A stretch of 49,859 nt of DNA from the NCBI RefSeq assembly GCF_003003795.1, contig NZ_PVWK01000015.1, forward strand, positions 1 to 49,859, written 5' to 3'. How positions within the stretch are numbered: position 1 is the first letter of the stretch; the number at the start of each line of letters is the position of its first letter. Made by a program: the position numbers and the translations under genes. Under the pieces are notes generated by a model. The model saw nothing but the letters and a program-made list of their open reading frames with translations. It did no database searches and was not told where the DNA came from. This document shows, in pieces, positions 1 to 49,859 of the stretch. Source of the stretch: Stenomitos frigidus ULC18. Its GTDB lineage: Bacteria; Cyanobacteriota; Cyanobacteriia; Leptolyngbyales; Leptolyngbyaceae.

Positions 1-1
1 A

Positions 2-79
2 ACGCTTGTGCCTTACTTTTTGCAAGAACATAAGAATATTCTAGAAGCTTGGGTAAATTCTTTGCCAGAAATCTCCTAA
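2..79 (+). CDS. C-terminal end of an unidentified gene (partial)
   Basis: An open frame enters from the left edge and ends at a TAA at 77-79. The 25 visible residues end in WVNSLPEIS and have a protein-like composition (Leu, Phe, Glu, Lys). There is too little to assign a family. A frame this short is open by chance fairly often, so this is only a plausible gene end. The 210 bases between it and the next start contain an A/T-rich stretch that could hold a promoter, but I see no firm -35/-10 pair. Confidence 0.3.
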   Translation, partial: TLVPYFLQEHKNILEAWVNSLPEIS

Positions 80-291
80 GTGTTCTCTCCCTTTTTACCC
101 CTTTGAAAAAACAAAGTCTATACTCTGGCAAAGTATAAAAATGAAAATCGGCTGAGAATGAACTAAAAGTTTTCTTGCTGAAATATCAGCATTTCAGACT
201 GAGATTCATAGAAATTAATCATTTTGAGATCGCGCCTTCCGGCAACAATCGTCTTTGTGGCCAACAAGAATGGATGCCAAGGAGAACTCTC

Positions 292-1089
292 ATGTCACTT
301 GAAGGTAAAGTTGCACTGATTACGGGCAGTAGTCAGGGAATTGGTCAGGGAATTGTTTTACGTTTGGCACAAGAAGGTGCTGATGTTGTCATCAACTATC
401 GCTCTCATCCAGAAGGTGCCGAGGAAACTCTGGAAAAGGTGAAAGCGATCGGTGGCAAATGCTACATGGCAGAGTGCCCACACTCTCGTGGTCATACAAT
501 CCAAGCCGATTTAGGCAGTGTGGTGATGGTACGGGAGCTCATCACAGAAAGCATTGAGCATTTTGGCAAGCTAGATATTTTGGTGAACAATGCTGGCATC
601 GAAAAACACGCGCCCTTCTGGGAAGTCACTGAAGCCGATTACGATGCGGTGCTGAATGTCAATTTGAAAGGCGTGTTTTTTGCCACGCAAACCTTTGTGC
701 AGCATCTGCTTGCAACCAAACGCCCTGGAAAGGTGATCAATATCAGTTCCGTGCATGAGGATTTACCCTTTCCCAATTTCGCCGCGTACTGCGTTAGCAA
801 GGGTGGCATGAAAATGTTTACCCGAAATCTGGCAGTGGAATTGGGTGCACTGGGCATCACGATTAACAATGTGGCACCTGGGGCAATTGAGACACCCATT
901 AACACTAAACTGCTCAATGACCCTGAAAAGTTGGGTGCATTGCTCAAAAATATTCCGTTGGGTCGGTTGGGGCAACCACAGGATGTTGCTTCTCTGGTGT
1001 CATTCCTGGCTTCATCCAATGCTGATTACATCACAGGCAGCACGTTTTTTGTGGATGGTGGGTTGCTTTGGAATTATCAGGAGCAGTAG
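292..1089 (+). CDS. SDR-family glucose 1-dehydrogenase-like oxidoreductase
   Basis: Classical short-chain dehydrogenase of 265 aa, expected to oxidise a sugar or alcohol with NAD(P) in the cytoplasm. Seen: the cofactor motif TGSSQGIG near residue 11, NNAG, the catalytic Ser in NISS, the YxxxK pair in YCVSK, and the C-terminal ITGSTFFVDGG typical of glucose/3-ketoacyl-type SDRs. The frame is open upstream to 175, but the ATG at 292 has AAGGAGA six bases before it and begins MSLEGKVALITG exactly where the family begins. Odd: about a dozen extra residues containing two cysteines (CYMAECPHSRGH) sit before IQADLG, where most relatives are shorter. It starts the one-direction redox run and its stop lies 2 nt before the next ATG. 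Substrate is inferred, not shown. Confidence 0.9.
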   Translation: MSLEGKVALITGSSQGIGQGIVLRLAQEGADVVINYRSHPEGAEETLEKVKAIGGKCYMAECPHSRGHTIQADLGSVVMVRELITESIEHFGKLDILVNNAGIEKHAPFWEVTEADYDAVLNVNLKGVFFATQTFVQHLLATKRPGKVINISSVHEDLPFPNFAAYCVSKGGMKMFTRNLAVELGALGITINNVAPGAIETPINTKLLNDPEKLGALLKNIPLGRLGQPQDVASLVSFLASSNADYITGSTFFVDGGLLWNYQEQ

Positions 1090-1091
1090 TC

Positions 1092-1802
1092 ATGGCAAAT
1101 GCTCCTTTGTTTATTCCTGTGATTCTTGGCACTCCTCGCCAAGGTCGCCAGAGTGAATATGTTGCTAACTTTCTCGTGGAGCAGATTAGTCTACGAGAAG
1201 ATGTGGAAACCGAATTGATTGATATTCGTACGATCGCGATCGTCACCGATGATGCAGGCGAGTCAATCAAAGATCCCCAGTTCTCTGCCACGATGGAGCG
1301 AGCTGATGGCTTAATCATTGTTGTACCAGAGTACAACCACGGCTATCCTGGTTTGCTCAAGCATGTCCTCGATACTTGCCTAAAGGAATACATTCACAAA
1401 GCCGCTGGTTTGTGCGGCGTTTCCGCCGGTCCCTTTGGTGGTACGCGAGTGATTCAAAATCTGTTACCTGTGATGCGCGAGTTGGGGCTAATGACCATCT
1501 TCTATGACCTCAACTTCGGCAATGTGCAAAAGCTGTTTGATGAATCTGGCAATTTAATCGACAAGCCGACCTACATTCGTCGCATGGAACGGTTCATGGA
1601 AGAACTGGTTTGGATGTCCACGGTGCTTCGCTATGGACGACAGGAAGTGGATTTAAGTAAGAAGCCTGCTGAAACAACGATGATTCATCATGCCAATAAA
1701 CCCTGTCCTGAGCTAGCTGCTCGCACGGGGCCTGATGCCATGGATACGGTGCTTCAAGTCAGCCAGTCTACCCAAACTGACAAGGTGGAAACTACGCCAT
1801 GA
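1092..1802 (+). CDS. NADPH-dependent FMN reductase-like flavoprotein
   Basis: A 236-aa flavodoxin-like protein of the NADPH:FMN reductase family. Seen: the N-terminal phosphate-binding segment ILGTPRQGRQSEYVA, the middle segment IIVVPEYNHGYPGLLKHVLD (the PEYN/PLK region that contacts flavin) and the AGLCGVSAGPFGGTR loop. These enzymes reduce FMN or quinones with NADPH. The ATG at 1092 is preferred over a start upstream at 1068, which would overlap the SDR; CAGGAG lies just upstream inside the SDR end. The C-terminal 40 residues extend past the usual domain and have no motif I recognise. Its stop overlaps the aquaporin start as ATGA, which implies translational coupling. It probably supplies reduced flavin or detoxifies quinones for the redox cluster. 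Confidence 0.88.
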   Translation: MANAPLFIPVILGTPRQGRQSEYVANFLVEQISLREDVETELIDIRTIAIVTDDAGESIKDPQFSATMERADGLIIVVPEYNHGYPGLLKHVLDTCLKEYIHKAAGLCGVSAGPFGGTRVIQNLLPVMRELGLMTIFYDLNFGNVQKLFDESGNLIDKPTYIRRMERFMEELVWMSTVLRYGRQEVDLSKKPAETTMIHHANKPCPELAARTGPDAMDTVLQVSQSTQTDKVETTP

Positions 1803-2623
1803 ATGTTTTACGCCGCCATTATCCGGAATATTTGATGGAAGCTGCGGGTTTGGGACTTTTCATGATTTCTGCAAGCGTGGTCACAGCCATCCTAGAGCAT
1901 CCAGCTTCATTGGTTCATCAGGCAATTACTAACCCATTGTTGCGCCGTTTGATCATTGGGGTGGCGATGGGATTAACCGCGATCGCCATCATCTATTCCC
2001 CGTGGGGTAAACAATCTGGAGCACATATCAATTCAGTCGTAACCCTTACCTTCTTCCGACTGGGCAAGATTAAACCCATGGATGCCCTCTTCTATATCGT
2101 GGCGCAATTTTTCGGTGCCTTGCTGGGAGTGCTATTGGCAGCAAGAATTCTGGGAGATGCGATCGCCGATCCAAACGTGAGTTATGTTGTCACGGCTCCT
2201 GGGGCGGGCGGCGCAGGCATTGCCTTTCTGGCAGAACTCATCATTTCCTTTGGGGTCATGATGATGATTCTAGTGGTTTCCAACACACCCAAACTGGCTC
2301 GCTTCACTGGGGTATTTGCAGGGATACTCATTGCAACCTACATCACGTTGGAGGCTCCGCTGTCGGGTATGAGCATGAATCCAGCCCGGACACTAGCATC
2401 GGCAATTCCGGCTCACAACTGGACAGCCATCTGGGTCTACTTTACGGCACCGTTGTTGGGGATGTTGTCAGCGTCTGAGGTTTATGTTCGGTTGAGGGGA
2501 TGGAGCGCAGTCCGGTGTGCCAAACTCCACCATCATAACAATAAACGCTGTATTTTCCGCTGCGGCTATCGAGCACAGAGTATGGGTAATGGCTCGCAGC
2601 TATTGAGCGACAAATTGGTGTAG
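1799..2623 (+). CDS. MIP/aquaporin family channel with altered first NPA motif
   Basis: Integral membrane channel of 274 aa with about six hydrophobic segments. The second half-helix motif is intact (SMNPART). At the first NPA position the protein reads GAHINSVVT, so Pro-Ala is replaced by Ser-Val (codons 2030-2038). The long hydrophilic C-terminus CAKLHHHNNKRCIFRCGYR is rich in Cys and His and continues another 14 residues to the stop. MIP channels carry water, glycerol or small neutral solutes such as hydrogen peroxide; the substrate here cannot be read from sequence. It is coupled by ATGA overlap to the FMN reductase. The loss of Pro in the first NPA may alter conduction or indicate relaxed constraint. 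Confidence 0.85.
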   Translation: MNVLRRHYPEYLMEAAGLGLFMISASVVTAILEHPASLVHQAITNPLLRRLIIGVAMGLTAIAIIYSPWGKQSGAHINSVVTLTFFRLGKIKPMDALFYIVAQFFGALLGVLLAARILGDAIADPNVSYVVTAPGAGGAGIAFLAELIISFGVMMMILVVSNTPKLARFTGVFAGILIATYITLEAPLSGMSMNPARTLASAIPAHNWTAIWVYFTAPLLGMLSASEVYVRLRGWSAVRCAKLHHHNNKRCIFRCGYRAQSMGNGSQLLSDKLV

Positions 2624-2705
2624 AGGTTAGTCATTTGTCGCCTGTTCTTAAATTTTCCAATGATCACTGGATGACCACCAACCAAGTATTCATCAGGAGT
2701 GAAGT

Positions 2706-4045
2706 ATGTTTGAAAGTCTGGGGAGCATTCAGAATCCATTCGCCAGAAGTTTAACCGCAGCATTTACAACTCTCTCAGTGATTACCCTCACTTCTGCGAT
2801 CGCCATTGGCGTAACAAAGTCAAAAGATGAATCTGCTTATAAGGCAGCGTTATATTCTTCCTTAATTGGGGCAGGGTGCGGTGCAGTATTTGGTTTAGCG
2901 TATACAAATCGGGGGAATCAGCCAAAAACTGCACAAGCTTTACCGGACGAACAAGCGAATCAATTGGTTGAGAATACTACCTGGAGGGATTGGCGTAACT
3001 TTGTCGTTGTTCGCAAAGTCAAAGAAAGTGAGGAAATCACATCATTCTACTTAAAACCAGAAGATAAGGGTGAAATTCCAAACTTTCAACCAGGGCAATT
3101 TCTGACGATTAAGTTAGAGATTCCTGGACAGACAAGACCTGTCATTCGTACCTATTCATTATCGGACTATCCCGAACCTTGCGATTATTACCGTTTATCG
3201 ATTAAACGAGAACCGATGCCTCCAGGCTTAGATGTGATGCCAGGAATTGCCTCAAATTTTATGCATGATCATGTTCATGAAGGTTCGGTGATTCCGGCAA
3301 AGCCATCCAGCGGTAAGTTTATTCTAGAAGTGCAAACGTCTATACCCGCAGTGCTCATCAGTAATGGTGTCGGTATTACACCGATGATGAGCATGGCAAA
3401 AGCGGTGACTCGTCTCAATCCACAGCGACCCCTTTGGTTTCTGCATGGGGCGCGGGATGGCAGCTTTCATGCCTTTCGAGATGAGGTCAGGGCGATCGCA
3501 GAGCAAAACCCAATTTAACCATTCATTTTGCCTACAGTCGTCCGAGAGAGGAAGATACTGGTCATTATCACCGCACTGGCTATGTGGATGTTGACTTAAT
3601 TCAATCCTTGGTCATAGAAGAAGCAGAGTATTTCCTATGTGGTTCTCCCCCATTTCTAGAATCGATTCGCGCAGGCTTAAAAGATGCTGGTGTACCCGAA
3701 AGTCAAGTCTTTTTTGAGCTGTTTACAAAGGCAAGTAAGACAGCCAGCGATCGCCCAGATGCTGAAGTTAATGGTGACAACGTTAAAGTAGCGGAGATTG
3801 TCTTTGCCCAATCAAATCAAACCATTACCTGGCAAGCTGACACAGAAAGTCTTCTCGAATTTGCTGAAGCCAATGGTTTAAACCCTCCCTACAGTTGTCG
3901 TCAAGGAATCTGTGGCACCTGCGAGTGCAAACTTCTAGAGGGTGAAGTGGAGTACCAAACAACTCCCACAGCAACCGTTGAGGACGGTTCGGTACTGATT
4001 TGCATCTCTAAACCAAAAACCGCAAAAGTTGTCCTTGACCTATAG
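2706..4045 (+). pseudogene. Membrane-anchored ferredoxin-NAD(P)H reductase with C-terminal 2Fe-2S domain, frameshifted
   Basis: Two frames together give one protein of about 445 aa. The first (2706-3518, AGGAG six bases before ATG) has hydrophobic segments at about residues 18-65, an FAD-binding motif RTYSLSDYP and the NAD-binding GVGITPMMSM. The second frame, open from just after 3510 to the TAA at 4045, continues NLTIHFAYSRPREED and FLCGSPPF, then ends in a plant-type ferredoxin domain with CRQGICGTC plus a later Cys in LICISKP. The join is near 3510-3515, where one A is missing from a CCCAA(A)TTTAACC run: with it, the frame reads straight through. The gene is either inactivated or carries a sequencing error. 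The intact product would pass electrons from NAD(P)H through FAD to 2Fe-2S at the membrane. It lies between the aquaporin and the GMC oxidoreductase in the same direction. Confidence 0.85.
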
Positions 4046-4169
4046 GAGCAGGTTTAGACATCTGAGCAAAACTCTCAGCCAGCCTTCAACTTTCAATCAG
4101 ATAGATCAATCATACTGACCCATCATTTCCATCTTTACTCGTGATTCTCTTCAATATGGAGCACATAAA

Positions 4170-5750
4170 ATGGCTACAAATAACCATTACGATATCATTA
4201 TCATTGGGACTGGAGCAGGGGGCGGCACCCTGGCTTATCGCCTAGCTCAAAGCGGCAAAAAAATTCTCGTACTGGAACGCGGTCCCTTTTTGCCCAGAGA
4301 GAAAGAGAACTGGGACGTGAAAACTGTGTTTAATAGCGATCGCTATCATAACTCTGAAGTCTGGTATGACAGAGACGGAAACGAACTTCACCCCGGCATG
4401 AGTTACTTTGTGGGTGGCAACACAAAAGTCTATGGTGCAGCCTTGTTTCGGCTGCGGGAAAAAGACTTTGAAGCATTCCAGCACTGCGATGGCATTTCAC
4501 CAGCATGGCCCCTAAAGTACAAAGATTTTGAACCCTACTATGTAGAAGCGGAGAAACTTTATCAGGTACATGGTAAGAGTGGGGAAGACCCCACTGAGCC
4601 CTTCCGCAGTGAAGAGTTTCCCTATCCCGCTGTCAGTCATGAAACACGCATTGAAGAAGTTTCAGAGGTCTTAAAGTCTAAAGGTCTGAAGCCTTACCAT
4701 ACGCCCGTTGGTATTCACTTGAATGAAGCACAGCGCTATCTCAGCCAGTGTATTCGATGCAATACCTGCGATGGGTTTCCGTGCCTGGTTCATGCTAAGT
4801 CAGATGCCGAAGTCAGTACGGTTCGTCCCGTTATGGGACAGGAGAATGTGACGCTACTGACAGAAGCAAGGGTGCTGAAACTGCACACTAGCGCTTCTGG
4901 ACGCGAAATCTCTAGCGTTGAGGTAGAAGTCCGTGACCCCGAATCAAGGCAGGTACAGGTGCAGCAGTTTTCTGGTGATATTGTGGTGATCGCCTGTGGT
5001 GCGGTCAACTCCTCGGTTCTCTTGCTCAAATCTGCGAATGAACAGCATCCCCATGGACTCGCTAACAGTTCTGATCTGGTCGGACGCAATTTTATGAAAC
5101 ACGTCCTGGGTTCCATCATTGGTGTCAGTAAAAAACCGAACCCGACCAAGTTTCAAAAAACCCTCTCCATCAATGATTTTTACTGGGGTGAGAGCGATTA
5201 TGAATATCCAATGGGACAAATTCAAACACTGGGTAAAGTCAGCAAAGAAGCCTTGGAAGGCAATGCAGCCGCCTACGCACCGCTGACTCCTGAAGAGGTT
5301 GCCACGCATTCAATCGATTGGTGGCTCACGGTGGAAGATTTGCCTGATCCCAACAATCGCATTCGGGTGGATGGTGACCAAATCATTTTGGAGTATACCG
5401 AAAATAATTCGGAATCCTACGATCGCTTAGAACAGCGCTGGATCGAAATCCTCAAGTCGATTGAATGCGGTCAGTCCATTATGCCAAACTGCTCTTACTT
5501 TGTAGATGCAGGTCAAACTTATACAGGCAGACTGCCACTCAGCGGCGTTGGACATCAGGTTGGCACCTGTCGCTTTGGCGACGATCCCACGACCTCAGTG
5601 CTGGATCTCAATTGCCGCACTCACGATATTGACAACCTCTACATTACAGACGGTAGCTTCTTCTGCTCCAGTGGTGCTGTCAACCCTACTCTAACAATCA
5701 TTGCCAATGCGTTACGAGTGGGCGATCATCTGATCGATCGCATGCAATAG
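4170..5750 (+). CDS. GMC-family oxidoreductase (choline/sugar dehydrogenase-like flavoprotein)
   Basis: FAD-dependent alcohol oxidoreductase of 526 aa. Seen: an N-terminal dinucleotide-binding fold (IIIIGTGAGGG, then VLERG near residue 35), the substrate-side segment GGNTKVYGAALFRLR, a four-cysteine cluster CIRCNTCDGFPC at residues 194-205, the catalytic-His region GVGHQVGT and the closing NPTLTIIANALR. The cysteine cluster is common in bacterial GMC enzymes of this subgroup and may bind a metal or form disulfides. There is no signal peptide. GGAG lies eight bases before the ATG. The 3' end is 11 nt from the DUF1622 gene, so they are probably co-transcribed. The family oxidises hydroxyl groups of alcohols, sugars or polyols; the actual substrate is unknown. 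Confidence 0.9.
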   Translation: MATNNHYDIIIIGTGAGGGTLAYRLAQSGKKILVLERGPFLPREKENWDVKTVFNSDRYHNSEVWYDRDGNELHPGMSYFVGGNTKVYGAALFRLREKDFEAFQHCDGISPAWPLKYKDFEPYYVEAEKLYQVHGKSGEDPTEPFRSEEFPYPAVSHETRIEEVSEVLKSKGLKPYHTPVGIHLNEAQRYLSQCIRCNTCDGFPCLVHAKSDAEVSTVRPVMGQENVTLLTEARVLKLHTSASGREISSVEVEVRDPESRQVQVQQFSGDIVVIACGAVNSSVLLLKSANEQHPHGLANSSDLVGRNFMKHVLGSIIGVSKKPNPTKFQKTLSINDFYWGESDYEYPMGQIQTLGKVSKEALEGNAAAYAPLTPEEVATHSIDWWLTVEDLPDPNNRIRVDGDQIILEYTENNSESYDRLEQRWIEILKSIECGQSIMPNCSYFVDAGQTYTGRLPLSGVGHQVGTCRFGDDPTTSVLDLNCRTHDIDNLYITDGSFFCSSGAVNPTLTIIANALRVGDHLIDRMQ

Positions 5751-5761
5751 GACATCACGGT

Positions 5762-6244
5762 ATGGCAATTGCTTTTGGTTGGCTTACAATTTTACAACAT
5801 AGTATCCTTCTTGAACTTGCGGCTGAAACTACTGTTAGCCCAACGTTGGGTCTGACTCGTTCCTCAGAAAGCTTTTTACAGGAATTCGCACTGTTTTTAA
5901 AGATTGTTCTGGAATTCATTGCCATCCTGATTATTGCCGTTTCATTGGTGGTGGCACTCCAAAAGCTGATTCGCCAAAAGCAGAAACGGTTTCAATCGAC
6001 GCAGCAGGCAATTCGCTTAGAGCTTGGCATCTCTCTAGCACTTTCGCTAGAGTTTCTTCTCGCCGCCGATATCGTGAGCACAGCGGTTTCGCCAAGTTGG
6101 GATGCGATCGCACGTCTGGCTGCGATTACAGGTATCCGTACATTTCTCAACTTCTTCCTACAGAAAGAAGTGAAGGAGCTACAGGCAATGGATCAACGGC
6201 TACTGCAACAGAAGCATGAGTTGAACGCGCAAGAAAATGGTTAA
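5762..6244 (+). CDS. DUF1622-type small membrane protein
   Basis: A 160-aa protein with two to three hydrophobic helices (about residues 7-25, 43-70 and 85-105) and a basic RQKQKR stretch after the second, then a conserved LEFLLAADIVSTAVSP-like segment and GIRTFLNFFL followed by an amphipathic charged tail. This pattern is that of DUF1622 inner-membrane proteins, whose function is not established. It sits directly after the GMC oxidoreductase and 17 nt before the unknown 291-aa gene. The same gene pair recurs as a decayed copy on the minus strand at 19962-20549, so the two genes travel together. Confidence 0.8.
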   Translation: MAIAFGWLTILQHSILLELAAETTVSPTLGLTRSSESFLQEFALFLKIVLEFIAILIIAVSLVVALQKLIRQKQKRFQSTQQAIRLELGISLALSLEFLLAADIVSTAVSPSWDAIARLAAITGIRTFLNFFLQKEVKELQAMDQRLLQQKHELNAQENG

Positions 6245-6261
6245 TCAATGGAGTCATAACA

Positions 6262-7137
6262 ATGAAAGCATGGCAGACGATCGCTAAAATTCCTCCTGAT
6301 GCATTAGTCGAAAGTAGGCTGCAACTGCATTATGCCATTCAGTTTATTGCAGCTACAGGCACGGCATTGGCAGAACCACTCCCAGACTATAGCCATACCA
6401 GTTTGGCATGGCATCCGGTTTTAGAAGTGTTTGTTGGCTCTGCCATTCAAGCACCACAGCCGTTCCAAGTGGCACTTGATCCAGTGAGACTCAAATTAAT
6501 CCTCTTGAATCAGCAGAGCGAAACGATCGCTGCTTTACCATTGCCTGGAAAAACAATGGCAGCAGGGTTGAACTGGCTTCAACAAGAGCTTTCTCAACTG
6601 GGTGTCGATGGCAACAAAATTGCGTTTCTGGATTATCCCCCTGATGACTTTCCTGATCATCCCCTTGCTTACGGTGCTTCCTTTGATATCCATCAGGCAT
6701 TGGCGTTGGGTGAACTGGCAAATTACTACGCCAATACCGCTCCGCTCTTTGAGGCAATCATTGCTACGACCGAGGATGCGACTGCTACCCGTATTTGGCC
6801 GCATCACTTTGATATGGCAACGCTCATCATGCTTCCCGGTATTAAAAACGGCAGCCCACTCACAGTCGGAGTGGGCTTATCGCCTGGAGATACCAACTAC
6901 AACGAACCGTATTGGTATGTATCTCCCTACCCGTATCCAGATACAGCCAGCCTTCCTGCCCTCGATCGTGATGGCTTTTGGCACACTCAGCATTGGGTGG
7001 GGGCTGTACTGCCTGCTTCTCGACTCGCTGAGTCTATCAGTGCTGAAGCCCAACAGCCACAGGTTGAGGCATTCTTACAGGCTGCATTGAGAACATCAAT
7101 TGCCCTCCTGAAGTCCGAATCGCCTGCTGAGGTTTGA
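6262..7137 (+). CDS. Conserved hypothetical protein (291 aa), partner of the DUF1622 protein
   Basis: I do not recognise a named domain. The protein is cytoplasmic-looking, with no signal peptide or membrane span. Visible blocks are SRLQLHYAIQFIAATGTALA near the N-terminus, WPHHFDMATLI near residue 185 and a glycine/proline/aromatic-rich stretch around NEPYWYVSPYPYP near residue 220, which looks like a binding-site loop. His, Asp and Trp in WPHHFD could be functional. The start ATG at 6262 follows GGAGTC. A partial paralogue at 19962-20329 (minus) matches the first ~125 residues with roughly three quarters identity by eye. In both places it follows a DUF1622 gene, which suggests a shared role. 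Confidence 0.7.
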   Translation: MKAWQTIAKIPPDALVESRLQLHYAIQFIAATGTALAEPLPDYSHTSLAWHPVLEVFVGSAIQAPQPFQVALDPVRLKLILLNQQSETIAALPLPGKTMAAGLNWLQQELSQLGVDGNKIAFLDYPPDDFPDHPLAYGASFDIHQALALGELANYYANTAPLFEAIIATTEDATATRIWPHHFDMATLIMLPGIKNGSPLTVGVGLSPGDTNYNEPYWYVSPYPYPDTASLPALDRDGFWHTQHWVGAVLPASRLAESISAEAQQPQVEAFLQAALRTSIALLKSESPAEV

Positions 7138-7139
7138 CC

Positions 7140-8234
7140 ATGCCGACACAATTCACTAAAACATTCAAACGATTGCTCCTCGCTGTGGTTGCCTTTGCCG
7201 TGATTGTTGCAGCACCGCAACTTGAGGCAGGCTCCCAGACGTCTCGGCAGAGCGCTGCCATTCCGACTCAATTAGCTCAACTACAGACAGTGCAGAACGC
7301 TGTCGTTGCTGTAGAGTCTGTGGGCATGACGGTTTCGGATATGGATCGGGCCGTTGATTTCTACTCAAATGTCTTGTCCTTCAAGAAGATCTCTGATGTG
7401 GAAGTTCTGGGCACAGAGTATGAGCAATTGCAAGGGCTATTTGGGGTGCGGCTGCGAGTGGTAAAACTGCAACTCGGCAATGAATTGATTGAGTTGACGG
7501 AATACCTGACACCGAAAGGGCGACCGATTCCCATTGACTCACGCAGTAACGATCGCTGGTTTCAACATATTGCGATCGCAGTGAGCGATATGGACAAAGC
7601 CTACCAACACTTACGCAAATACAAAGTACAATATGCGTCCACCGCTCCCCAGCGCATTCCTGATTCCAACAAAGCTGCCGCAGGCATTCGTGCGTTTTAC
7701 TTTAAAGATCCAGACGGGCACAATTTAGAGATTATTTACTTTCCGCCTGGAAAGGGCGATCCGAAATGGCAGAAACCAACAAAGCAGATCTTTTTGGGCA
7801 TTGACCACACGGCGATCGTGGTCTCCAACACAGCCGCCAGCCTCAAGTTCTACCGGGATTTGCTCGGTCTACAAGTGGCAGGGGAAAGCATGAATTACGG
7901 CACCGAGCAGGAACATCTCAACAATGTGCAAGGCGCACAATTACACATTACCGGGCTGCGCTCTCCCGCTGGACCCGGCATTGAGTTTTTGGAATACCTG
8001 GAACCAAAGGATGGGCGATCGCTCCCTATAGATGCCAAACCGAATGATTTGCTGCATTGGCAAACGACGTTGGTGGTGAAGGATATAGAGGCGATCGCCC
8101 AACGGTTACGCCTGAACCAATCCACTTTTGTTTCTCCCAGCATTGTCACTATTCCGGAAAAAGCCTTGGGTTTCAAAAAAGGAGTTCTCGTTAGAGACCC
8201 CGATGGTCATACGATGCGATTGGTTGAGAAGTAG
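7140..8234 (+). CDS. Secreted VOC-superfamily protein with two glyoxalase-like domains
   Basis: About 364 aa. The N-terminus (KRLLLAVVAFAVIVAA) is a signal peptide, so the protein is likely periplasmic or secreted. Two vicinal-oxygen-chelate domains follow, at about residues 60-200 (VGMTVSDMDRAVDFYSNVL to FKDPDGHNLEIIYFP) and 220-360 (GIDHTAIVVSNTAASLKFY to VRDPDGHTMRLVE). His and Glu metal ligands are partly preserved: the DPDGHxxE pattern is intact in the first domain, while the second has DPDGHTMRLVE. A TTG at 7134 would overlap the previous stop; the ATG at 7140 with GAGG upstream is preferred. The family includes dioxygenases, glyoxalases and resistance proteins, so the chemistry is open. 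A secreted VOC protein in a redox cluster is unusual. Confidence 0.82.
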   Translation: MPTQFTKTFKRLLLAVVAFAVIVAAPQLEAGSQTSRQSAAIPTQLAQLQTVQNAVVAVESVGMTVSDMDRAVDFYSNVLSFKKISDVEVLGTEYEQLQGLFGVRLRVVKLQLGNELIELTEYLTPKGRPIPIDSRSNDRWFQHIAIAVSDMDKAYQHLRKYKVQYASTAPQRIPDSNKAAAGIRAFYFKDPDGHNLEIIYFPPGKGDPKWQKPTKQIFLGIDHTAIVVSNTAASLKFYRDLLGLQVAGESMNYGTEQEHLNNVQGAQLHITGLRSPAGPGIEFLEYLEPKDGRSLPIDAKPNDLLHWQTTLVVKDIEAIAQRLRLNQSTFVSPSIVTIPEKALGFKKGVLVRDPDGHTMRLVEK

Positions 8235-8415
8235 AAAAAGGGGTTTTTCCAATAGGAAATGTCTGTCAAATGGCTTCTTCCTATTTAATATCAGCTTCTC
8301 ATTCCTTCTTCAGCAAAGCTTTAGCTAATCCATTCTTGTTTTCAGGCGAGTTTCAGATAGTTGGAATTTAATCATAGTCAGACTTCAAGCAATACGCTCT
8401 TCCAAGGAGATGACT

Positions 8416-9207
8416 ATGCAATTTCGCAACCTTGCCATTGGCACAGTTTTAGCGATCGCTACCGCCGTAGGCACCCAATCTGCTGCCTTATCCTTTAACT
8501 TCCGAGTACCCACTCATCCAACTTTATCTGAAGTTGCCGCACCGAGGGCAAACATGCCCCAGACAAGCAACGCCACTCGATTCAAAGTTCGCATTGAAAA
8601 CATCTCAATCACGAATAGCTTTACCGCTTCCAACGGGGCAAAGTGGACACTCGACTTCTCTCCTGGGGTCTGGTTGATCTCAAACAACGATGCTCCGCTG
8701 TTTACAGTGGGTCAGAAAGACCGAGGACAGGGCATTGAAGCGATCGCGGAAGATGGCGATCCAACGAATCTGGCAAAAGCGTTACAGAGCCAAAAGGGTG
8801 TGCAATCCAGCGGTATCTTCAACACCGCAGTGGGTGCCGCAAAGGCGGGTGGCATCCGTCCTGGTCAAGTATTTGAGTTTACGGTCACAGCATCCCCAGG
8901 GCAAAAGCTATCGCTTGTCACTATGTTTGGACAATCCAATGATTGGTTCTACGCGCCACAATCAGGAATCGCGCTCTTTGATGCGAGCGGTAAACCCATT
9001 CAGGGTGACGTTACCCCCCAAATGAGTCTCTGGAATGCGGGCACCGAAGTGGATGAAGAACCTGGCATTGGACCCAATCAAGGTCCCCGTCAAAAGGCTC
9101 CCAATACAGGCGTAGATGAAAATGGCATGGTGCAAGCAGTACAGGATCAAGCTGCCTATGCACAGACGAGTCAAGTGATGCGGGTCACCATCACACCAGA
9201 ACGCTAA
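8416..9207 (+). CDS. Secreted spondin-domain protein
   Basis: A 263-aa exported protein with a signal peptide (LAIGTVLAIATAVGTQSAA) and a spondin_N-type domain from about residue 55: RFKVRIENIS near the start, SPGVWLIS, GQGIEAIAEDGDPTNLAKAL, then GRxF-like EFTVTASPGQKLSLVTMFGQSNDWFYAP and a C-terminal DEEPG.GPNQ block. Those are the hallmarks of bacterial spondin_N proteins, whose role is unclear but presumed extracellular or adhesive. An ATG at 8410 overlaps the AGGAG ribosome site, so the ATG at 8416, six bases behind it, is the likely start. The gap of about 180 nt before it and the palindromic element after it suggest separate transcription control from the VOC gene. Confidence 0.83.
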   Translation: MQFRNLAIGTVLAIATAVGTQSAALSFNFRVPTHPTLSEVAAPRANMPQTSNATRFKVRIENISITNSFTASNGAKWTLDFSPGVWLISNNDAPLFTVGQKDRGQGIEAIAEDGDPTNLAKALQSQKGVQSSGIFNTAVGAAKAGGIRPGQVFEFTVTASPGQKLSLVTMFGQSNDWFYAPQSGIALFDASGKPIQGDVTPQMSLWNAGTEVDEEPGIGPNQGPRQKAPNTGVDENGMVQAVQDQAAYAQTSQVMRVTITPER

Positions 9208-9214
9208 GGAATGA

Positions 9215-9298
9215 GAATTAAATAAGATACGGATTTGTCGTAGGGGCGCACGGTTGTGCGCCCTCCGGCGAATCTAATTTGTGGAAGTTATTTAATTC
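9215..9298. repeat. 84-bp palindromic MITE-like element
   Basis: Perfect 11-bp terminal inverted repeats, GAATTAAATAA at 9215-9225 and its reverse complement at 9288-9298, enclose a perfect 8-bp stem GGGCGCAC/GTGCGCCC (9244-9251 and 9256-9263) with a GGTT loop. Sequence between arm and core is also partly self-complementary, so the whole element can fold as one long hairpin. Short palindromes with a GGGGCGCAC-type core are common interspersed repeats in cyanobacterial genomes. No T-run follows, so it is not a classical terminator. A further copy of TATTTAATTC lies at 9391-9400. Confidence 0.6.
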
Positions 9299-9329
9299 GT
9301 GATCCTAAGCAATGCAGATTGATGAAGCT

Positions 9330-9364
9330 GGGCATTCTCGTGCGAGTACGACATAAGAATGCCC
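9330..9364. other. Stem-loop in the leader of the haem-binding gene
   Basis: GGGCATTCT (9330-9338) pairs perfectly with AGAATGCCC (9356-9364). Inside the 17-nt loop a further TCGT/ACGA pairing is possible. It lies about 70 nt before the ATG at 9437 and could be a leader RNA structure or part of the neighbouring palindromic repeat. No T-run follows. Confidence 0.45.
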
Positions 9365-9436
9365 ATGCACAGAGTTTGCATTCCCGAAGCTATTTAATTC
9401 AAACCTTTGATCATACCGAAATAGGAGCTATTCATC

Positions 9437-9958
9437 ATGAAAACGCTGATTCATGGCATTGCAGTGGCACTGGCTTTGTCTACATTCGTTCCGACTATTC
9501 ACGCTCAAGTGCTCAATAGTAGAGAAACAGCGATTGTGGCTCAGGCTCAAGTTGTCAATAAGAAGGCGCTGACCTTGGAAGGCGCGAAGACCGTGATTGC
9601 AGCTGCGATCGCGGCTGCCAAACAAAAGCAAGCACCCGGAGGCGCGATCGCCGTTGTTGATGATGGTGGAACCTTAGTTGCGCTAGAACGGCTAGACAAC
9701 ACCTTTGGAGCGGCAGCGAATGTTTCCATCGGCAAAGCCCGTACCGCTGCAATTTTCAAACACCCCACCAAGTTTTTTGAAGATGCCATCAGAAATGGTC
9801 GCACTTCACTGGTTGCGATGGCAGACTTCACACCATTGCAAGGGGGGGTGCTGATTGAAGTGGATGGTCAGATCATTGGCGCGATTGGAGTCAGTGGTAC
9901 TGCCAGTGCTCAACAAGACGAAGACATCGCGATCGCTGGTGCCAATGCCATCAAGTAA
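9437..9958 (+). CDS. Secreted GlcG/HbpS-family haem-binding-like protein (DUF336)
   Basis: A 173-aa protein with a signal peptide (IHGIAVALALSTFVPTIHA) followed by one GlcG/HbpS domain. The family signature is clear: LTLEGAKTVIAAAIAAAK, GGAIAVVDDGGTLVALERLD, KARTAAIF, PLQGGVLIEVDGQIIGAIGVSG and a final DEDIAIAGANAIK. HbpS homologues bind haem or corrinoids and take part in redox sensing; others sit next to glycolate or diol enzymes. AGGAG lies nine bases before the ATG. The lactonase-like gene starts 48 nt downstream, so the two are probably co-expressed, both exported. Confidence 0.88.
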   Translation: MKTLIHGIAVALALSTFVPTIHAQVLNSRETAIVAQAQVVNKKALTLEGAKTVIAAAIAAAKQKQAPGGAIAVVDDGGTLVALERLDNTFGAAANVSIGKARTAAIFKHPTKFFEDAIRNGRTSLVAMADFTPLQGGVLIEVDGQIIGAIGVSGTASAQQDEDIAIAGANAIK

Positions 9959-10006
9959 TCGTTGATCATGGGTCGCAATACATTTTTTGATTACTGGAGA
10001 TTGATT

Positions 10007-11632
10007 ATGAAACATCGAATTCCATTTCTCTTGCTTTCCATTATGACGGCATTGGTAGTTCAATCTGCTAGAACTGTTGCCCAAGTCACGGCTGATGTCC
10101 CGGCGGGAAATCCGGTCGCTGTGATTAATTTAGCAACATCCGCAGGCACGCAATTGATCAAAGGTCAGTGGCGTTATAGCGATGCCAACATCGTCCCGGC
10201 TGATTTCCGAGGTCCCGGTGCAGATCGCAAAGCATCAGGAGCACCGAATAAAACCTACGACATTACGCCTCATGCGGGTGTGATGAATTTTGATGATTCT
10301 CAATGGGAAGCGATCGCTCCTGATACCCTTGATCAGCGCCGCTGCGCTGGAAAACTCTGTTTCAATTGGTATCGCCTTAACCTGACCATTCCACAAAAAG
10401 TTGGCAACTTTGATCCCACAGGCGCTGATATCGTGTTTGAAATTGTGGTCGATGACTATGCCGAGGTCTGGGTCAACGGACAATTACCATTGGTCTTGGG
10501 GCAAACGGGTGGGTCACTAATCAAGGGCTACAATGCACCGAATCGAGTCTTGGTGGCACGTAATGTCAAGCCAGGACAGCAGTTTCAGCTTGCGGTGTTT
10601 GGTGCCAATGGTCCTCTTTCCAATCCACCAAGCAATTTCATCTGGATTCGATCGGCGACTCTAGATTTCTACAAGCCCTCGGTGATTGGCAAACTTCCAG
10701 ACAATGCCAGCCTTAAAATTGATCGACTGGATCCGGCATTGGATGCGATCGTCCCCCCCAACACCAAGCTCGAAAAGCTCGCCACTGGCTTTCAATTCAC
10801 CGAAGGTCCAGTTTGGATAAAGGATGGCGGCTACCTGCTGTTCAGTGATCCAAACGCGAACACGATTTATCGCTGGTTAACCGATGGTCAAGTTTCCGTC
10901 TTTCGCACCAAAAGCGGTTATACAGGGGTAGATATCGGTGAATATAAACAACCTGGCTCTAACGGGCTGACGCTCGACAAAGAGGGTCGGTTAACCATCA
11001 ACGAACATGGCAATCGGCGCATCACCCGCTTGGAAAAGAATGGGGTGCTAACGGTACTTGCCGATCGCTACGAAGGAAAACGTCTCAACAGCCCGAATGA
11101 TCTGGTTTATCGCTCAGATGGTGCCCTGTTCTTTACCGATCCACCGTTTGGCTTACCGAAAGTGTTTGAAGATTCCCGTAAGGAGCTACCTTACAGCGGT
11201 GTGTATTGCCTCAACAATGGCAAGCTCAAACGACTCACCAAAGAGTTGAATGGGCCCAACGGCATTGCCTTCTCACCCGATGAGAAGTATCTGTACGTGG
11301 GTAATTGGGATGAGAAGTTCAAGGTCGTCATGCGGTACGAGGTTAATCCCGATTGCAGTGTGTCCAACGGCAAGGTGTTCTATGACATGACGAAAGCGCC
11401 AGGGGAGGACGCGATCGATGGCATTAAAGTCGATCAGCAAGGCAACCTCTATGTTTCTGGACCTGGCGGCTTGTGGATTTTATCACCCCAAGGAAAGCAT
11501 CTGGGCACGATCGTCGGTTCCGAACATCCTCACAACCTTACCTGGGGTGATGCCGATGGCAAAACGCTGTATTTAGCAGCCCAAACCAGCATCTACCGGA
11601 TTCGGTTAAATATTCCCGGCATTCATCCCTAG
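10007..11632 (+). CDS. Exported SMP-30/gluconolactonase-like beta-propeller protein
   Basis: About 541 aa. Signal peptide at residues 1-26 (FLLLSIMTALVVQS). Residues ~30-225 form a jelly-roll-like region with WYRLNLTIP and YAEVWVNGQLP, resembling galactose-binding/sugar-binding domains. Residues ~240-540 form an SMP-30/gluconolactonase propeller with FTEGPVWIKDGGYLLFSD, LNSPNDLVYRSDGALFFTDP, GPNGIAFSPDEKYLYVGN and AIDGIKVDQQGNLYVSGPGG; Glu, Asn and Asp in these are the usual divalent-metal ligands. Such enzymes open sugar lactones. TTG/ATG codons upstream (9962, 9968) are in frame, but GGAGA lies six bases before 10007 and only this start gives a clean signal peptide. Together with the sugar dehydrogenase at 292 it suggests a lactone-forming and lactone-opening pathway, which is an inference. 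Confidence 0.85.
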   Translation: MKHRIPFLLLSIMTALVVQSARTVAQVTADVPAGNPVAVINLATSAGTQLIKGQWRYSDANIVPADFRGPGADRKASGAPNKTYDITPHAGVMNFDDSQWEAIAPDTLDQRRCAGKLCFNWYRLNLTIPQKVGNFDPTGADIVFEIVVDDYAEVWVNGQLPLVLGQTGGSLIKGYNAPNRVLVARNVKPGQQFQLAVFGANGPLSNPPSNFIWIRSATLDFYKPSVIGKLPDNASLKIDRLDPALDAIVPPNTKLEKLATGFQFTEGPVWIKDGGYLLFSDPNANTIYRWLTDGQVSVFRTKSGYTGVDIGEYKQPGSNGLTLDKEGRLTINEHGNRRITRLEKNGVLTVLADRYEGKRLNSPNDLVYRSDGALFFTDPPFGLPKVFEDSRKELPYSGVYCLNNGKLKRLTKELNGPNGIAFSPDEKYLYVGNWDEKFKVVMRYEVNPDCSVSNGKVFYDMTKAPGEDAIDGIKVDQQGNLYVSGPGGLWILSPQGKHLGTIVGSEHPHNLTWGDADGKTLYLAAQTSIYRIRLNIPGIHP

Positions 11633-11690
11633 AATGTCTTTAGAACAAATGTGAAGAGTGCTTGCTTTTCAGCAATCAATCAACAATATT

Positions 11691-11722
11691 GAGCTTGTCT
11701 AAGCTATAGAGCTTATCTGAGC
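11691..11722. promoter_or_regulatory. Tandem 14-bp repeat upstream of the giant kinase
   Basis: GAGCTTGTCTAAGC (11691-11704) and GAGCTTATCTGAGC (11709-11722) are separated by TATA. The first copy contains the inverted pair GCTT/AAGC. They end 11 nt before the ATG at 11734, where a ribosome site would be expected and none is obvious. Possible operator or leader structure; function not shown. Confidence 0.4.
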
Positions 11723-11733
11723 CGGACTAAGCA

Positions 11734-14700
11734 ATGGTTACGATCCCGGGCTATCAAGTTGTTGAGCAGTTGTATGAAAGTCCCCGATCGTTCATCTACC
11801 GGGGGGTGCGCGAATCCGATCGCCTCCCGGTGATCTTGAAGACACTGAAGCAAGAGTATCCCTCTCCAGAGGCGATCGCGCGCTTGCGGTTGGAATACAC
11901 TATTACCCACAGCCTGGATCTGGCAGGGGTGGTTAAAGCCTATAGCTTGGAGTCTTACGCTCGTGGACTGGCGATCGTTTTGGAGGACTTTGGGGGTGTC
12001 GCTCTGAGTCACTTGCTACAGCAGCGATCGTTTACCCTGGTCGAGGTTCTCAACCTGGCGATTCAAACCACCCAAATCCTGGGTGACATCCACCCGAAAA
12101 ACATCATCCACAAGGACATCAACCCATCTAACATTGCTTTCAATCTAACGACAGGACAGGTCAAAATCATTGATTTTGGCATTGCCGCTATCTTGTCGCG
12201 AGAAAACCCGACTTTGAGTAACCCTAAGGTGATCGAGGGCACCCTCGCCTATTATGTCTCCAGAGCAAACGGGTCGCATGAACCGGGTGATGGATTACCG
12301 CACGGATTTCTATTCCCTGGGAGCCATGCTGTATCAGTTGTTATGCGATCGCCTACCCTTTGTCACCAACGATGCCTTGGAAATGGTGCATTGTCACATT
12401 GCTAAACAGCCAATGCCACCCAAGACAATCAACCCCGCAATCCCGGTAGTGGTCTCTGACCTGGTGATGAGGCTCCTGGCAAAAGTTGCCGAAGATCGGT
12501 ATCAGAGTGCCTGGGGCATTCAGGCAGATTTGCAACGTTGCTTGCAGCAGTTGCAAACTCACGGCAAGGTTGCTGCCTTTCCCCTGGCTGAGCACGATCG
12601 GTCTGACCGCTTCCAAATTCCCCAAAAGCTATATGGCAGAGAAGCAGACGTAAAGACGTTGTTGACAGCTTATGAGCGGATTGCCAACGGCAGTTGTGAA
12701 CTGATCCTGGTATCTGGTCATGCAGGCATTGGCAAGTCAGCCTTAGTCCAGGAACTTTACCGACCCATGACCCAGCAACGGGGTTATTTGATCGCTGGAA
12801 AATTCGACCCGTTTCACCGCGACAAACCTTATACCTCCCTGATTGCAGCTTTTCGTGACCTGATTCGTCAACTCCTGTCTGAAACGGCAGAGGAGATTAC
12901 CCGCTGGCGAGAGCACCTATTACTGGCTCTGGGAGACAATGGTCAGATCATCATCGACGCAATCCCTGAAGTGCAGCTCATTCTGGGTGAACAGCCTGCT
13001 GTGCCCGATCTGCCTCCAACCGCAGCCGAAAATCGCTTTAATCTTGCCTTACAAAATTTTGTCCGGGTGTTTACTCAACCCGATCATCCCCTAGTCATTT
13101 TTCTGGATGATGTACAGTGGGCTGATCTCGCCTCTCTCAAGTTGATTCAGCGCTTGATTACCGCTCCAGATCGTCAATACCTGATGGTGATTGGTGCCTA
13201 TCGAGACAATGAAGTCACGGCAAGCCATCCCCTCATGACAACGCTGAATCAAGTCCAACAGGCAGGAGTTTCAAGCCATGCCATTACCCTTTCAGCATTG
13301 CAGATTGCCCATGTGAATCAACTGATTGCTGATACGGTCAACTGTGAATTAGCGGAGGCATTGCCTCTGGCAGAACTGCTGATGCAAAAGACGGATGGCA
13401 ATCCATTTTTGTCGAATGAGCTACTGAAATCCCTTTACCAGGAAGAGTACCTTAATTTTGATCCACAGCAGGGGCGATGGTTGTGGGATCTGAATGCAAT
13501 TCAGGCTGCCCAGCTAACAGATAATGTGGTGGAGTTGATGGTTGGTAAAATTCAAAAGCTACCATCCCTTGCTCAACAACGCCTGACGTTGGCGGCTTGC
13601 ATTGGCTACCAGTTTGATTTAGGGACTCTAGCGATCGTCAGTGAACAGTCCCTCACGGAAGCGGCGGCTGATCTGTGGGACGCGCTACAAGCTGTTCTGA
13701 TTGTGCCGATCGGGAATGATTACAGGCTCTTCCAGTCGGTCAATCTCATGGAACATGAATCGATCAATGGGCTGAAGCAGCAGACAAGTTTCCATTCCTC
13801 TCCCGCCTATCGCTTTGCCCACGATCGGGTGCGGCAAGCAGCCTATGCGCTCATTTCTGAAGCTCAACGGAAACCAATTCATCTCAAAGTGGGACAATTG
13901 CTGTGGCAAGCCACGCCAGCAGACGGCTTAGAAAGCAACGTTTTTGACATTGTTAACCACCTGAATGTTGGCTTAGATTTAATTCTGGATCAGACCCAGA
14001 AGCATGAATTAGCCGCACTCAATTTACTGACGGGTCAGTCTGCTCAGGCATCCGTCGCCTATGAAACTGCTGCCAACTATTTAACGATTGGTCGTCGCTT
14101 GCTAAGTGCCACCAGTTGGAGTCAGGCTTATGAGTTGACGCTGGCTCTGTATGTGACCTCGACAGAAGTTGCCTACCTGTGCAGCGACTTCGAGCAAATG
14201 GAAGCGCTGGCAGCAGTGGTGTTGCAACAGACCAACGCCCCACTCGATCAGGTGACGATTTACCAAATCCAAATGCGGGCTTGCATCACCCAGGGCCGCA
14301 TGGCGGAGGCGATCGCGATCGCCCTCAAGGCGCTGAGCCTTCTGGACGTTCCTATTCCACCTAATCCTGCGCTGACCGACATTGTGGAACAAGCCACGCA
14401 AACGAAACGGGCCTTGGCAGGAAAGGCGGTTGAAGATCTGCTTCAGCTACCCAAGATGACTGATCCGCTGAAACTGGCTGCCATGAAGACGATCGCTTGC
14501 GTCTGCACACCCACTTACTTCACCGCGCCTCATCTGTGGCAACTGATGGTGTTCCAAAAAATGCAGCTCTCCCTGCAATATGGCAACGCACCGGGTTCAG
14601 CCTTTGGCTATGCCGACTATGGCATGGTGCTTTGTGGCGTTGAAGATAACTTGGATCAAGGCTATCAGTTTGCTCAGCTGGCATCCCATCTCCTGCCCCA

Positions 14701-17074
14701 ACTGAATGCTAAAGAATTTGTTCCCAAAACCTTGCTTCTGGTCAATATCTACCTGCGCCATTGGAAAGAGCATCTTCGGGAAACCCTAGACCCGCTCTTG
14801 GATGCCTATCAGCAGGGCTTAGAAACGGGAGATTTGGAATACGCTACGGCGGCGATCGCCTTTCGGTTTTACCATGCCTATTTAGTGGGCAAGCCGTTGC
14901 CAGAGCTGGACGCGGAAATGGCTACCTATGCAGAGACAATTCGTCAGTTCAACCAACCACGGGCTGTGAATTTAACCAGCATTTACCATCAAGCCATTTT
15001 AAATTTGATGGAGCGATCCGCGCATCCCTGTGCTTTAGTCGGTACCAGCTATAACGAAATTGAACAGTTGCCCCAGCATCTTGCCAGAAACGATCGAAGT
15101 ACGCTGTTTCATCTGTATCTCAACAAGCTGATGCTGCATTACTGGTTTCAGGATTATACCCAGGCGACTCAAGCTGCCGCCACTGCAACCCAACTTTTAA
15201 GCGATGGGGCGATGGGTCTGCTGGTGGTTCCCATTGCTTACTTTTATGATGCCCTGGCGCATCTTGCCATTTTTGCAGATGGCTCCCCAGATGAACAACA
15301 GCAAATCCTGGACAAGGTTGCCAGTAATCAGCAGAAAATGCAGCATTGGGCAGACCATGCGCCGATGAACTATCAGCACAAGTTTGAACTCGTAGAAGCT
15401 GAACGCTACCGCATTCTGGGAAACCCCCTGGCAGCGATGGAAGCCTACGATCGTGCTATTGACCTGGCTACTCAGCATCACTATCGCCAGGAAGCAGCCC
15501 TGGCGAACGAATTAGCGGCTAAGTTCTACTTAGACAGAGGACAAAGCAAAGTCGCCCCAGTTTACTTACTAGAGGCTCACTATACCTATCAGCAATGGGG
15601 AGCTGTTGCTAAGGTCAAGGATTTAGAGCAACGCTATCCCCAGCTTTTGAGCGATCGTCCCACACGCAGCCAATCCAGTACCCTCAGTCAGGTTCGAGCT
15701 ACTTCGCCAGACACCTCCAGCAGCACCGAATCTGCCGTTCTGGATCTGGACACGCTTATGAAAGCGGCTCAAACGCTTGCAAGTGAAATTGTGCTGGATC
15801 AATTGCTGGCCAATTTGATGAAGATTTTGCTGGAAAATGCTGGTGCTGAGCGGGGCTACTTAATTTTAGAAACCCAGGGCAAACTGCTGATTGAGGCCGA
15901 GCGCGTGATCCATCATGCGGCTACGGCAGATACGCCTCAAGAACAGGTGGCGGTCTTACAATCCCTTCCACTTGAAGATGCCATCACCTCACATCGTCCT
16001 CTTGCCATCAAAATTATCCATTATGTGGTTCGTACCCATGAAAGCGTCGTCCTCAACCATGCGACTCAGGACGGTACGTTCACCCAGGATCCCTATATCA
16101 TCCAGTATCAGCCCAAGTCTATCCTCTGCACTCCGTTGATGCATCAGGGCAAACTCTCCGGTATTCTCTATGTGGAAAACAATCTCACGATCGATGCCTT
16201 TACGCCTGAGCGTCTGGAGGTCTTACAACTCCTTTCAGTCCAGGCGGCGATCGCGCTTGAAAATGCTCGCTTGTACCACCAGTTAGAACAGCGGGTACAG
16301 GAACGAACGGCAGAACTCTTCCGAGCCAATCAGCAACTCCAGGAAAATGAGCAGCAAATCTTGCAAGCTCTGGAAAAAGAGCGGGAACTCAATTTGCTCA
16401 AGTCGAAATTTGTTTCCATGGTGTCCCACGAATTCCGCAATCCCATGACGACCATTGGCGGTTGTGCCAAGGCGCTGCAAAATCCCAATCGTCATCTGCA
16501 AGAAGCCCAGAAAGAGACTTACTTTAAACTGATTCAAGACTCGATCACTGATATGCTGCGACTGCTGGATGAAGTTCTGGTACTGGGTAGAACCGAAGCC
16601 GGAGGGCTGCAATACAACCCGAAACCTATGAACCTGAAACAGTTCTGCCAGGGACTGACCGAAACTCTACAGGTAAATCTCAGCGAACAGCAGACTCTGA
16701 CCCTCACCTATCAGGGAGAAGACAACCAGGTCACGATGGACAGTACCTTGATGCAGCATATCCTGAGCAATCTACTCTCCAATGCTATCAAGTATTCTCC
16801 CCAGGGTGGGCAGATTCGCTTTGATGTAACCTGTGAGAGAACGATGGCAACCTTTCAAATTCAGGATCAGGGCATTGGTATTCCGTCTAAAGACCAGGAA
16901 CGATTGTTTGAAACCTTCCACCGGTCCAGCAATGTTGGCGAAATTCAGGGAACAGGGTTAGGACTCGCGATCGTCAAACGATGCGTTGATTTGCACCAGG
17001 GACAAATTCATCTAGCCAGTGAAATGAACGTTGGCACAACTGTGACAGTGATGTTGCCAGTCGCTTCCGATTGA
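11734..17074 (+). pseudogene. HstK-like Ser/Thr kinase-AAA ATPase-GAF-histidine kinase, split by a one-base insertion
   Basis: The intact product would be about 1780 aa. The first frame (11734-12405) encodes the kinase N-lobe and catalytic loop: VILKTLK lysine, HKDINPSN with the catalytic Asp, and IIDFGIA. At 12252-12253 an extra T breaks the frame, and MSPEQTGRMNR resumes in the next frame at 12254 and runs to 17074. That part has the kinase C-lobe, a predictor-ATPase module with Walker A GHAGIGKS and Walker B PLVIFLDDVQWAD, about 700 residues of helical repeats, a GAF domain (from about 15770), a coiled coil, and a HisKA/HATPase pair with SHEFRNP (His at 16427), NLLSNAIKYS and GTGLGLAIVKR. 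This is the architecture of cyanobacterial HstK-type dual kinases. A ribosome could in principle start at 12254, giving an AAA-GAF-kinase protein lacking the Ser/Thr catalytic half. It may be a true null, a programmed event or a read error. Confidence 0.85.
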
Positions 17075-17161
17075 CAAGAGTCATGCTTTCAAGCGGTTGC
17101 ATTGCCCAAGCCTGGACAGTTGCAGAAGTATTGCGCGCCTGATTTGCAACCAAGAAAGTTT

Positions 17162-17191
17162 AGGAGTGGAAATAGTCTAGCTTCCACTCCT
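17162..17191 (+). terminator. Stem-loop terminator after the kinase gene
   Basis: AGGAGTGGAA (17162-17171) pairs perfectly with TTCCACTCCT (17182-17191) around a 10-nt loop, and is followed by a pyrimidine-rich TTCTGCTCTTTCT rather than a pure T-run. It lies about 90 nt after the kinase stop and before the glycosidase fragment, which suits a transcription terminator. Confidence 0.55.
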
Positions 17192-17360
17192 TTCTGCTCT
17201 TTCTATGCCCGCTGCGGCATTTCACTCACAATTGCACCGTTGCATTGCCGTTCATCAAATTCTAAGCTTGCCCTCAGTCTTTCTACTGATTTATGAGTCG
17301 ATACTTCAGTTAGCAAATGACTCTGCTAACCGAATCCCTGAGCATGGAGTACTCCCCGCT

Positions 17361-18320
17361 ATGGCAACTACAACCGCAGAAGAGCAACGATTAGAAGCAG
17401 CGGTCGCCCACACCGCCCACTGGCGCAGATGGGGACCCTACGTGAGCGATCGCCAGTGGGGAACGGTACGCGAAGACTATAGCCCTTATGGTTCCGCCTG
17501 GGACTACTTCACGCATGAACAGGCACGTTCGCGGGCGTACCGCTGGGGTGAAGATGGCTTATTGGGTATTTCCGATAACCATCAACGACTCTGTTTTGCG
17601 ATCGCCCTTTGGAATGGGGAAGATCCCATCTTGAAAGAACGCCTGTTTGGGCTGACAGGCAATGAAGGCAATCATGGAGAGGATGTTAAAGAATACTATT
17701 TTTATCTAGACAATACTCCAACACATTCCTATATGAAAGCGCTTTATAAGTACCCACATAAAGCCTTTCCCTATGAGCAACTGGTAGCAGAAAATCGTCG
17801 CCGCGATCGTCATCAACCAGAGTTTGAATTGCTTGATACTGGAGTGCTTGATGAAAATCGCTATTTCGATGTGTTTGTGGAATATGCCAAGCGATCGGCT
17901 GAGGACATGCTGATCCAAATTACCGTCATCAATCGCGGGTCAGAAGCAAAAACGCTGCATTTGCTACCAACCCTCTGGTTCCGCAATACCTGGTCGTGGA
18001 ATAGTGAACTAGAGAAGCCAACCTTACAAGCACTTCATTCTGATGATGATGGCACGCTGATTGAAGCCTTTCATCCTACGTTAGGGAAACGATGGTTTTA
18101 TGCTCAAGGGAACGCAGACGTTCTCTTTACAGAAAATGAGACCAATCATGAGCGCCTCTTTGGACTGCCAAATGCTTCTCCCTATGTGAAAGATGGCATT
18201 AATGATTACGTTGTCAAGGGTTGTAAGGGGGCAGTGAACCCCAACCAAATCGGTACAAAGGCTGCTGCACATTACATCTTCACACTTTCCCCTGGAGAGA
18301 CAAGGGCGTGGTTCAAATGA
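17361..18320 (+). pseudogene. N-terminal fragment of an MGH1-type glucosidase, truncated by an IS
   Basis: 319 aa remain. Seen: [64 protein letters not shown] and [13 protein letters not shown]. These are the N-terminal blocks of a large bacterial glucosidase family related to GH63, whose full members are around 850-900 aa with the catalytic barrel further on. The reading frame runs into the inverted repeat of the IS at 18304 and stops at 18320, so the catalytic half is missing. The ATG at 17361 follows GGAG at 11 nt; an upstream open frame begins at 17205 but lacks family similarity. The missing 3' part is not found beyond the IS, so sequence was lost. Confidence 0.75.
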
Positions 18321-19961
18321 AGGTAACAGATTGGAAGAACTCGGTGTAATGTGAAGGGTCGTCTCCTTAGCCCTAAGTTGAACCCATCGCATGAGTCTCA
18401 GCCGATCAATCGCAGCCAGCCTATCCCCTGATACCCGCCAGAAATTGGCGATTGAGGTCTTGGCAAAATCGCAGCCCGTTAGCCAACTTGCGGCTGCACA
18501 TCAAGTCAGTCGCAAGTTTCTGTACGAGCAAGGTCAAAAAGCAAAGACGGCAATGGATGCGACCTTTGAGCGGACATCCAGCGACGACGACGTGCTATTC
18601 CATCTGCCCGTGACGAAAACTTGGTTGTCTCAGCTCATCCTGGGATTGGTGCTGATCTGCCATAGTTCCTATCGCGGAGTCGTCGAACTGTTGCGCGATC
18701 TATTTGACGTATCCATCAGCGTTGGAACGATCCACAATCGCCTTCAGTCCGCTGCGGCAACGGCATCTGAGATCAATCAAGGACAAGATTTGTCTGGAAT
18801 CCAGGTCGGACTTCACGACGAAAGCTTCCAAGGGTCTCAACCGGTGTTGGCTGGAGTTGATGCCGCCTCAACTTACTGCTACTTACTTCAAGGTGTGGAA
18901 CACCGCGATGGAGAGACTTGGGGCTGGCATTTGCTCGATGTGATGGAGCAAGGATTTCAGCCCGATTTCACGATTGCAGATGCTGGGGCAGGATTGAGAG
19001 CCGGTCAGAAAGCCGTTCTGCCTGATATTCCTTGTCATGGTGACGTCTTTCATCTTCAGCAACAGTTTGAAACCGTTGTTAACATCCTGAACCGACAAGC
19101 CGCTGGAGCTACGTCTAAACGATTAAAACTTGAGCAGAAGCTTGCCCAAGCTCAACTTAAGGGTCAGAACACTCGTTCTCTCCAAGGCAAGTTGAACGTC
19201 GTGCATCAACTTGAGCAGAAGCTCGTCCGGTTGGCGACTGAGGTCAAAACCTTGTTGCAGTGGATGTCGCATGATGTCCTTGAACTCGCGGGTCCACTGT
19301 TGGCAGTCCGCCAGGAACTGTTTGACTTCATCGTCACTGAACTCCAACAGCGGGAGTGTAAAGCGCATCCTCAGCTTCAGACGCTGTGCAAATCCTTACA
19401 CCATCAGCGGGATCAAGTACTCGCGTTTGCAGGTCTGCTCGACCAAAAGCTGGCGAAGATGGCGCTGGGCTTTGACGTGCCGTTGCAAACCGTGCGCGAT
19501 GTTTGCTTGCTCAATCGTAAATCGCCCACCTCGAATCCTTACTGGGAGCGTTGGAATCAATTACACGCTCAACTCTCGGGGAAATTCCACGCGGTGATGG
19601 AGGCAGTGAGTGCAGCGCTCAAACAAATCCCCAGAGCCAGTTCTCTGGTCGAAAATCTCAATTCTCGCTTACGCGACTACTTTTTCCTGCGTCGAACGTT
19701 GGGTAAACCTTATTTGGGATTGCTCCAATTTTTCCTCAACCACCGCTGTTTCATCCGCAGTGCAGTCCCGGAGCGAGTCGGCAAAAGTCCGAAGCAGTTG
19801 ATGACGAGTGCGAGTCATCCTCACTGGCTGGAGCTGTTAGGGTTCCAGATCTTCCGACAAGCTTAACTCGACCAGCCCATGCGATTCAGAGCATCCTCGA
19901 AATGAGGGTCTAATTTGTGGTGCCACTGCTACCTTAAAACTGCCATTTTTGAACCATGCCC
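18304..19961 (+). mobile_element. Insertion sequence of about 1.66 kb with imperfect terminal inverted repeats
   Basis: GGGCGTGGTTCAAA at 18304-18317 is matched in inverted orientation by TTTGAACCATGCCC at 19948-19961 (13 of 14 positions). The single transposase gene fills the interior. The left flank is glycosidase coding sequence; the right flank is a different gene, cut exactly at the repeat. No target duplication is visible (gagacaa against agaaaca), which fits a deletion or recombination next to the IS after insertion. The exact ends are uncertain by a few bases because G residues are shared with the flank. I cannot name the IS family. Confidence 0.7.
18391..19866 (+). CDS. DDE-type transposase of the IS
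   Basis: 491 aa, apparently full length. An N-terminal helix-turn-helix region (residues ~15-50: LAIEVLAKSQPVSQLAAAHQ) is followed by a catalytic core. Candidate catalytic residues are Asp143 in GLHDES or Asp157 in AGVDAAS, Asp197 in IADAGAG and Glu421 in SSLVENLNSRLRDYF, with a long helical insertion (about residues 225-345) between the second Asp and the Glu. A run DVFHLQQQF follows the second Asp as in ISL3/IS66-like cores, but the family is not certain. There is no frameshift, so the protein could be active. No strong ribosome site precedes the ATG at 18391. Confidence 0.8.
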   Translation: MSLSRSIAASLSPDTRQKLAIEVLAKSQPVSQLAAAHQVSRKFLYEQGQKAKTAMDATFERTSSDDDVLFHLPVTKTWLSQLILGLVLICHSSYRGVVELLRDLFDVSISVGTIHNRLQSAAATASEINQGQDLSGIQVGLHDESFQGSQPVLAGVDAASTYCYLLQGVEHRDGETWGWHLLDVMEQGFQPDFTIADAGAGLRAGQKAVLPDIPCHGDVFHLQQQFETVVNILNRQAAGATSKRLKLEQKLAQAQLKGQNTRSLQGKLNVVHQLEQKLVRLATEVKTLLQWMSHDVLELAGPLLAVRQELFDFIVTELQQRECKAHPQLQTLCKSLHHQRDQVLAFAGLLDQKLAKMALGFDVPLQTVRDVCLLNRKSPTSNPYWERWNQLHAQLSGKFHAVMEAVSAALKQIPRASSLVENLNSRLRDYFFLRRTLGKPYLGLLQFFLNHRCFIRSAVPERVGKSPKQLMTSASHPHWLELLGFQIFRQA

Positions 19962-20329
19962 AGAAACACAAGTTTGCTGGCATCCGCACCCAGGTGAGAA
20001 AGCTCTTGCTGCAGCCAGTGAAGCCCCTCCACCATTGTTTTTCCAGCCAACGGTAAGGTGATGGTCGTTTCACTCTGCTGATCCAACAGCATTAATGTGA
20101 GACTGACTGGATCAAGTGCCACTTGAAAGGGTGTTGTTGCTCGAATCGCAGCACCAACAAAGACGTCTAAACCCGAATGCCATGCCAAACTGGTGTGGCT
20201 ATAGTCTGGGAGTGCTTCTGCCAAGGCTGCACCCGTTGCGGCAAGCAATTGAATGGCATAATGCAGTTGCAGCCTACTTTCTACTAACTCGTGAGGAGAG
20301 ATTTTAGCGATTGCCTGCCATGTGTTCAT
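19962..20329 (-). pseudogene. 5' fragment of a paralogue of the 291-aa hypothetical gene
   Basis: Begins MNTWQAIAKISPHELVESRL and matches the protein at 6262-7137 over its first ~122 residues (SRLQLHYAIQ.IAATG.ALAE.LPDYSHTSLAWH, FQVALDPV, NWLQQELS.LG). The match ends at KLVFL, where the IS inverted repeat begins; the few further codons to the stop at 19934 are IS sequence. The C-terminal half, including the WPHHFD block, is missing, so the copy is dead. The divergence (about one residue in four) shows an old duplication or a second acquisition, not a recent tandem copy. Confidence 0.8.
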
Positions 20330-20334
20330 TGTTT

Positions 20335-20549
20335 TTACTCCGTTGATTCATCATTTTCTTGCGCTTCCAATGCATGTTTCTGTTGGAGTATCCGTTGATC
20401 CATCGCCTGTAGCGCCCGCACTTCTTTCTGTAGAAGAAGTTGAGAAATGTCCGGATACCTCTGATGCTAGCCAACTTGGCGATCGCGTCCCAACTGGGTG
20501 AAACTGTTGTCCCCACCATAGCGGCAGCGAGTAGAAACGCTAACGCTAG
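20335..20549 (-). pseudogene. Decayed copy of the DUF1622 gene
   Basis: On the minus strand the segment encodes LLAAAMVGTTVSPSWDAIAK and GIRTFLNFF, corresponding to the C-terminal half of the protein at 5762-6244. One C is missing in TTCTTC(C)TACAG near 20434, which shifts the frame; the old stop TAA at 20335-20337 and the five-base gap to the next ATG are still recognisable. The upstream half is absent, with a stop four codons before the match begins. Gene order is the same as at 5762-7137. Confidence 0.75.
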
Positions 20550-20734
20550 TACACACTCTTAACACGGTTTTCGGCTCGACTACTCATGCCACTCCGTTCT
20601 TCTAATCTGCACTCTGCACTCTGGTGCTACGATGCCGTTGGGGTCAAGAAAAGCGGTTCCAGCAGGAATCTGTTGCTTGTTCTGATCAGGAGAAACGCCC
20701 CTCAGTGTTGTGCTGCTGTCTTGTAGGAGCCCGA

Positions 20735-22533
20735 ATGAAGCCTCTAAAAATTGCCCTCTGGAGTGAGTTGAGCGATCGCAAACCCATCCCGGTTCTGGTT
20801 GAAGGCATCGACCTGGTGATTATCCGTTGGGATGAGCAGGTGTCTGTGCTGTACGGACGCTGCAAACATCGCGGCGCGCTCATGGCGGATGGCGTGGTCG
20901 AGGGCGACAATATCATCTGCGGCGTTCACGGGTGGGACTATCGCCTGGCCAGTGGAGTGAGCGCTTACAACAACAGCGAAGCGCTGGACAAGTTTCAGTC
21001 CTGGGTTGAAGCTGATGGACTGTATGTGGATGTGGATGAAATCCTTGCCTGGAAGCATCAGCATCCCCAGCCCTATGATCGCACCGCCTATCAGGGAGCC
21101 TACGCCGACCTGCACGGCACGATCGAGGAACCCAGCACCCAGTACATTCATCAACTTGCCAGGGAGGGATTGAGCAAAGTTGGGCATCATGGCCCGGTGG
21201 CGGCGATGGGCGTTCCGGCACCGACCTTGCCGCAGTGGGATGACTTACAGTTTGTCACCGCCCAACTGGCTCGCCTGCCTCAGCTCGATGATGTCAGTGT
21301 TGGCACAGAACTGGTGATTGGTCCCAGGGCGAAGCAACCGCTGAAACTGGACATCCCCCTCTTTGTGTCGGACATGAGCTTTGGGGCGCTATCAGAGGAA
21401 GCAAAAGTTGCTCTGGCAAAAGGCGCAGAGCTAGCAGGCACGGGCATTTGTTCTGGTGAAGGGGGGATGTTGCCAGAGGAACAGGCAGCAAATGGTCGTT
21501 ATTTCTATGAACTGGCTTCGGCACTAGGGCAAACGCACACGTTTCTTAACACGCTAGGGGTAACACAATCTATACCTACGCAACGCTAAAGCCGTCAATT
21601 TTGTTCGCAATAAGCTCTGCTTGATGAGACCATTTGCAATAAAGTAGCCAGAATTGGCGCTTATTGAGATATGTACTTTTGTATGCGTTCGCCCTAGCTT
21701 CGGCACGGTTTGGCTTTTCGCTGGACAAGCTAATGCAAGTGCAAGCGTTTCATTTCAAGTGTGGTCAGGGTGCCAAGACGGGCACGGGCGGACATCTCCC
21801 TGGGAACAAAGTGAAAGGTCGCATTGCGGCAGTGCGGGAGTTGCCGGAAGGACAAGCGGCCGTGTCGCCACCGCGCTTTCCCGATTGGGACTCGGTGACA
21901 GACTTTAAGAAATTTGCGGCGACCGTGCGCGATACCACTGGTGGGATTCCGATCGGGGTGAAGCTTTCGGCTCAACACATCGAATTCGACATTGATGCGG
22001 CGCTGGAAATCGGGGTGGATTACATCATCCTGGACGGACGCGGCGGTGGCACGGGGGCGGCTCCCCTGCTATTCCGCAACAACATTTCGGTGCCCACCAT
22101 TCCAGCTCTCGCCCGTGCCCGTCGTCATCTAGACAAGCGTGGTGCCAAGGACGTGACGCTGATTGTGACCGGAGGGCTACGCACCCCTGCGGATTTTGCC
22201 AAAGCACTGGCACTGGGAGCCGATGGCGTTGCCCTCTCGAATGCCGCAATTCAGGCGATCGGGTGTTTGGGCATGCGGGCGTGTCATACAGATAATTGTC
22301 CAGTGGGGATTGCCACGCAGCAAGAGAGTTTGCGATCGCGCCTGATCATTGACGAAGCGGCTCAGCGCCTCGAGCGCTTTTTCCGTGCCTCGACTGAACT
22401 GATGCAAGTCCTTGCCCGTGCCTGTGGACATACTCACCTCAACCAGTTCTGCGCCGATGACCTCACCACCTGGCATCGAGAGATGGCGTACCTGTCTGGT
22501 GTTTCCTACGCCGGAGTCACGCCGTTGTCGTAG
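20735..22533 (+). pseudogene. Rieske-glutamate synthase-like FMN enzyme, interrupted by a MITE
   Basis: Frame 1 (20735-21514) starts at an ATG five bases after TAGGAG. Residues 1-105 form a Rieske domain with CKH (C43, H45) and CGVH (C62, H65). The FMN-binding glutamate-synthase barrel starts near residue 120 (LFVSDMSFGALSEEAK, ICSGEGGMLPEEQA). After ELASA the frame enters a 172-bp insert and stops. Beyond it RFGFSLDKL, QGAKTGTGGHLPGNK, GGRGGGTGAAP and a 3Fe-4S-type CLGMRACHTDNCPVG cluster complete the protein to 22533. Removing the insert plus one 10-bp target copy restores ELASARFGF in frame. The intact protein would be about 540 aa: a GltB-like synthase core with its own Rieske electron carrier and no glutaminase domain. 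As it stands the gene is broken. Confidence 0.88.
21525..21696. mobile_element. 172-bp MITE with terminal inverted repeats and 10-bp target duplication
   Basis: The ends TAGGGCAAACGCACAC (21525-21540) and the reverse complement of 21681-21696 (TAGGGCGAACGCATAC) agree at 14 of 16 positions. The element is flanked by direct copies of GCTTCGGCAC at 21515-21524 and 21697-21706; one base at each side could belong to either, so the duplication is 8-10 bp. The interior has no gene. Ends of this kind with an 8-10 bp duplication would fit an ISAs1-like transposase acting in trans, but no such transposase is in this window. Confidence 0.88.
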
Positions 22534-22579
22534 AACGTTGTCGTAGAAATTGTCAGCCTACTCGCGCGAGGATCTCCCC

Positions 22580-24535
22580 ATGACCGCACCCTCCACTCAA
22601 TGGTTTCGAGTTGCAGCTTTGGATGAACTCCCCGAAGGACGGGTGAAAACCGTCGTTGCCGGACATAAAAGTCTGGCGCTGACCCACTATCACGATCAGT
22701 ATGGAGCGCTCGATAACCGCTGCCCCCATCAAGGTGGTCCGCTCGGCGAAGGCGCGATTGAAAACGGACTGTTGCGCTGTCCCTGGCATGGCTGGGACTA
22801 TTGTCCGCTCACTGGAAAGCCGCCTGGAAACCTGGCGGTGGATGATGCCCTCGAAACCTTTCCAGTGGAAGTGCGGACCGATGGCATCTACGTTGAACTT
22901 CCTGACGAAGCGCCTCACCTTCGCACCATTACCGACGTGATGGCAGAGACCATGGTGAACTGGGGCATTACCCATGTGTTTGGCATGGTCGGTCACTCTA
23001 ACTTGGGCTTAGCCGATGCCTTGCGACGACAGGAACAGCAGGGAAAATTGACCTTTATCGGCATTCGCCACGAGGGCGCGGGTGCCTTTGCTGCGTCTGC
23101 CTATGCCAAGCTCACAGGTAAGCCTGCTGCCTGCCTCACGATCGCTGGTCCCGGTGCCACCAATCTGCTCACGGGTCTGTGGGATGCCAAGGTCGATCGC
23201 GCTCCAATTCTGGCGCTCACGGGTCAGGTGAACTCTCAGGTACTGGGCACTGGCAACTTCCAGGAGTGCGATCTAGCCGCTGCCTTCAGCGGCGTTGCTG
23301 CTTGGAGTAGCACCGTTCTCAGCCACAGCCAGCATGCCGAGTTGATGACGCTTGCCATCAAACACGCCCTGCTGGAACGCGATGTCTCGCACCTGATCTT
23401 CCCGGATGAGATCCAAACCCAGCCTGCCGCAGAAAAGGCCAAAGCCTCCAATCCGACCGGTCGCATCACCCCGCTGCAAATCGCGCCACCCCCGGATTCT
23501 CTGGCGAGTGCTGTGGAGCACCTCAAGCAAGCCAAGCGTCCGGTGATCATCGTCGGCCATGGGGCGCGGTTCAATATGCCTGCGGTCATTGCACTGGCAG
23601 AACGGCTCCATGCCCCCGTTTTGACTACCTTTAAGGGCAAAGGGCAGATTTCCGATCGCCATCCCCTCGGTTGTGGCGTGCTGGGTCGCAGTGGCACGCC
23701 GATCGCCAGTTGGTTTATGAACGAAGCCGACCTGCTCTTAGTCTTTGGTGCCTCGTTCTCAAACCATACCGGCATCTACCCCGGTAAACCGATCATCCAG
23801 GTTGATTTTGATCCATTGGCACTGGGTAAATTCCATCCCGTTACGGTGCCCGTCTGGGGCGAAATTAGCATCGTCGTAGAGCAATTGAAGGTGGCACTCG
23901 AAGGTAAAACCCAAACAACCGATCAACGCGCCGAGGTGGCGGAGCGCTGGGCCCTTTGGCGTGCCGAAAAGCAGCGTCGGGAAGCCGATGACCGGGGCAA
24001 TGGCGTTAACTCCGCCAGCATCTTCGCCGCCATGACGCGCCAGATCCCAGGCAATGCGGTCATTTCTGTAGATGTAGGCAACAACACCTACTCCTTTGGT
24101 CGCTATTTTGAGTGCGAAGCCCAGTCTGTGTTGATGTCTGGCTATCTGGGGTCGATCGGGTTTGGGTTTCCAGGTGCAATGGGAGCCTGGGCTGCCGCAG
24201 GGCACGAGCGCCCGATCGTCTCAGTCTCCGGTGACGGCGGCTTTGGTCAGTACATGGGCGACTTCAACACGGCTGTGAAGTATGACATGAACATCGCCCA
24301 CATTCTGCTCAACAACAGCCAACTCGGTAAAATTAGCAAAGAGCAGCGGGCAGGCGAATGGGAGGTGTGGCAAACATCACTGCACAATCCAAACTTCTCG
24401 AACTATGCTGAGATTTGCGGTGGCTTTGGCCTTCGAGTGACACAAAAGGCTGCTCTCGATGACGCGATCGCTCAGGCTCTCGCCTACAAGGGTCCCGTGA
24501 TCGTCGAAATCATCGCTGACCCAGAACTAATTTAA
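22580..24535 (+). CDS. Rieske-ThDP enzyme fusion (pyruvate oxidase-like)
   Basis: 651 aa. Residues 1-107 are a Rieske 2Fe-2S domain with CPH (C48, H50) and CPWH (C67, H70). From about 110 on it is a thiamine-diphosphate enzyme of the pyruvate oxidase/acetolactate synthase type: GMVGHSNLGLADAL, catalytic Glu in IGIRHEGAGAFAA (E165), middle domain VIIVGHGARF, and the ThDP/Mg motif GDGGFGQYMGDF near D552 ending in ILLNNSQLG. ATG at 22580 follows GAGGA by seven bases; a start 30 nt upstream is possible but adds unconserved residues. It begins 46 nt after the Rieske-synthase gene, same strand, so they likely form an operon. It would decarboxylate a 2-oxo acid and could hand electrons to its own Rieske centre; the acceptor and substrate are unknown. 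Confidence 0.88.
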   Translation: MTAPSTQWFRVAALDELPEGRVKTVVAGHKSLALTHYHDQYGALDNRCPHQGGPLGEGAIENGLLRCPWHGWDYCPLTGKPPGNLAVDDALETFPVEVRTDGIYVELPDEAPHLRTITDVMAETMVNWGITHVFGMVGHSNLGLADALRRQEQQGKLTFIGIRHEGAGAFAASAYAKLTGKPAACLTIAGPGATNLLTGLWDAKVDRAPILALTGQVNSQVLGTGNFQECDLAAAFSGVAAWSSTVLSHSQHAELMTLAIKHALLERDVSHLIFPDEIQTQPAAEKAKASNPTGRITPLQIAPPPDSLASAVEHLKQAKRPVIIVGHGARFNMPAVIALAERLHAPVLTTFKGKGQISDRHPLGCGVLGRSGTPIASWFMNEADLLLVFGASFSNHTGIYPGKPIIQVDFDPLALGKFHPVTVPVWGEISIVVEQLKVALEGKTQTTDQRAEVAERWALWRAEKQRREADDRGNGVNSASIFAAMTRQIPGNAVISVDVGNNTYSFGRYFECEAQSVLMSGYLGSIGFGFPGAMGAWAAAGHERPIVSVSGDGGFGQYMGDFNTAVKYDMNIAHILLNNSQLGKISKEQRAGEWEVWQTSLHNPNFSNYAEICGGFGLRVTQKAALDDAIAQALAYKGPVIVEIIADPELI

Positions 24536-25107
24536 CGGTGACTCGCGATTCGAACCAGAGAATGAGGCATGACACCGTTCCTGTCCATGAAGTACCACAT
24601 CGCTTGAAACCTTTCCCCCACAGTTGCTTCAGACTGTGATCTTGCCTATTTTAGTCAAAGCTGATGCACAAAAATCGCTGCAAGCGTGTTGAGGCAGAGC
24701 GTGATTGATCACTTCTACTCATCTTCGTGGCCCTTCTGTTGCGCGGGGCAATTAACCACGACACTTTGACAGCTCCACCGGGAGTGGTGAAGCCGGTAGA
24801 GGCTGAAAAGCCACAATCGCAGCCGCAATCGTAATGCTATCAGGGCTTACGGCGTTTCCTGGTCAAACGGGAGAGCCAACTGGTCTTGTGCCGCCAAGCG
24901 TTGACGTTTTTGCGCTGTTTCGACCTGGCGTCTGGCTTTAACCTGGCTTTAACCTGGTTTAAGACCTGTTTGATATAAGCGATCCCTTCCGCCTGGGTCA
25001 TCTTTCTGGTCTCTGTCTGGCTCAAATCCCCTAAGGGAAGGCTATTACACCCGATCGCGAGTGATTGCCCACTTTCCAAAGCTCTAGAACCCTCATCGGA
25101 CAGCGTA
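24536..25107. repeat. Interspersed repeat block, copy 1
   Basis: The stretch holds no intact gene. From about 24732 (GCGCGGGGCAATTAACCACG) to 25107 it matches 38686-39075 in the same orientation, with gaps. 24686-24716 matches 49200-49230 in inverted orientation, and 24570-24600 resembles 48917-48947. The last part carries a dead copy of a short gene, listed separately. The block ends at the nucA stop codon. Confidence 0.65.
24847..25001 (-). pseudogene. Frameshifted copy of a short conserved repeat-borne gene
   Basis: Minus strand MTQAEGIAYIKQVLNQVKAR is nearly identical to the protein at 38834-38977. A tandem duplication of the 11 bases ggctttaacct at about 24940-24962 then shifts the frame; without it the product would continue to the same LALPFDQETP end at 24847. 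The similarity also extends upstream of the Met (AIGCNS, DLSQ.ETR), so the original frame may have been longer. Confidence 0.6.
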
Positions 25108-25983
25108 TTAGGGGTCTGTTTTGGTCTCAGTGGTGTCTGTTTTGGCCTCAATGACCGCCTGAATCTCCGTCGGTACATCGGAGAGAAAGTTATAGCCCGT
25201 AAGCTTTTCCAGGTCAGCTACGGTTGTCAGGTATTCCGTATAGTGCTTATTCTTAATGCCCGTGATGTTCGGCATATTCACTGCAATCACGCGCGTTGTT
25301 TTAGTCACACCCCGCACGCCTAACCCTGGCTTGTCGAGCACAACCACAATTTTCCAAAGCCTTTCTGGAACCGCGACTTCATTTTTGCCAATTTTAGTCA
25401 TCGGTCCTTTGAGACCTTTGCCACCCTCGCCCAATGGTCCCGCAATGATGTAAAGCTCTTTGCCCGCGATCGCCAGTTCTCTAGACAGGTTTTCTAGCTC
25501 TAACCACGGCCCTTCATTGTTGTCCTGGGTCTGGGGCACAATGTTCGTCGTGTAGAAGGTGGCGCAGTTGTCTGTCGTATTGGCAGTGCGATCACCCGAA
25601 CGGGTCATGTGTCCACGACTAAAGCCGCTCCCGGTGTAGTCTGTCGTGACCACCCGCTTAAAGTCAGCAGGCAGGGTTGGATCAGGACTAAACCCACTGC
25701 AACGATCGACTGGACCTAACCAGGAGGCATTCAATTGCCAGCTGACCCAGTTGGGCGTCCCCTTGCTGTTGTTATAGGACGTGGCATACTGGCGCTTAAT
25801 TAACAAGTAATCATCGCGGTTCGTGCCATCGGGAGAGCTGCTGGGCGTGCCCATGAGCAACTGCACACTGCCATAGTTGCGTGCCTGGGAAACGGTGCCA
25901 GAAGTGATCACCAGTAGGGACGAAAGCACGCCGACCCATTGCCATTGACGAAACGGTTGGTTTAACTGACTGCGCTGCTGCAT
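25108..25983 (-). CDS. nucA: NucA-like secreted sugar-non-specific DNA/RNA endonuclease
   Basis: 291 aa, His-Me/beta-beta-alpha-metal nuclease. N-terminal signal peptide (WVGVLSSLLVITSGTVSQA). The active-site block reads GFSRGHMTRSGDRT: Arg, Gly and the general-base His are kept, but the leading Asp of DRGH is Ser. The Mg-binding block TTNIVPQTQDNNEGPWLELE retains the Asn and Glu. ELYIIAGPLGEGGKGLKG, WKIVVVLD and TRVIAVNMPN follow exactly as in Anabaena NucA, and the C-terminus LTGYNFLSDV.TEIQAVIE also matches. It degrades extracellular or periplasmic DNA and RNA. AGGAG lies nine bases before the ATG. The nuclease inhibitor gene is divergent, 141 nt away. A short EAKTDTTETKTDP tail extends beyond the family. 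Confidence 0.93.
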   Translation of the reverse strand: MQQRSQLNQPFRQWQWVGVLSSLLVITSGTVSQARNYGSVQLLMGTPSSSPDGTNRDDYLLIKRQYATSYNNSKGTPNWVSWQLNASWLGPVDRCSGFSPDPTLPADFKRVVTTDYTGSGFSRGHMTRSGDRTANTTDNCATFYTTNIVPQTQDNNEGPWLELENLSRELAIAGKELYIIAGPLGEGGKGLKGPMTKIGKNEVAVPERLWKIVVVLDKPGLGVRGVTKTTRVIAVNMPNITGIKNKHYTEYLTTVADLEKLTGYNFLSDVPTEIQAVIEAKTDTTETKTDP

Positions 25984-26124
25984 GGGACGTGACTCCTGCT
26001 GATGGCTTGTAGCCGCATTTTATACCTCTAGGAGCAAATTCCCAGGTAATCTACTAAACAGTGGCAACCTTTGAGTCTTGGATACGCTACCGCCGTTGAT
26101 GCTTTGGTAACGCTTAAGCCTTAA

Positions 26125-26541
26125 ATGCGTATGAACCCACAATCAGCCGATCTTTTGACCCAACTGCAAGCGGCGACCGCAGGCTTGCTGTGGCTAAGCG
26201 AGATGGATGCACCCTTTCAAGTAAAGCATTGGTCGTATCCAGCAGACACGCCGCTGACCACTGAAGCCTTACTGCAACTGACCAAGCAGCCACCTAATGC
26301 CCTCGTGAAAGCGCTGGCGGTAGATGATTTCTTTGCTGGAGCCACGGAAGACCAGGACTGGTTTGGGGAAGAAGAGAAAGCGATCGCGGCTCGGTATCGT
26401 GAGTTAGTCGCCTTACTCAAACAGCACCTCAGTGACCTGACCGTTTACCAGGTGGGTGAAGTGACGCTGGACATCTATGTTGTCGGTCGGACACCAGAGG
26501 GAGAACTGGTGGGCTTGGCAACCCAAGCATCAGAGACCTAG
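26125..26541 (+). CDS. nuiA: NuiA-like nuclease A inhibitor
   Basis: 138 aa, cytoplasmic. It follows the PR-1-like fold protein NuiA of Anabaena along its length: LLTQLQAATAGLLWLSE, DDFFAGAT, DQDWFGEEEKAIAARY, VYQVGEVTLDIYVVGRTPEGELVGL and a final ET. In the Anabaena complex the C-terminal Thr and the QDW and early Glu residues contact the NucA active site; all have counterparts here. It protects the cell from nuclease that has not been exported. ATG at 26125 or 26131 (MRMNPQ) may be used, and neither has a strong ribosome site. Divergent neighbour nucA supports the pairing. The sequences flanking this gene recur joined together at 32.7 kb. Confidence 0.92.
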   Translation: MRMNPQSADLLTQLQAATAGLLWLSEMDAPFQVKHWSYPADTPLTTEALLQLTKQPPNALVKALAVDDFFAGATEDQDWFGEEEKAIAARYRELVALLKQHLSDLTVYQVGEVTLDIYVVGRTPEGELVGLATQASET

Positions 26542-26560
26542 CCAATATCTTTGTCACAAT

Positions 26561-26624
26561 TTCTTGGTGTTTGCCAAATCACGTTGGGGTGAGGAGTCGG
26601 CGTGATTCAATCAATAGCAAGGTC
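26561..26624. repeat. Hairpin repeat downstream of nuiA (copy 1)
   Basis: AATCACG (26577-26583) and CGTGATT (26601-26607) form a 7-bp stem with a 17-nt loop. The block TTGGTGTTTGC through CAATCAA..CAAGG recurs at 32735-32798 with the same loop length. There is no T-run, so it is not a clear terminator; it could be a mobile palindrome or a 3' RNA structure for nuiA. Confidence 0.55.
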
Positions 26625-26638
26625 TACCAGGAATCCTC

Positions 26639-28501
26639 ATGCTGCACTACCTGCCCAGACTCCCCAGAGCGTTTCGCACCATCTTGCTGTCCACGCTAGC
26701 AACCTTACTGGTGGTGGTCGCCTGCCAGCAACCGCCCCAGCCACCCCAGCAGGCGAATCAGGTACACAACGTGGTCGTTTTCGTCACGGATGGGTTACGA
26801 CCAACGGCAGTGAATGCCACCGATACCCCAACCCTGGAAGCGATTCGCGAGCAGGGAGTCAACTTCGTCAACAGCCATTCGCTGTTTCCTACCTTCACCA
26901 CTGCCAATGCATCTGCGATCGCAACCGGGCATTATCTGGGCGATACGGGCGATTTCAGCAACACGATCAACGTCGGCTTTCCGGTGCAGAGTGCGAACAG
27001 CAGTCCGGTGCCCTTCCTGGAAAATAATGCCGTCATCCGGCAGATCAATGCCAGGTTTGGGCAGAACTTTCTCAATGAGCAGAGCCTTTTAGCCGCTGCC
27101 AGGGATGCCGGACTGAGCACTGCGGCGGTCGGTAAGGTGGGTCCCACCCTGATTCAAGATGTCACGCAACAAACTGGAAATGCCACTCTCATTGTGGATG
27201 ATGCCACTGGCTCGGAGACCGAAATCCCCTTGAGTGCCGAGTTCAAAACCCTACTGCAACAAAACAACCTACCGCTCTCTGCACCGTCACGGGGAGACAA
27301 CGGGAAACCTGGTAATAGCACCTCACCCGGTGCCAAAGTGCCGAATACAGAGCAGCAGCAGTACTTTGCCGATGTGATCACCAAAGTCATCCTGCCTCTC
27401 TTTAAGCAACGGCAGAAGCCGTTTGTACTCGTCTGCTGGTCGCGCGATCCCGATGGCACGCAGCACAACCAGGGCGATAGCCTTAACTCCCTGACACCAG
27501 GGATTGATGGCCCCACTGCTAAAGCCGCTCGGCAGAATATGGACAAAAACCTGACCCAGATCCGCACTGCCCTCAAGGATCTCGGTCTGGAGGCAACCAC
27601 GAACCTGTTTGTCACGGCTGACCACGGCTTTTCGACGATCAGCAAGCAAAGCCAACAGAGCTACGCCGCCTCACTGTCCTATCCTGATGTGCCATCTGGG
27701 TTTCTGCCACCAGGGTTCCTCGCGATCGACCTGGCGCAGGGTCTCAAGCAGCCGTTGACGGACCCAGACAAGCAAAATGCAGCGGTTGATCCGAAGCGGG
27801 GTAAGTTCACGAAAAACGGTCTGCTGGGTCAGACCAAGACAAAGCCACCAACCGTCGTCGTGGCCGCGAATGGTGGCTCTGATTTAATCTATCTACCAGA
27901 GTCCTCTAACCGCAAAGCGCTGGCAGCCAAAATTGTCGCTTTTCTGGTGCAGCAAGATTATGTGAGCGGGCTGTTTGTCAACGACGCCCTGGGACAGCCA
28001 CCCGGTAGCCTCCCCTTCAGTGCGATTAACTTACGCGGTGCCGCTCGGACTCCTACCCCTGCGATCGTGGTGAACTTCAAGTCCTTTGATACGGGTTGCG
28101 GCACTCCGACGGCCTGCGGTGCAGTCGTCTCGGATACGCCCTTGCAGCAAGGGCAGGGGATGCACGGCAGCTTTAGTCGCGCCGACACCTTCAACCTCAT
28201 GACCGCGATCAGGCCTGACTTCAAGCAAGGGTTTGTTGATCAGGCTCCGGTTGGGAATGCCGATGTGCCTTTAACCTTGGCAAACTTGCTGCACTTGAAA
28301 TTAGCCACGAAAGGCAAGTTGGTTGGTCGTGTGCTGAGCGAAGCCCTGGTTAATGGACCCGCAACGGTGGCAGCAAAGGCTGAGATCTGGGAGTCTAAAC
28401 CCGCCGCTAATGGCTTACAGACGCTCCTCAAATACCAGACGGTAGGACGAACACGCTACTTTGACGTGGCTGGCTTCAAGGGGCGGACGATCGGGCTTTA
28501 G
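26639..28501 (+). CDS. Lipoprotein of the alkaline phosphatase superfamily (type I phosphodiesterase/nucleotide pyrophosphatase-like)
   Basis: 620 aa. Signal peptide with lipobox LVVVACQQ, then a Gln/Pro linker, so it is a membrane-anchored periplasmic enzyme. Metal and nucleophile sites of the superfamily are visible: Asp in VVVFVTDGLRP, Thr in FPTFTTANASAIATGHYLG, Asp and His in SRDPDGTQHNQGD, the DH pair in FVTADHGFS, and a late His in GMHGSFSRAD. The region between residues 190 and 260 is long and polar. It would release phosphate or cleave nucleotide phosphodiesters outside the membrane. AGGAA lies before the ATG. Its position beside nucA suggests a role in using extracellular nucleic acids, which is inferred from context. 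Confidence 0.85.
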   Translation: MLHYLPRLPRAFRTILLSTLATLLVVVACQQPPQPPQQANQVHNVVVFVTDGLRPTAVNATDTPTLEAIREQGVNFVNSHSLFPTFTTANASAIATGHYLGDTGDFSNTINVGFPVQSANSSPVPFLENNAVIRQINARFGQNFLNEQSLLAAARDAGLSTAAVGKVGPTLIQDVTQQTGNATLIVDDATGSETEIPLSAEFKTLLQQNNLPLSAPSRGDNGKPGNSTSPGAKVPNTEQQQYFADVITKVILPLFKQRQKPFVLVCWSRDPDGTQHNQGDSLNSLTPGIDGPTAKAARQNMDKNLTQIRTALKDLGLEATTNLFVTADHGFSTISKQSQQSYAASLSYPDVPSGFLPPGFLAIDLAQGLKQPLTDPDKQNAAVDPKRGKFTKNGLLGQTKTKPPTVVVAANGGSDLIYLPESSNRKALAAKIVAFLVQQDYVSGLFVNDALGQPPGSLPFSAINLRGAARTPTPAIVVNFKSFDTGCGTPTACGAVVSDTPLQQGQGMHGSFSRADTFNLMTAIRPDFKQGFVDQAPVGNADVPLTLANLLHLKLATKGKLVGRVLSEALVNGPATVAAKAEIWESKPAANGLQTLLKYQTVGRTRYFDVAGFKGRTIGL

Positions 28502-29203
28502 TGAACCGTACTCCAGACACCATATCCCGCTTTCACCACCCGTCATTTACCCCGCTACATCAATCGCTGGGTGAATGATGGTTCAGTGACCAGGGGGTGA
28601 GGGAGTCCGAGGCAACGTGACCTTTACCCCAGCGATTGGGACATGATCGCGCCGACCTGAAAGCACTTTACCCCGTCCGCCATCTACGGTTTGAGCAGCT
28701 ACCGCCAAAGGCACCATGACGGCAAACGAGAACGTCGAGGGTCGTTACGGCTTGAGGACATCTAATAGAGCAGCGCCTAGGACACTTGCAAGCTGTCTCA
28801 TCGGACACTCAAACGATGCTGTTCGTTGGCATTATCGATCGCCTGTATTAGGCATCGATCGCCTTTCATAGACGTTCGGTTACATGGGTGCAATCCCGCC
28901 CTTTAAGACATCCTTGCTTTCCTCTACAGCTCAAAGCTCGGTAGGTTCCGTCACTCCATCATTTCCTTGTCCAGACTCATAACAGCACTTGCTAAAAGAC
29001 CAATCCTATCAAGACCCAATGACAGGTGAAGTCTTCTTAAGCTATCCCTGAAAGATTCGAGAATATTATAAAATCCGATTAGTTTAAAACTATAGAAATC
29101 GTCGTTATATTTTGAGTAGATAGGGTGCCTAAACGCTTTATTTGTTAATGCTTTCTCTTTGCAAAACTCTGGCTCATGTAGCCCAAATCACAATGATGTT
29201 AAT
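28502..29203. other. 700-bp region without a recognised gene
   Basis: No frame of convincing coding character is seen on either strand. The direct repeat ATCGATCGCCT occurs twice at 28843-28863. From about 29030 the composition turns A/T-rich up to the EF-hand gene, consistent with its promoter. Nothing else is identifiable. Confidence 0.4.
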
Positions 29204-29761
29204 ATGCTAACCGCATTTCAAAAACGGAAGTTGATGAAGCTATTTTCCATGTATGACGCACAGAATCTTGGGGTCTTAAAGCTTGCTGATTTTGAGCAGT
29301 TGGCTCAACGTCTTGCGGCCTTACGGGGATGGAAGCCAGGTACGCCAGCTTACGAAAACAATCTCAGCCAATATCTCTTGCTGCAATGGAATCGGATGCG
29401 TGCTGCGATCAAACAAAAATTACATCATGCAAAAGATAGCTGTGTGAGTTTAGAAGAGTGGTTTGCCTATTACAACATTGTGCTCAACGATAAAACCTAC
29501 CAGGAAGAGCTAAAGCTTTTGACTGAAGCCGTCTTTTATGTGGTCGATGCTGATGAAAGCGGGCAGTTAGACAAAGGCGAATGGACGGCCCTGTTTCGGG
29601 TTTACAATCTGCCAGTCATCTACGTTGACGAAACGTTTGCCAGGATTGATCGAGATGGAGACGGAGTTTTAAGCAAGGAGGAAGTGCTGTCTACGTTTCA
29701 AGTGTTTCTCTACAGCAATGAGCCTGAACAAGCTGGGAATTATATGTTTGGACCCATTTAA
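29204..29761 (+). CDS. EF-hand calcium-binding protein
   Basis: 185 aa, soluble, mostly helical. Two canonical EF loops are present: DADESGQLDKGE (about residues 116-127) and DRDGDGVLSKEE (about 149-160), both with Asp at positions 1 and 3 and Glu at 12. A third, earlier loop YDAQNLGVLKLADF (about residue 17) is degenerate. The spacing resembles sarcoplasmic calcium-binding proteins. It probably acts as an intracellular calcium buffer or sensor. A TTG at 29159 keeps the frame open upstream, but the ATG at 29204 begins the helix MLTAFQKRKLMKLF and fits better; no clear ribosome site for either. The next gene is convergent, 19 nt away. Confidence 0.87.
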   Translation: MLTAFQKRKLMKLFSMYDAQNLGVLKLADFEQLAQRLAALRGWKPGTPAYENNLSQYLLLQWNRMRAAIKQKLHHAKDSCVSLEEWFAYYNIVLNDKTYQEELKLLTEAVFYVVDADESGQLDKGEWTALFRVYNLPVIYVDETFARIDRDGDGVLSKEEVLSTFQVFLYSNEPEQAGNYMFGPI

Positions 29762-29780
29762 GCGCCTTTGCTCGTTGGAT

Positions 29781-30134
29781 TCAGTTTGTCTTTGCCAGGG
29801 GTGTTAATGCTCGATCAAAGGTACTGTCATTCTCTAGATTCTTTCGCTTTGAAGTTTGTAGCGAGGGTTGTTCACGGAGCAAAAAAGTAACCTTGTCTGC
29901 TAAAGCTTCTACCTGTCTTTCTAAAAAGACGATTCTCTGATCAATGCGACTGTCTATCCGTCCCCAGTCTAAGGCCGTTAATGCCACTGGCTGATCATCT
30001 TGTACGTTCTCTCGAATAAGGCTCAGAAGCCAATCTTCTAAAGTTTTTTCATCTTGAGTAGCCTTGAGTTTTGCCGCTTTTAATAAAGCAGGGGGTAACA
30101 GGAGACTGACTTTCATATCGGTTGTCTTTGACAT
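29781..30134 (-). CDS. Small protein with ribbon-helix-helix-like start and coiled coil
   Basis: 117 aa. The N-terminus (MKVSLLLPPALLKAAKLKA, then EDWLLSLIREN) looks like a beta-strand plus two helices as in MetJ/Arc-type DNA-binding or antitoxin proteins. Residues 58-90 (RIDQRIVFLERQVEALADKV) form a short coiled coil. The C-terminus is polar. A second in-frame Met at residue 7 fits the RHH fold start. No toxin gene lies next to it, so an antitoxin role is not supported. Family not recognised beyond this. Confidence 0.6.
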   Translation of the reverse strand: MSKTTDMKVSLLLPPALLKAAKLKATQDEKTLEDWLLSLIRENVQDDQPVALTALDWGRIDSRIDQRIVFLERQVEALADKVTFLLREQPSLQTSKRKNLENDSTFDRALTPLAKTN

Positions 30135-30459
30135 AATCTATTCATGCTAGTAGGGGCAATTTAAGCATTACTTCAGTCGCGTTCAACCCTTCATGAAACG
30201 AGATTGAAGCGAAACAGCTTCTCAATTCTCTTCCTCTATAAGGGAACTGCGCACAGGAACCTTTGTCAAAAACACACAAAATTTATCAAGGTCGCTTGAG
30301 TCTTCATAGGGTTCCCAAAAAACGGGTGTGCTACCACAACTTCGGCAAGGCAAAACTGATGGTGCTTAAACAGTGGCGCTCGCCTGCTCTCGCCTCAATG
30401 CCATACGTGCCCATAGCATCCGTTTGCCCCCAAGAACCACGATCGCAGTAAGGAGCCTC

Positions 30460-32469
30460 ATGGTGATGGCAGAGAATGAAACGGCTGCTGCAAGCGCTTT
30501 TCTGGTTTGTGGTCTTGGTAGACTCGGTCAGTATTGCGCGGTGTTGCTCAAAGAATTTGGGGTCAAAGTCAGCGGCATTGATCAGGTGGAGGCGCAGCAC
30601 TGGGAGCTGCCAAAACTGCGCGAACGGTTGGATGCGGTGGTGATTGGTGATTGCCGTCAAGTGGAGATCCTGGAACAGGCAAAGATCCGTGAGTGTCGGG
30701 CTATTTTGCTCGTCACAAACGACGAGCGGGTGAATGTTGCCGCTGCGTTTGCCGCGCGATCGCTCAACCCTAACGTGCGACTTGTCCTGCGATCGGCGCA
30801 GGAAAATTTGAATGCTTTACTGAGCGAGCATCTCGGAAACTTTGTCGCCTATGAGGACACCCAGCTTCCCGCCGCTGCGTTTGCTCTGGCAGCGTTAGGC
30901 GATGCCAATCAGGGCTTTTTCAACTTTGAGGGCTATTTGCTGCGGGTGGTGAAGGAAACGATGTCGCCCAGTCATCGTTGGTGCGGCTGCCGTCAACTTT
31001 ATGAACTCAACACGGCCTCCCGGCAAGTCTTAAGCCATACCTGCGGCCATGCGCCCTTACAGGATGCGTTTTACCAATGGGACCCGGAGGCTAGAGTGCA
31101 AGAGGGGGATATCCTGACCTACATCGAAGCGACCGAAAGGCTTGCCAGTGAATCGATGCCGTCTACTGGTCGCACGCAACCGCTTTGGCGGACGATCGCG
31201 CCTACCCTCAGATGGCGCAACCTCAAGCGCACCTTACAGAGCGTCTGGCAAGACAGCAACCAGACTCAACGGGCAGGCATCCTTTCCAGCGCGATCATGC
31301 TCGGCTTATTTCTGGGAGGCACAGCACTCTACAAGCTGACCTATCCGGATGCAAGTCTTTTGGATGCGCTCAATCTTGCTTTAGTGTTGGTTTTAGGTGG
31401 CTTTGACAATCTGTTTGGCGGTGGGTTGAAACTGTCCTTCCCGATTCCCTGGTGGCTGTATCTCTTCAGCGTCACGATGACAGTTGCCAGCACTGTTTTT
31501 ATTGGTATTCTCTATGCCACGCTGACGGAATGGATTTTAGCGGCGCGGTTTCAATTCATGCGGCGGCGTCCCCCTGTACCCAAAGCCAATCATGTGGTGC
31601 TGATTGGCCTCGACCAGATGGGACAGCAGGTTGCCAACCTCATACAGACCCTGAAGCAGCCCCTGGTTGGCATTGGAGCAGTGCCCCTAGACCCAGAGCG
31701 TTTGCCCCAAATGCCCTTTGTGGCTGGCACGATGAGAGAGGCGCTGAAGCGGGTTAACCTGGCTACAGCCAAGAGTGTGGTGGTGGTCACTGACGATGAA
31801 GTGGTCAATCTGGAACTGGGGCTGATGGCAAGAATGGCCAATCCTCGCTGTCAGTTGGTCATTCGTGCGGCGGATCCACGTTTTGGGGACAATATTGCGC
31901 GGTTGCTGCCGGAGGCTCGAGTGTTAGGGACTGACGCTCTAGCCGCAGAAGCGTTTGTCGGAGCGGCGTTTGGCGAAAATATTTTGCATCTCTTCCACCT
32001 CAACGAGCGCACTATCCTGGTCACTGAGTATCACATTGAAGCTGGGGATACCCTCAATGGCCGCCTGCTGGCAGAAATTGCCTATGGCTACGGGGTTGTA
32101 CCCCTGTTCCACCAGAAGGACGGCCACCAGTTTGCGAAAGTCACGCCGTCGGATGATGTACGCCTGCACATTGGCGATCGCTTAGTCGTTCTAGCCACCA
32201 TTGAAGGGCTACAACGGGTCGAACAGGAAAAGACGCTGAAACGCTCCTGGCTTGTGCATGTAGAGAAAGCCATCGTTCCAGGTGCCGTCTTTGAAGGCGC
32301 AACCACGCTCGCTCGTATTTCTGGCTGCGCGATCGGTACGGCTCGAACTGTCATGGATCAACTGCCGCAAACGCTCCCCTATCCGCTTTACAAGCACCAG
32401 GCGCTCCGCCTTGTCCGAGAACTCAGCAAAGTGCGGGTCATCGGGCACTTAGTTGCAGCCGATGATTGA
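30460..32469 (+). CDS. Double RCK/TrkA-domain membrane protein (potassium channel-like)
   Basis: About 669 aa. Two regulatory NAD-binding folds: the first at the N-terminus (FLVCGLGRLGQYCAVLL, GxGxxG), the second after the membrane part (HVVLIGLDQMGQQVANLI). Between them are hydrophobic helices at about residues 280-305 and 355-395. No TVGYG-like filter is evident; the LVLGGFDNLFGG stretch takes that place. A TrkA_C-like tail is possible (AGDTLNGRLLAEIAYGYGV...GDRLVVLA). Such proteins gate cation transport in response to nucleotides. AGGAG at 30451-30455 favours an ATG at 30460 or 30466; the frame is open back to 30373 without family similarity. Confidence 0.82.
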   Translation: MVMAENETAAASAFLVCGLGRLGQYCAVLLKEFGVKVSGIDQVEAQHWELPKLRERLDAVVIGDCRQVEILEQAKIRECRAILLVTNDERVNVAAAFAARSLNPNVRLVLRSAQENLNALLSEHLGNFVAYEDTQLPAAAFALAALGDANQGFFNFEGYLLRVVKETMSPSHRWCGCRQLYELNTASRQVLSHTCGHAPLQDAFYQWDPEARVQEGDILTYIEATERLASESMPSTGRTQPLWRTIAPTLRWRNLKRTLQSVWQDSNQTQRAGILSSAIMLGLFLGGTALYKLTYPDASLLDALNLALVLVLGGFDNLFGGGLKLSFPIPWWLYLFSVTMTVASTVFIGILYATLTEWILAARFQFMRRRPPVPKANHVVLIGLDQMGQQVANLIQTLKQPLVGIGAVPLDPERLPQMPFVAGTMREALKRVNLATAKSVVVVTDDEVVNLELGLMARMANPRCQLVIRAADPRFGDNIARLLPEARVLGTDALAAEAFVGAAFGENILHLFHLNERTILVTEYHIEAGDTLNGRLLAEIAYGYGVVPLFHQKDGHQFAKVTPSDDVRLHIGDRLVVLATIEGLQRVEQEKTLKRSWLVHVEKAIVPGAVFEGATTLARISGCAIGTARTVMDQLPQTLPYPLYKHQALRLVRELSKVRVIGHLVAADD

Positions 32470-32891
32470 GTGGAGTCGTTGGTTGATGCTGAGAGGAGCG
32501 GTAACAGGAGCTTTCGCGTTGCCTCAAGCAGGCAGCAACCAGGACGTTGGCATCGTAGACAACATCAGTTCGGTAAAGCCTGGGAGCAAACAAAGGTAAC
32601 GACTCGAGTTTCTGTCCTTGCCTGATTCATCCCGCTATGCAGCAATGCGTCTACCGAACATGGATAGACTTTAACGGTTTGGGTACACAGCTGCTGTTGA
32701 TGCTTAAGCAACGCCTGAGCTTGATATTGCCAAAGCCTGGTGTTTGCTCAATCACGTTGGTCTCAGGAGTAAGCGTGGTTCAATCAAACACAAGGCACGC
32801 TAAGCAACCCAATGCCAGTCAGTGCTATTTGTGCTTTCTCCTTGCTCCTATTGAATAACGTCTGTCTGGTATCGTCATTTGTGAAAAAAGT
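32470..32891. repeat. Intergenic repeat that joins both flanks of the nuiA locus
   Basis: No convincing gene. 32678-32724 resembles the sequence just before nuiA (26078-26124; both contain GTTGATGCTT and AACGC), and 32735-32798 matches the sequence just after nuiA (26561-26624). Here the two halves are adjacent and no nuiA lies between. AATCACG (32750-32756) and CGTGGTT (32774-32780) form the same hairpin with a G-U pair in place of the A-U pair. Confidence 0.5.
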
Positions 32892-33221
32892 ATGTATGTG
32901 CGATTCCAGATTCGTGCCGTGACTCAACCAGGTGAAGCAATTGTTCTGGTTGGCTCCATTTCCGAGATGGGTTTATGGGATGTGGTGCAAGGTGTTCGGT
33001 TACACACGAACGCTGCTGACTATCCACTCTGGTGGGTTGACATTGAACTCAATGACGATGAAGCTATGCCACGTAGCGATCGCCGTGTGGCATACAAGTA
33101 TGTGCGCGTTTGTTTGAACGGCAGAGTGGCATGGGAGGCGTTCGGTGTAAACCGTTGGGTGCCCCTTGAAGCGAAACCGCTACCCAGCCCCATCATCGCT
33201 AAAAGATGGCTTGTTTTCTGA
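32892..33221 (+). CDS. CBM20 starch-binding domain protein
   Basis: 109 aa, essentially one carbohydrate-binding module of family 20: VRFQIRAVTQPGEAIVLVGS, LGLWDVV-like MGLWDVVQGVRL, YPLWWVDIEL, VAYKYVRV and a final GVNRWVPLE. The Trp residues that form starch-binding site 1 are in place. It would bind glycogen or starch granules. No catalytic domain is attached. The last codons overlap the 3' end of pstS by 23 nt, on opposite strands. One frame over, the end reads AKDGLFSEQ after an AAAA run, which looks more like a natural continuation; the C-terminus may be truncated or shifted. Confidence 0.75.
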   Translation: MYVRFQIRAVTQPGEAIVLVGSISEMGLWDVVQGVRLHTNAADYPLWWVDIELNDDEAMPRSDRRVAYKYVRVCLNGRVAWEAFGVNRWVPLEAKPLPSPIIAKRWLVF

Positions 33222-34224
33222 GCAATTGCGGAATTGTCATCCCAGGCTGTGGTGCACCCGCAAAGACAGTGCCAGCTTTAGCATCATAAAAATGCACCGA
33301 ATTCATGTGATAAGCGCCCTCAGGCAGGGGGAAATAGTCCGCTTCCTTGACAAGTTCTTCGGTGTGACCGAGGTAATACTCAACAAACGCTTTCACGTTT
33401 GGGTTGACCTGGGCAGACTGAATATTGACATAGAGGAGAAGAGGCCGAGAAAAGGGTTGATAGCGTGTATTGTTGACCGTTTCGACAGACGGCAACACGG
33501 CTCCTTTGCCGCTATCGATAGCAAGTGGCTTTAGATGATTGGTGTTGGTTCGGTAAGCGCCATACCCGAAGTATCCAAGTGCCGCAGGATCATCGCCAAC
33601 TTTTCGAGCGAGCACGCGAGCATCTGCGTCGCCGATGTAATCAGAACGAATGCCATGTTCTGGAAGCCCCAGAGCGAGCGCAAAATAATCAATCGTTCCA
33701 GAGTTTTTGTCTGGTCCATAGAGATGGATGGGTTGGTTGGGCCAGCCAGCCCGAATTTGATTCCAGGTTTTGATTTTGCCCTCTGCCGCAGGATCCCACA
33801 GTTTTTTAAGCTCTGCAGTCGTGATGTCGTTGGCCCACTGGTTTTTCGCATTGACCACAACGGTCAGCGCATCAAACGCAATCGGCAGTTCAACGTATCT
33901 CACATTATTTTGTTTGCACGCATCGATCTCCCTCAGCAAGATTGGCCGAGAAGCGTCATTGATGGCGGTTTCACCAGCACAGAACGACTTAAAACCAGCT
34001 TCTGTACCCGCTTGCCGAACCGTCATGCTCACATGGCTTAATTCGCCCGTGTTAAATTTCGTGACTGCTAATTGAGTAATGGGATAGACCGTAGAGGAGC
34101 CATCGATTTGCACAGAATTCTGACTGGCTTGACTGTTTATCGTACAGCCTGCGGTTAAACTCAGCGTCCCTGAGACAAAAAGTAGCATGACGTTTTGGCG
34201 TAAAGACTTGTGGCATAACAGCAT
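33199..34224 (-). CDS. pstS: Phosphate ABC transporter substrate-binding lipoprotein (PstS/SphX-like)
   Basis: 341 aa. Signal peptide with lipobox SLTAGC, then VQIDGSSTVYPIT (the phosphate-binding DGSSTV loop), VRQAGTEAGFKSFCAGETAINDASRP, VNAKNQWANDITTAELKKLW and PDKNSGTIDYF. These are the standard PstS blocks; the T-x-G-F pattern and length fit cyanobacterial SphX/PstS. It binds phosphate in the periplasm. It is divergent from pstB across 306 nt and convergent with the CBM20 gene. The permease genes pstC and pstA are not in this window. Confidence 0.92.
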   Translation of the reverse strand: MLLCHKSLRQNVMLLFVSGTLSLTAGCTINSQASQNSVQIDGSSTVYPITQLAVTKFNTGELSHVSMTVRQAGTEAGFKSFCAGETAINDASRPILLREIDACKQNNVRYVELPIAFDALTVVVNAKNQWANDITTAELKKLWDPAAEGKIKTWNQIRAGWPNQPIHLYGPDKNSGTIDYFALALGLPEHGIRSDYIGDADARVLARKVGDDPAALGYFGYGAYRTNTNHLKPLAIDSGKGAVLPSVETVNNTRYQPFSRPLLLYVNIQSAQVNPNVKAFVEYYLGHTEELVKEADYFPLPEGAYHMNSVHFYDAKAGTVFAGAPQPGMTIPQLLRKQAIF

Positions 34225-34530
34225 ATTCGTTAAACCTCGCTAAACCCAAAGATAATATTCTGTTAATCTCTCGATCTTAATTCTTCTGTTGTGTTTGGCA
34301 GAGGAAAAGGCTAAAAGCCATGCAATTCGTTACAGGAATCTTGCTTTTTCGTTACCTTTGATCAGCGAGCAACGGGAGATTCGTGCTGGCTATGTGAACT
34401 CAGAGGGGTGCCAAAACTGAACTGGAAATCATCCTCACAAGTTCCTCATACTTTTACTCTTCAATCTCAGATGGAGCGGTTTTGTTCGAGGATCGAAATC
34501 TGTATTTAACACAGTTGTAGGAGCGTATTT
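34225..34530. promoter_or_regulatory. Shared intergenic region between pstS and pstB
   Basis: 306 nt drive two divergent phosphate genes. TTAATCT at 34264-34270 and CTTAATT at 34277-34283 look like Pho-box half sites, but their 14-bp periodicity does not match the 11-bp spacing of cyanobacterial Pho boxes, so SphR control is only a guess. The ribosome site for pstB is AGGAG at 34519-34523. No gene is seen here. Confidence 0.4.
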
Positions 34531-35349
34531 ATGCTGGCAGATTCTCCAGCACATACATCAACCTTCGCCAATGAATCCGATATCGTTTTGCACGCCCGAC
34601 TGAAAGCACTGTACTATGGCAAATTTTTAGCGCTACGTCAGATTGATTTGCCGATTTATAAAAATACCATCACGGCGTTTATTGGTCCTTCTGGTTGTGG
34701 TAAAAGCTCATTATTGCGCTGCTTTAATCGTCTGAATGATCTTATTCCAGGAACCCGTCTAGAGGGACAGGTGTTCTTTCAAAATACCGATATTTACCAT
34801 CCAGAGATTGACCCGATCGCGCTTCGTGCCTGCATTGGCATGGTGTTCCAGCGTCCAAATCCTTTCCCGAAATCGATTTATGAAAATGTTTCCTTTGCCC
34901 CTCGAATTCAACTGTTTGAGGGGCTTTTAGATGAGCATGTTGAACAAGCGCTCCGGCGAGCCTATTTGTGGGATGAGGTCAAAGATAAGCTTCAGGAGAG
35001 TGCCCTTGATCTTTCTGGCGGACAGCAACAACGGCTGTGTATTGCGAGAGCACTCGCTGCCAATCCAGAAGTCATTTTGATGGACGAACCTTGTTCGGCT
35101 CTCGATCCATTGGCAACCCGACTAATTGAAGAATTGATGATCGATCTCAAGCAGCAGCACACCATTGTGATTGTGACTCATAACATGCATCAAGCTGCAC
35201 GGATATCGGATATGGCCGCCTTTTTTAATCTTGAGATGCAGGAGGGTAGCCGTACAGGTGAATTAGTAGAGTATGACCATACGCATGTCATTTTTGATCA
35301 TCCGCAGAATGAGATCACCCGGCAATATGTCGAAGGTCGCTTTGGCTAA
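34531..35349 (+). CDS. pstB: Phosphate ABC transporter ATP-binding protein
   Basis: 272 aa. All ABC motifs are present: Walker [10 protein letters not shown] (about residue 53), Q-loop [16 protein letters not shown] (the PstB-specific segment), signature LSGGQQQR, Walker [14 protein letters not shown] and the H-switch IVTHNMHQA. Length and the NPFP motif identify PstB. It energises phosphate import together with PstC/PstA, which are not adjacent here. AGGAG lies seven bases before the ATG. The CHAD gene follows after 92 nt. Confidence 0.93.
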
Positions 35350-35441
35350 TAGAACGAATCTTTAAGCCAAAAAAAGCACGATCGTCTTAACCTTCAAGAT
35401 TGGTTGATAGGTTGTCGAAGTAGTAATGTAGGTGTGGTTTC

Positions 35442-36482
35442 ATGAAGACTCAGGCATTTGATGCTTCGATCAAGCTCGGTGAGTATGGTTATCAAATCAT
35501 TAGTCAAAATTTTCAGAAATTTGTCGAACAAGAAGACGCTGTTCTCAAAGATAAGAATCCTGAGCCGTTGCATCAGATGCGAGTTGGCATGCGACGCTTG
35601 AGAATAGCCGTTCAAGTCTTTCACACCGCGATCGTACTGCCCAAAACAATTCGTGATGCATCGATTGGGAAAATGGCTAAAGGATTGGGAGAAACACGCG
35701 ATTTAGATGTGTTGCAGCAAGAGCTAAAAACTCACTATCAGCCGTTGTTGCAAAAATCGGAACAGTCAACGCTTGATGAGGTTCTCAAGCAGTTACGCCA
35801 AACCCGTAGCGAGAGCTTTTCGCATTTGAAAAAAACGCTGCACGGCGCTCGCTATCAAGCACTAAAGCAGTCCATACAAGCCTGGATAGACCATCCTGTT
35901 TATACCCCAATGAGCGCTGTATCCATCGTGCAAATTTTGCCCGATCTACTATTGCCCCTGGTCTGCCAACTGTTTTTCCATCCAGGTTGGCTCGTGGGAG
36001 CAACGGTTCAAGGGGGCGCTGTAACGCTCATACCCATCGAAAATGCAGAGGCTTTGAATCAACAATTGCACACGTTTGGTGATCTCCTACACGGCTTGTG
36101 TAAGCAGATGAAAGGCGTTCGTTATCAGGCAGAATTTTTCTCTGCTTTTTATGATGCGTCCTATCTCCAAAGAATTGAAGAGTTTAAATCAATCCAGGAT
36201 ATTCTGGGTCAGCTTCAAGATCAGGTGGTGCTGCGTCAGTTTTTAGAATCTGCTCTCAAAGCGGATCTGGCAGATGTGTTACCGACCATCGATCAAGTGA
36301 TGCAGCAGAATGCAGTGGCCTTTTGGCAACATTGGCAACCGCTTCAGCAACGTTATCTTGCGCCAGACTTTCGTGAATCGGTGCGATCGTTGCTCACCAA
36401 CCCAACCGTGCCAGTGCCTTCATCGCCCCAAAGCCGCAAAAAGAGCATTAGAAGCAATAAACCAGCCACAACAAGACCCTAA
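35442..36482 (+). CDS. CHAD-domain protein (polyphosphate-associated)
   Basis: 346 aa. The CHAD hallmark is at residues ~45-60: LHQMRVGMRRLRIAVQVF, with the conserved His and the Arg series, and the second block GLGETRDLDVLQQEL. CHAD proteins are all-helical, bind inorganic polyphosphate through these basic residues and associate with polyphosphate granules. The C-terminus (SRKKSIRSNK) is basic. No CYTH domain is attached. Its position right after pstB fits a phosphate-storage role. A polar linker near residue 180 (ILPDLLLPLVCQLFFHPGWL) is unusually hydrophobic and may be a helix packing core rather than a membrane span. Confidence 0.9.
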   Translation: MKTQAFDASIKLGEYGYQIISQNFQKFVEQEDAVLKDKNPEPLHQMRVGMRRLRIAVQVFHTAIVLPKTIRDASIGKMAKGLGETRDLDVLQQELKTHYQPLLQKSEQSTLDEVLKQLRQTRSESFSHLKKTLHGARYQALKQSIQAWIDHPVYTPMSAVSIVQILPDLLLPLVCQLFFHPGWLVGATVQGGAVTLIPIENAEALNQQLHTFGDLLHGLCKQMKGVRYQAEFFSAFYDASYLQRIEEFKSIQDILGQLQDQVVLRQFLESALKADLADVLPTIDQVMQQNAVAFWQHWQPLQQRYLAPDFRESVRSLLTNPTVPVPSSPQSRKKSIRSNKPATTRP

Positions 36483-36497
36483 ATACTGCCTGCAATC

Positions 36498-36534
36498 GGT
36501 TTGCAAGCAGATGTTTTTGGTTTGCAAGTAGATG
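36498..36534. repeat. Direct 16-bp repeat upstream of the pyruvate kinase gene
   Basis: GGTTTGCAAGCAGATG (36498-36513) and GGTTTGCAAGTAGATG (36519-36534) differ at one base and are separated by TTTTT, giving a 21-bp period (two helical turns). They lie in the 112-nt gap before the ATG at 36595 and could be a tandem regulator site. Confidence 0.4.
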
Positions 36535-36594
36535 GTTTGGACATTCTACAGCGCTTTATCTTCGAGAGAAAAATTTCAATACAAGGGGCCTTTT

Positions 36595-38157
36595 ATGCTT
36601 AGCTCAACGTCAGAAAAGCCAGTTGATCCGCTGAATCTTGCTGATCCCCATGTCTTGCTATCCACGCTACAAGCGCTTCGCCAGACGATTGAAGGCGAAG
36701 GCCAATCGATGTTTGAGCAATGGCGATCGCACATTCAGCGAGCCGATTTTCTGTCGAGTGCCTTGAATTTAGCGGAGTATCTCGCGCTCCGTCGGCACGA
36801 TCTACGTGAGCTTCAGGCGGCACTGATGCCCTGGGGCTTGTCTTCCTTGGGACGTATCGAAGCCCGCGTGATGCCCAATCTGGATGCGGTGATTGCCACG
36901 CTGGCACTGATTTGTGGCGCTGAGTCTGCCCAACCTTGCAACCATCCGCCAATTGAGTCTTTTTTTGAAGGCGATCGGTTACTCCAACAGCACACGGAAG
37001 CCTTGTTTGGTCACCCCCCAGCCCAGCGTCGCGTCAGGATTATGGTGACGTTACCGACGGAAGCTGCCACTGACTACGACATGGTGCGAGCCATGGTGCA
37101 ACGCGGGGCGAACTGTGTCCGGATTAACTGTGCTCACGATACTCCCGAAAGCTGGCAGGGCATGATTGACCAGGTTCATCGAGCAGCCCAGGAGACCGGA
37201 ACACCCTGCAAAATCATGATGGACTTAGCGGGTCCCAAAATCCGCACGGGGACTGTGCTGGCACCCCTGGGGAAAAAACGGGTCTTTCGAGGCGATCAGA
37301 TTCTACTGTCCCAGTGCCAGCTTGAACCTGAAAGTAACGCGGCCTCCGATGAAGCGATTCCATCGCCTGTAGACCAGTTCCAAACCTGCTGCACAGTTCC
37401 CGAAATTCTCGCGTTGCTGACGGTTGACACCCCTGTGTATATCGACGATGGCAAAATTCGGACGCGCGTAGTGGAGACTCAGCATTCCCTGCCCGATGGG
37501 CGATCAGGACTCTTGCTACAGGTGACGCACGCCAGCCCTAAAGGGGTCAAACTTCGTCCTGAAAAGGGGTTGAATTTTCCCCATACGGTTTTACCGCTGA
37601 GTCCGCTCACCGAAAAAGATTTACACGACTTAGACTTTGTGGCGAGGCATGCGGATATCATTGGCTACTCGTTTGTACAACGACGTGCGGATATTGAGCG
37701 ATTGCAGCAGGAATTGGCTCAACGCTCTGAGGGAAGACCCCTCCCAGAGATCGTGGCCAAGATTGAAACGGCGATCGCCGTCAGCAACCTACCTGAACTC
37801 ATCATTCATGCAGCGGGCAAGCAGGCGTTTGGGGTCATGATTGCAAGGGGCGACTTGGCCGTTGAAATTGGCTACCAGCGCTTAACCGAGATCCAGGAAG
37901 AAATTCTCTGGCTGTGTGAGGCAGCGCATGTGCCCGTGATCTGGGCCACTCAGGTGCTCGAAAGTCTGGTGAAAAATGGTGCCCCTTCACGGGGTGAGAT
38001 GACCGATGCCGCGATGGCTGAACGTGCGGAATGTGTGATGTTGAATAAAGGCCCGTTTATTGCCGAAGCGATCACCATTCTGGATGATGTGCTCACGCGC
38101 ATGGAAGCCCACCAATCGAAAAAAACGCCCCAATTGCGGGCACTCCACTCTTGGTAA
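36595..38157 (+). CDS. Pyruvate kinase-like protein with N-terminal extension and no C-terminal domain
   Basis: 520 aa. Residues 1-140 are a helical extension without recognised domain. From about 146 (RRVRIMVTLPTEA) it is a pyruvate kinase: MMDLAGPKIRTG, YIDDGKI, VKLRPEKGLNFPHT, LDFVARHADIIGYSFVQ, IVAKIETAIAVSNLPELI, GVMIARGDLAVE and VIWATQVLESLVKNGAPSRGEM. These include the substrate and metal ligands (Glu and Asp in IARGDLAVE and IETA). The regulatory C-terminal domain of canonical enzymes is absent, as in a variant class found in bacteria. The ATG at 36595 has AAGGGG six bases upstream; the frame is open to 36532. The enzyme would make pyruvate and ATP from PEP, or a related phosphotransfer. 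It follows phosphate genes, perhaps by chance. Confidence 0.85.
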   Translation: MLSSTSEKPVDPLNLADPHVLLSTLQALRQTIEGEGQSMFEQWRSHIQRADFLSSALNLAEYLALRRHDLRELQAALMPWGLSSLGRIEARVMPNLDAVIATLALICGAESAQPCNHPPIESFFEGDRLLQQHTEALFGHPPAQRRVRIMVTLPTEAATDYDMVRAMVQRGANCVRINCAHDTPESWQGMIDQVHRAAQETGTPCKIMMDLAGPKIRTGTVLAPLGKKRVFRGDQILLSQCQLEPESNAASDEAIPSPVDQFQTCCTVPEILALLTVDTPVYIDDGKIRTRVVETQHSLPDGRSGLLLQVTHASPKGVKLRPEKGLNFPHTVLPLSPLTEKDLHDLDFVARHADIIGYSFVQRRADIERLQQELAQRSEGRPLPEIVAKIETAIAVSNLPELIIHAAGKQAFGVMIARGDLAVEIGYQRLTEIQEEILWLCEAAHVPVIWATQVLESLVKNGAPSRGEMTDAAMAERAECVMLNKGPFIAEAITILDDVLTRMEAHQSKKTPQLRALHSW

Positions 38158-38833
38158 GGCGTGTCATCCATCGTTAAAGCGCGCAGAACGTAGGGAGGGG
38201 TTGAGCCGAGATAAAGGCAAAAAGGTGCCAGATGGCTAGAAGCATTGTCTGGAGGGAGTTTGGAAGAAGCAAGTATCTGTTGCTTGTAAATCAGCACTGC
38301 TGCCGCTCCCGCAGCAGTCCCGATACTGAGCCTCACTGCGACAGATGCTCTGCAACTCAATCTAGATAAGGCTTTTCAGCTCATGTTGCACTTTTTTGCC
38401 CGTATATGGACTAGCGGGCGCATCCATGCAGAAAGTTACGGTTTCAATGTGTCAGGAAACTTAGAACTGACCCTGTAAACTGATTTTGCTTGCTTGATGA
38501 GTTTTCTTGTGCTGATTAAGACCTCATAGCGGCTAAAAGCTCGGCGCAAAGAAAACGGTCGTTCTTCTAGCTGCTCCCTTTATGGGAAATGAAAGCCCTA
38601 TAGAACAAAGCTTTCAGCCGAAACCGTAGGTTTCTGTTCAAATGCGCGCGCTGGTCCAATCTATCGAAGAGAGGCTCAGAATCAGCACTTCTGCTGCGCG
38701 GGGCAATTAACCACGACGCTCTGACAGCTCCACCTGGAGAGGCGAAACTGGTAGAAGCTGAGCCGCACCAAGCGCAGCAAGAGCGTGAGCGCGCGCTGGA
38801 GTGACAGCGTTGCAGCTGCAGTGCTACCAGAGC
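38158..38833. repeat. Intergenic region with interspersed repeat block, copy 2
   Basis: No gene is supported from 38158 to about 38655. 38660-38711 (TCTATCGAAGAGAG...GCGCGGGGCAATTAACC) matches 49101-49152, and 38686 onward matches the block at 24732-25107, including the short gene that follows. The repeat therefore joins modules found separately at the other two places. Confidence 0.6.
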
Positions 38834-38977
38834 TTACGGCGTTTCCTGGTCAAAGGGGAGTGCCAGTTGGTCTGGTCCCGCGAAGCGTTGACGTTTCTGC
38901 GCTGTTTCGACCTGTCGTCTGGCTTTAACCTGGTTCAACACCTGTTTGATGTAAGCAATCCCCTCCTCCTGGGTCAT
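38834..38977 (-). CDS. Short repeat-borne protein of unknown function
   Basis: 47 aa from the conserved Met: MTQEEGIAYIKQVLNQVKAR then a basic stretch QVETAQKRQR and the end LALPFDQETP. The frame is open up to 39157, and similarity with the damaged copy at 24.9 kb extends upstream (AIGCNS..I.DLSQ.ETR), so a longer form is possible. The amphipathic helix resembles a small regulatory peptide, but no family is recognised. There is no ribosome site. Two diverged copies in one window, with silent-looking differences, argue that it was once translated. Confidence 0.4.
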   Translation of the reverse strand: MTQEEGIAYIKQVLNQVKARRQVETAQKRQRFAGPDQLALPFDQETP

Positions 38978-39207
38978 ATTTCTGGTCTCTGGCTGACTCA
39001 AATCCGCGATGGGAGCGCTATTACACCCGATCGCCCATGATTCCAGACTTTCCAAAGGGCTAGAAATCCCTTCAGGCAGCATATTACACCCATTCTCACC
39101 CAATAAGTTTGTGTGCCTGTTGGAGTCGGATGCTGCCCACGGGCAATCCGGCTCCAACAGGCACTCTGGGGTTCTTTGCTGTCATCACGTTGAGAGCATC
39201 ATTGGGA

Positions 39208-42200
39208 TCAATGGTTCAGCAGCGCCAAAATTTCTTCAAAGCAAAACTCCTCTACCATGTGGGTTAAAGTTGTTGCCATGTGAGCGTTTGAAGACGGAAT
39301 TTGCTCAATGAGGGTGAGCAGGCGTTTGGTGTTTGCGCGACTAGCGGCTTGGTGCAATTGATCTAACCAATCTAGGGGCATGACCGCCAGATCCGCCGTT
39401 GTCAAAGGGGTCACGGGTGAATGATCGCTGAGGTATGACTGGCTTACCTCAGTGATCTTTTTGTCTGTTTCTGTCTCGGCATAGACATAGCAGACACCCA
39501 AAAATTCTGCCATCTTGTCAAAAATGATCTCCGTCTGAAAGGGTTTGCGGACAAAATCGCTGCATCCCGCTGCCAACGCTATTTTCCGATCTTCTTCAAA
39601 AACGCTACCCGTGAGGGCAATAATGATGGGAGATGGATAGCTGAGTCGATCTCTGGCCGCTTTAATGCGTTTAGTTGCTTCGTAGCCATCCAGCACCGGC
39701 ATCCGAATATCCATCCAGATCAGATGGGGTTGCCAGCTTTCCCAGACCGCGATCGCCTCTAACCCATTCACAGCCTCCCGCACCTCAAACCCCACAGAGG
39801 TCAGCAACGTCTGTAAAATCTGGCGATTTTCGGCTTTGTCATCTACGGCTAGAATCCGGTAGGTGGGCTGATCCGGAGCCAAGCCAACGACTGTAGGACG
39901 GGGAGCGGTTGCCAGTTGGGCTGGGTTATTCACGATCGCGGTTTGAACTGTAAAACGGAACGTTGTACCCATACCAACGGTACTGCTAACGGTAATTTCG
40001 CCGCCCATCAAGTTGACAAACTTCTGGCTAATCGCCAGTCCCAACCCTGTACCCTCCTGGGACTGTTTTCCACTGTCTGTCTGCACAAACGGCTGAAACA
40101 GACGGGGAAGATCGGCTGAAGCAATGCCAGGTCCCGTGTCCTCAACTTCGAACAGAAGGGTTGTGGAAGGAGGATGGGTAGAAAAGTTAGGAGGATGGGG
40201 GTGCTCTTCCTTGGTTTCGTGTGCGGCTTCTGCCAGCTTGACGCGCAGGGCGATCGCGCCATCCTGGGTGAATTTCACCGCATTGCCAACGAGATTCACT
40301 AACACCTGACGCAGCTTACTTTCATCGGCGTGAATGAATTGGGGCAGATCAGGTGTCTGCTCCAGCAACAGTTGCAAACCTTTTGCCTGGGCTTTCATCT
40401 GAAACATCTGGTAGAGCCAGTTGAGCAGCCCGTAGAAGTCCAGATCCGTCGGGTTGAGACTCACTCTGCCCGCCTCAATTTTGGACATTTCCAGCACATC
40501 GTTAATGAGCGTCAGCAAATGTTCACCACCCCGATTGATGATATCCAGGTATTCTTGCTGTTGCGCATTGAGGTCTCCACCGCGCAACAATAACTGGCTG
40601 AAGCCCAGGATGACATTGAGCGGCGTACGTAATTCATGGCTCATGTTTGCCAGAAACACGCTCTTGGAGCGGTTGGCTGCTTCTGCGGCGGCAACACTGC
40701 TGCGGAGGGCTGCTTCTGCATGTTTGCGATCGGTAATATCGCGCACAATCACGAGCACTTCATCATCCAGTGTGGGCACAATTCGCACCTCTTCATCTAG
40801 CGGCTCGCCTTCAATGATGAGCTGTTGTTCATAGATTTGGAGTTCTCTGGTTTCTAGGGCTTGTTGCATATAATGCAAACGCCGCTCAGCAAGCTCGAGC
40901 GGTAAAGAATCATAGACCGTAGTGCCAACCGCCAGTTGCAGTGCGCTAAACACTTTGAGGCGATCGTTGCTGAGTACATCCAAATAGGTTCCGTCGCGTT
41001 GAATCCGAAACAGCAAATCAGGCATGGCGTCAATCAGGGCGCGATTGGTGGCTTCGCTCTGGCGTAACGCCGCTTCTGCCTGCTTGAGTTCCGTAATATC
41101 GCGCGCCACCCAGAGAACAGTATTTTCGGACAGCGGTGAAACGCTGGCAGACGTCCACATGAGCTGATCAGCGATGGTTAAGCTGTACTCGACGTTGGTC
41201 AGCGGTTGCTGCGTTGCCAAGACCTGCTGAATGGTGCGGTGATGCAAAGCTGCCAGTTCGGGTGGGTGAACATCGTAAACGGTGCGGTTGACCTGTTCTT
41301 CACTGGGTTTCACCAGTAATTGAGGGTTCGTTGCCACTAGTTTCAGGCAACGACCCGTGTGGTCAAACACCAGAATGACATCTGGCATGGCGGCGAATAA
41401 CCCATGCAGTTCGTCTTCAATGCGTTTGCGATCGCTAATATCAGCAATCACCCCATCGACACAACCAAATGCCTGATCGAGACGGGCAGAGAGTAACCCC
41501 CAAAATTTAGAGCCATCTCGCTTCAAAAATTGGGCTTCAAAGTTATGCAGTGCGCCACTCTCATACAACTGTGCCCGTGCCCGTACCCGATCCTCAGGAT
41601 GCACATAAAAATCAGTTGTCCGCTTTTGCATGATTAAGTCTGAGGGTTTATAACCAGTCATGGCAATGAACTGCTGATTGGTATCTAAAATCAAGCCGTC
41701 TTCCATGCGGGTCCGAAAAATTCCTACTTGAGAGTTTTCAAACAGGTTGCGAAACTTGCTTTCACTTTGCTGTAGCGCTGCCACCGCCTGTTGGCGTCTT
41801 TGTTCGTAAGCTTCCAGGTCTGCCAGCATCGTGTTGATGCGAACCGCCAGATCGGACAGTTCATCGTGTCCCAGTTCGGAGACGCGACTTGAAAGGTTGT
41901 CGCGGCTGATGGCGCTCACTTCAGTACTAAGCTTTGCCAACCGGGATAAGGCCAATCGCTCTAGCAACAGCAGCGTGACTACGCAAAGAACAAGCCCAAT
42001 GCCTAAAATAGACCCACTCAAAAACCGGAGGGTTACCTGCCCTTGCTGGTAGATCGTACGATCGCTTTCGGTTTTGAGCACAATCGCGGGTTTGCCATAG
42101 ATATCGTTCAGCAGCGCATAGCCGGCGATCGTCGCGTCGCTTAAGGGATGCACCGCAACGGCAGCAGTCTCTGCGATTGGAGCCTGTTGCCAGGATTGTA

Positions 42201-42852
42201 AACGAGCTGGCAACTGTGCAGTTTCAACCGGTTGGATGGAGAGCGGCAAGCGGATCAGTTTTGCGAGTCGATTCACTTCATCCTGATCCAGGTAGCGCCC
42301 CACTAAGAGCGTGCCGCGAATGGGACCACCTCCCTCACTCGTCAGGATGGGGCGAGACACAATCATCATGGCACCTTCTGGCAGAGACACCACACCAGAG
42401 ATGGTGCTCGTCAAAGCGGGATGTTGCAGCAGTCGATCGCCGGGTACGAGATGACGCTGTAAACTTTTGGGAATGGGTGTTTTGTGTTTGGTCGCGAGGT
42501 CAAAGCCAGTACCAAAAACAATGCGACCAGAGGGCTGAATGAAGGCGATGAAATTGATTTCATTCGTTTCCAATTGAGCCTCAATCAAGTTGGAGCGAAT
42601 AAACTCAGGGTTTCCATCTTTTACAAAGGTATAAGCATCATCCCAAATCGCCCAATCGGAAAAATTTCGGTTGAACTGCGCTAGCGATTGCTTGAAGACG
42701 CTCAAAACGCTGTTGATCTGTTTACGGGTGTCTTGTTCTTCGGCTTGCCGGGCGTTGTTCAGCAGCAGCGTGGAGGCGATCGCATACGAGACCAAATTCA
42801 GGGCTACTGCTGTGAGGCCAATAATCAAGAGTATGCGCTGTCGCAGCGTCAT
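39208..42852 (-). CDS. CHASE4-HAMP-PAS hybrid sensor histidine kinase
   Basis: 1214 aa membrane receptor. N-terminal TM (~7-30), an extracytoplasmic CHASE4-like domain with SDWAIWDDAYTFVKDGN, second TM (~277-300, ILGIGLVLCVVTLLLLERLAL), HAMP (~300-350), three PAS domains (from about 365, 480 and 600), then HisKA with the phospho-His in NMSHELRTPLNVILGF, HATPase with NLVGNAVKF, DTGPGIA and GTGLGLAIS, and a C-terminal receiver (YRILAVDDKAENR, phospho-Asp in LIWMDIRMPVLDG, Lys in FVRKPFQ). About 90 residues follow the receiver and may hold a helical C-terminal module. It senses an external ligand and passes phosphate internally. It is divergent from the REC-kinase/NarL pair, 103 nt away, which could be its partner. 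Confidence 0.9.
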   Translation of the reverse strand: MTLRQRILLIIGLTAVALNLVSYAIASTLLLNNARQAEEQDTRKQINSVLSVFKQSLAQFNRNFSDWAIWDDAYTFVKDGNPEFIRSNLIEAQLETNEINFIAFIQPSGRIVFGTGFDLATKHKTPIPKSLQRHLVPGDRLLQHPALTSTISGVVSLPEGAMMIVSRPILTSEGGGPIRGTLLVGRYLDQDEVNRLAKLIRLPLSIQPVETAQLPARLQSWQQAPIAETAAVAVHPLSDATIAGYALLNDIYGKPAIVLKTESDRTIYQQGQVTLRFLSGSILGIGLVLCVVTLLLLERLALSRLAKLSTEVSAISRDNLSSRVSELGHDELSDLAVRINTMLADLEAYEQRRQQAVAALQQSESKFRNLFENSQVGIFRTRMEDGLILDTNQQFIAMTGYKPSDLIMQKRTTDFYVHPEDRVRARAQLYESGALHNFEAQFLKRDGSKFWGLLSARLDQAFGCVDGVIADISDRKRIEDELHGLFAAMPDVILVFDHTGRCLKLVATNPQLLVKPSEEQVNRTVYDVHPPELAALHHRTIQQVLATQQPLTNVEYSLTIADQLMWTSASVSPLSENTVLWVARDITELKQAEAALRQSEATNRALIDAMPDLLFRIQRDGTYLDVLSNDRLKVFSALQLAVGTTVYDSLPLELAERRLHYMQQALETRELQIYEQQLIIEGEPLDEEVRIVPTLDDEVLVIVRDITDRKHAEAALRSSVAAAEAANRSKSVFLANMSHELRTPLNVILGFSQLLLRGGDLNAQQQEYLDIINRGGEHLLTLINDVLEMSKIEAGRVSLNPTDLDFYGLLNWLYQMFQMKAQAKGLQLLLEQTPDLPQFIHADESKLRQVLVNLVGNAVKFTQDGAIALRVKLAEAAHETKEEHPHPPNFSTHPPSTTLLFEVEDTGPGIASADLPRLFQPFVQTDSGKQSQEGTGLGLAISQKFVNLMGGEITVSSTVGMGTTFRFTVQTAIVNNPAQLATAPRPTVVGLAPDQPTYRILAVDDKAENRQILQTLLTSVGFEVREAVNGLEAIAVWESWQPHLIWMDIRMPVLDGYEATKRIKAARDRLSYPSPIIIALTGSVFEEDRKIALAAGCSDFVRKPFQTEIIFDKMAEFLGVCYVYAETETDKKITEVSQSYLSDHSPVTPLTTADLAVMPLDWLDQLHQAASRANTKRLLTLIEQIPSSNAHMATTLTHMVEEFCFEEILALLNH

Positions 42853-42955
42853 AAGACATCCACTCGTTTTTCACTGATGGTATGATTACATACAATCGCT
42901 GCGGTTGCGCCAACGGATGTACTTAAACTCAAAATAGCCCCAAGACCTTCTGAGT

Positions 42956-44092
42956 ATGGACTCCAGCTCGCCCCCTAAAGGCAATATTCTCCTTGTTGAT
43001 GATACGCCCGATAATCTGCGGTTGCTGTCAGCCATGCTAACGGATCAGGCCTATGAGGTTCGGAGTGTCAGGAGTGGTTCAGCCGCTCTTATGGTGGCGC
43101 AGGCTGAGCCACCTGACGTGATTTTGTTAGACATTAATATGCCAGGGATGAACGGCTATGAAGTCTGCCAGCGCTTGAAAATCCAGCCAGCAACGACTGA
43201 CATTCCCATCATTTTTATTAGTGCTCTTAACGAAGTCTTTGATAAGGTGAAAGCCTTCTCAGTTGGCGGGGTTGATTACATTAGCAAGCCGTTTCAGGTC
43301 GAAGAAGTGCTGGTGCGAGTCGAGAATCAACTGAAACTACACCGCTTGCAACAACAGCTTCAGGAACGCAATCAGCAACTTCAAGAACGCAACCATCAGC
43401 TTCAAGTCATAGAAGCGGAACTCCGCCGCTCTCTGGCACAGGAACAGACGTTGAATCAGCAGATTGAAGCCTTAGCAGCCATTGCCGAACGACACCGGAT
43501 TGCCCGTGATATTCACGATTCCCTCGGACACGCTCTTGTTGCCCTCAATATTCAAATGGAGACCGCGCTAGATCTCTGGCAAGAAGCGCCCGATGAAGCC
43601 TATACCCTCTTGCAAGAAGCAAAAGCGTTGGGTTCTAAGGCACTGCGATCGGTACGAGAATCTGTCTCTGCAATTCGGACAGATCCGCTACAAGGGCTAT
43701 CGCTGGTAGAGGCGTTAACCCAACTCACTCAGGAATTTCAAAATACAACCGGTATTCCGGTTGATCGCCAGATTTGCCTGCCTCCTGTACTTTCGCCCCC
43801 AGTGAGTGCCGCCATCTATCGGTTGGTGCAAGAGGGCTTAACCAACATCAGCAAACACGCTAATGCCACCGCTGTGCACCTGCAATTGCACTCAACGGAT
43901 GCTGGTTTTCAAGTCATGCTGCAAGACAACGGCAAGGGCTTCCAGGTTGATGCTAACCGCAGTGGTTTTGGTTTGAAAGGAATGCAAGAGCGAGTAGCTG
44001 AAACGGGAGGACACCTCCAAATTGCCAGCCAACCAGGCACTGGCTGTCAACTGATAGCCGTCTTTCCTGACAGAAGGGTTAGTGAAGTATGA
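42956..44092 (+). CDS. Receiver-HisKA_3 sensor kinase (NarX/DesK-like)
   Basis: 378 aa, cytoplasmic. An N-terminal receiver (residues ~10-125: ILLVDDTPDN, phospho-Asp in VILLDINMPGMNG, Lys in YISKPFQ) is joined by a Gln-rich coiled coil (QLQERNQQLQERN) to a HisKA_3 dimerisation domain with the phospho-His in RIARDIHDSLGHAL and a HATPase with LVQEGLTNISKHANAT and SGFGLKGMQERV. The kinase therefore is itself controlled by phosphorylation of its receiver, perhaps by the divergent hybrid kinase. Its stop overlaps the regulator start by four bases (ATGA), so it is coupled to it. Confidence 0.92.
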   Translation: MDSSSPPKGNILLVDDTPDNLRLLSAMLTDQAYEVRSVRSGSAALMVAQAEPPDVILLDINMPGMNGYEVCQRLKIQPATTDIPIIFISALNEVFDKVKAFSVGGVDYISKPFQVEEVLVRVENQLKLHRLQQQLQERNQQLQERNHQLQVIEAELRRSLAQEQTLNQQIEALAAIAERHRIARDIHDSLGHALVALNIQMETALDLWQEAPDEAYTLLQEAKALGSKALRSVRESVSAIRTDPLQGLSLVEALTQLTQEFQNTTGIPVDRQICLPPVLSPPVSAAIYRLVQEGLTNISKHANATAVHLQLHSTDAGFQVMLQDNGKGFQVDANRSGFGLKGMQERVAETGGHLQIASQPGTGCQLIAVFPDRRVSEV

Positions 44093-44841
44093 TTCGCTTA
44101 CTGCTAGTGGAAGATCAGGAAATTGTGCGTCGGGGGCTGAAAACCCTGTTGCAGCGCAAGCCCGACTTTCAAGTTGTGGGAGAGGCGGGAAATGGACAGG
44201 AGGCGATCGCGATCTTGCAGTCTCTCTACGGCACCCCGCTCCAACCTGATGTCGTGTTGATGGACATCAGGATGCCCGTCATGGACGGCGTGGAGGCCAC
44301 GCAGCAGATCTGCCAGCAATTTCCAGAGGTGAAGGTTTTAGTCCTCACGACGTTTGACGACGCGCGCTACATCACAGAAGCGCTCCGGGTCGGGGCAAAA
44401 GGGTATGTGTTGAAAGACACCCCTTCTAAAGAACTGGCAGACATGGTTCGTTCAATTCATCGCGGCTATACCCAGTTTGGACCCGGCATTTTAGAAAAAA
44501 TGATCGCGGTTGCCCCAGAACCAGAAGACGATGGCACCCCGCAACCGGAACCACAATCACAGCCACAGCCACAGCCACAATCACAAGACACCGTTCCGCA
44601 ACCGTTAGAACTGCCACCTGGGTTTACTGAGCTGACCAGCCGTGAACGGGAAGTGTTGTGTTTGATCGTCGCTGGACGAAGTAACAAAGAAATTGCTCAA
44701 CAACTGTGTGTCACAGAAGGAACGGCACGAAACCATATCTCTCACATCTTGACGCGTCTCAATGTGCGCGATCGCACGCAAGCAGCGGTTGTTGCCAGCA
44801 CCTTTTTGTCCTGGTTAGAGAACCCTGAAGCGATTTCTTAA
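44089..44841 (+). CDS. NarL/FixJ-type response regulator
   Basis: 250 aa. Receiver at residues ~1-125 (RLLLVEDQEIVRRGL, phospho-Asp in VVLMDIRMPVMDG, KGYVLKD) and a LuxR-type helix-turn-helix at ~180-245 (LTSREREVLCLIVAGRSNKE, TARNHISHILTRLNV). The two are separated by an unusually long Pro-Gln-rich linker of about 35 residues (residues ~143-178) encoded by repeated CAACCG/CACAAT-type units. It is the output partner of the preceding kinase. Confidence 0.92.
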   Translation: MIRLLLVEDQEIVRRGLKTLLQRKPDFQVVGEAGNGQEAIAILQSLYGTPLQPDVVLMDIRMPVMDGVEATQQICQQFPEVKVLVLTTFDDARYITEALRVGAKGYVLKDTPSKELADMVRSIHRGYTQFGPGILEKMIAVAPEPEDDGTPQPEPQSQPQPQPQSQDTVPQPLELPPGFTELTSREREVLCLIVAGRSNKEIAQQLCVTEGTARNHISHILTRLNVRDRTQAAVVASTFLSWLENPEAIS

Positions 44842-45054
44842 GCGAAGTTTGTTGGCATCAATCGTGAATAGCCGCTTTCACGTTCCCGTTGGTGTGCAGC
44901 GAAAACTTACCAACTCTGGCAAGTGAGATTCTGGTGATGGAGCGATCGACCGAGGCGATCGCGGCAGCCCTGATGCCCACATACACCAAGGCATCGGTCA
45001 TTTAGCCGTTTGGGTGGTAGGACGTTCCCAGTCACAACGCCATGATTCATTTAT

Positions 45055-45082
45055 TCAGAGCATGACATCTGTCATGCTCTGA
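45055..45082. promoter_or_regulatory. 28-bp palindrome (13-bp arms, 2-nt centre)
   Basis: TCAGAGCATGACA (45055-45067) is perfectly mirrored by TGTCATGCTCTGA (45070-45082) around TC. The perfect arms and tiny centre suit a dimeric protein-binding operator better than an RNA hairpin. No T-run follows. It lies about 210 nt upstream of the small-protein array. Confidence 0.5.
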
Positions 45083-45110
45083 GCAGCGCATCGCGACAAA
45101 AATTGTGCTT

Positions 45111-45200
45111 ACAAGAGATGACATCTATCAGATGTAGGAACCCATCGCCTGAGAGTAGATTGAATACATTCAAACGAGGAAGTCGCAAGCTGAAACGCTT
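45111..45200 (+). promoter_or_regulatory. Leader block shared with the region at 46661-46750
   Basis: Both blocks begin ACAAGAGATGACAT and keep further matches for about 85 nt (TTGAA near the middle, AGGAAG.CG.AA near the end). Each lies 130-180 nt upstream of a small-protein ATG. It may be a duplicated 5' leader or promoter. The match after the first 14 bases is loose. Confidence 0.35.
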
Positions 45201-45289
45201 ACCAAAAGGGGCAAATGACTTGCAACCTCAGTTGAATAAAGTACCCAACTGCCACCTTTCATCAATCTCTAAATAAAGGAACGTCAATC

Positions 45290-45505
45290 ATGCAACTTAC
45301 ATACCGTGGACAGGGTTACAACTACACCCCCGCAACGTTACTACCGGTTGCCACGACTGGGGTAACTCGCACCCTCTTCTATCGTGGTTGTGCTTACCAA
45401 TGCTCCTGCCCAGCCTTGCAGCCAAGTCGGTTACCAGGCGCAATCAACTGGCGCTTTGCTGGCAGGACTGTCTTTCAAACCAAGCGCTTGAGCCCAGCTC
45501 ACTAA
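45290..45505 (+). CDS. DUF4278-type small protein, copy 1
   Basis: 71 aa. The start MQLTYRGQGYNYTP and the later TLFYRG and INWRFAG are the DUF4278 pattern of short cyanobacterial proteins of unknown role. Three cysteines (GCAYQCSC) are unique to this copy. AAAGGAA lies seven bases before the ATG. It is followed by a paralogue at 45629 that shares an identical stretch GCAATCAACTGGCGCTTTGC. Confidence 0.75.
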   Translation: MQLTYRGQGYNYTPATLLPVATTGVTRTLFYRGCAYQCSCPALQPSRLPGAINWRFAGRTVFQTKRLSPAH

Positions 45506-45628
45506 GCGACATAACGCTTTTGCCTACAGCCTCTTTACTGCTACTGCCTGCATTCATTGCTGTCTGCATGCATAAATGCCCACTGAACCACAACTCATCG
45601 TCACGCCCCACCAAAAGGAATCTTAACC

Positions 45629-45847
45629 ATGCAACTGATCTATCGCGGTCAAGCTTTCAACTATAGCCCTTCGCCTGCACCTTCCACTCCAGTTACAACC
45701 GGGGTATACCAGACTCTCTTCTACCGCGGTGCAAGCTATCGCTGTCAGTTGGCAACGATGCAACCGACCCAGTTACCCAAAGCAATCAACTGGCGCTTTG
45801 CGGGTGCGTCTGCAGCCCCCAAGCAGTACATGAAGCCTGCTCACTAA
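45629..45847 (+). CDS. DUF4278-type small protein, copy 2
   Basis: 72 aa, MQLIYRGQAFNYSP...TLFYRGASYRCQ...AINWRFAG...KPAH. It lines up with copy 1 along its whole length, including the C-terminal PAH, so the two are tandem duplicates. AAAGGAA precedes the ATG by nine bases in a context that is repeated before the next gene. Function unknown. Confidence 0.75.
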   Translation: MQLIYRGQAFNYSPSPAPSTPVTTGVYQTLFYRGASYRCQLATMQPTQLPKAINWRFAGASAAPKQYMKPAH

Positions 45848-45979
45848 ACTACGCCTAGAGTGCTTCCCCACAATACTTTTACTATCACTGTCAAATAGAT
45901 GTGCCACGCGTCCTTTCAAACCACGAGGCGCTTCACAGACACAGCTCATCAACCTTCGCCCCCAAAGGAAACACCAACC

Positions 45980-46315
45980 ATGCAACTGATCACACCTCTT
46001 AAGACTGCTGCCCAATCAACCCCCTCTAAGCAAGCGCAGCCCCGACTCGAAGCGGCAAGACAAAAGCTCCTCGCTCCGCATGTGCCTCCCCTCTTGCGCA
46101 TGACTGCCTTTCTCAGACTTTCTTGCTCCACACTGGAAGCGCCAGGAGCATACTCCCAACTGATGCAGGCGCTCTTCAGCCACCACCCGACCTGGTGGCA
46201 AACCTGCGAAGTTACTGCAGCAGGAGCATTACAGTCTTCTGATCCAGAAATACAGCTGCTTTTGGCGGTCGTATCACAGTTGCATGCCCCTCAAGACCTT
46301 CTCCTCGCGGCCTAA
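45980..46315 (+). CDS. Hypothetical protein, chimeric third member of the array
   Basis: 111 aa. The first bases (AAAGGAA, nine bases, then ATGCAACTGATC) are those of the DUF4278 copy 2 start, but the protein then diverges completely: Lys/Gln-rich residues 5-30, then a Leu/Ala-rich helical body (RMTAFLRLSCSTL, YSQLMQALFSHHPTWW). Just upstream, 45915-45952 contains a degraded copy of the 3' end of DUF4278 copy 1 (TTTCAAACCA, GCGCTT, CAGCTCA). So a third unit of the array seems to have lost its body and gained another. No family recognised. Confidence 0.6.
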   Translation: MQLITPLKTAAQSTPSKQAQPRLEAARQKLLAPHVPPLLRMTAFLRLSCSTLEAPGAYSQLMQALFSHHPTWWQTCEVTAAGALQSSDPEIQLLLAVVSQLHAPQDLLLAA

Positions 46316-46794
46316 GTCGCTGGATGCCATATTCCACTCAAAACAACAATGATCAAATCCAGCGAACAACGTGATCAACCGTTTTAAAGATTGAGACGAG
46401 CTATGGCAATGTGCAGAGTGTTGTTCGCGGAGCGTGTGTGAAGCACGTAGGACTGTAGGCTTGTCAGCGGCTTCCCGCTGGTGTGCCGGGGCTCGCAGCA
46501 GGCTTGTTTCCAGGTAGACGCCCAAACAGATTGAACATTGCAAAGCATTGAGGCACAACACCTGACTGGCATTCAGCAACGATCCATTCATGGAGGGCAT
46601 AACGTTTGACTGGTTCTAATCAGATCAACGCTGCACCACACGGTGATAACTGACAGGCAGACAAGAGATGACATTGATCCGCGGTGGGACTTCATACCAT
46701 CAGATCAAGTTGAACATCTCTTAGCAGGGAAGCCGTAAATTCATAGCTGCATCACAATTCCAAGCGATACCGTGAATCAACCCAGGAGATCGTC
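46316..46794. other. 478-bp region with stem-loops, no gene
   Basis: CGCTGGAT (46318-46325) pairs with ATCCAGCG (46357-46364), and GCGAACAAC (46362-46370) with GTTGTTCGC (46420-46428); the two stems compete for shared bases. 46661-46750 is the second copy of the leader block seen at 45111-45200. Reading frames here are short and show no family features. Confidence 0.45.
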
Positions 46795-47028
46795 ATGCTT
46801 TCACGCCCTGTGGGACAGAGTTTTCACACCATCACTCCTTCTCCAAGCTCCATTCCAACAACGCATGAGAATAGCGCGATTGCAACAGGGGTGATCGCGC
46901 TACTCCTGCCTTTAATTGTTGCCCTTAGTATCGTTGCCAGACGGCATTACCATCAACGAGTGATGCGGCAACGGATTGCCAAATTAGAACGATTGTGGCA
47001 GCTCCATTACCGTCAAAACATACATTGA
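46795..47028 (+). CDS. Small single-pass membrane protein
   Basis: 77 aa. A polar Ser/Thr/Pro N-terminus is followed by one transmembrane helix at ~29-47 (AIATGVIALLLPLIVALSIV) and a basic amphipathic tail RRHYHQRVMRQRIAKLERLW. AGGAG is six bases before the ATG, so translation is well supported. The charge distribution predicts the tail in the cytoplasm. Family unknown. Confidence 0.7.
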   Translation: MLSRPVGQSFHTITPSPSSIPTTHENSAIATGVIALLLPLIVALSIVARRHYHQRVMRQRIAKLERLWQLHYRQNIH

Positions 47029-47439
47029 ACGATCGTCCATGTAGCGCGCTTCGGGAGATCTCTCGCTGATGAGGCGTTTGTGATTGGCTTCACAATGGGC
47101 AATGATCGCCAAACGAATTGGTTACACAGATTTTATTTAAATTGATCTCGTCTAGCGTGTATCCCCAAAAATATCGCTTCTCCTGGAAAGACTTTCAATC
47201 TTTTGATGCAGGCTTTGTCTACGGTCGATCGATTCAGGTTAGAAACTTGAATCAAGTTAACTTTAGTGTCTATCAAAACGAGCCTCTCACCCACGTCAGA
47301 CAATGGTTTGGAGTGTGTGAGCAGCCGACATAGAACGGTTGTCATCTCACCATATATTCGGTTGATTAATCAAACGTTTACTGCGTCTATATTTCGTCAC
47401 TTTATTTACTGATTGGTTCTAAAGCCCCCAAAAGCACTT
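47029..47439. other. 410-bp region without a recognised gene
   Basis: A frame from 47118 to 47333 is open but has only a TTG start and no ribosome site; its product shows no family features. A/T-rich sequence after 47340 probably contains the promoter of the permease gene. Confidence 0.35.
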
Positions 47440-48855
47440 ATGAATAAGCTAAACAGCTCCCTCCACTTGCCCACGAAACTGCCGTGGTCAGATAGAATCA
47501 GTCATTTCTTTCAGTTTGAGCAGCTAGGCACCAACTACCGTATTGAATGGCTGTCCAGCCTGACCACCTTCATGACCACGGCTCCCATTCTGGTCGTTAA
47601 TGCTCACATCTTGGGGAATGCGGTTTTTTTGAACCAGCCGGGAGATCTTTTTGAGCAAATTTTGGTCGCGATCGTGCTTTGCTCTGCGGTTGCCAGCATG
47701 ATGATGGGGCTATTGGCTAATTATCCCTTCGCGCTGGGACCTGGCACTGGTACTGCTGCCTTGTTTGCCTTTTCGATCGTACTGGGCATGGGGATGAATT
47801 GGCGCTTGGCCTTGACCGCTGCTCTGGTAGAAGGCACGCTCTTTACCGTTTTGTCTATGAGTCGGTTTCGTCGTCAACTCAATGATGCCATTCCCAACTC
47901 GCTCAAACAGGCAATGGTGGTTGGCTTAGGGCTATTTCTGTCTTATATCGCCTTGTCGGGTAAAGCGGCTCCTCCCAATTTTGGCACGGGTATTATTGTT
48001 GCCGGCACCGCGACAACGACCGCCTTAGGATCGCTCAAGCACCCTGCAACGCTCATTGCTATCTTCGGCATTTTGCTCACCGCGATGCTGACGGTTCGAC
48101 GGGTGAAGGGGGCTTTGCTGCTAGGTATTTTCGGGACGGCAACTCTTGGATGGTTGTGCGGCGTTGCCCCCTTACCGAAAGGCATCGTGACTCTACCGCA
48201 GTTACCGCTTGATTTAGTTGGGCAGGCGATCGCTGGAGTGCACTATCTCACCTGGTCACAACTAGGAAATTTTATTGCGGTTGTCTTTATTCTGCTCTTT
48301 GTTTCCATGTCAGACACCATCAGCGCACTCAACGTTTTGGGACACCAAGTAGACCGCTTGAAGCCCGATGGAGAATTACACCGTTCGAAGCAGGCTTTGC
48401 TCTCCCACACAGTCAGTACGATGTTGGGTGCCTTGATCGGTAGTGTGCCTGTGATTCCCTATCTAGAATCCGCCTCTGGCATTTTTGAAGGCGGACGCAG
48501 TGGCTTTGTCTCGGTCGTGGTTGCCCTTTTATTTCTGGTCTCAGCCCTGTTTGCGCCCTTGTTTGCTGCTATTCCAGCCTTTGCAACGGCTCCTGTACTG
48601 ATTATGATTGGCGTTTTGATGATGAGTTGCGTTCGCTTTATCGACTGGAATGACCTATCAGAAGCCATTCCTGCCTTTCTAGTGATCTTAATCATGCCGC
48701 TCACCTTCTCGGTCGCTGATGGCATGGCAGCGGGACTCATTGCCTACCCATTAGTCAAAGCGGCACAGAGGAATGGACAAACCACGAAACGCATCAGCCT
48801 CTTGCTTGCATTGCTATCTCTCATGTATTTCACATTTACGACTCTGCAATCTTAG
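47440..48855 (+). CDS. NCS2/AzgA-type nucleobase permease
   Basis: 471 aa with about 12-14 hydrophobic helices. Seen: EWLSSLTTFMTTAPILVVNAHIL (TM1 region), YPFALGPGTGTAALFAF (the glycine-rich motif of AzgA-like NCS2 proteins), VSMSDTISALNVLG (the SMSDT motif near the substrate site), PVIPYLESASGIFEGGRSG (the binding half-helix region) and SVADGMAAGLIAYP. It imports purine or related nucleobases with protons. A TTG at 47413 is in frame; the ATG at 47440 is preferred, though no ribosome site is evident for either. Its position downstream of nuclease and phosphodiesterase genes is far, so no operon link is claimed. Confidence 0.88.
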   Translation: MNKLNSSLHLPTKLPWSDRISHFFQFEQLGTNYRIEWLSSLTTFMTTAPILVVNAHILGNAVFLNQPGDLFEQILVAIVLCSAVASMMMGLLANYPFALGPGTGTAALFAFSIVLGMGMNWRLALTAALVEGTLFTVLSMSRFRRQLNDAIPNSLKQAMVVGLGLFLSYIALSGKAAPPNFGTGIIVAGTATTTALGSLKHPATLIAIFGILLTAMLTVRRVKGALLLGIFGTATLGWLCGVAPLPKGIVTLPQLPLDLVGQAIAGVHYLTWSQLGNFIAVVFILLFVSMSDTISALNVLGHQVDRLKPDGELHRSKQALLSHTVSTMLGALIGSVPVIPYLESASGIFEGGRSGFVSVVVALLFLVSALFAPLFAAIPAFATAPVLIMIGVLMMSCVRFIDWNDLSEAIPAFLVILIMPLTFSVADGMAAGLIAYPLVKAAQRNGQTTKRISLLLALLSLMYFTFTTLQS

Positions 48856-49354
48856 CCAGGTTGATCACAACTTTGAATATTTTCCAATCAGGCTTTTGAC
48901 CCATTTGGGGGTCTAGCACCGTTCTTGGCTATTAAGTATCACATCGGCTAGAACCCTTGCTAGAAAGCAATTTCAACAATCAATTTTCTACCAAAATGGG
49001 TGGTCTGACGACATTTGAGCGGTGATGGGGTTGAGGCGACAGACGACCCTAAAAGTGCAAGTTGGGCTGGAAAGCCTTACTTGGATTGAGCTTCAGAAAA
49101 TCTATCGAAGAGAGTCTCTGAATCAGCCCTTCTGCTGCGCGGGGCAATTAACCCTGATTACCGCGCAATGATGGCTAGCCAATCAGAACATGAGTCGAAG
49201 TGATCAATCGCGCTCTGCCTCAACGCGCTCGTAACCGCCTTGCTGATCCATACAGCGACAAAACGATTCACGCCGATCTCATGCTTGACCACTGAGAGCT
49301 TTATGCCGCAAGCGTTTAACGCCTATCGTGACACCAAATTACACGAATGGGTCT
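48856..49354. repeat. Repeat mosaic upstream of the group II intron
   Basis: No gene is supported. 48917-48947 resembles 24570-24600; 49101-49152 matches 38660-38711; 49200-49230 is the inverted counterpart of 24686-24716. Fragments of the interspersed block are here shuffled and reoriented. Confidence 0.55.
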
Positions 49355-49859
49355 GTGCGACTCGTTCCCGTTCAAGTCAAGCCCTTCCATAAGGTTTGAA
49401 ATAAAACGGGGTCAGGGTGAAAGAACCTTGATAACTCAACTTCTGTATGGTGAGTCCAATCAGGACAATTCCAATTCCCCAAGTGCTGGGGTAACAGCGT
49501 ATCCCTCAAACGCGCGACTGACTCTCAATCGTTTGAAGCAGGGATAAAAGGCGGTCACTCAAAACCCAATTGAGAATCCCGTCGAGCATAGCTGGATAAG
49601 GCTAACGAAAGTGAATCCACGTTTGAACCATCGTCATCGTGAACAAGCCTACATGGGTTAATAGGCTTGCCCAAAATGGGAAAGGATAAAACGGCAGGCA
49701 GTTGGAACCCCTGACCTGCAAGCACTCGTAACACACCCGGTGGAGAGTGGGAGCCTACGTGCAGCGTAAAACGGAAGTTGGGAACGAAGTCATCATGCAC
49801 TGCGTGCACCACCACGCATGAAAATATGGTAGATTCACGCCCAAGACTGACCTTGAGGT
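49355..49859 (+). mobile_element. Group II intron, 5' portion (runs off the edge)
   Basis: Starts GTGCGAC at 49355, the conserved 5' end of bacterial group II introns. Domain I pairings follow: CCCGTT (49367-49372) with AACGGG (49405-49410), TTCAA with TTGAA inside it, CCTT/AAGG at its tip; later AAGCCTA pairs with TAGGCTT (about 49646-49670), followed by typical GGGAAAGGATAAAACGGCAGG-type sequence and the CGTGCAGCGTAAAACGGAAG segment. The pattern is that of cyanobacterial introns that carry a reverse transcriptase in domain IV. An ATG at 49826 opens a frame to the window end (MVDSRPRLTLR) that may be the start of that protein. The intron's end and exon junction lie outside. Confidence 0.7.

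What the first reader, a model, noticed from the sequence alone, without database searches (positions are those of the whole stretch)
20735..24535. Two adjacent enzymes each fused to its own Rieske domain
A GltB-like FMN synthase core and a pyruvate-oxidase-like ThDP enzyme lie in tandem (46 nt apart), and both begin with a complete Rieske 2Fe-2S domain (C-x-H and C-x2-H present in each). Glutamate-synthase barrels and ThDP oxidases normally take electrons through separate partners. A matched pair with built-in Rieske centres suggests an uncharacterised two-enzyme redox pathway, perhaps linked amination and oxidative decarboxylation of a 2-oxo acid.
Basis: partly seen in the sequence, partly recalled or inferred. 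Interest (0 to 1): 0.7.

Follow-up and report, generated by a model that had tools for sequence, protein, structure and literature searches.

The report
Rieske-fused enzyme pair, one copy broken
Two neighbouring enzyme genes that each carry their own iron-sulfur electron carrier belong to a widespread redox module that seems undescribed, but in the genome studied here the first of the two genes has been split, apparently recently, by a small jumping element.

Summary
Both Rieske fusions are real and 46 nt apart, but the first gene is broken: a 172-bp MITE (21525-21696; 10-bp target duplications; two identical copies elsewhere in the genome) splits the GltB-like gene into 20735-21589 and 21697-22533, in different frames. 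The Rieske-ThDP gene (22580-24535) is whole. The pairing is not chance. Of the 80 closest Rieske-ThDP loci from one scan, 38 have the GltB-like gene in the flank, 25 within 200 nt, in eight phyla; 62 of 80 genomes hold it somewhere. Of 299 genomes of one phylum, 5 have Rieske-ThDP; all 5 have Rieske-GltB, four at 2.5 kb. A third Rieske protein, with a MsrQ-like heme-b membrane domain, joins in many genomes. The GltB-like core can carry Rieske, tandem CDGSH (published type 5 CISD) or a rubredoxin-like domain. In six genomes an FMN-reductase-like gene flanks the ThDP gene and no close GltB-like gene was found. Most likely the ThDP enzyme oxidises a 2-oxo acid and passes electrons through Rieske centres to an FMN partner; substrates and direction are inferred. 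My literature searches found no description of the pair.

The parts
20735..21589 (+). N-terminal part of the broken GltB-like gene: Rieske domain (aa 5-75), linker and start of the FMN/3Fe-4S glutamate-synthase core; the last codons before the stop lie in the inserted element
   Evidence: PF00355 48.1 bits and PF01645 49.1 bits; stop inside the insert
21525..21696 (.). 172-bp MITE interrupting the GltB-like gene
   Evidence: terminal inverted repeats, 10-bp target duplication, two 100% identical copies at other sites with their own 10-bp duplications
21515..21524 (.). left copy of the 10-bp target-site duplication
21697..21706 (.). right copy of the 10-bp target-site duplication
21697..22533 (+). 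C-terminal part of the broken GltB-like gene: rest of the FMN barrel and the C-x5-C-x4-C [3Fe-4S] cysteines
   Evidence: PF01645 245.1 bits, profile positions 122-368
22580..24535 (+). intact Rieske-ThDP fusion (651 aa): Rieske (aa 7-81), then pyruvate-oxidase-like TPP_enzyme N, M and C domains
   Evidence: Pfam; NCBIfam best hit PRK08611 pyruvate oxidase 414 bits, below its 742 cut-off; AlphaFold pLDDT 89.6, pTM 0.89; Foldseek best 3eya, E. coli pyruvate oxidase
19934..20329 (-). truncated member (131 aa) of a ~290-aa family without a Pfam or NCBIfam match that recurs near Rieske-ThDP genes; its link to the module here is weak because the genome holds four other members
   Evidence: BLASTP E 3e-17 to the L086 member; model match 122 bits over positions 5-127 of 285

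Best explanation
The two genes are the core of a redox module that appears to move horizontally. The Rieske-ThDP enzyme is a pyruvate-oxidase-like enzyme that decarboxylates and oxidises a 2-oxo acid and passes the electrons one at a time to its own Rieske cluster. The Rieske-GltB-like enzyme is a glutaminase-free glutamate-synthase core (FMN plus [3Fe-4S]) that exchanges electrons through its own Rieske cluster, most likely taking them and using reduced FMN on a 2-oxo or imino acid. A third Rieske protein with a MsrQ-like heme-b membrane domain, present in many genomes, would link the same pool to the membrane. Shown here from sequence: the fusions, the ligands, the conserved pairing, the operons, the exchange of carrier domains, the broken copy. 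Inferred: electron flow between the enzymes, its direction, the substrates, and FAD in the ThDP enzyme. In this genome the GltB-like half is inactivated, so at most the ThDP enzyme still works.
For: Pairing: GltB-like gene in the flank of 38 of 80 kept loci, 25 of the 38 within 200 nt (20 GltB first, 4 ThDP first, 1 divergent); of the other 42 genomes 24 have it unlinked, at 61-75% identity. Of 299 genomes in the phylum of G443, ThDP is found in 5, all among the 12 with Rieske-type GltB, 4 of them about 2.5 kb apart; Fisher p 4e-8, or 1e-6 without the centre genome G443. In all four close pairs the heme-b/Rieske gene lies between the two; antiporter beside GltB in G512 and G564, not in G648. 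Heme-b/Rieske protein in 23 of 48 ThDP genomes. Distances of the two proteins over 40 linked pairs correlate, Mantel r 0.70, 0 of 2000 permutations. Rieske ligands and ThDP motifs present in 40 of 40 aligned ThDP rows (window and 39 of the 80 loci), [3Fe-4S] cysteines in 30 of 30 aligned GltB rows. Carrier swap: 26 CDGSH rows form one clade, SH-aLRT 99 (quick tree); rubredoxin-like in L026 (below the Pfam cut-off). Alternative FMN partner: FMN-reductase-like gene beside ThDP in 7 of 86 loci; the 6 whole genomes searched of these have no close GltB. GltB-like model best with glutamate synthase 1ea0: Z 31.9, rmsd 2.8, 357 aligned.
Against: No experiment. 18 of 80 ThDP genomes have no close GltB-like gene, though many are MAGs of unknown completeness; 7 of 12 Rieske-GltB genomes have no ThDP. 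25 of 48 ThDP genomes, the window's own among them, have no heme-b/Rieske protein at E 1e-30. Oxidases, synthases and lyases match the ThDP model almost equally (Z 42.5 to 38.6 in 50 rows), so oxidation is not settled. Genome counts and the Mantel test are not corrected for shared descent. The phylum draws scored only 3 or 4 candidates per genome.
Confidence: 0.4

Rival explanations
1. Tandem oxidation: the GltB-like enzyme works in reverse and deaminates an amino acid to a 2-oxo acid; the ThDP enzyme then oxidatively decarboxylates that 2-oxo acid; both discharge electrons into Rieske centres and the heme-b/Rieske membrane protein.
For: Two consecutive steps with one carrier type; heme-b/Rieske membrane protein between the genes in four genomes. 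Flavocytochrome b2, an FMN barrel with an N-terminal one-electron carrier, is in the fold lists; that it oxidises its substrate and sends electrons out is recalled.
Against: Where no GltB-like gene was found, an FMN-reductase-like gene can stand beside the ThDP gene, which suggests no deaminase role; glutamate synthases run reductively (PMC8097209 section 6.1).
Confidence: 0.25
2. Co-regulated but electronically independent enzymes of a redox or salt-stress island: each Rieske domain is an electron entry from a common reductase, or a redox sensor, and no electrons pass between the two enzymes.
For: On three haloarchaeal plasmids the pair is 1.4 to 16.7 kb apart among genes annotated as mercury(II) reductase, quinol monooxygenase and, variously, dihydrolipoyl dehydrogenase, peroxiredoxin, pirin, rhodanese and DsrE proteins; each gene occurs alone in many genomes.
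Against: Distance of 200 nt or less in 25 of 80 loci, in either order, and a different FMN protein beside ThDP where GltB was not found.
Confidence: 0.25
3. A separate question, about this genome only: the finding is a decaying remnant. The GltB-like gene is dead and the ThDP gene may follow, so the pair has no function here. This can hold together with any of the other explanations.
For: MITE insertion with frame change; no heme-b/Rieske protein in G000 at E 1e-30; a truncated gene at 19934-20329 beside a transposase ORF; none of 6 congeners has the ThDP gene.
Against: The element's three copies are identical, so the insertion looks recent; both halves and the whole ThDP gene are open and well conserved (79% and 87% identity to L031; 84% to L027).
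Confidence: 0.5

Closest known systems
Glutamate synthase alpha subunit and ferredoxin-dependent glutamate synthase (GltB, PF01645)
   Same: FMN barrel; C-x5-C-x4-C [3Fe-4S] cysteines; Q283, K286 and R306 of L031 invariant in 30 rows, which I recall as 2-oxoglutarate ligands in GltS; an invariant AMG motif near GltS Met479, judged only from the offset of the structural ranges
   Different: No glutaminase domain, no C-terminal beta-helix, 536 instead of about 1500 aa, own N-terminal Rieske domain
Type 5 CISD: tandem CDGSH fused to a glutamate synthase FMN domain (PMC3174974, PMC5859297; passages seen)
   Same: Same core at about 60-69% identity to L031 with an N-terminal 2Fe-2S carrier
   Different: Carrier is CDGSH, not Rieske; the CDGSH rows form one clade; the passages that I saw mention no ThDP gene
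Pyruvate oxidase / pyruvate:quinone oxidoreductase (PoxB 3eya, PQO 9ev3-9ev6)
   Same: Whole ThDP part, about 27% identity to 3eya by Foldseek; RHE motif, whose Glu I recall as catalytic
   Different: N-terminal Rieske domain; ends where PoxB has a further C-terminal tail; below the NCBIfam equivalog cut-offs
Flavocytochrome b2
   Same: FMN barrel with an N-terminal one-electron carrier
   Different: Carrier is a heme domain and the substrate lactate (recalled); no [3Fe-4S]
MsrQ heme-binding subunit
   Same: Ferric-reductase-like membrane domain of the third protein (Pfam Ferric_reduct; NCBIfam MsrQ 37 bits, below its 130 cut-off)
   Different: Fused to a C-terminal Rieske domain and encoded with the pair

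Membership tests
Rieske [2Fe-2S] domain | two Cys and two His ligands in C-x-H...C-x2-H spacing | tested here: met
   both window domains; 40 of 40 aligned ThDP rows; 29 of 30 aligned GltB rows, the other (L071) having CDGSH
Glutamate synthase (GltB) | FMN barrel core (PF01645) | tested here: met
Glutamate synthase (GltB) | [3Fe-4S] cysteines C-x5-C-x4-C | tested here: met
   30 of 30 rows
Glutamate synthase (GltB) | N-terminal glutaminase domain and C-terminal beta-helix | tested here: not met
   intact relative L031 is 536 aa; Pfam finds Rieske, the core and FMN-barrel relatives only; residues 210-510 align to GltS 855-1161
Type 5 CISD | tandem CDGSH N-terminal to the GltS FMN domain | tested here: not met
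   Rieske instead
Pyruvate oxidase / PQO | three TPP_enzyme domains with RHE and GDG...N motifs | tested here: met
Pyruvate oxidase / PQO | score above a pyruvate-oxidase equivalog cut-off | tested here: not met
   best 414 bits against 742
Pyruvate oxidase / PQO | FAD bound and substrate oxidised | not testable with these tools
   fold rows of oxidases, synthases and lyases nearly tied
MITE | short element without a gene, terminal inverted repeats, target duplications, several copies | tested here: met
   172 bp, three full copies each with its own 10-bp duplication

The most novel reading that the evidence does not exclude
An unrecognised three-Rieske electron-transfer system, spread over bacteria and haloarchaea: a 2-oxo-acid dehydrogenase of ThDP type, a glutaminase-free FMN/[3Fe-4S] glutamate-synthase-like enzyme and a heme-b membrane protein, each with its own Rieske domain, form a wire that couples 2-oxo-acid oxidation to amino-acid chemistry and the membrane, in which the carrier domain (Rieske, CDGSH, rubredoxin-like) and the FMN partner can be exchanged.
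Probability: 0.35. Interest if true: 0.75.

Novelty: new variant of a known kind. Interest (0 to 1): 0.58.

Why it matters
Rieske centres are best known from respiratory complexes, oxygenases and small ferredoxins. A conserved operon in which a ThDP enzyme, a glutamate-synthase core and a heme-b membrane protein all carry their own would be a new route for 2-oxo-acid electrons. It also gives the type 5 CISD proteins, whose function the 2011 paper calls yet to be understood for CISDs in general, a possible context: their core is a close relative of the Rieske type, and two of the 26 CDGSH rows in my tree (L071, L128) come from genomes that also hold the Rieske-ThDP gene. Database names such as 'glutamate synthase-related protein' and 'thiamine pyrophosphate-binding protein' hide the module.

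Tried and rejected
Reading gene 1 as one intact enzyme: rejected. A plain sequencing error as cause of the break: unlikely, because the interruption is a whole element with target duplication and identical copies elsewhere. A spare close copy in the genome: not found; the other PF01645 matches are two full-length GltB (open frames of 1553 and 1561 aa), one 478-aa GltB-like frame and two weak matches. The ~290-aa family (19 of 86 loci) as a firm further component: weakened, because the own genome holds five members. L102's GltB hit (32% identity) and the two matches in G454 (45 and 40%) were not counted as the same family. Literature: no held paper has Rieske, 'glutamate synthase-related' and thiamine pyrophosphate together, none has Rieske, ferric reductase and pyruvate oxidase together; 'glutamate synthase-related protein' gave one paper, seen as a listing. 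Searches found 31 and 101 papers with at least three of the terms, of which I saw 12 listed each; some searches listed 6, 5 and 6. None of the listings pointed to the pair. Read: PMC3174974 and PMC5859297 (passages), PMC8097209 (passages; part 1 of section 6.1). Coordinates of the models were not available, so cluster-to-flavin distances could not be measured; the structure matches cover the catalytic parts (residues 154-528 and 112-651), and the Rieske parts were not searched alone.
Full report
What is in the window. Pfam finds a Rieske domain and the start of the glutamate-synthase core in the first open frame (20735-21589), the rest of that core in a second (21697-22533), and Rieske plus the three TPP_enzyme domains in the third (22580-24535). 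The Cys and His ligands are present in both Rieske domains.

The first gene is broken. Its two parts lie in different frames, and between them is a 172-bp element at 21525-21696 with imperfect terminal inverted repeats and a perfect 10-bp target duplication. The same 172 bp occur with 100% identity on contigs C76 and C105, each with a different 10-bp duplication; 23 bases of one end also occur within 232 bases of the start of contigs C78, C88 and C111. Intact relatives run through this site. The likeliest cause is a recent MITE transposition. The genome holds no other close copy.

Is the pair real? I aligned the ThDP fusion with six relatives and scanned one genome per species for 84,980 species. 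Of these 80 loci, 38 hold the GltB-like gene in the fetched flank of up to 10 kb: 25 within 200 nt (20 GltB first, 4 ThDP first, 1 divergent), 9 at 0.8-1.5 kb and 4 at 2.9-4.1 kb. By record title the 38 come from Cyanobacteriota, Acidobacteriota, Planctomycetota, Pseudomonadota, Bacteroidota, Gemmatimonadota, Myxococcota and Nitrospirota, plus one uncultured bacterium. Many flanks are short; of 51 loci with at least 3 kb on both sides, 26 have it. In the whole genomes of the other 42 loci plus G032, 24 of 43 have a close GltB-like gene (61-75% identity) elsewhere, one has only distant matches (45 and 40%), 18 have none. So 62 of 80 genomes hold both, and 18 of 80, or 19 of 81 with G032, do not. 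Many of these are MAGs of unknown completeness.

A second sample: 299 genomes of the phylum of G443, which by the title of L063 is an alphaproteobacterium. The GltB-like core is in 38 at E 1e-100. By query coverage 12 are of Rieske type (10 full length, 2 partial), 24 start after the Rieske domain and 2 are undetermined (G625, with a stop, and G737). Of the 24, 19 were fetched and all 19 carry CDGSH motifs. Rieske-ThDP was found at E 1e-150 in 5 of 299, all 5 among the 12, none among the other 287. In four the genes are about 2.5 kb apart, in G443, the centre of the draw, 45 kb. Fisher p is 4e-8, or 1e-6 without G443; these genomes are not independent lineages, and only up to 4 candidates per genome were scored. 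Seven of the 12 have no ThDP gene.

The larger module. In all four close pairs a heme-b membrane protein with a C-terminal Rieske domain lies between the two genes; on its L029 relative Pfam gives Ferric_reduct and Rieske and NCBIfam a MsrQ match below cut-off. In G512 and G564 the order is Na+/H+ antiporter, GltB-like, heme-b/Rieske, a protein without a family, ThDP, with small ORFs between; in G648 the antiporter is not beside GltB. The heme-b/Rieske protein is in 23 of 48 genomes that carry the ThDP gene, but not in the window's own. In the 86 loci first compared (80 plus 6), the heme-b/Rieske protein or the next gene of its cluster is in 15, a ~290-aa family without Pfam or NCBIfam match in 19, an FMN-reductase-like protein in 7 and the antiporter in 6. 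The FMN-reductase-like gene is near the ThDP gene in four cyanobacterial loci (L008, L028, L032, L033) and three actinobacterial ones (L023, L067, L090). The six whole genomes searched of these have no close GltB-like gene; the L023 plasmid was judged from its flank only. An FMN protein therefore seems to take the place of the GltB-like enzyme.

Exchange of carriers. The same core carries CDGSH domains in Vibrio and Photobacterium plasmids, in the 19 fetched genomes above and in three genomes of the window's own class, and a rubredoxin-like domain, below the Pfam cut-off, in Monoglobus. A quick tree of 95 core sequences puts all 26 CDGSH rows on one side of a branch (SH-aLRT 99), beside 64 Rieske rows. 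Rooted at the midpoint, which falls on the very long rubredoxin branch, the CDGSH clade is nested among Rieske types, so that a single replacement of Rieske by CDGSH is suggested; the root is unsure. The CDGSH fusion is the published type 5 CISD (PMC3174974); its Glu_synthase form in cyanobacteria and proteobacteria was noted before (PMC5859297). Two CDGSH rows, L071 and L128, come from genomes that also have the Rieske-ThDP gene.

Anatomy. The GltB-like model (from L031, mean pLDDT 82.3) matches glutamate synthase 1ea0 with Z 31.9, rmsd 2.8, 357 aligned; the next fold group starts at Z 26.2, rmsd 2.7, 290 aligned. The [3Fe-4S] cysteines are in 30 of 30 rows and Q283, K286 and R306 are invariant; that these bind 2-oxoglutarate in GltS is recalled. 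Glutaminase and beta-helix domains are absent. The ThDP model (pLDDT 89.6, pTM 0.89) is closest to pyruvate oxidase by Foldseek, but by Z oxidases, synthases and lyases are nearly tied (42.5 to 38.6). It ends three residues after the alignment with residue 529 of the 572-residue PoxB chain.

History. The ThDP gene is in 2 of 42 genomes of the window's order, itself included, and in none of 6 congeners; in a phylum draw of 386 only the window's own genome had it at E 1e-120. GC is 58.8% at 22001-24000 against 45-55% in the other 2-kb blocks. ThDP and GltB distances over 40 linked pairs correlate with r 0.70 (0 of 2000 permutations), which shared organism history may partly explain. Horizontal spread is the simplest reading, not proven.

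Verdict. Function is inferred: I rate a shared Rieske-level electron circuit with the ThDP enzyme as source at 0.4.

Noticed in passing
17205-20329: A transposase ORF (18391-19866; weak ISH6-family match, E 5e-4) stands between ORF 17205-18320 and the truncated gene at 19934-20329. Stretches of both flanking genes match contig C15 at 79%, about 4 kb apart there, which suggests a transposon-associated rearrangement here; whether ORF 17205-18320 is truncated was not tested.
   Followed up: partly
6262-7134: A full-length second member of the ~290-aa family without a Pfam or NCBIfam match lies in the window; five members in the genome in all.
   Followed up: partly
L026:7377-8801: Monoglobus plasmid gene in which the same FMN/3Fe-4S core follows a rubredoxin-like domain.
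   Followed up: partly
L019, L020, L021: Three haloarchaeal plasmids carry both genes among mercury(II) reductase, quinol-monooxygenase and other redox genes, which looks like a mobile redox-stress island.
   Followed up: no
G000 contigs C78, C88, C111 (first 232 bases): The first 23 bases of the MITE recur near contig starts, suggesting longer related elements that broke the assembly and may include the source transposon.
   Followed up: no
L152 (G625): A GltB-like gene with an in-frame TAG, matched only from residue 107 of the query; possibly another decayed copy.
   Followed up: no
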